DNA of 34,658 nucleotides from Thermoleophilia bacterium (lineage in GTDB: Bacteria; Actinomycetota; Thermoleophilia; BMS3ABIN01): the NCBI GenBank assembly GCA_016650015.1, contig JAENWV010000006.1:1-34658 (forward strand), given 5' to 3'. Under the pieces are notes generated by a model. The model had not been told where the DNA came from and did not search any database. It was given only the letters and a program-made list of their open reading frames with translations. Below are positions 1-34,658 of the stretch, piece by piece. A program made the translations under genes and the position numbers. Positions within the stretch are counted from its first letter, which is position 1, and each line of letters starts with the position of its first letter.

Positions 1-1152
1 GTGATTGAAGTCAATTATCCGCGACAGGAAAGCGGGCTGGAATCAGAATGGCAGCGGGTCATGGAAGCCGTCGAAACCGACCGCGACCGCCTGCTTACCG
101 CCGTGAACGGAGTGTTCGGCGAAACAACCGTCCTGGCGGCGCCCACCGGCACCAGCGCCGAAACCATGGTGCAAGCGGCCGGCGTCGCGGCTGGACGGGC
201 TCTGGCAACCCGGCTGAACCCGGAAATCGCCGGGGAGGAGCAGGCCCTTCTGGTGCATTTCCCCGACCTGACGGATGATGGACGTGATTATTACGCGATC
301 GCGGCGGCGGACCCGCAAACCTTCTCCGCCACCATATTCCCCGAGATGGACTCCCTGATTAAAAAACTGGGCCGGACTGCCCGTTATTTTGAAGAGCAGC
401 GACAGACCATCGTCAGCGAACGGGCTGATGTGGACCGCGAGGTCAGCGCCCTGCTGCACCGGCAGGTCGTAACAGACACAACCGGCGCCATCGGGGCGGC
501 GTTGCTCGAGGATCAGATCGCCAGCCTGTCTCGCATGTTCGGTATGCTGGCGACAGATTCGCTGCTCGTGCGCCAGTCTTCCGATGGCATGTCGCAGTAC
601 ATCAAACAGCTTAATCGAGAGTTGAAGGTGATCACGGCGCCTGGATCATCAGATGAGATCGGCGCCCATTACGTCAACCGCTTCAGCCTCGATCTGGCCG
701 AGACCCACGCCGAAAGTCACAATCTGGATTTTTCACGCCAGAACGCCCAGGCGGCCATCGAAGTAGTCCGTACACAGGTGGAGATCATGCGGGCCGGAGA
801 GGAGGCCGCCATACAGCAGCAGAGTCAGGAGATCCTCTCCCGCAGCCTGGTGCTGCAAAAGGAGCGACTGGCGCTGCAGGTTGCCGCGGGCTTTGTCGAG
901 TTTGTTCTGGTGTTTTACTATGTGCTGAAGTCCTGGGAGGGCGTAGTCGGGCAGGAAATCGTGGAACACATCCCACCTTTGTGGCGGCTGGCCGTAATTG
1001 GCGGCTTCTCGGCGGCGGCGGCCCTGGGGACCCATTTCCTGGCCCAGGCGCTGCAACATCAATCCTGGAAGAACCGGGGTTTATGGTTTTCGGTGTCACT
1101 GCTGGTTTTATCGCTGGCGACTATGGTAATGCTGACAGTAGCCAATGAATAA
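1..1152 (+). CDS. Hypothetical protein with C-terminal transmembrane helices; may extend upstream of the window
   Basis: 383-aa ORF starting at base 1 (GTG); hydrophobic segments near the C-terminus (FVLVFYYVL, LAVIGGFSAAAALG, LLVLSLATMVML); no family recognised. Confidence 0.6.
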   Translation: MIEVNYPRQESGLESEWQRVMEAVETDRDRLLTAVNGVFGETTVLAAPTGTSAETMVQAAGVAAGRALATRLNPEIAGEEQALLVHFPDLTDDGRDYYAIAAADPQTFSATIFPEMDSLIKKLGRTARYFEEQRQTIVSERADVDREVSALLHRQVVTDTTGAIGAALLEDQIASLSRMFGMLATDSLLVRQSSDGMSQYIKQLNRELKVITAPGSSDEIGAHYVNRFSLDLAETHAESHNLDFSRQNAQAAIEVVRTQVEIMRAGEEAAIQQQSQEILSRSLVLQKERLALQVAAGFVEFVLVFYYVLKSWEGVVGQEIVEHIPPLWRLAVIGGFSAAAALGTHFLAQALQHQSWKNRGLWFSVSLLVLSLATMVMLTVANE

Positions 1153-1169
1153 GAAATGGAGGCGCGGAC

Positions 1170-1367
1170 TTGGATGTAATCAAGCTGATGGAAAAGGCGA
1201 TTGAAAACGAGCGTCAGGCTCGGGACATGTACCACGAAGGAGCGGCGGCGGCTGAGGATCCGGAAACGCGTTCGATTTTCGAACAACTCGCCCGGTGGGA
1301 AGAGGATCACGAGCGTATTTTGCGGGAGCGCCTGGCAACGCTCAGGTTGATCAAGGGCCAGCAGTAA
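1170..1367 (+). CDS. Short (65 aa) two-helix ferritin/rubrerythrin-like protein ('half-ferritin')
   Basis: TTG start 18 nt after the upstream stop; MEKAIENERQARDMYHEGAAAAEDPETRSIFEQLARWEEDHERIL resembles half a rubrerythrin four-helix bundle, with E14 and an E44xxH47 motif. Confidence 0.6.
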   Translation: MDVIKLMEKAIENERQARDMYHEGAAAAEDPETRSIFEQLARWEEDHERILRERLATLRLIKGQQ

Positions 1368-1980
1368 TCAGGGTTGAGGCTGGCGGGGCTGCCTCGATCC
1401 GCGACACAACCAGGCTGCCGGCCTTCCAGACATAAATTGTGCGCTTCGATGCCGAGGGGCAGCAGTCCGGATCGCCGGTATTATAGACCGCTTCTGACTC
1501 CACGAGCATCGGTCGCTGCACAGAAACCTCACCCTGCGCCACCCGGGAGCGCTCAAAAAGAACCGTTGCCGAACTGCCGTTTTGCATTCCGTATAGCCGC
1601 CAGTCGAGCGGCCGGTTTTCGCCTTCACCCCGGATCATCACCAGCGCCTCCTCGGTGCCATCGCTGTTGATATCCAGGTAAAGGACATTCTCCAGAACCT
1701 GTGAACCCGCGAGTTCATCGGTAACCAGCCCCTTGAAATCGACCTGCCTGATTGACGACCCGCCCGACGCGGCGCTACCGTTAGCCGCCGGCAGGCTGCC
1801 GCCTCCGGTCACAGCCTGGCCTGACTGGCCGTGCGCGCCCGCCGGAGGATAGGCGGAGTCGCCAACCGATGGCCCGTTACTGTCCGAGATCAGCCAGAGA
1901 AAAACCACAACCGCTGCGGCGAAAACGATAACGACAACCGTCGCCAGTTTCTGGTGGTTTTGCAGAAAATCAGTCAACAC
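1351..1980 (-). CDS. Hypothetical membrane-anchored protein
   Basis: 209-aa ORF with N-terminal TM segment (LATVVVIVFAAAVVVFLWLI) and a repeat-poor extracytoplasmic region. Confidence 0.6.
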   Translation of the reverse strand: MLTDFLQNHQKLATVVVIVFAAAVVVFLWLISDSNGPSVGDSAYPPAGAHGQSGQAVTGGGSLPAANGSAASGGSSIRQVDFKGLVTDELAGSQVLENVLYLDINSDGTEEALVMIRGEGENRPLDWRLYGMQNGSSATVLFERSRVAQGEVSVQRPMLVESEAVYNTGDPDCCPSASKRTIYVWKAGSLVVSRIEAAPPASTLITAGP

Positions 1981-2205
1981 TCATCCCTTCCGGCTTAGGC
2001 CACGTATTACCAGGATGACAACTGGCGCCGCCCAGACTATCAACCAGAACAGGGCGGTAACCGCGACAGCCGCAACGCTGTATTGAGGCTCGTCGGTGAT
2101 CCTCGGCCCATATACCTGGAAAAGGAATATCCCCAGCCCCGAGGCACAGGCCACGCTCCAGACGAGGATGATATATTGATAAATTTTTGGCATGGCAATT
2201 TGCAT
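1981..2205 (-). CDS. Small hypothetical membrane protein (two predicted TM segments)
   Basis: 74-aa hydrophobic ORF directly upstream of the 1351..1980 ORF on the same strand. Confidence 0.5.
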   Translation of the reverse strand: MQIAMPKIYQYIILVWSVACASGLGIFLFQVYGPRITDEPQYSVAAVAVTALFWLIVWAAPVVILVIRGLSRKG

Positions 2206-2211
2206 GTTTAA

Positions 2212-2236
2212 AGGGGCGGCCCTGCGGGCCGCCCCT
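2212..2236 (-). terminator. Strong GC-rich hairpin downstream of the PAPS-reductase-family gene
   Basis: AGGGGCGGCCC-TGC-GGGCCGCCCCT, 11-bp perfect stem; only a weak T-run (TTTAAA) follows on the minus strand. Confidence 0.5.
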
Positions 2237-2289
2237 GAATGATACCGGAAAAATGACGCCCCGGGAATCTGCCGGGCTAAACCGCCGCC

Positions 2290-2982
2290 CTAGAAATAAC
2301 CCAGGTCGCGCAGCTGCCCCATGATCTCCTCTTTTTCCTGTGAGCGGCCTTCACGCTCAGGGCCGTCACCGCGGAGGCGGGTGCTCTTCTGGGTACACGG
2401 TTTGCAGCCAAGGCTGCGATAGCCCTGGTCATAGAGTTCGCAATAGGGCAAGTTGTACTTTTCGATGTAGTCCCAGATGTCCAGTTCGCTGAAATGGAGG
2501 ATGGGCTGTACGCGTGTGTGTTCAGGCCGTTCGGAGAAATACTCCTCATTGATCCGGGCCGGCTGTTCGTCCCAACGCACTGCCGTGGCCAGCGCCGTCC
2601 ATCCGTGCTCCTCAACCGCCATGTTGATGGCCTCCGCCTTCATCACCCGGCAACACTGCTCGTGGTCCTCGGCAAGCTTGATGGTCTTGAGACCCTCGGT
2701 GTTAGTGGTAATGATCAGGTCAAGGTCCCAGTCGCGGGCGATGCGATCGCGAAAATCCAGTGCTTCCTTGAATTTTACTGTGGTGTCAAGATTGAGAACC
2801 GGCACCGGCACCTTGCCATCGCCAGCCCTCTTGAACAGGTGCAGCATCACCAGTGAGTCCTTGCCGCCGGTAAAAGTCGTCGCCAGCTTGCCGTCGAAAC
2901 GCTGCAGGGCTTCACCGATGATCTCCAGGCTTTTTTCTTCCTTCTGCTCGAGCGTCCAGTTCTTTGTGTCTTCGCTGCCCAT
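2290..2982 (-). CDS. PAPS reductase / CysD-like PP-loop family protein
   Basis: TFTGGKDSLVMLHL PP-loop; LNLDTTVKFKEALDFRDRIA; CCRVMKAEA; C-terminal GCKPCTQ. Confidence 0.85.
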   Translation of the reverse strand: MGSEDTKNWTLEQKEEKSLEIIGEALQRFDGKLATTFTGGKDSLVMLHLFKRAGDGKVPVPVLNLDTTVKFKEALDFRDRIARDWDLDLIITTNTEGLKTIKLAEDHEQCCRVMKAEAINMAVEEHGWTALATAVRWDEQPARINEEYFSERPEHTRVQPILHFSELDIWDYIEKYNLPYCELYDQGYRSLGCKPCTQKSTRLRGDGPEREGRSQEKEEIMGQLRDLGYF

Positions 2983-3179
2983 TATTCCCTAGTGATTGTG
3001 GACCAGAGTCGGATCAGGCTGCTTGTCAGCCATGCAAATCGGCCCGGTTTGCATATAAAAGTATTTTACCTTAATTACACCGGTTTTTCCCGGCCCGCTT
3101 TATGCGCAACCGCTACTGCATATTCCGGTCATTATCGGCCTGACGCTTTTTACCTTGACCTGAATTTACCCCTGGATAT

Positions 3180-4371
3180 TCAGGACCTGACAATAAAGCT
3201 GAGCAAGCGGTTGAGCATGGCGGCTAGCTCGAAGCGGCGGGGCAGGGCGTAGTCTCCCGGATGCCGGCCTCCAGCCGCGTCGTCGCCTGTCAGATCCGTG
3301 CATTCAAAGTCTTCGCCACCCTGCCTGTGCGGCGAAATAACATCCAGTCCGCCAGCTCTGACATCCGCAAGCAACCTGTCGAGCACCCGTGTCAGCGTTG
3401 ACTCGCCATCAAAGTAACCCTGTCGCAGGCCGTACCAGACCATGTCGCCAATGGCGCGGGTCTGGCTCCGGTCTATCAGTTGCTCGACGCAGGTCAGGTC
3501 TGCCATCTCCCTGCCGCACAGGATTGTCCTCAGGCCCTTGGCGGCAACCTTGTCCTTACGCCCGCGCCGCGGGTTCAGTCCTCGCGCTAGCGGCACTCTC
3601 GGCCGCAGCGGCCCAAATCGGCCGCCGCCATCACGACGCCCGATACTCTTGCGGGCCGCCGCGATTTCCCGCGCCTGCCCGGTGACTACCCTCGGCTCAT
3701 AATTATCCATGGCTATGACTGTATCAGCGACCTCGAAGTATTCGCCGGATCCGCCCATCACCAGAACCGTTGACACACCATGCTCCCTGTAGAGGTTTCT
3801 CACCTGATCGATGAAGGGGGTGACTGGTTCTTTTTCGCGGGCGATGAGCTGCTGCATCATCTCGTCCCGGATCATGAAATTGGTCGCCGAGGTGTCCTCG
3901 TCGACCAGCAGGAGCCGTGAGCCAGCCTCCAGCGCCTCGGCTATATTTGCGGCCTGCGATGTGCTGCCGCTGGCATTTTCAGTGCAAAATGACACCGTGT
4001 CTGTTCCGAAGGGCAGGTTGTTTATAAAAGGGCTGTGTCCACCTTCTCCACCCGCCGGTCGTCTTCAGCCCTGATTTTGACCGCGTCATCACGGCGGGCC
4101 ACCAGCTCGCGGCCGTCACCGGGAATGTGGCTCTAGACGCCACGCTCCAGAGCTGAAAGCAGTGTGGATTTACCGTGGTAGCCGCCGCCGATCAGGGAGA
4201 CTCCCTCGGGGATGCCCATGCCGCTGACGCGACCGCGATTGGGCAGCTGTAATTCAAGAAGCAACTCCGGCGGTGACTGGAAACTGACCACACTACTTCC
4301 ACTGGCGCAGTCGGTCGCCCGGCAAACATAGCAGGACGCACGGACGGAAAATTCGTCACCCGGTTTCATTC
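3180..4371 (-). pseudogene. Decayed ABC-class ATPase (predicted ATPase of the ABC class, PF09818-like)
   Basis: LPNRGRVSGMGIPEGVSLIGGGYHGKSTLLSALERGV then in-frame TAG (4133-4135) then SHIPGDGRELVARRDDAVKIRAEDDRRVEKVD, then a frame change near 4035-4045 into SPFINNLPFGTDTVSFCTENASGSTSQAANIAEALEAGSRLLLVDEDTSATNFMIRDE. The N-terminal domain is missing. Confidence 0.8.
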
Positions 4372-4508
4372 CTCCCCCTGGTGGGGAGAAAGGAAAAATA
4401 TGACATGCATGCAATAGTGTTATAGAGTTTGTCTTGCTCCTGACGGGAGCGCACTGACATAGCCGCCCGAAGAATCGGACGGCGCTAATAGAGGGAGGTC
4501 GAGGAACC

Positions 4509-5627
4509 TTGGAACACGAAGAGATGTCCCTATTTCCCGGGTTATCGCGAAGAGATTTCCTCAAGAGCTGTGGCGCGCTGGCCGGCCTGATAGGCCTCAG
4601 CGGACCCATGGCGGCGCCGAGGGTCGCTCGGGCCCTCGAGCAGATGGCCAAACGCCCCTCGGTTGTCTGGTCATGTTTTCAGGAATGTCTGGGCTGCTCG
4701 ATAAATCTCCTGCAATCGCGGAAACCCAATCCGGCCAATCTGATCCTGCAGCAGATTTCCCTCGACTACCACGAAGCGGTCATGGCCGCCGCGGGCTCCC
4801 AGGCGGAAAAGAGCTTCCGGGAGACCGTCGACTCCAAAGATTTCTATTACGTGGTGGAAGGCGGCATCGCCACCGGCATACCCGAAGCCTGCACCATCGG
4901 CGGCAAGACCTCGATGGATATCTGCAAGGATACTTACCAGAAGGCCAAGGCGACCATCGCCATCGGCACCTGCGCCACCTACGGCGGCATCCAGGCGGCG
5001 AAACCCAACCCCACCGGCTCCAAGGGTGTAGCCGACTTCCTCAGGGAAGATGGCGGCATCAAGGATCCCGTGGTCATCAACTCGCCGCGCTGCCCCGGCA
5101 ACGCGGACGACACGGTCGCCATCCTGCTTTACGCCATCGTCAACAAGAAGCTGCCTGAGCTGGACAGTCTGGGCCGACCCAAATTCCTCTTCGGCCAGAC
5201 CGTGCACGACAACTGTGAGCGCCGCGGTCACTTCGACGCCGGCGAGTTCGTGGAACAGTTTGGCGACGAGGGCTCCCAGGAGGGCTGGTGTCTGTATAAG
5301 GTCGGCTGCAAGGGACCGGTGGCCTATGCTCCCTGTCCCAAGACCCGCTGGAACGCCAACACCGCGTGGCCGGTTTCGGCCGGCGGGCCGTGCATCGCTT
5401 GCTCGGAGCCGGACTTCTGGGACAAGCATTCGCCGTTTTATGAAAAAGCGCCGGGCATCATGCTGCCGGGCGATATCACACCCACCCAGATCGGCGTCGG
5501 CCTCGGGGCCCTGACGGCAGCGGGCATCGGCGCCCACTTCGTCGGCCAGGCCGCTACCGGCCGGCTATTCAAAGGGGCGCCGGTAGAAGGCCAAAATGAA
5601 CCAGGCTCCGAAGAAGGAGGTAAGTAG
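4509..5627 (+). CDS. [NiFe]/[NiFeSe] hydrogenase small subunit, Tat-exported, C-terminal membrane anchor
   Basis: Twin-arginine signal SRRDFLKSCGALAGLIGLSG; FeS ligand motifs ECLGC, GTCATYGG, PRCPGN, VHDNCERRGHF...GWC...VGCKGP, WNANTAWPVSAGGPCIACSEPDFWD. Confidence 0.95.
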   Translation: MEHEEMSLFPGLSRRDFLKSCGALAGLIGLSGPMAAPRVARALEQMAKRPSVVWSCFQECLGCSINLLQSRKPNPANLILQQISLDYHEAVMAAAGSQAEKSFRETVDSKDFYYVVEGGIATGIPEACTIGGKTSMDICKDTYQKAKATIAIGTCATYGGIQAAKPNPTGSKGVADFLREDGGIKDPVVINSPRCPGNADDTVAILLYAIVNKKLPELDSLGRPKFLFGQTVHDNCERRGHFDAGEFVEQFGDEGSQEGWCLYKVGCKGPVAYAPCPKTRWNANTAWPVSAGGPCIACSEPDFWDKHSPFYEKAPGIMLPGDITPTQIGVGLGALTAAGIGAHFVGQAATGRLFKGAPVEGQNEPGSEEGGK

Positions 5628-7262
5628 ATGACCAAAGTAGTCATCGATCCCATCACCCGGATAGAAGGCCACCTGCGCATCACCTGCGTGGTGGAAAACG
5701 GCAAGGTAACGGACGCCTGGAACACGGCGACCATGTTTCGCGGTTTTGAAATCTTCATGAAGGACCGCGACCCCAAGAGCATCTGGCAATTCGCCCAGCG
5801 GATCTGCGGCGTCTGCCCGACACCGCACGCCTATAATTCGGTGCGGGCGGTGGAAAACGCCGCGGGGATGAAAACGGTGCCTGACAGCGTGCGCCTCATC
5901 CGCAACATGATGGAGACGACACAGCTGGCCTACGATCACATCCTCTGGTTTTATCACCTGAACGGCTTCGACTACGTCAACGTGCCCAACGCGCTCAACG
6001 CCAAGCCGGGCACACCGGGGCTCAAGGCGGTACAGGACCAGGTCAAGGCGGTCGTCGATTCCGGACAGCTCGGCCCCTTCGCCAACATGTACTGGGACCA
6101 CCCCGGCTACAAGCTGCCGGCGGACATGGACTTGGAGATCACGGCCCACTACCTGCAGGCGCTGGACATCCAGCAGAAAGCCTGCGACGCCAGCGCCGTC
6201 CTGGGCGGCCGCTATCCCATGATCAACAACTACGTGCCGGGCGGCGTCACCCAGATGCCCAGCATCGAGGATATCGAGTTCTATATCTCGCAGATGGGGA
6301 TCGTCAAGGACTTCATCGACACCGTCATGGTGCCGGACCTGCTGGCCATCGCGCCCTACTATCTCGACCTGGCCACTTACGGCAAGGGAGTCGGCAATTT
6401 CCTCACCTGGGGCGTGCTGGACGAGAAAAGTCAGGATCCCTATGACCGGCTCTTCCCAAGAGGCGGCATCTTCGACGGCAAGCTGGCGCTGGAGAAGGTC
6501 GACCTCGCCGAGGCCCGCAAATATACCAAGACCTCCTGGTTCCCGGATGACTTGGGCGGCGGCAAGCATCCGCTCGAGGTGGGCCAGATACCGCAGCAGT
6601 TCACCAAGATGCCGGCCATGGACGGCACGGCCGGACCCGCTGCCAACGACAAGTACGACTGGACCCAGGCGCTGCGCTACGGCAAGGAGGTCCGCCCCAT
6701 GGAGGTCGGACCGCTGGCCCAGGTGCTGGTCGCTTACCTGGCCGGCCGGCCCGAAGCCAAGAAGCTAGTGGACGACACCCTGGCCGCGATCGGGCATGCC
6801 GGCGATCCCACGGTGCTGCTTTCCAACCTGGGCCGCGTGGCCGCCCGCGTCCTCAAAGCCAAGATCAATTCCGACAACGCCCTGCGCTGGGCCAATGAAC
6901 TGCTGGCCAACATCGGTAGCGGCGAAACCAAGATCTACGAGGAGCTGGACTTTAGCAAGGACGGCACCGGCGAGAGCGGCTGGGACGCTCCCCGCGGGGC
7001 GCTGGCCCATTACGCCAAGATCAAGGGCGGCAAGATCGACACCTACGCGGCGAATCCGCCGTCCAACTGGAACCTCTCACCCAGAGACGACAACGGCGTG
7101 CGCGGTCCGGTCGAGGAGGCCCTGGTGGGGATACCGGTGGTCGATACCGAGAAACCACTGGAGATCTTGCGAACCGTGCACACATTCGATCCATGAATGG
7201 CTTGCGCGGTTCACGTGATTGAACCGAAATCCAACAAAGTCCTCAAGTTCCAGGTGCGGTAG
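5628..7262 (+). CDS. [NiFeSe] hydrogenase large subunit, predicted selenoprotein (UGA at 7194-7196 read as Sec523), 544 aa
   Basis: L1 motif RICGVCPTPHAY; reading through TGA gives ...RTVHTFDP-U-MACAVH-VIEPKSNKVLKFQVR then TAG (7260-7262), i.e. the canonical DP(C/U)xxCxxH motif plus a cleavable tail. Confidence 0.93.
7194..7226 (+). promoter_or_regulatory. Candidate bacterial SECIS element for the hydrogenase large subunit
   Basis: UGA followed after 10 nt by CGGTTCA-CGTGAT-TGAACCG (7-bp perfect stem 7207-7213/7220-7226, loop 7214-7219); 17 nt between UGA and loop; G at loop position 2. Confidence 0.8.
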
Positions 7263-7272
7263 GCGATCTGTT

Positions 7273-7923
7273 ATGGGTCATTTACCGCCAACCAGAGAAG
7301 AGCATCCGCTACCGGCAGTCATCATGCACGCCGTTCATATGGTTTCGCTGGTCCTGCTGGTATTCACCGGGTTTTATATTCACAGCCCGTTCTTCAGCGG
7401 TTTCATGGGATACGCGCGGTCCATCCACCAGGTGGCCATGTGGACCTTCGTCTTCACTACGGTCATCCGGTTGTACTGGGCCTTCTTCGGCGCCGGATCG
7501 GCGCCTTCCGGCAGGCGGACCAAGCGGCGCGATTTTCACTGGTTCAGCCCGATAAGGCACAAGGGTGAAGGTAATTTCAGGGATACGCTCAAGTATTACC
7601 TTTTCCTGCGCAAGACCCATCCCGTGGTCGACAAGTTCAACCCGCTGCAGAAGGGTACCTATCTCTTCTGGGCTTTTGTACTGATACCGTTGACGCTGCT
7701 CACGGGGCTTTGCCTCTGGACGCCGACCCAGTCGTTCTTTGAATCATTCACCTACTGGGCCGGTGGCCTGGCGGCCATGCGCAGTTATCACTACCTGCTG
7801 ATGTGGGTCTTCATCGTCACCGCCGGCATTCACCTCTATCTGGTCGTGGCTGAGGTCGCCAGGAAGCTACCTCTGATGTTCGCCTGGAAAGAGGGCAAGA
7901 ATGCGCCGCCAAAACGAACGTAG
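7273..7923 (+). CDS. Hydrogenase-associated membrane cytochrome b subunit
   Basis: Multi-TM protein with spaced His residues (HAVHMVSLVLLVFTGFYIH, YARSIHQVAMW, YHYLLMWVFIVTAGIHLY). Start moved to ATG 7273 because the ORF-track start at 7219 lies inside the true 3' end of the large subunit. Confidence 0.88.
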   Translation: MGHLPPTREEHPLPAVIMHAVHMVSLVLLVFTGFYIHSPFFSGFMGYARSIHQVAMWTFVFTTVIRLYWAFFGAGSAPSGRRTKRRDFHWFSPIRHKGEGNFRDTLKYYLFLRKTHPVVDKFNPLQKGTYLFWAFVLIPLTLLTGLCLWTPTQSFFESFTYWAGGLAAMRSYHYLLMWVFIVTAGIHLYLVVAEVARKLPLMFAWKEGKNAPPKRT

Positions 7924-7931
7924 TCAGATAA

Positions 7932-8447
7932 TTGGCGGACTTGACTGAAGCTGACGGGGGCGCGGGCGCCGCAGGCGCCCGCGCCCCCTCCATAACCATC
8001 CTCGGCGTCGGCAACACGCTGATGGGCGACGATGGCTTAGGCATCTTCGTTGTCGATGGCCTGGACGCCGAAGCTCTCGGCCCCGGGGTCAGCGTTATCG
8101 CCGGCGACACCGCCGGCATGGCCCTTCTAAAACACTTCCTCGAGTCCGACGTGGTCATCGTCGTCGACGCCATGGCCGCCGAAGCCGAGCCCGGCGCCAT
8201 CTTTCGCTTCGACCCTGACGAGGCCGGTATAATGAACCTGCGCTCCAACAACATCCACGGCATGGGCGTTCCTCACCTGGTGACCAACGCCCGGCTCATG
8301 GGGGCCGACCCCCAGGTCACTGTCTTTGCCGTGCAGGTCGGCAGCGTCCAGCCCCGCAACCTTGAGCTCACCCCGCCAGTGGAGTCTGCAGTTGAGCGGG
8401 TCAGAGAGTTGATAGCGGCCGAAGTTGCTCAGCTGCTCGGGAATTGA
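7932..8447 (+). CDS. Hydrogenase maturation protease (HyaD/HybD/HycI family)
   Basis: ITILGVGNTLMGDDGLGIFVVDGL and VVIVVDAMAAEAEPGAIFRF motifs; position in the hydrogenase operon. Confidence 0.9.
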   Translation: MADLTEADGGAGAAGARAPSITILGVGNTLMGDDGLGIFVVDGLDAEALGPGVSVIAGDTAGMALLKHFLESDVVIVVDAMAAEAEPGAIFRFDPDEAGIMNLRSNNIHGMGVPHLVTNARLMGADPQVTVFAVQVGSVQPRNLELTPPVESAVERVRELIAAEVAQLLGN

Positions 8448-8561
8448 AACGGCTCGCCGTCCGGAAATATTTTGCCTTTTCTCTTTTGCCCCTGTATGCA
8501 CTGGCTCACTTCAATGAGTTTCTGTTTGTAATTCTCCCTCTTCCGGGTACAGAATGATGCC

Positions 8562-9056
8562 ATGTTTTTGATCCTGCTCGCCGTTTTTATCATCGTGCCG
8601 CTGGCGGAGCTCATGGTCATTTTTGAGATAGGCTCCCGCCTCGGCTATTTCGAAACAATCCTGACGCTGGTCCTCATCAGCTTCGCCGGCGCGGCGCTGG
8701 CCAAACGGCAGGGTTACGCCGTGGTGGCGCGCATCCAGCAGGACTTCAGTCTGGGAAGAATGCCGGGTGACTCGTTAATCGATGGAGCCCTGATCCTGAC
8801 CGGGGCACTCCTGCTGCTCACTCCCGGCTACATCACCGACACCGCCGGCCTGTTGCTCCTGCTGCCCCCGGTGCGAAAACTGGTTCGCTCGTATGCAAAA
8901 CGCCGCCTGCAGCGAGCGATAGAGCGGCGCACCGTACATGTTTATGGTCCCGGCGGGACCGGCGATCGGGGCAACGGGGCCAGCGGACGCCCCGGCCCCG
9001 GCTACCACGAAACACCGCCGGAGCCCGAGCAGCGCCGCAAGGAGCTGGAAGACTAG
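8562..9056 (+). CDS. fxsA: FxsA family membrane protein
   Basis: PLAELMVIFEIGSRLGYFETILTLVLISFAGAALAKRQG, and LILTGALLLLTPGYITDTAGLLLLLPPVR. Confidence 0.85.
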   Translation: MFLILLAVFIIVPLAELMVIFEIGSRLGYFETILTLVLISFAGAALAKRQGYAVVARIQQDFSLGRMPGDSLIDGALILTGALLLLTPGYITDTAGLLLLLPPVRKLVRSYAKRRLQRAIERRTVHVYGPGGTGDRGNGASGRPGPGYHETPPEPEQRRKELED

Positions 9057-10544
9057 ATGCCGCGGCCCCTGCTTTACCTCCTGGTTCTCGCCTCCGGCAT
9101 GACGACCATGGCCACGGAGATGAGCGGCTCGAGGTTGATCGCCCCCTACTTCGGCAACTCGTTGTTCATCTGGGCGAACCTCATCGGCCTGATCCTCATC
9201 TACCTAACCGCCGGTTATTACCTCGGCGGACGCCTGGCCGACCGCCGGCCGGAGCCACGCCTGCTCTGCTGGCTGACCATGGTGGCAGCCGCGTCCATCG
9301 CGGCGTTGCCCTTCGTCGCCCGGCCGGTCATGGGGCTCGCCATCAAGGGGCTCGAAACAATTTCAGCCGGCGCCTTCCTCGGATCTTTTGCCGTCACCGT
9401 CCTGCTCTTCGCCGTGCCGGTGACCATACTTGGCATGGTGCCGCCTTTTGCCATCCGCCTGCGCATGACCGGGGTCGAGTCGGCGGGGAACGTCTCCGGC
9501 AGCCTTTACGCCCTCTCCACCCTGGGCAGCATCATCGGCACCTTCTTGCCGGTGCTGGTGCTTATCCCCTGGGTCGGTACCCGTGACACCATGCTGCTCT
9601 TCGCCGGAATGCTTGCCGCGGTTTCAGCGGCCGGGCTCGGCCGGAGGCTCTGGGCGGGGGCGCCGCTGATTATCCTGGTCGGGCTCGCCGTCCCCCAAGG
9701 CGCCATCAAGCCCGATCCCGACAGCATCTTCGAAACCGAATCGCCTTATCAGTACATCCAGGTGGTGGATAATGGCGGCACGAAATACCTGAAGCTGAAC
9801 GAAGGCTGGGCGGTCCACTCCGTCTACAACCCCGACCGCCTGCTCACCGGTGGTTACTGGGATTATTTTTCCATCGCACCCTGGTTCGCCGCTGACGCCG
9901 CTCCGGAAAACGTGTTGGTGATCGGCAACGCCGCCGGCTCCATTCCCCGGCTACTGACCGCTTTCTACCCCAATGTCCAGGTGGACGGTGTCGAAATCGA
10001 CCCCGACGTGGTTGACGCCGGCCGCAAATATTTCGATATGAACGAGCCCAACCTGACCGTCCACGTGGCCGACGGAAGGCCCTTCCTCAAAACCAGCGAT
10101 AAAAGCTGGGACCTGATCGCCGTCGACGCTTTCCGCCAGCCTTACATACCCTTCTACCTGACAACCCGGGAGTTTTTCGAAGAGACCCGGGAGCACCTCA
10201 CCGAGCAGGGTGTGGTCATGATAAACGTGGGCAAGACCCCCGGCGACAGCGCGGTGGCCGACGCCATCGCCGCCACCATGCGCGACGTCTACCCGTCGGT
10301 CTACACTTTCAACACTGGTCAGTTCAACCAGCTGGTTGTTGCCACCAGGCAGCCGGCCAGCTCCAGCGACCTGCGGTCCCGCACGAGCGCCATGCCGCCA
10401 CGAGTGGCGGAGCTGGCGCGAGAGGTGTTGCCCAAACTCCGGGAGGTGCAGCCGGGCGGCACCATCCTCACCGACGACAAGGCGCCCGTGGAGTGGCTCA
10501 CCGACCAGATGATCATTGATTACGCCACGGCAAGACAGGACTAG
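9057..10544 (+). CDS. Fused-type membrane spermidine synthase-like protein (TM domain plus methyltransferase-fold domain)
   Basis: N-terminal multi-TM region (MATEMSGSRLIAPYFGNSLFIWANLIGLILIYLTAGYYLGGRLADR); C-terminal VLVIGNAAGSIPRLL..VDGVEIDPDVV. Confidence 0.85.
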   Translation: MPRPLLYLLVLASGMTTMATEMSGSRLIAPYFGNSLFIWANLIGLILIYLTAGYYLGGRLADRRPEPRLLCWLTMVAAASIAALPFVARPVMGLAIKGLETISAGAFLGSFAVTVLLFAVPVTILGMVPPFAIRLRMTGVESAGNVSGSLYALSTLGSIIGTFLPVLVLIPWVGTRDTMLLFAGMLAAVSAAGLGRRLWAGAPLIILVGLAVPQGAIKPDPDSIFETESPYQYIQVVDNGGTKYLKLNEGWAVHSVYNPDRLLTGGYWDYFSIAPWFAADAAPENVLVIGNAAGSIPRLLTAFYPNVQVDGVEIDPDVVDAGRKYFDMNEPNLTVHVADGRPFLKTSDKSWDLIAVDAFRQPYIPFYLTTREFFEETREHLTEQGVVMINVGKTPGDSAVADAIAATMRDVYPSVYTFNTGQFNQLVVATRQPASSSDLRSRTSAMPPRVAELAREVLPKLREVQPGGTILTDDKAPVEWLTDQMIIDYATARQD

Positions 10545-10647
10545 GATACTCTTGTCCGGGAACCGCTGCGGGGCAGAACCAGGATTTTCTTGCCCGGGAA
10601 AGCCGCTATTGCTATCATCCAGGATCAACGATCATTTTTTTATATAT

Positions 10648-10698
10648 GGCGATGAGGCTCGCCTTTAACCGCTCGCTGAGAGCTAATGGCTTCTACAG
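10648..10698 (+). ncRNA. Fluoride (crcB) riboswitch aptamer
   Basis: GGCGATGAGGCTCGCCTTTAACCGCTCGCTGAGAGCTAATGGCTTCTACAG matches the crcB-motif layout (GGCGATG-GGC-CGCC...TAATGGCxTCTAC) and lies directly upstream of crcB. Confidence 0.93.
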
Positions 10699-10718
10699 GA
10701 AACTGTGGGAGCTTTTTT
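10689..10718 (+). terminator. Intrinsic terminator forming the riboswitch expression platform
   Basis: GCTTCTACAG-GAAA-CTGTGGGAGC (10-bp stem with two G.U pairs) followed by TTTTTT; the 5' arm overlaps the aptamer 3' strand. Confidence 0.88.
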
Positions 10719-10802
10719 AGTTCCGAAACGTCAGTCGGTAACAGGGATCAGGCTACCGAAAGCGCTGAGCCCGGGAGGCAGCATGAGAAAAGCAGCCAGC
10801 AC

Positions 10803-11177
10803 GTGTTGAATTATCTGGTAATCGGGCTGGGCGGTTTCGCCGGCGCCGTCGGCCGGTACATAATCGCCCTCTGGATCGGCGAGCGCTGGGGGAGAAGCTT
10901 CCCGTTGGGTACTCTGACAGTCAACATCAGTGGCTGTTTCCTGATTGGGCTGCTCATGTCGGTGTTCCTGGAAAAAACAATGGTCAGCCCCCAGTGGCGA
11001 TCTTTTCTGGTGGTCGGGTTTCTGGGCGCCTACACCACTTTCTCCGCCTTTGAATACGAAACCGGCGGCCTGGTGAAAGACGGTGAGCTGCTTTTCGCGG
11101 CACTTAATGTCATTCTAAGCGTGGCGGCCGGCTTCGCCGCCCTCAAACTCGGCGAGGTGCTCGCCAGGGGATTCTAG
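10803..11177 (+). CDS. crcB: Fluoride channel CrcB/Fluc
   Basis: LNYLVIGLGGFAGAVGRYIIALWIGERWGRSFPLGTLTVNISGCFLIGLL...FLGAYTTFSAFEYE. The ORF-track start at 10686 is inside the terminator/riboswitch, so the start was moved to GTG 10803 (or TTG 10806). Confidence 0.92.
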   Translation: MLNYLVIGLGGFAGAVGRYIIALWIGERWGRSFPLGTLTVNISGCFLIGLLMSVFLEKTMVSPQWRSFLVVGFLGAYTTFSAFEYETGGLVKDGELLFAALNVILSVAAGFAALKLGEVLARGF

Positions 11178-11187
11178 GAGGACAGAC

Positions 11188-11535
11188 ATGCAGAATGGCG
11201 ACATGGTGAAAAAACTCACCGTTTACTTAGATGAAAAGGACAAGTTTCACCACCGTCCGGTTTACGAGGTCCTGCTCGACATTCTCCACCGAAACGGCAT
11301 CGCCGGCGCCAGCGTCTTTCGGGGGGTCAGCGGCTACGGCGCCGACCTGGTTCTGCATTCCTCCAAAATGCTGGACCTGTCCACGAACCTGCCTCTCAAG
11401 ATCGAAGCGGTGGACTCGGAGGCGAAGATAGACTCGGTACTGCCGGAAATCTGCGAGGTGGTGGAGAAAGGGCTGGTGGAAGTCTCCAACACCCTCGTGA
11501 TCAGATGTGATGCAAATCGTCAGGCTGGCCATTGA
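11188..11535 (+). CDS. DUF190 (PII-like) protein
   Basis: KKLTVYLDEKDKFHHRPVYEVLLDILHRNGIAGASVFRGVSGYGADLVLHSSKMLDLSTNLPLKIEAVDSEAKI; next to crcB. Confidence 0.88.
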   Translation: MQNGDMVKKLTVYLDEKDKFHHRPVYEVLLDILHRNGIAGASVFRGVSGYGADLVLHSSKMLDLSTNLPLKIEAVDSEAKIDSVLPEICEVVEKGLVEVSNTLVIRCDANRQAGH

Positions 11536-12281
11536 GAGCCCTGGTCATATCCGACATCCACGCCAACATCGATGCGCTCCGGGCCATTGATGAACCCTGC
11601 GACGCCGTCGTCTGTCTGGGCGACATCGTCGATTACGGTCCCGAGCCGGCTGCCTGCATCGATTACCTCAGGAACCTCACCGTGCCGCTCCTGCGCGTGC
11701 GCGGCAACCATGACAACGCCGTGGCCTTCCGGGTCGACTGCGCCTGCGGCGAGGCTTTCAAGCACCTCTCCATACTGACCCGCGAGTACATGTGGCAGGT
11801 GTTGGACCGGGAGCAGCTGGAATGGATCGGCGAGCCCGAAACCATCCTGAATCTCGAGTCCGGTGGCAGCAGTGCCTATGCCACCCACGGTGCTCCATCC
11901 GACAACCTCTTCCGCTACCTCACTCCGGAAACCGGCCACGAAGACCTCGCGTTAGAGCTGAAAACAGCCGGTGCCGACATTGTCCTCACCGGCCACACTC
12001 ACAAACCGTTCATCCGGAAGATCGACGGCAGGTTGATGGTCAATGTGGGCAGCGTCGGCCAGCCGCGCGATGGCATCGCAAAAGTGAGCTATGCCGTTCT
12101 GGAAGACGGAAAGCTGGAGCTCAAACGCGCCAATTACGACATCGCCGTCGTCGTCGGCAAGCTGAAAGCGCTGCCACTCGATACCGGCGCCATCGGAGAG
12201 CTCGCCTATATTCTCGAGAACGCGGGCACGCCGCCCAGGAACCCGGATGACGAATTCCTTCCGGCCTGCAAATGCCTGTGA
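11532..12281 (+). CDS. Metallophosphoesterase (YfcE/MJ0936-like)
   Basis: LVISDIHANIDAL, CLGDIVDYGPEP, VRGNHDNA, IVLTGHTHKPF, VNVGSVGQPRDG. Confidence 0.9.
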   Translation: MRALVISDIHANIDALRAIDEPCDAVVCLGDIVDYGPEPAACIDYLRNLTVPLLRVRGNHDNAVAFRVDCACGEAFKHLSILTREYMWQVLDREQLEWIGEPETILNLESGGSSAYATHGAPSDNLFRYLTPETGHEDLALELKTAGADIVLTGHTHKPFIRKIDGRLMVNVGSVGQPRDGIAKVSYAVLEDGKLELKRANYDIAVVVGKLKALPLDTGAIGELAYILENAGTPPRNPDDEFLPACKCL

Positions 12282-12295
12282 TAAATTCGTGTAAA

Positions 12296-12394
12296 TCCTG
12301 GGGAGTAACTCCCGGGACACCTTCCTTAATAATTATTCAGCGGCCGGTGGACACGAGCATCCCCAGGACAGGAATCGAGTAAGGTGTCCCGGGA
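12296..12394 (+). other. Candidate structured 5' leader (possible H-type pseudoknot) overlapping the MFS start codon
   Basis: P1 TCCTGGGGA (12296-12304)/TCCCCAGGA (12360-12368); P2 TCCCGGGACACCTT (12310-12323)/AAGGTGTCCCGGGA (12381-12394). The pairings interleave; P2 covers GTG 12384. Confidence 0.45.
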
Positions 12395-13571
12395 TAAAGC
12401 AGAGCCCGGCTCACCCGTTCGCGGCATCAGCCGCAACGTCTTCATCCTGGGGATCACCAGCTTCCTCACCGACCTCTCCAGCGAGATCGTCTACCCCCTG
12501 GTACCCCTCTTCCTGACCGGCGTGCTTGGGGCCCCCTTTGCCGTAGTGGGGCTGATCGAGGGCATAGCCGAGAGCACCGCCAGCCTGCTTAAGGTTTTCT
12601 CCGGCTGGCTCTCCGACCGCTGGGGAAAGCGCCGGCCGCTGACCATCCTGGGGTACGGCATCTCATCACTGGCCAAGCCACTGCTGGCGGCCGCCACCGG
12701 CTGGCCCCTGGTGCTGGCCCTGCGCTTCGGTGACCGCCTCGGCAAAGGAATCAGGGTGGCGCCCCGCGACGCCCTGATCGCCGACTCGTCCGAGCCGGCC
12801 AACCGGGGCCGTGTATTCGGCTTCCACCGGGCCGCGGACACTACCGGCGCCACCCTGGGGGCACTGCTGGCGCTGGCGGCTCTCGGGCTGATCGGCGAAC
12901 GCTACCGCGCCATCTTCCTGATCTCGGCTATCCCCGGCCTGTTAGGAGTCGCGACCCTTTTCCTCATCCGCGAGCACGCGCATACCCACTCCCACACCGC
13001 CCGCCCCCGTCTATCCCTGTCACAATTCGACGGTAAATTCAAACTCTTCCTACTGGCCAGCGCTATCTTCGCCGTGGGCAACTCCAGCGACGTCTTCCTC
13101 ATCCTCAGGGCAAAAGACCTGGGGCTGTCCGCCTTTGGCGCCGTGCTGGCCTACGTTATCTTCAATCTCGTCTATGGCGCCTTCTCCATGCCGGCCGGTT
13201 CGCTTTCGGACCGCATCGGCCGCCGGCGCGTCATCGCCGCCGGCTTCGTGGTCTTCTCCCTGGTTTATCTGGGCTTCGCCCTGGCGGGCGGTTCCGCTTC
13301 CGTCTGGCCTCTCTTCGCGGTTTACGGCCTCTACATGGCCATGACCGAAGGGGTAGGCAAAGCCTTCGCGGCTGACATGGCGCCGCCGCATGCCCTGGGC
13401 ACGGCGCTGGGCACTTATAATACGGTGACCGGCTTGCTGACCTTCTTCTCCAGCCTGATCGCCGGACTGCTCTGGGACTCCATCGGCCCGCGCGCGCCCT
13501 TCCTCTTCGGCGCCCTCTCGGGACTCGTCGCGACCGCGGTGTTGCTGTTCGCCATCAGGGATCGGGAGTAA
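12384..13571 (+). CDS. MFS transporter
   Basis: FLTDLSSEIVYPLVPLFL, GWLSDRWGKRRPLTILGYG, GSLSDRIGRRRVIAAG; 12-TM-like hydrophobic pattern. Confidence 0.9.
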   Translation: MSRDKAEPGSPVRGISRNVFILGITSFLTDLSSEIVYPLVPLFLTGVLGAPFAVVGLIEGIAESTASLLKVFSGWLSDRWGKRRPLTILGYGISSLAKPLLAAATGWPLVLALRFGDRLGKGIRVAPRDALIADSSEPANRGRVFGFHRAADTTGATLGALLALAALGLIGERYRAIFLISAIPGLLGVATLFLIREHAHTHSHTARPRLSLSQFDGKFKLFLLASAIFAVGNSSDVFLILRAKDLGLSAFGAVLAYVIFNLVYGAFSMPAGSLSDRIGRRRVIAAGFVVFSLVYLGFALAGGSASVWPLFAVYGLYMAMTEGVGKAFAADMAPPHALGTALGTYNTVTGLLTFFSSLIAGLLWDSIGPRAPFLFGALSGLVATAVLLFAIRDRE

Positions 13572-13680
13572 GCGCCAGCCACCACTCTTCCTGCTCCCGC
13601 GGGCCGACTCAACATTTCCTTCCATATCCGCCCCGGCGTTATATAATGTTCGCTGACCCCATCAAACAACAAAGACGGAT

Positions 13681-14010
13681 ATGGCTATAGAAAAGAAAAA
13701 ACAAGCGGATCGGATCGGTGAAGCCGGCGGGAGCTCCGGTGAGAAACCGGAAGAAAAAACCGGCAAGCCAATCACCGTCCACTCCTACGCCGGTTTCAAG
13801 CAAGACGAGAAACCACGCGCTTTCGAAGTTGACGGCATGCGTTTCACCGTGCTTTCAGTAAAAAAGACCTGGCAGGAGGAGTCGGAAAAGGGTCGTCATC
13901 GCAAGACCTTTTTCCGCGTTCACGCTCATAACGGCCGCACCTATGACATCGCGCGGGATTCCGGCTCGGGAGAGTGGACATTGGAACCCGGCCTACGCGA
14001 GAACAAATGA
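13681..14010 (+). CDS. Conserved-looking hypothetical cytoplasmic protein
   Basis: 109-aa ORF preceded by TATAAT (13642-13647); stop overlaps the galT ATG (ATGA). Confidence 0.6.
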   Translation: MAIEKKKQADRIGEAGGSSGEKPEEKTGKPITVHSYAGFKQDEKPRAFEVDGMRFTVLSVKKTWQEESEKGRHRKTFFRVHAHNGRTYDIARDSGSGEWTLEPGLRENK

Positions 14011-15038
14011 CCGCGGGAACAGGCCCCGGAGAGACCACCCCACCGGCTGAAGCACCCCAACCCGAGCTGCGGCGGGACCCGATCACGGCCGAATGGGTGA
14101 TCCTGGCCGCGGGGCGAGGTAAGAGGCCACATGCCCCGGGTCCGGCACAGCCTGTAGACCAGCCGGACGAGGACTGTCCATTTTGCCCAGGCCACGAGGA
14201 GCGCACTCCGCCGGAGGTCTGCGCGAACCGCGAGGAAGGCAGCTGCGACAGGCCCGGCTGGAAAGTACGCGTCATCCCCAACCGCTTTCCCCTTCTCGTC
14301 AGCGGCGCTAACCGCGCCGGTGTTGAGCGCGCCGTCTCGCCCGACCGGCGTCCGGCCCTCGGCACCAGCGAGGTGATCGTCGACACTCCCGTCCACAACC
14401 AGCCGCCCTGGGTCGTCGGCCCACACCAGACCCGGGCGATGCTGGAAATGTACCGGGACCGTATTCTGGCTCTTAAGAAAGCGGGGCGCACCACCTACGC
14501 CCACATCATACGCAACCACGGTGCTGCCGCGGCCTCGTCGCTGGAACATCCGCACTCGCAACTCTTCGGTCTGCCCTTCATCCCGCCAACCATCGACGTG
14601 GAGCTGGATGGCTTTGTTTTTGCGCACCCGGGCAAACCGGGTTGCGTGCTCTGCGACATCATCGAGGAAGTGGAAAAGGATGGCGCCCGGGTGATCCTGG
14701 CCAGCGAAAATTTTATCGTCTTCTGCCCGTTCGCCTCACGGCTTCCCTTTGAGACCTGGATCGTCCCCCGCAAGCATTCGCTGCGCTTTGAAAAATGTGA
14801 AGAGCTGCCAGAGCTTGCCGAAGTGATGACGACGGTTCTGAACAGCTTCCGTGAAAAGCTCAACGACCCGCCGTTCAATTACTGGGTTCACACCTACCCG
14901 CTGCATGGCGAGTCGCGCCCCTATCACTGGCACATCGAGATTCTGCCACGCCTGACCCTGGCCGGTGGACTAGAGCTGGGCGCTGGCGTCTGGGTGAACA
15001 CCGTGTCTCCGGAAGAAGCCGCGGCAACGCTCAGATAA
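14007..15038 (+). CDS. galT: Galactose-1-phosphate uridylyltransferase family (HIT superfamily)
   Basis: ELRRDPITAEWVILAAGRGKRPH, CPFCPGHEERTPPE, HIIRNHGAAAASSLEHPHSQLFGLPFIPP, HWHIEILPR. Confidence 0.9.
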   Translation: MTAGTGPGETTPPAEAPQPELRRDPITAEWVILAAGRGKRPHAPGPAQPVDQPDEDCPFCPGHEERTPPEVCANREEGSCDRPGWKVRVIPNRFPLLVSGANRAGVERAVSPDRRPALGTSEVIVDTPVHNQPPWVVGPHQTRAMLEMYRDRILALKKAGRTTYAHIIRNHGAAAASSLEHPHSQLFGLPFIPPTIDVELDGFVFAHPGKPGCVLCDIIEEVEKDGARVILASENFIVFCPFASRLPFETWIVPRKHSLRFEKCEELPELAEVMTTVLNSFREKLNDPPFNYWVHTYPLHGESRPYHWHIEILPRLTLAGGLELGAGVWVNTVSPEEAAATLR

Positions 15039-15049
15039 ATACCCTTGAC

Positions 15050-15280
15050 TCACCCCTGCCGGCGCTCATAATGTTTCACCTGCAAAGGATTAAAATCCTG
15101 GGTGTCCACAAGCTTCCAGTCATCATTCAGTGCCTGGTCGATCGCATCAGACGGTGGATAATGCCCGAGCACACCAGTTCCGGCTACCAGCCAGATCCCG
15201 CTAACACCGGCCAGCCGATCGCGCAAGGCTACCTCCAGAGCCGGCCCGGTATAGGCCGGGAAGTTTTCGGCGCCACCGTA
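15050..15280 (-). pseudogene. 5'-truncated C-terminal fragment of a GT39-like membrane glycosyltransferase
   Basis: AYTGPALEVALRDRLAGVSGIWLVAGTGVLGHYPPSDAIDQALNDDWKLVDTQDFNPLQVKHYERRQG resembles the tail of a polytopic glycosyltransferase; no upstream domain present. Confidence 0.45.
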
Positions 15281-15667
15281 GCCGGCAAAGTCATCTGGCA
15301 TGGTCCCTGCCACCTCGGTCGCGGGTTGGGCGTTACTCGAGAGCCACGCGAGATTATCGCCGGGCTTCCCGGGGTAGAATACGTCGAAGCGGGGGAGCTT
15401 TCATCTTGTGGCGGAGGTGGTGTTTTCAGCCTGACGCACTACGGGCTCGCGCTCAAGATAGGCGCTTCGCGGGCCAAAGAGTTGGCCGCAAGCGGCGCCA
15501 GCGTTGTTGCGACCGGTTGCCCCAGCTGCCGCATGCACCTGGAGGATATGCTGGGGCGTCTGGGTTCGCCGATCAAAGTGGTGCATACGGTGGAGCTGCT
15601 CGATGGGATCACGCCACCGACTTTCAGGAAAAAAGCTAAAGTTTTTACAGCTAACGCGCTGCCATAA
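15275..15667 (+). pseudogene. 5'-truncated Fe-S oxidoreductase fragment (single CCG-like Cys-rich domain, GlcF/HdrB type)
   Basis: VAGKVIWHGPCHLGRGLGVTREPREIIAGLPGVEYVEAGELSSCGGGGVFSLTHYGLALKIGASRAKELAASGASVVATGCPSCRMHLEDML; N-terminal 4Fe-4S domains absent; the ORF 5' part (15071-~15275) is antisense to the GT fragment. Confidence 0.65.
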
Positions 15668-15688
15668 ACTTCAAAAACGGGAGGCTCG

Positions 15689-16252
15689 ATGCAAGACTAT
15701 ATTTATGACCAGTTCCAAACAGTAGGCAACGACCTGCTCCGGCTCGGGCTGACCACATCTCACGGTGGCAACATGAGCATCCGCCACCAGGGGAACATGG
15801 TAGTCACCGTTCACTTTGCTATGCTGGGTCGTCTGGATCCCGGCGACCTCGTCGAAGTACCCCGGCAGGAGGAGCCCGACCAGATCACCAGCGACGCCTC
15901 CAAGGATGTGGCCCTGCACCAGCTTATCTACAAGTTCACCCCGGCGGCCGCTGTCATCCATGCCCATCCGGCCCACGCCGTCGCCATGTCGCTGAGTAGC
16001 GATCTTATCGCTCCACGGGATCTCGAAGGTTCGGTGTTCCTGAGAGAAATCCCGGTAGTCGCGCCCGCGGAAGCAGCCGAGCGGATACCGCAGTTGTTAC
16101 AGACCCATGTGGCCGTGATGGTGCGCGGACACGGTTGCTATGCCGTTGGCCGCACCCTTAACGAAGCCCTTGCCTACACCTCCGCTCTCGGGCTATCCTG
16201 CGAGGTGGCGTACCTGGCGCAACAAGCCGGAAGCGAACCGGTCGGTGGTTAG
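15689..16252 (+). CDS. Class II aldolase/adducin family protein (fuculose-phosphate aldolase-like)
   Basis: TSHGGNMSIRHQGNMVVT, AAAVIHAHPAHAVAMSL, AVMVRGHGCYAVGRTLNEAL. Confidence 0.88.
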   Translation: MQDYIYDQFQTVGNDLLRLGLTTSHGGNMSIRHQGNMVVTVHFAMLGRLDPGDLVEVPRQEEPDQITSDASKDVALHQLIYKFTPAAAVIHAHPAHAVAMSLSSDLIAPRDLEGSVFLREIPVVAPAEAAERIPQLLQTHVAVMVRGHGCYAVGRTLNEALAYTSALGLSCEVAYLAQQAGSEPVGG

Positions 16253-16279
16253 GCACATCCACTTGCCCCGGAGGGCAAA

Positions 16280-17065
16280 ATGACATTGTACCTGGCGCTA
16301 ACGCTGGCGGTGCTCGGTTTAACCGGCGGGGTTTTTTCCGGTTGGCTGGGCATTGGCGGGGGCATCATCATGGCGCCTCTCCTGCTCTATGTGCCGGCGG
16401 CCATCGGCGCCGGAGTCCTGGATATGAAGGTTGTCGCCGGCCTGACCGTTGTGCAAAGCCTTTTCGCAACCGGCTCCGGAGCCCTGGCCCATCGCAAGAC
16501 GCAGCACGTCAGCCGCCCTCTGGTGCTCTGGATGGGAGCCGGAATTACAGTTGGCTCCCTGGCCGGAGCGCTATACTCGAAGTACCTGGATGCAAATGTG
16601 CTACTGGCAATCTTCGCCGGCCTGGCGCTGGTCGCCGCGGCGATGATGTTAATCCCGTACAGGGAGGCCGAGCGGGAACCCCGGGCGATGGATGTGGCCT
16701 TCAACCAGCCCCTCGCCCTGCTGTTGGGGCTGTTTCTCGGTTTTGTCAGTGGCCTCGTCGGCCAGTCCGGTGCTTTCATCATTATCCCGGCGATGCTCTA
16801 CATCCTGAAAATCCCCACCCGTACCACCATCGGCAGCTCGCTGGGCATAGTTTTCCTGGCCGCTCTCTCCGGCTCCATCGGCAAAATGGCTACCAGCCAG
16901 ATCGATTACACCATGGCGCTCTTCTGTGTTAGCGGCGCCATGGCGGGCGCCTTGCTCGGAAGCAGCCTCTCGGCCCACACCAAACGCAAACATCTGCGCC
17001 AGGTGCTGGCCGTGCTGATCGCGGCAACGGCAGCGCGCATGGCCTGGGATGTGGTGATGGGATAA
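16280..17065 (+). CDS. TauE/SafE family sulfite-exporter-like membrane protein
   Basis: GGVFSGWLGIGGGIIMAPLLLYV...ALLLGLFLGFVSGLVGQSGAFIIIPAMLYILKIPTRTTIGSSLGIVFLAALSGSIGK. Confidence 0.9.
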   Translation: MTLYLALTLAVLGLTGGVFSGWLGIGGGIIMAPLLLYVPAAIGAGVLDMKVVAGLTVVQSLFATGSGALAHRKTQHVSRPLVLWMGAGITVGSLAGALYSKYLDANVLLAIFAGLALVAAAMMLIPYREAEREPRAMDVAFNQPLALLLGLFLGFVSGLVGQSGAFIIIPAMLYILKIPTRTTIGSSLGIVFLAALSGSIGKMATSQIDYTMALFCVSGAMAGALLGSSLSAHTKRKHLRQVLAVLIAATAARMAWDVVMG

Positions 17066-17226
17066 TTCAGGCTTTCCAGCCGGTGACCCAGCCACTACTC
17101 CAGCGCCTGACTCGCACCGGCACTTTGATGGGCGATCCATGCCGCCACACTGGCACATAGCCCAGGCCGCCACACCGTCGAATAACTCAAAAGCGGTGTG
17201 CAGGTGCGCCGGGACTGAAAATCATT

Positions 17227-17366
17227 GATTAAAGTAGTTGTGGCGGTGATAGACTCTTTTAATCACGTCGTGAAGTTCGCCTACAGGGAGTTTTACTTCA
17301 GATTAAAGAAGTTGCGGCGTTGACAGACTCTTTTTATCCGCAATGAAAAAATGTGTTACAGGGGAG
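17227..17366 (+). repeat. Two-copy imperfect tandem repeat (~74-bp period) in the selD leader
   Basis: Copy 1 from 17227 GATTAAAGTAGTTGTGGCGGTGATAGACTCTTTTAATC...; copy 2 from 17301 GATTAAAGAAGTTGCGGCGTTGACAGACTCTTTTTATC...; both run on to TACAGGG. Confidence 0.75.
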
Positions 17367-17375
17367 GTGGACAAG

Positions 17376-18437
17376 ATGGGGGACAAAGAAGAGATACGGC
17401 TTACACAGCTCGCCCATGGCGCCGGCTGAGCCTGCAAGATAAGTCCGTCGGACTTGCAAACAGTGCTCAAGGAGTTGCCACCGGTGACCAACCCGAACGT
17501 GCTGGTGGGCATCAACACCGGCGACGACTGCGCCGTCTACCAGATAACCGAAGAACTCGCCATCATCCAGACGGTGGATTATTTCACGCCCATCGTCGAT
17601 GACCCGTACGACTACGGCGCCATCGCTGTCGCCAACGCCCTCAGCGATGTCTATGCAATGGGAGCGAAGCCGCTGTTCGCGCTCAACGTGGTCGGCTTCC
17701 ATACCCGAGGCATGCCACTGGAGATCCTCATTCGAATGATGAAGGGCGGTGGCGACAAGGCCCGCGAGGCCGGCGTTGACATCGTCGGTGGCCACACCAT
17801 CGACGACAAGGAGCCCAAGTACGGTCTTTCGGTAACTGGCGTGATCAAACCAGGCGAGATCGTTTACAACTCGACCGCCCAGGTGGGTGATGTGCTCTTT
17901 CTGACCAAACCCCTGGGAGTCGGCATCCTGACCACCGGCATCAAGCGGGGAACCGTTTCAGAGGCTGCCATTGCCAGGGGCGTGGAGGTAATGGCCGCAC
18001 TCAACAGGAGCGCATCCGAAGCCATGGTACAGGTTGGCGTCAACGCCTGCACCGACATCACCGGTTATGGGCTGCTGGGCCACCTGGGAGAGATGACCCG
18101 GGGAAGCGGTGTCGGCGCCAGGATACACGCCCGCGCCGTGCCTGTCATGCAGGCAGCACGCGACCTCATAGACGCCGACCTGAACGCGGTCCCAGGTGGC
18201 AGCAAGAACAACCTGGACTTCGTCAGGCAATTTGTGAATTTCGACCCGTCCATCACCGAGGCCGAGAGGTTGATACTGGCGGACGCACAAACGTCGGGAG
18301 GGCTTTTGATCTCCTGTCCGGCCGGGAAAGCCGATCAAATGGAGCAAGCCCTGAAGGACGCGGGAACTATTATCGCGGCGCGCATAGGAGTGATGGAGGC
18401 AGAGGATGATACCGGCCGAATAGACGTGGTGCCCTAG
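17376..18437 (+). CDS. selD: Selenide, water dikinase (selenophosphate synthetase), predicted selenoprotein (UGA at 17427-17429 read as Sec18)
   Basis: ATG 17376 preceded by AGGGGAGG; reads MGDKEEIRLTQLAHGAG-U-ACKISPSDLQTVLKELPPVTNPNVLVGINTGDDCAVYQI..., matching the SelD active-site motif; body contains TVDYFTPIVDDPYDYGAIAVANALSDVYAMGA. Confidence 0.95.
17427..17459 (+). promoter_or_regulatory. Candidate bacterial SECIS element for selD
   Basis: UGA followed by TGC-AAGAT-AAGTCC-GTC-GGACTT-GCA (6-bp upper stem 17441-17446/17450-17455, U-containing bulge, loop GTC 17447-17449); 17 nt between UGA and loop. Confidence 0.75.
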
Positions 18438-18511
18438 TTCCAGATCGGGCTGCCCGTTTGGGCTGCCCGCTGGTTTCAGCGCCATTCACTATTTTTTTTC
18501 GCAGCTCGCCA

Positions 18512-21500
18512 CTAAGCGCCGCCTTCGGCCACGGCGGCAAGCATCTCCTGCAACGCCTTCTTCAGTGTGTCGATTTCAAACGGTTTGGCCAGCGTGGGAT
18601 TGTCCACGGTTTCGAGGTATGAGCTGGTCTCGGGGCTGACTGTGTCACCAGACATAAAGATGAAGGTGCCGGCGGCCGCGGGGTCGATAGCCCTGATCGC
18701 CTGGTGCAATGTCGGGCCGTCCATGCCCGGCATCTTTACATCGCTTACCACACAGTCATAATGTTTCTGCTTCAGCATGCGCAGTGCCACCTCACCGTTC
18801 CTGGCGGTTTCCACTTCGTGGCCTGCCCGGCGGAGAGACTCCGTGAGCACCTGCCGTATCATATCCTCGTCATCCACCAGCAGGATCTTGCCCAGCCGTC
18901 CTCTGCTGATCGGCTCTTCCCGCTTCTCTTCCGGGGGAGCAATTGCTACCAGGGGCAGTTCGATGACAAAAACCGCGCCCCGGTCCGGGGTCTGTTCCAC
19001 CGAGATGCTACCGCCGTGATCCTCGACGACCCCATAACAGACGCTCAACCCCAAACCGGTGCCCTTGCCGACATCCTTGGTGGTAAAAAACGGTTCAAAG
19101 ATGCGGTCGCGCAATTCCTCGGGAACGCCGGGGCCGCTATCGCTGAAGACTATGCGGATTGAATCACCGATCAGCTGCGAGGAAATCTTCAGAAGCCCGG
19201 AGCCGCGGTCGTCCAGCATCGCCTGCTCGGAGTTGCTTATCAGATTGAGAAATACCTGCTGCAACTGGTGGAGGTCGGCCAGTGTCAGTGGGATCCCGGC
19301 GTCAAGATCCACCTCTATCAGGATATTGTTGACCCTGAGTTCATAGGCTTTCATCTCAATACACTCACGCAAAACAGCATTGACATCCACGGCCTTGCGT
19401 TCGGGATGGTGCTTGCGCGCAAAGGACAACAGGTGCTGGACAATGCGAGTCGCACGCTCGGCCTCGCGGCTGATGCTCTCGGCGTCCCGCCGGGCCTGGT
19501 CGTCAATATCACGGGTTTGCAGTAGCTGGGCAAACCCCAGGACTCCGGTGAGCGGATTGTTGATCTCATGTGCCACTCCCGCTACCAGCTGTCCGACGGC
19601 AACCATCTTTTCCGACTGAATCAGCTGCTGGCGCAGTTTCTTGGCCTCGGTGATATCGCGCAGAAAGTGGACTGCGCCGGTGAATACGCCTTGCTCGTCA
19701 TGGACAGGATCCACGATTATTTCCAGCGTGGAGCCGTCTTCGTTCTCCTGTTCCGCGCTTGAGGTGGTTGAGTCTGCATAGGCCTGCCTCATCAGGCAAG
19801 AGGCGGGAGCTTCGCTGGTCTTGTGCACCACCTCGTAGCAGCGACGGCCTAACAGGTCTTTTGCCTCGCCCCCCAACATTGCCGCGGCGGTACTGTTGAC
19901 GCGCGTGATGCGATGATCCTTGCTCACCATGATAATGCCCTCGCTGGCCGAGTTAAACGTAGTCTCCCACTCCTGTTTGGCGCGCGAGACATCCTCGAAC
20001 AATCGCTGGCTGTCCAGGACCAGTGCCAGTTGATCAGCAATTGGCTGAAGCCTCTTTACTGTGTCTTCATCAAAGGCGCTCTTCCTGACGCTGGTCAGGT
20101 TGAGACTGCCCAAAGCCTTGCCTTTTACTATCAGGGGGATATTTATTTGCGATTTCATGCCTTGTTCCACCAGTTCAGGCTGTTCGTCAAAATCCATTTC
20201 TTTTTCGATATCGTTGGCTATATATGGCTGCCGGTGCTGTTGCACCCAGCCTGCGGCGGTGTTCGGCTTTCCTGACGGGTTGGCTTTTAACGGAATTGTA
20301 AGGGGCTTCATGGAGAGAGGGGTGACGCTTTTCGCATTTTCGCTCGATCCAATAACAACACTTATACGATCGTAATCAACCAACTCTTTCATCGTCTGGG
20401 CAAAATCTTCGAAGTTGGCTTCGACTTTAAAGCCCGAAGCCAGCGTGGCGGCTATGCGGCTCCTTGCCTGATCCTGATTGGCGAATTCTATGGTTTGGGA
20501 GAACAGGTTGGCGTTGTCCATGGCCATGCCTACCTTGATCCCAATTATGCTTAAGAGATGTTTGTCGTCACTGGTGAATGCGTGGGGCTCAACGGCTACC
20601 AGCGAGATGACTCCTACAATTTCCTTTTTTATCAACAACGGCGCCCCGACATATGAATGGAAGCCGGCATCAATCGCCGCCTGAGCCGCGGCGCCAAGTT
20701 GATCCAGGTCATTTTCTAGCACGCTTCCGCCGGACTCGACCACGTGTCCCGGGCATCCGGTCCCTTGCGGTATTTTCGCGAGACCATCCCGGAAGGAGTC
20801 ATCTATTCCTTGCGCGGCGACCAGAACCATTTCAGCGCTGCCTGTTTCTCCGGTATGGATAAAGCCCGCATCAGCCATGGTGCCGCCGATCATGTTGGCA
20901 AGAGAGGCATCTAAAATCGTGTCCAGCTCAAGGGAGCCGGCCGCGGCCCGGCTGACGCTGTTCAACACGGCAAGCCGTGCGGCGCTTTGCTCAGCAGCTT
21001 CTTTGGCCCGCCGCAGATCGGTGACATCGTGAAGTACAATGGTCCTGACTTCCTCCTGACCAAAATCATCGAGAATGGGCACCGCCTGGCCGCTGAAGCG
21101 CCTGGAGCTGACATCAAGTTCAAACTGAATCACCGCGTTCTTGAGAAAGACGTCGCAGCGCTCGCAGGCATCGCGCTTCTGTTTGAAAGTTCCCTGTATC
21201 TGGTTGTAACAGAAAGTGCCGCATTGCAGCCAGCAACGGCGATCCTTGCTGCCGTGCGACGGACAATCGGACTTGGCGCAGCTTTTTGTCTCCCAGCACT
21301 TGACCATTTCCGTACCGCGGATCTTCCGGGTGAAAACTCGCTGCAGCGCTGGGATCCCGGTGTTCGTAGTGCGCTCCAGCTCTTTCGCCGTGATGCCCAG
21401 TGCCCTTTCCGCCGCCGGGTTTACCGAGACGATAACGCCTCCCCGATCCACGACGATGATCCCGTCACCAATGCTCTGGTGTATGGAGCGGATGCGCGCT

Positions 21501-22363
21501 TTTTCATTTACCAGCTGGGTGTTCTGACGCTGCATTGATTCGGCCATGTCATTAAAGATGCGCCCGAACTCGGCCAGCTCATCGCGCCCCTTGACTTCAA
21601 CACGCTGTGAAAGGTCTCCCCAGGCCATCTGCAGAGCGGCGTCCGTTACCCGTTTTACCGGCAGCACCAGCTTGCGGGTGGAATAGACCGCAACTCCCAG
21701 GCCAAGCCCCACAAAAAGGAAAATGCTGGCCCACATCAACTCGGAAGCCTGCTCCCGGGATTCAATCTGGCTCAATAAAATGGCGCCACGACTGACGTCA
21801 AACGATTCGCTGATCTGGGAGCTGAGACCCATCATGCGCTCGTAAATGGCCGAAGCTTCAGCTTCGGCCATTTCGATCGAGGCATTATCGGGCTCCGGCG
21901 ACTGGATGGCCGGGATAATCCTGGCGCTGACGATGTCATGGGTCTGCGCGTGCAGCTCCAGCCACTCATTAATCAGCGTAGTTTCAGCAGCCGGGTTTTC
22001 AAAGGAGTCTTCGGCCGACTCGCTTTCTTCGTTTTTCAATATTTCTACAGCTACTGCTTCCGCGCTTTCATATGGCAACTGATAGTTGGCAACCTTTGTG
22101 GCTATTTGTTCGAAAGCCATTTCGTTGACCGAGATCTGCTCTTCCCGCACATTGATTTCCATCTCGTGCAGGGCATGGGTTGCCCGGTCTTCCTTCTCGA
22201 CTTTTGCCTGGGTCTCGTCGGCCACCGCATCAACACGGAATGCGAAAAACAGAGGGATCGTGAACAGGGCAAGCACGACCATGAGCGGTAGCGCAATCTT
22301 GCGTCCCAACCCGGTGCTGAAAACATTTGTTATCTCAAGAACTGCTTTCTTGACCTTATTCAT
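18512..22363 (-). CDS. Hybrid sensor histidine kinase (TM sensor, HAMP, Cys-rich PAS, two GAF-like domains, PAS, HisKA, HATPase, receiver)
   Basis: HAMP-like [48 protein letters not shown]; His[24 protein letters not shown]; HATPase [62 protein letters not shown]...[13 protein letters not shown]. Confidence 0.93.
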
Positions 22364-22594
22364 AAATCAGCAGAACTCCGTGTGAGGGAAAGCCGAGAAG
22401 AAGAATCGTGAAACGCCCCATGCCGGCCGCCCATTAGCCCTTGCCCTTATGGTTTGGTATCGGCCTGCTACAGGGGGGCTTGATAAGCAGCCTTAAGATC
22501 GTCTCGACAGGAGGGGTGCTTCGTCTTTGTGGAGGTTATGCGGTGCGTGCTTTGAAATTCCACTTAAAAAGCGCCGCCGAAGACGCGAGAACCG

Positions 22595-23842
22595 CTAGGA
22601 CCTGACCTGTCCCTTTCCCCTGATTATGTATTTCGAGCCGGTCATCTCTTCGATACCCATTGGCCCACGCGGGTAAACCCGGTCGGTGTTGATGCCACTT
22701 GCCGGTCCGATGCCGAAGGGCAGTCCGTCGGTGAGACGGGTGGAGGCGTTCCAGTAGGTGGCGGCGCTGTCGATGAGCGCCAGGAAGCGTTCGGCAACGG
22801 CCGCGTCTTCTGTGACAATGGCGTCGGCGAGACCGGAGTGGTGGCGGCGGATGTGGCTGATCGCTTCATTAAAATTGCCGACCACCTTGAGCGAGAGGAT
22901 GAGGTCGAGATACTCGGTGTCCCAGTCTTCTTCGGTAGCGGGCAGCCATTCGGGCACGATGGCCCGGGCTTTCTCGTCGGCCCGTACCTCGACGCCGGCT
23001 TCGGCCAGCCGCTCTGCCAGTGCGGGTAGAACCGCGGCGGCAGCCGCTTCGTCCACCAGCGCCGTCTCCGCCGAATTGCAGGTGCTGGGCCGGTTGGCCT
23101 TGGCATTCTCGATGATATCGATGGCCATCCGGGTGTCGGCGCTTTGTTCTACATATATATGGCATAAGCCGCGATAGTGCTTCATTACCGGGATGCGTGA
23201 CTTCTCCGTGACCGCCTCGATCAGGCGATGGCTGCCCCGGGCGATGATCAGGTCGATGAGCCCCGCGAGGCCCAGTAACTCGTCGACAGCGGCGCGGTCT
23301 GTAGTTTCAATGAACTGTATGGCCCCCGGCGGCATTCCCGCCCTGGTCCCGGCTTCGGACATTAGACGGGCAAGCACCCGGTTGGAATGGATCGCCTCCG
23401 TGCCCCCGCGTAGAATGATGCAATTACCTGCCTTGATGCAAAGCCCGGCGGTGTCAGTGGTAACGTTGGGCCTTGCTTCGTAGACTATGCCAATAACACC
23501 TATGGGAGTGCGCACACGCGACATACCCATGCCGTTTGCGGCCGTCCACTCGCTGATTACTGTGCCCACCGGATCGTCGAGGGCGGCGACATCGCGCAAG
23601 TTGCTGGCCATCAGTTCAACCCGGCCGCGGTCAAGCAGCAGCCGGTCCAGCATGGCAGGGCTGAGCCCCTTGGCCTTGCCGGCTCCCAGGTCCTTGGCGT
23701 TGGCCTCTTCGATTTCAGCCAGTCCGGTTTCGAGGGCGTCCGCCATTGCCAGCAGCGCAGCGTTCTTGGCTTCGGTGGGCAGCACCGCGAGCTCATGAGA
23801 GGCGATGCGGGCGGCCTCCGCTTTTTCCTTGATAGACGTCAT
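22595..23842 (-). CDS. proA: Gamma-glutamyl phosphate reductase
   Basis: VRTPIGVIGIVYEARPNVTTDTAGLCIKAGNCIILRGGTEAIHSN, HYRGLCHIYVEQSADTRMAIDIIENAKANRPSTCNSAETAL; start chosen at MTSIKEKAEAAR (the ORF track extends to 23914). Confidence 0.94.
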   Translation of the reverse strand: MTSIKEKAEAARIASHELAVLPTEAKNAALLAMADALETGLAEIEEANAKDLGAGKAKGLSPAMLDRLLLDRGRVELMASNLRDVAALDDPVGTVISEWTAANGMGMSRVRTPIGVIGIVYEARPNVTTDTAGLCIKAGNCIILRGGTEAIHSNRVLARLMSEAGTRAGMPPGAIQFIETTDRAAVDELLGLAGLIDLIIARGSHRLIEAVTEKSRIPVMKHYRGLCHIYVEQSADTRMAIDIIENAKANRPSTCNSAETALVDEAAAAAVLPALAERLAEAGVEVRADEKARAIVPEWLPATEEDWDTEYLDLILSLKVVGNFNEAISHIRRHHSGLADAIVTEDAAVAERFLALIDSAATYWNASTRLTDGLPFGIGPASGINTDRVYPRGPMGIEEMTGSKYIIRGKGQVRS

Positions 23843-23985
23843 ATTTTCCCCATTCGGCGGCTGTTCCTGGTGGTTCCGCGTCATCGGAGTTTTAATTTCC
23901 CTGCGATCCCGCATATTATATACGATTACAGCGGCAGCGAGACCCGGGCTCGCGCATCACGGAAGTCCATTGGCCGCCGACCGGA

Positions 23986-24013
23986 TGGAAACCGCCCGCC
24001 TGCGGGCGTTCCA
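23986..24013 (+). other. Hairpin in the leader of the DhnA-type aldolase gene
   Basis: TGGAA-AC-CGCCCGC-CT-GCGGGCG-TTCCA: 12 bp with a 2-nt bulge, no T-tract. Confidence 0.35.
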
Positions 24014-24036
24014 GTAAATCAATAAAAGGAGAAGCC

Positions 24037-24996
24037 ATGATCGACACCAACGACGTACAGATTCCACTCGATGTTCCTCCCGGGAAACGGGACGAATACC
24101 TCGAAAACTTCAACATGATGACCAAGGGTACTGGCAGGCTGATGCTCTTCGCCGGAGACCAGAAAGTCGAGCACCTCAACAAGGATTTCGTCGGCAAGTA
24201 CGAGCTGGGTCAAATTCCGGCGGATGACGCCGACCCCGAGCACATGTTCCGCATTGCCAGTCAGGGCACAATCGGTGTCTTCGCAACCCAGATCGGCATG
24301 ATCGCCCGTTATGGCGCTGATTTTGCGGATGTTGCCTATCTGGTCAAACTCAACTCCAAGACCAGCCTGGTGAAAACCGCCACGATGGACCCCCTCAGCA
24401 ATCTCTGGCTCGATGTAGACCGCGTCGTCAAGTTCAAGGAAGATTCCGGCCTCAAGATACCGGTTGTTGGATACACGATCTACCTCGGCAGCACCTACGA
24501 GCCGCAGATGTTGGAGCAGGCCGCCAGGCTGGTTAACGATGCGCATCAACACGGCATGTTGACAGTGCTCTGGATCTATCCCCGTGGCAAGGACGTCGCC
24601 GACGAGATGGACCCGCACCTGATCGCCGGCGCCACCGGCGTGGCGCTGACGCTGGGCTCGGACTTCGTCAAGGTTAATTACCCCAAGGCCGAGGGCCAGG
24701 AGTCCAGCGAGATCTTCAAGGAGGCTGTCACGGCCGCCGGGCGCACCCATGTGGTGGCGGCAGGCGGTTCTTCCACCGACGCGACGACCTTCCTGCAGCG
24801 GCTCCACGACCAGATCCACGTCAGCGGCGCCATCGGCAATGCCACCGGCAGAAACGTCCACCAGAAACCACTTGATGAGGCTGTGCGCATGTGTGACGCG
24901 ATCTCGGCGATCACCCTGGCGGACATGTCCGTGGACGAGGCTGTGCAGGTTTACGAAGGTAACCAGGTATGCGATTTTTCGAAGCTGGGAGTCTGA
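24037..24996 (+). CDS. Class I fructose-bisphosphate aldolase-like protein (DhnA/FbaB type)
   Basis: RLMLFAGDQKVEHLNKDF, LGSDFVKVNYPKAEG, HVVAAGGSSTDATTFLQRLHDQIHVSGAIGNATGRNVHQ. Confidence 0.8.
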   Translation: MIDTNDVQIPLDVPPGKRDEYLENFNMMTKGTGRLMLFAGDQKVEHLNKDFVGKYELGQIPADDADPEHMFRIASQGTIGVFATQIGMIARYGADFADVAYLVKLNSKTSLVKTATMDPLSNLWLDVDRVVKFKEDSGLKIPVVGYTIYLGSTYEPQMLEQAARLVNDAHQHGMLTVLWIYPRGKDVADEMDPHLIAGATGVALTLGSDFVKVNYPKAEGQESSEIFKEAVTAAGRTHVVAAGGSSTDATTFLQRLHDQIHVSGAIGNATGRNVHQKPLDEAVRMCDAISAITLADMSVDEAVQVYEGNQVCDFSKLGV

Positions 24997-25037
24997 CCGC
25001 ATAGCGGCGGCAGGCCTTTCCCTTTATACTTGGGTCC

Positions 25038-25883
25038 GTGATCGTTGACTGTCACACCCATATATTCTCGCCGGAGATAATCGCCGGGCGCGAGGCACAC
25101 CTGCAACAGGAGGAGTGGTTCGCCCACCTCTACGGCTCTACCAACGCCCCCATGGCAGGCGCCAGAGAGCTGGTCGCCGAGATGGATCGCTGCGGCGTCG
25201 ACCGGTCGGTGGTCTGCGGCTTCGCCTGGAACAGCTTCGATCTCTATGTCGAGACCAATTCCTATATTGCCGACGCTGTTCGGCGTTTTCCCGACCGGCT
25301 GGTGGGCTTTGCCAACGTCCTGCCTCTGGATCCGCGAGCGCCGCGGGAGCTGGAGCGCTGCCTGGATCTCGGCCTGCGCGGAATCGGTGAACTCAAACCG
25401 GGCGGGCAGGAATTCGACCTTGCCGACGATGAGGGGCTGAAGCCGCTGGTGGTGATCGCGAAAGAAAATGGCCTGCCGCTGCTGGTCCACCTCAGCGAAC
25501 CGGTTGGACGGCTGTATCCCGGCAAGGGACAGACGAGCCCCCGTAAAGGTTTTGACTTTGCCTCACGGCACCCCGACCTTGATTTGATCTATGCCCATTG
25601 GGGCGGCGGGCTTCCATTTTATGAACTGATGCCGGACGTGCGGGAAGCGCTCGCCAATGTCCGGTATGATTGCTCGGCCAGCCCTTATCTTTACAGCCCG
25701 GAGGTATATCGGGTCACCCTCGATGTCGTGGGGCGTGAAAAGATACTTTTCGGCAGTGACTATCCGCTGATCTCTCCGGAACGCTATATGGAAGAGATGG
25801 ATGGCCTGAGGCTGGCTGACGAAGATCGTGCCGCCATCATGGGCGGAAATGCCGCGGTTCTGCTCGGGCTGGAGACCGGATAG
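25038..25883 (+). CDS. Amidohydrolase (TIM-barrel metal-dependent hydrolase)
   Basis: MIVDCHTHIFSPE, GVDRSVVCGFAW, LIYAHWGGGLPFY, ILFGSDYPLISPERY. Confidence 0.88.
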   Translation: MIVDCHTHIFSPEIIAGREAHLQQEEWFAHLYGSTNAPMAGARELVAEMDRCGVDRSVVCGFAWNSFDLYVETNSYIADAVRRFPDRLVGFANVLPLDPRAPRELERCLDLGLRGIGELKPGGQEFDLADDEGLKPLVVIAKENGLPLLVHLSEPVGRLYPGKGQTSPRKGFDFASRHPDLDLIYAHWGGGLPFYELMPDVREALANVRYDCSASPYLYSPEVYRVTLDVVGREKILFGSDYPLISPERYMEEMDGLRLADEDRAAIMGGNAAVLLGLETG

Positions 25884-25908
25884 ACCCCAATCAACTACTG
25901 GAGATACC

Positions 25909-26682
25909 TTGAACTCGCGCGAAATTCTGGAAAACCTTGCCGCTGGCGACATCTCAGTCGAAGAGGCACAATCGCGGCTCTCACTGGCGGGAGTCTCCGC
26001 CATCGAAGATTTCGCGCGGCTAGATACCGAACGCCACGCCCGTAAAGGCGTTCCCGAAGTCGTCTATGCTCCCGGGAAAACCGTTGAGCAGCTATTGAAG
26101 ATCTGCGGCGCCATGGTCCAACAGGCCGGGCGGGCAATCGCCAGTGGTCTGGATGAGGAGCAATGGGCGGCGCTCGAAAAAACTTTCCCGGGCCAGCTTG
26201 CCGTAGCCAACCGGGACGCAAAAACAGCGGTCTTGCGCGCGCCTGGGCGAGAGCCTGTGCTCACGGGCGGAAAACTCGGCATCCTTTCCGCGGGCACGGC
26301 CGATATGCCAGCCGCCGAACAGGCGAGGGTCATCGCCGAAGAGATGGGCTGTGAGGTAATCGTGGCATACGATGTGGGCGTCGCCGGCGTTCACCGATTG
26401 GTTGATCCTTTAAGAAACATGATCGATTCCGAGGTCGCCGCCATCATCGTCGCCGCCGGAATGGAGGGCGCCCTGCCTTCCGTCGTGGCCGGACTGGTGC
26501 CAACGCCAGTCATCGGCTTGCCCACTTCGACCGGTTATGGATTGGGAGGCGGCGGCATAGCCGCTCTGCTCACCATGCTCCAAAGCTGTTGCCCCGGTCT
26601 GGTTGTGGTCAACATCGATAACGGCGTCGGCGCCGGCGCCACCGGTGCGCTGATAGCCAACCGCGCGGCGCGGCAAAAGTAG
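25909..26682 (+). CDS. larB: Nickel-pincer cofactor biosynthesis protein LarB
   Basis: GILSAGTADMPAAEQARVIAEEMGCEVIVAYDVGVAGVHRL, IIVAAGMEGALPSVVAGLVPTPVIGLPTSTGYGLGGGGIAALLTMLQSCCPGLVVVNIDNGVGAGATG; TTG start with GGAG upstream (the ORF-track start at 25828 overlaps the previous gene). Confidence 0.9.
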   Translation: MNSREILENLAAGDISVEEAQSRLSLAGVSAIEDFARLDTERHARKGVPEVVYAPGKTVEQLLKICGAMVQQAGRAIASGLDEEQWAALEKTFPGQLAVANRDAKTAVLRAPGREPVLTGGKLGILSAGTADMPAAEQARVIAEEMGCEVIVAYDVGVAGVHRLVDPLRNMIDSEVAAIIVAAGMEGALPSVVAGLVPTPVIGLPTSTGYGLGGGGIAALLTMLQSCCPGLVVVNIDNGVGAGATGALIANRAARQK

Positions 26683-26782
26683 GGTTCTCCCGGAAATATG
26701 GGAATATTATACTGGCGGCGTCAAGTATCACTTTTCAGAGTCCGATACCACTTAAGACCAGGATTTACGATCGGGAGCCCCG

Positions 26783-27265
26783 ATGATTTCAGATACTTTG
26801 GCCAGCCACCTGAGAGAAAACCATGAAGAGGTCATGCGCCGCTGGCTGGAAAACCTGCATGGGCACATAGCCGACGACTTCGAGCAAATGCTGAAAACAC
26901 CCATGGGCAGCGGGGTCGCCAACAAGTTGATTAACTCTTCCATTGAATTCCTTGAGGCGGAAGACTATCACAAGGCCGATGTGCTGCACGGGCTTCGCGA
27001 TATCGCCAGCGATGCTGCCTTCCGGCGGACAGCCGTTGGTTTCGGCCTGCCGGATATCGTTACCACCGCGATCGCCTTCCGCATCGCCTTGCAGGAAACC
27101 CTTCTTGATCACGTTCTTCTTGGAACCATCGAGAACGAGCGTGCCGTCATCGAAGGCATAATGGCCCTCAACCAGCTGGGAGATGTGCTGATCTCCGGTG
27201 AAATCGCCGGGTTCTTCGCCTACAACGATTTTCGCGAAGATGGTCGGGGCGAAGAAGTGGTCTGA
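26783..27265 (+). CDS. RsbRD-N-like / histidine-kinase-N-terminal-like helical sensor protein, stand-alone
   Basis: LASHLRENHEEVMRRWLENL...DVLHGLRDIASDAAFRRTAVGFGLPDIVTTAIAFRIALQETLLDHVL helical pattern. Confidence 0.5.
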   Translation: MISDTLASHLRENHEEVMRRWLENLHGHIADDFEQMLKTPMGSGVANKLINSSIEFLEAEDYHKADVLHGLRDIASDAAFRRTAVGFGLPDIVTTAIAFRIALQETLLDHVLLGTIENERAVIEGIMALNQLGDVLISGEIAGFFAYNDFREDGRGEEVV

Positions 27266-27283
27266 CCGCAGGCCGTCTTTTTT
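27259..27283 (+). terminator. Intrinsic terminator overlapping the stop codon of the RsbRD-N-like gene
   Basis: GGTCTG-ACCG-CAGGCC then GTC-TTTTTT. Confidence 0.6.
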
Positions 27284-27316
27284 AAGCCGTCATCCGGCCT
27301 GAGTCTCGGTGGTATA

Positions 27317-28315
27317 TCAGAAGAGCGTCAGCCCGTTTTCCTTCCAGACGCCCATCCTCCTGAACTTCTCGAAGCGCTCCTTCTTTCGCAGACGCGGGTT
27401 CATGGTCTCCAGCTCCCGCAGCGCTTCTTCCAGCGCATCCTTGAGAATCCGTGCTGCCGCTGCATGATCGCGGTGAGCGCCACCACGAGGCTCGGGTAAC
27501 ACCTCGTCGATTATTTCCAGCCGGGCGAGGTCCGCGGAGGTCATTCCAAGCGTCTGGGCGGCAAGGTGGGCTTCACCGGAGTCTTTCCAGAGGATGGCCG
27601 CGCAAGCCTCGGGGGTGATGACTGAATACACAGAGTTCTCCAGCATCAAAACCCGGTCGGTGAGGGCCAGGGCCAGGGCGCCACCGCTGCCACCTTCCCC
27701 AATGATCACAGCCACGGTGGGCACGTTCAGCCTGGCCATGCAAAGCAGCGAGTTGGCAATGGCCCCGCCTTGACCGCGCTCTTCCGCGGCGATGCCAGGG
27801 AAGGCGCCGGGGGTATCGATGAGCGTCAACACCGGAATGCCAAATTTATCGGCCAACTCCATGAGCCGCTGGGCCTTGCGATAGCCTTCGGGCCGCGGCA
27901 TGCCGAAGTTGCGCTCGGTGCGCGAGGCGAGGTCGCGGCCTTTCTGATGGCCGATTACCATGAGTGTCCGTCCCTGGTATGCCGCCAGACCGCCGACAAT
28001 GGCGGAATCGTCGCCATAACAACGATCGCCGTGCAGCTCTATGAAGCCGGCAAACATGTTCTCGATATAATCCAGCGTGTACGGTCGCTTGGGATGCCGG
28101 GCCAGTTCGACCTTGTCCCAGACAGCCTTGTCCAGATGACGGCCGCGCCCCAGTTCCTTGAGGCGTTGGCTTATTTTTGTTATCTCATCTTTGAGATGAA
28201 CGCCAGGGAGCGTTGGCAAGCGCTTTAATTCGGTCAAACGCTTGTGCAAACGCCCCTCCTCGTCCTGCAGGGCGTGTCTCTTCCTCCCAAAGGGGTTGGA
28301 GGGCACAGGCGACAC
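27317..28315 (-). CDS. accA: Acetyl-CoA carboxylase carboxyltransferase subunit alpha
   Basis: RPYTLDYIENMFAGFIELHGDRCYGDDSAIVGGLA, PVLTLIDTPGAFPGIAAEERGQGGAIANSL, IGEGGSGGALALALTDRVLMLENSVYSVITPEACAAILWKD. Confidence 0.95.
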   Translation of the reverse strand: MSPVPSNPFGRKRHALQDEEGRLHKRLTELKRLPTLPGVHLKDEITKISQRLKELGRGRHLDKAVWDKVELARHPKRPYTLDYIENMFAGFIELHGDRCYGDDSAIVGGLAAYQGRTLMVIGHQKGRDLASRTERNFGMPRPEGYRKAQRLMELADKFGIPVLTLIDTPGAFPGIAAEERGQGGAIANSLLCMARLNVPTVAVIIGEGGSGGALALALTDRVLMLENSVYSVITPEACAAILWKDSGEAHLAAQTLGMTSADLARLEIIDEVLPEPRGGAHRDHAAAARILKDALEEALRELETMNPRLRKKERFEKFRRMGVWKENGLTLF

Positions 28316-29144
28316 CCCCTTCCAGCAATCCCAGGATCTGTACGAGGCGGTCCTTCAGCTCGGTGCGGGGCACGATCAGGTCGACCTGCCCATGGTCCAT
28401 GTTCGATTCCGCCAGCCCGAAGTCTTCCGGCAGCTTTTCCTTGATAGTTTGCTCGATCACGCGTGGTCCCGAGAAACACATGAGCGCTCCCGGTTCAGCC
28501 ACTATGACATCGGCCAGGGTGGCAAAGCTCGCCATGACACCGCCGGTTGTCGGATGTGTAAGTACTGTGACAAAGGGAATGGGCACCTCAGCCATAAGCT
28601 CAACGGCACAGGTGGTCTTGGCCATTTGCAGGAGCGACAAAATACCTTCCTGCATGCGGGCGCCTCCTGAAGCGCAGACGACCACCAGGGGGAAGCGCGT
28701 ATCCATCGCCTCTTCGGCTGCGCGCCAGAATCGCTCACCGACAACGCTGCCCATGCTGCCGCCCATGAAACCGAAATCCATCACCGCCAGGATCACGTCC
28801 ATCTTGTTCATCCTGGCCCGCCCGGTGAGCATGGCCTCGGAAAGACCGGTCTCGTACTCCGCCTCTTCGAGGCGGTCCGGGTAGGGACGCAGGTCGAAAA
28901 ACTCCAGGGGGTCAGCCGATCGCAGGTTGCCGGCAATCTCGCTCCAGCTTCCCGGGTCGGCCAGCAGCTCAATGCGCTGGCGGGCAGTCATGCGAAAATG
29001 GTGGCCGCAGTGGGGGCAAACCATGGAGTTGCCACTCAAGTCCCCGGGGCTGAGCAGCTCCTTGCAGCCCGGGCAGCTCTGAGCGCCATCAAGAGAGCTC
29101 CCGCCGCGGCGGCGGCTGATATCTACCGAAACTTTCTGAGCCAA
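28185..29144 (-). CDS. accD: Acetyl-CoA carboxylase carboxyltransferase subunit beta
   Basis: Zn ribbon CPGCKELL...VCPHCGHHF; FMGGSMGSVVGERFWRAAEEA, VVVCASGGARMQEGILSLLQMAKT, TGGVMASFATLADV. Confidence 0.95.
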   Translation of the reverse strand: MAQKVSVDISRRRGGSSLDGAQSCPGCKELLSPGDLSGNSMVCPHCGHHFRMTARQRIELLADPGSWSEIAGNLRSADPLEFFDLRPYPDRLEEAEYETGLSEAMLTGRARMNKMDVILAVMDFGFMGGSMGSVVGERFWRAAEEAMDTRFPLVVVCASGGARMQEGILSLLQMAKTTCAVELMAEVPIPFVTVLTHPTTGGVMASFATLADVIVAEPGALMCFSGPRVIEQTIKEKLPEDFGLAESNMDHGQVDLIVPRTELKDRLVQILGLLEGGVACALQPLWEEETRPAGRGGAFAQAFDRIKALANAPWRSSQR

Positions 29145-29156
29145 GACCGCCTCCGC

Positions 29157-30392
29157 TTAAAGGGCCCGGAAAACGAGCGTGACGTTGTGGCCGCCGAAGC
29201 CGAAGGAGTTGGATGCGGCCACGCGGACCTGACGCTCCCGGGCCTGGTTCGGCACATAATCCAGGTCACATTCCGGACAGGGGTTTTCCAGGTTGATTGT
29301 CGGTGGGATCATCCCGCGATCGATTGCCAGGACGCTGGCCGCCGCCTCAAGAGCACCGGAGGCGCCGAGACAATGGCCGATCATCGACTTGGTGGAGCTG
29401 ATAGCCACCTTGTCCGCGTGTTCGCCCAGGGCAATCTTGATAACCCTGGTTTCGATCTCGTCACCGAGTTGGGTCGAGGTCCCGTGTGCATTGATATAAT
29501 CGATTTCAGAGGGCTGTATTTCCGCTTCAGCCAGTGCGGCGGTCATGGCGCGAGCCTGGTTCTCTCCAGAGGGCTCCGGAGCACTGATGTGATAGGCGTC
29601 CGAGCTCATACCGTAGCCGCAAACCTCGGCGTAAATTTTAGCCCCACGGGCACGGGCCCGCTCCAGCTCTTCCAGAATGAGAATGGCCGAGCCCTCGCCC
29701 ATGACGAAACCGTCGCGGTCATGGTCAAAGGGGCGACTGGCGCGCTCCGGTTCATCGTTGCGCTCTGAAAGCGCCCGCATGGCCGCGAAAGAGGATATCC
29801 CGACCGGAGTTATCGTAGCTTCACTGCCGCCGGCGAGCATGACATCGGCGGCGCCCCGCCGGATGATCTCAAAGGCTTCACCGATGGCGTTACTCGCCGC
29901 GGAGCAAGCCGTGCAGACGGTGCTGAGTGGCCCTTTGGCTCCCAGCACGATAGAAACCTGGGCAGCGGCCATGTTTACTATCTGCATGGGAATGAACAGC
30001 GGGCTGATGCGGCTTGGTCCCTTGTTTAGCAGGACCTCGGTTTCTCTCTCAAATGTTTGCAGGCCGCCGATGCCGCTGGCCACCAGTACACCGATATTTT
30101 CCGGATCGGCGGCGACATCCAGCGAGCCGTCCTCAACGGCGAGTTTCGCCGCGGCCACCGCGAACTGGGCAAAACGGTCCATGCGCCGGGCGCTCTTTTT
30201 GTCGGTGTAGGCCGTCGGGTCGAAATCCTTGACCTCAGCGGCGATGTGGACGCGGTAGTCAGTGGTATCAAAATGGGTGATGGTGGCTACACCGGACGTG
30301 CCGGCGACCAGCGCCCGCCAGTAATCCTCGATGCCGGTGCCAATCGACGAGATGACGCCGATTCCGGTTACAGCCACTCGACGCGCTTTCAT
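29157..30392 (-). CDS. fabF: Beta-ketoacyl-ACP synthase II
   Basis: RRVAVTGIGVISSIGTG, VCTACSAASNAIGEAFEII, YINAHGTSTQLGDEIETR, SSTKSMIGHCLGASGALEA, NSFGFGGHNVTLVF. Confidence 0.95.
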   Translation of the reverse strand: MKARRVAVTGIGVISSIGTGIEDYWRALVAGTSGVATITHFDTTDYRVHIAAEVKDFDPTAYTDKKSARRMDRFAQFAVAAAKLAVEDGSLDVAADPENIGVLVASGIGGLQTFERETEVLLNKGPSRISPLFIPMQIVNMAAAQVSIVLGAKGPLSTVCTACSAASNAIGEAFEIIRRGAADVMLAGGSEATITPVGISSFAAMRALSERNDEPERASRPFDHDRDGFVMGEGSAILILEELERARARGAKIYAEVCGYGMSSDAYHISAPEPSGENQARAMTAALAEAEIQPSEIDYINAHGTSTQLGDEIETRVIKIALGEHADKVAISSTKSMIGHCLGASGALEAAASVLAIDRGMIPPTINLENPCPECDLDYVPNQARERQVRVAASNSFGFGGHNVTLVFRAL

Positions 30393-31156
30393 ATGCCGAG
30401 ACCTCCGTCTACCGGGATAACGGCCCCGGTTATATATGCTGCCGCTGGAGAGGCCAGAAAGGCGATCACTGACGCGATTTCCTCCGGGCTGGCCAGGCGT
30501 CCCAGTGGTGTGCTTTTCAAAATCTGTTCCTTCATGTTTTCGGGAAGCTCCGCGGTCATGTCTGTTACCACGTAGCCGGGCGCGACGGCATTAACCCTGA
30601 CGCCCCGCGGCCCCAGCTCGCGCGCCAGCGATTTGGTGAAACCGATAAGTCCGGCTTTGGCGGCGGCATAGTTGGCCTGGCCGGCGTTGCCCCGGCGGCC
30701 GATGACGCTGGAGACATTAATAATAGCGCCGCCGCGAGCCTTCATCATGCCACGAGCGACCGCCTTGCTGCAAAGAAACGCCCCCCTCAGGCTGGTGGCT
30801 ATGACCTCGTCAAAATCTTCCACGCTCATCCGCATGGCCAGACCGTCGCGGGTGATGCCGGCATTGTTGACCAGGATAGTGATTGGCCCCAGGGCTTCTT
30901 CGGCCACTCCAACCATTGTTTTCACCTGATCAGCGTCGGCGACGTCTCCCTGGACCACGACGGTTCTTACGCCACGAGAGCCAAGGTCCCTGGCGAGAGA
31001 CTCGGAGGCCTCGCGACTGCTTTGGTAGTTTATGGCAACATCGGCCCCGGCCAGTGCCAGCGCCTCGGCAGTCGCCTTGCCGATACCGCGCGCCGCGCCC
31101 GTGACCAGTGCCACCTGGCCACTTAATCTATGGATATTATTGGTTTCTGTTTCCAT
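30389..31156 (-). CDS. fabG: 3-oxoacyl-ACP reductase
   Basis: ALVTGAARGIGKATAEALA, LVNNAGITRDGLAMRM, IINVSSVIGRRGNAGQANYAAAKAGLIGFTKSLARE, NAVAPGYV. Confidence 0.95.
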   Translation of the reverse strand: METETNNIHRLSGQVALVTGAARGIGKATAEALALAGADVAINYQSSREASESLARDLGSRGVRTVVVQGDVADADQVKTMVGVAEEALGPITILVNNAGITRDGLAMRMSVEDFDEVIATSLRGAFLCSKAVARGMMKARGGAIINVSSVIGRRGNAGQANYAAAKAGLIGFTKSLARELGPRGVRVNAVAPGYVVTDMTAELPENMKEQILKSTPLGRLASPEEIASVIAFLASPAAAYITGAVIPVDGGLGI

Positions 31157-31210
31157 CTGTTTTCCGATTAAGATCGATGATTGCTCTTTTCTTCTTCTGC
31201 CCTTAACCCC

Positions 31211-32152
31211 TCAGTCCTGATTCGGCTGCAGGGCGCCCAGCGCATTTTCCAGACCCTGCGGGTCGGAAGTGCTGGCCGTAGCCGCGTCGCGGTTAATCCT
31301 GCGGATCAGGCCGCAGAGAACTTTCCCGTTTCCAACCTCCAGGTACCGGTCGGCTCCGTCTGCGACAAGCTTCTCAACAGCCTGCCTCCAGCGTACAGGT
31401 GAAACAATCTGGCGCACCAGCAGATCCGGTAAGCCAGATGCGCTTTCGTAATCACAGGTGATTGAGGAGAGATATGGCGGCTCGGGATCCTGAAATTCAA
31501 CTTGTGCCAACTCCTCTTTCATCACTCCCGCCGCGGACCTCATCAGGGGGCTGTGAAATGAGCCACTGACTTTCAGGCGAACTGTTTTTTTCGCCCCCGC
31601 AGCCTCCGCCTGGAAAATGGCCCGCTCTACTGAAGCAGTTTCGCCGCTAATCACCAGTTGTCCCGGGCTGTTGTAATTCACCGGCCAGACTTCACCGGAG
31701 GATGCGCAGATCTCTTCCACCTTACCGTCCTCCAGGCCAAGGATGGCTGCCATGGCCCCCGGCCGCTCGGCCGCCGCTTCACTCATGGCTTTACCTCGGC
31801 TGGCAACCAGGCTCAGGCCGGTTTCAAAGCTAATTGCGCCACAGGCCGCCAGAGCGCTATATTCTCCGAGGCTGTGGCCCGCGACCATGTCGGCGGTCAA
31901 GCCCTTCTTGTCCAATACCGCCATTATCGCCATACTGTTTACATAAAGAGCCACCTGGGCGTTCTCAGTGCGGGCCAGCTCCTCCTCCGGGCCTGCGAAG
32001 CTGAGCGTGCTGATGTCCCGGCCCAGCAAATCGCCGGCACGGCGATATACGTCCGCCGCGACACCGAAAGACTCTGTCAGCCCCCGACCCATTCCGACCG
32101 ACTGTGATCCCTGTCCCGGGAAGACGAAGGCGAGCTTACCCATGGCTGGCAC
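31211..32152 (-). CDS. fabD: Malonyl-CoA:ACP transacylase
   Basis: KLAFVFPGQGSQSVGMGRGL, VAGHSLGEYSALAACGAISFE, SGSFHSPLMRSA. Confidence 0.95.
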   Translation of the reverse strand: MPAMGKLAFVFPGQGSQSVGMGRGLTESFGVAADVYRRAGDLLGRDISTLSFAGPEEELARTENAQVALYVNSMAIMAVLDKKGLTADMVAGHSLGEYSALAACGAISFETGLSLVASRGKAMSEAAAERPGAMAAILGLEDGKVEEICASSGEVWPVNYNSPGQLVISGETASVERAIFQAEAAGAKKTVRLKVSGSFHSPLMRSAAGVMKEELAQVEFQDPEPPYLSSITCDYESASGLPDLLVRQIVSPVRWRQAVEKLVADGADRYLEVGNGKVLCGLIRRINRDAATASTSDPQGLENALGALQPNQD

Positions 32153-33115
32153 TCACCGCCTCAGCGACAGCCTCGTTGACAATTCGGCGGTGATAGCCTC
32201 GGCTTCGGCAATGATCTCGGCAATGATCTCGGCGGCTGGCTGAACCCTGTCCACCAGGGCGACACCCTGACCGGCCATCATCGATCCATCCCTGACGTTT
32301 CCTTCTCTCATGGCTTCGCGCAGTTTTCCGAGGCCCAGTCTCTCTATTTCCTCGGCCGAGCGCTTGCCCAGCAGAAAATCCTTTTCCAGGTCGATATATA
32401 GACCCGCCAGCTTGTTCTTGATGGCCCGTACGGGGTAACCGATGGTTCGGGCGGTGACCACGGTTGCGCGGTCGCCCGCCTTGACGAACTTTTCCTTGAC
32501 AGCCTCGCTGACCGTGCACTCCTCGGCGCAGACAAAACGGGTGCCCATCTGAACGCCCTCTGCCCCAAGGGCAAACGCGGCCACCATTGTGGCGCCGTCG
32601 ACGATACCGCCGGCGGCAAGCACCGGGACCTCGACCGCCTTCGAGACCAGCCTGGTCAGGACCATGGTGGTGGTCTCGCCGATATGGCCTCCGGCCTCAC
32701 AGCCCTCGGCGACGATGGCGTCTGCTCCATGTTGCTCTGCTCGCCGCGCTATCGCGACTGCCGCCACCACCGGCAGGACCTTGATGCCCTTCGCCTTGAT
32801 ATCCGGTATCACCTTGGTACTCTGCACCGCGCCCAGTGTCACGACTGCCGGTTTTTCTTTCAGGACAACTTCAAGCTGGTCTTCAAACTCGGGGTTGATC
32901 ATGACCATGTTGACACCGAATGGCCGATCGGTGAGCTCGCGGGTCCTGGCGATTTCATCGCGCAGGATTTCCGGCGGCATGGCACCGGCGCCGATGACAC
33001 CCAGACCGCCGCCGTTGGAAACCGCAGCGGCAAGGCTGGCGTCGCTTACCCAGGACATGCCGCCCTGAATTATCGGGTGATCTATCTCCAGCAGATCGCA
33101 AATGCGGTTTGACAT
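32153..33115 (-). CDS. fabK: Enoyl-ACP reductase II, flavin-dependent FabK type
   Basis: DHPIIQGGMSWVSDASLAAAVSNGGGLGVIGAG, AIVAEGCEAGGHIGE, VLAAGGIVDGATMVAAFALGAEGVQMGTRFV. Confidence 0.9.
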   Translation of the reverse strand: MSNRICDLLEIDHPIIQGGMSWVSDASLAAAVSNGGGLGVIGAGAMPPEILRDEIARTRELTDRPFGVNMVMINPEFEDQLEVVLKEKPAVVTLGAVQSTKVIPDIKAKGIKVLPVVAAVAIARRAEQHGADAIVAEGCEAGGHIGETTTMVLTRLVSKAVEVPVLAAGGIVDGATMVAAFALGAEGVQMGTRFVCAEECTVSEAVKEKFVKAGDRATVVTARTIGYPVRAIKNKLAGLYIDLEKDFLLGKRSAEEIERLGLGKLREAMREGNVRDGSMMAGQGVALVDRVQPAAEIIAEIIAEAEAITAELSTRLSLRR

Positions 33116-33118
33116 TTC

Positions 33119-34132
33119 TTACTCCTGAATTCTTTTAAGTTCGCCCATTCGTGCCAGGCATGAACCCCAGGTCAGACCAGCTCCAAAGCCGACCATCAGT
33201 ACCAGCTCACCGCCAGCGATGCGTCCGGCCGCCGCCGCCTCATCAAGACAAAGTGGAATAGAGGCACACGACGTATTGCCATATCGCTCGAGGTTGGAAA
33301 AAACCCGCTCCGGCGGCACTCCCAGCTTGCGGGCGGCCGCGTCGATAATGCGAATGTTAGCCTGATGCGGTATGAAAAGGTCCACGTCCTCGATCCGGCG
33401 GCCATGACGGGCCAGCACCTCCCGGCCCGATTTCACTATGACCCTGGTGGCGAACTTGAAGACCTCGCTACCGTTCATCTTGATAAAATGCTGCCCGGTC
33501 GCCAGTGTTTCCGGAGAGGCCGGGTTTCGCGATCCCCCCGCAGGCAGATTAAGCAGCTCCACACCGGCGGGATCATTCCCCAGATCGAACCCGACGATTG
33601 CCTCGTCCTCCGACTCCGCCGGCTCCAGCAGAACAGCGCCGGCGCCGTCTCCAAAAAGCACCGCAGTGCCGCGATCAGTCCAGTCTATCATCTTGGAGAC
33701 GACCTCGGCACCTATAACGAGCACCTTTTCAGCCTGGCCTGAGGCCACAAAAGAAGCACCGGTGGCCAATGCGTATATAAATCCGGTGCATGCAGCTGAT
33801 AGATCGAATGCCGGCGTGCCGTCAGCACCTATCTTGCCGGAGATAAAAGAAGCGGTCGAAGGGAACAACATGTCAGGAGAAAGGCTGGCGACGATGATAA
33901 GGTCGAGATCAGCCGGGCGGACGGCTGCGGCCTCCAGGGCGCGGCTTGCGGCAACGGCCCCCAGGTCGGACGCGGCCTCGCCCTCGGCGGCAATGCGCCG
34001 CTCGCGGATGCCGCTACGGCTGGAAATCCACTCGTCAGAAGTGTCCAGCGTGCGCGAGAGATCATCATTGGTAACCACGCGCTCGGGTACGTGAGTTCCC
34101 ACGGCGGAGATTTTAACCGGCCTGGCGTTCAC
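33119..34132 (-). CDS. fabH: Beta-ketoacyl-ACP synthase III
   Basis: DEWISSRSGIRERRIA, FDLSAACTGFIYALATGASFV, LFIPHQANIRIIDAAARKLG, GNTSCASIPLCLDEAA. Confidence 0.95.
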   Translation of the reverse strand: MNARPVKISAVGTHVPERVVTNDDLSRTLDTSDEWISSRSGIRERRIAAEGEAASDLGAVAASRALEAAAVRPADLDLIIVASLSPDMLFPSTASFISGKIGADGTPAFDLSAACTGFIYALATGASFVASGQAEKVLVIGAEVVSKMIDWTDRGTAVLFGDGAGAVLLEPAESEDEAIVGFDLGNDPAGVELLNLPAGGSRNPASPETLATGQHFIKMNGSEVFKFATRVIVKSGREVLARHGRRIEDVDLFIPHQANIRIIDAAARKLGVPPERVFSNLERYGNTSCASIPLCLDEAAAAGRIAGGELVLMVGFGAGLTWGSCLARMGELKRIQE

Positions 34133-34187
34133 TTGGTCCGGAGTGTCGGCGCCATATTCGAGTCTGATGGAGCTAAGGCCAGGGGGG

Positions 34188-34637
34188 TCATTCCTGGCGT
34201 TCCCCGATGGCGAAGGTCAGCTCCGCCTTACAGGCCAGACTTCCATCTACTGTAGCCCTGGCTTCAGCTTTTCCGATGGCGCCCCGCATCCTGGTCATCT
34301 CGACCTCCAGCCTCAGGGTGTCGCCGGGAACAACCTGGCGCTTGAAACGTACGCCATCAATTCCGGCGAACAATACCAGCTTTCCCTGGTTTTCAGGGAG
34401 TGAGAGCGCCGCCACGGCGCCAGCCTGGGCCAGCGCTTCGACTATCAGCACCCCGGGCATGATCGGCTGCCCGGGAAAGTGGCCCTGGAAATGGGGCTCC
34501 TCGGGACGCACTTCCTTGATAGCCACGGCTCGCTGGCCAGGCACCAGCTCCACGATCTCATCCAGAAAAAGGAATGGGTCGCGATGGGGAATGATCTGCT
34601 TGATTTGTTCGCGGGTAAGACCGGTCATGGATTCCAA
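34188..34637 (-). CDS. fabZ: 3-hydroxyacyl-ACP dehydratase FabZ
   Basis: [44 protein letters not shown]. Confidence 0.94.
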
Positions 34638-34658
34638 TCCCTCGTTATGGCGCCACGA

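Follow-up and report, generated by a model that had tools for sequence, protein, structure and literature searches.

Can one hydrogenase combine the selenocysteine (Sec) of a [NiFeSe] enzyme with the Pro-type medial cluster and the cytochrome b partner of a membrane-bound uptake enzyme, and if so, which feature came first? The question is raised by a 34,658-nucleotide stretch of DNA (the window) from an anaerobic Actinobacteriota MAG of 1.9 Mb that is 85% complete. In the medial cluster of [NiFeSe] hydrogenases, described as [4Fe-4S], Cys replaces Pro (PMC10779653; PMC4070099). In a phylogeny of Deltaproteobacteria and Clostridia, the [NiFeSe] enzymes grouped as one clade (PMC4730141), and in HydDB, [NiFeSe] variants are confined to groups 1a, 3a, and 3c (PMC5037454). 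Our reading, to which we assign a probability of about 0.85, is that this locus specifies a [NiFeSe] hydrogenase, exported and anchored in the membrane, that would deliver electrons from H2 oxidation through cytochrome b to menaquinone, and that Sec was present ancestrally together with a medial Cys, with Pro arriving later.

Positions 4509–8447 hold four genes in the same direction, encoding a hydrogenase small subunit, a large subunit, a b-type cytochrome, and a maturation protease (Table 1). The small-subunit frame, which could begin at TTG 4509 or ATG 4524, its medial Pro, and its four-Cys proximal motifs are exactly as given in the preliminary description. Specifically, the medial-cluster region contains CPKTRWNANTAWPVSAGGPCIACSEPDFWD, Pro288 included. 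The proximal motifs ECLGC, GTCATYGG, and SPRCPGN supply four Cys, and Gly occupies the two supernumerary-Cys positions; the six-Cys proximal cluster of O2-tolerant (group 1d) hydrogenases is absent from the small-subunit motifs. Distal His/Cys motifs read VHDNC and WCLYKVGC. As in membrane-bound, cytochrome-b-linked group 1 uptake enzymes, the small subunit possesses both a Tat signal (RRDFL) and a C-terminal hydrophobic helix, the best 19-residue hydropathy of its tail being 1.51, versus 1.71 in a Salmonella Hya-type enzyme. The large-subunit frame runs from 5628 to a TAG at 7260–7262. Its sole in-frame TGA lies within FDP-U-MACAVH and is followed by 21 open codons; the C-terminus reads ...HTFDP-U-MACAVHVIEPKSNKVLKFQVR, and the C-terminal maturation extension is VIEPKSNKVLKFQVR.

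Table 1. Features of the window, in window coordinates
Feature	Position	Strand	Details
[NiFe]/[NiFeSe] hydrogenase small subunit	4509..5627	+	372 aa; TIGR00391 340 bits (cut-off 179.5), TAT_signal_seq, PF14720, PF01058
Pro288 codon CCG	5370..5372	+	medial-cluster position (Cys in HysB)
Hydrogenase large subunit	5628..7262	+	544 aa with Sec523; PF00374 482 bits; open frame with single TGA
In-frame TGA, very probably read as Sec	7194..7196	+	terminal Ni-ligand position, DP-U-xxCxxH; TGA in 28/28 clade-A loci
SECIS-like hairpin	7207..7226	+	CGGUUCA-CGUGAU-UGAACCG; starts 10 nt 3' of UGA
b-type cytochrome subunit	7273..7923	+	216 aa; PF01292 93.7 bits
Hydrogenase maturation endopeptidase, HyaD/HybD type	7932..8447	+	TIGR00072 115.6 bits, PF01750
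Fluoride riboswitch	10639..10702	+	Rfam RF01734, 56.4 bits; 5' of crcB
crcB	10686..11177	+	mechanical ORF start
selD, selenophosphate synthetase	17376..18437	+	TIGR00476 381.8 bits (cut-off 125)
In-frame TGA (Sec) in selD	17427..17429	+	SelD catalytic position, HGAG-U-ACK
LarB-like nickel-pincer cofactor synthesis protein	25828..26682	+	NF033503 239 bits

The TGA at 7194–7196 very probably is decoded as Sec, a conclusion that draws on five lines of evidence. An in-frame UGA at the first Cys position of the terminal DPCxxCxxH motif defines a [NiFeSe] enzyme in the broad sense, and that is the arrangement found here, in all 28 sampled loci of the clade to which the window enzyme belongs (clade A), and in every hydrogenase of the same type found in the order. 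Downstream, synonymous codons at +4 to +9 after the TGA are frozen in clade A: GTT CAC GTG ATT GAA, the codons of the hairpin, are identical in 28/28 loci (GTG in 27/28), whereas adjacent codons vary freely. GTT and ATT each make up only ~10% of the Val or Ile codons in these genes. Among the 3072 possible encodings of AVHVIEP, that of the window ranks ninth in hairpin folding energy, in an eight-way tie; first place goes to the clade B encoding and to one from clade C, and tested Cys homologues rank lower. When covariation was tested across three Sec clades (25 distinct sequences), the pairs were nearly invariant in clade A, and clades B and C showed a register offset of one. Because of this near-invariance and the shifts, we took synonymous-site freezing as the test of the hairpin. 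An 81-nt stretch folded as a single sequence scored z=-0.09, the hairpin element being too short for that test to be informative.

Machinery for Sec synthesis and insertion is present in the same genome. selD, itself interrupted by an in-frame TGA, lies ~10 kb downstream of the hydrogenase; the window thus holds two selenoprotein genes, and standard ORF calling truncates or mis-starts each of them. An intact selA and the 5' part of selB are located on contig 254, whose end interrupts selB. Among the 18 relatives searched, all carry selB, and most have a nearby tRNA-Sec (67–72 bits); the source MAG, as an 85% complete assembly, yielded no convincing tRNA-Sec. That the TGA is a genuine stop or an assembly error, leaving a truncated or inactive large subunit, is what standard gene callers imply when they terminate the frame at 7196. 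We consider this possibility negligible: the TGA, the open C-terminal extension, and the frozen synonymous sites recur together in 28/28 loci, and Sec machinery is present; the recurrence of the TGA was itself the ground for rejecting it.

If the active site is that of a [NiFeSe] enzyme, what of the medial cluster? The preliminary description held that HysB has Cys where the window has Pro, and both HysB structures bear this out, with Cys at the medial position in each PDB chain (INWCVENAVCIGC and NWCVQNAVCIGC). The window sequence was searched in alignment for a Cys at the same position, and Pro288 was found instead. Pro288 predicts, and does not prove, a medial cluster that is presumably [3Fe-4S]. 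Medial Pro occurs in 11 of the 28 sampled Sec-clade loci. In the small-subunit tree, these 11 rows form one clade (support 99) inside a 17-row fork (100), the remaining rows being enzymes with Sec and medial Cys. A concatenated tree built without the medial column recovers the Pro clade (100/99), a 12-row fork around it (100/100), and the whole Sec clade (100/99). Since the Pro clade is nested inside Sec/medial-Cys enzymes, Sec preceded Pro in this lineage. The topology indicates that the ancestor of the Sec lineage had a HysAB-like medial Cys and that Pro is a secondary reversal in one subclade, which includes the window; a single Cys-to-Pro change would explain the data, while an ancestral Pro would need several changes to Cys.

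The preliminary description had implied the opposite history, in which Sec arose in a standard membrane-bound uptake hydrogenase of the Pro type ([3Fe-4S]), whose Pro was simply retained. Pro is indeed the common state in [NiFe] enzymes, for example DvMF, and the concatenated tree places a group with active-site Cys and medial Pro close to the Sec clade. That history nonetheless fits the data poorly, and we judge it improbable: the Pro rows are nested (100/99) within the 12-row fork (100/100) that also holds Sec/Cys rows, and the tests reject both a tree with the Sec/Cys rows forced into one clade, leaving Pro basal (p=3e-38), and one with all Pro enzymes forced together (p=2e-6). Treating the five nearest Sec/Cys rows as a single sister clade is not rejected (p=0.39) and is immaterial to the direction of change. 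Two observations concern the medial position elsewhere. The Cys-type hydrogenases of two class-mates (L116, L117) have Val, neither Pro nor Cys. L098 and L101, in a separate lineage with active-site Cys in the HysA half of the tree, have Pro, an apparent second Cys-to-Pro change.

The pairing of a Sec hydrogenase with cytochrome b, also put forward at the outset, is borne out by the TGA in the large subunit and by the PF01292 gene that follows it. This in-operon b-type cytochrome scores over the PF01292 cut-off and under that of TIGR02125 (107.3 bits on the 7219–7920 reading; cut-off 121.5). Its candidate heme ligands H19, H52, H173, and H187 are all conserved, the pattern expected of two bis-His hemes. 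The Sec/medial-Cys relatives of the Pro clade share the same cytochrome b architecture; as judged from the sampled loci, Sec with cytochrome b typifies the whole of clade A and is not peculiar to the Pro form. The complex would comprise the small subunit, the Sec-containing large subunit, and a di-heme cytochrome b, together with a dedicated protease. H2 would most likely be oxidized on the outer side of the membrane, and electrons could pass from the NiFeSe site to the proximal [4Fe-4S], medial (predicted [3Fe-4S]), and distal [4Fe-4S] clusters, and from there to heme b and menaquinone. We infer both the direction of catalysis and the acceptor. Also encoded in this genome are MqnA, from the menaquinone pathway, and a member of the acetyl-CoA synthase family, CdhC (acsB/cdhC), a Wood–Ljungdahl marker; the host is an anaerobic actinobacterium carrying this marker. 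Menaquinone as acceptor would suit a [3Fe-4S] medial cluster, given its higher potential.

Where, then, did Sec come from? Both subunits score higher against Desulfovibrio [NiFe] chains in the PDB than against HysAB (large subunit, 403 versus 270 bits for HysA; small subunit, 322 versus 183 bits for HysB), and neither reaches the NCBIfam cut-off for HysA (NF045518, 353 of 780 bits) or HysB (NF045520, 232 of 470 bits). HysA, HysB, and generic small-subunit queries served only to retrieve PDB chains; the tree sequences are the PDB letters. The large-subunit tree has 77 rows and is rich in Actinobacteriota, its references being one HysA, one Desulfovibrio [NiFe] large subunit, one Nitrospinota sequence, and six plasmid sequences; for the closest Cys relative (G021), its class yielded one genome in the search. 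In this tree, the window enzyme falls in the 28-row, all-Sec clade A (SH-aLRT 100). Clade A lies in the half that contains D. fructosovorans, Hya/Hyb, Coriobacteria-like, and other cytochrome-b enzymes, and HysA lies in the opposite half. Trees that join clade A to HysA (p=2.2e-6), to another actinobacterial Sec clade, B (p=4e-5), or to clade C plus HysA (p=8e-30) are all rejected by approximately unbiased (AU) tests. Of the two placements posed by the preliminary description, HysAB or a Cys-type cytochrome b neighborhood, the large-subunit tree and the AU tests support the latter in this sampling.

That a HysAB-type [NiFeSe] enzyme was acquired horizontally, with cytochrome b and Pro added later, would account for Sec in both enzymes and for the HysB-like medial Cys of the window's relatives. 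The higher scores to Desulfovibrio [NiFe] enzymes, the failed HysA/HysB cut-offs, and the rejected HysA grouping (p=2.2e-6) make it very improbable. The presence of Sec among cytochrome-b-linked uptake enzymes implies either a separate gain or many Cys replacements. Including the window's own, the phylum contains clade A and at least two further Sec clades. One (L048–L050; genomes G202, G148, and G181) is sister to Coriobacteria-like Cys enzymes and has cytochrome b, medial Cys, and an optimal hairpin of a different sequence. Another (L094, L096, L097, L099, L100, L102, L103) belongs to the Aquicultor-containing class and sits in the HysA half of the tree; cytochrome b accompanies some members (L096, L097), none was found with other members, and L094 is without an optimal hairpin at the usual place.

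A history of gains only requires four Sec origins on the large-subunit tree, and one of losses only requires at least ten losses. This count speaks against Sec being ancestral to all these group 1 clades with the Cys enzymes as repeated replacements, a scenario that we regard as unlikely yet deserving of weight: the hairpin is nearly identical in clades A and C (L096 and L102 versus the window), and selenoprotein families are known to have exchanged Sec for Cys as well as Cys for Sec (PMC1794560). The shared hairpin can also be convergent, since few AVHVIEP encodings fold so well. In the present sampling, a Sec gain in clade A separate from that of HysAB, as first suggested, is the simpler reading: clade A groups with cytochrome-b-linked Cys enzymes and not with HysA. 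The support falls short of proof: taxa outside Actinobacteriota are sparsely sampled, and the near-identical hairpins of A and C could reflect descent or convergence; Sec relatives in other phyla could alter the number of origins. We give roughly even odds to a broader proposal, that Sec entered group 1 [NiFe] enzymes several times within Actinobacteriota outside HysAB, perhaps via the re-encodable AVHVIEP segment, and that one such lineage is the first known to combine Sec with a Pro-type, presumably [3Fe-4S], cluster and cytochrome b. Synonymous changes alone could turn the conserved C-terminal AVHVIEP coding into a SECIS hairpin, perhaps easing Sec gain.

Comparison with characterized enzymes places these features in context. 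HysAB of Desulfovibrio vulgaris and Desulfomicrobium baculatum resembles the window enzyme in its Sec at the Ni-ligand position, its Tat-exported small subunit, and its four proximal Cys; its medial Cys is shared by the window's clade relatives, whereas the window has Pro. Unlike HysAB, the window enzyme has a cytochrome b and a C-terminal membrane helix, in addition to its separate tree position and scores far under the HysA/HysB cut-offs. Desulfovibrio periplasmic [NiFe] enzymes (D. fructosovorans, DvMF) are the best PDB match for both subunits and share the medial Pro and four-Cys proximal cluster, but have active-site Cys in place of Sec and are not known to have an in-operon cytochrome b of the window type. 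The HyaABC/HupSLC type, with its TIGR02125 cytochrome, has the same small–large–cytochrome b–protease order, the four heme-ligand candidates, and the small-subunit membrane helix; the window differs from it in its Sec active site, in lacking the six-Cys O2-tolerant proximal cluster, and in its sub-cut-off cytochrome. Coriobacteria-type enzymes, presumably HydDB group 1i, lie in the same tree half and have cytochrome b, with the medial Cys of the window's sister Sec enzymes; unlike the window, they mostly have active-site Cys, and their sister is the Sec clade L048–L050.

The pairing of Sec with cytochrome b has a possible precedent. PMC6895022 names a periplasmic [NiFeSe] hydrogenase in the Firmicute Thermacetogenium phaeum (Tph_c06350–06370), with a b-type cytochrome proposed to reach menaquinone; the [NiFeSe] label may be annotation only. 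In the portion available of a selenoproteome survey of >5200 organisms, the only hydrogenase entries are F420-reducing subunits (PMC5029168). Within the literature covered, which included few subscription journals, we found no description of Sec with medial Pro and no Sec group 1 enzymes for Actinobacteriota. Family names can mislead in this respect. NCBIfam NF033181, "NiFeSe_hydrog," was scanned on the window large subunit, L015, L048, L096, L099, and L045; the Cys enzyme L045 scores above its cut-off (633 bits), and the window and the tested Sec clade A and B members score below it, so its name does not track selenocysteine.

Several further features were noted. A fluoride riboswitch precedes crcB, and because the mechanical ORF start falls inside the aptamer, the true crcB start lies further downstream. 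A LarB-like nickel-pincer cofactor protein shares the window with the nickel hydrogenase. Finally, a second, group 3-like hydrogenase large subunit (L164; G000:C256) is an open frame of 446 aa with Cys in its active site, DPCVSCATH, and a TGA as its true stop.

The window appears to encode a [NiFeSe] hydrogenase variant that shows Sec and the medial Cys to be separable. The fast H2 production and relative O2 resistance of [NiFeSe] enzymes are known only from sulfate-reducer HysAB types, in which Sec is accompanied by a [4Fe-4S] medial cluster. Because the close relatives of the window enzyme all have Sec and differ in the medial residue, the effects of the two could be separated by comparing wild enzymes. 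Ordinary gene calling truncates such Sec hydrogenases at the UGA, and their active site would be missed. With this locus, Sec hydrogenases would extend to the cytochrome-b-linked enzymes of deep anaerobic Actinobacteriota.
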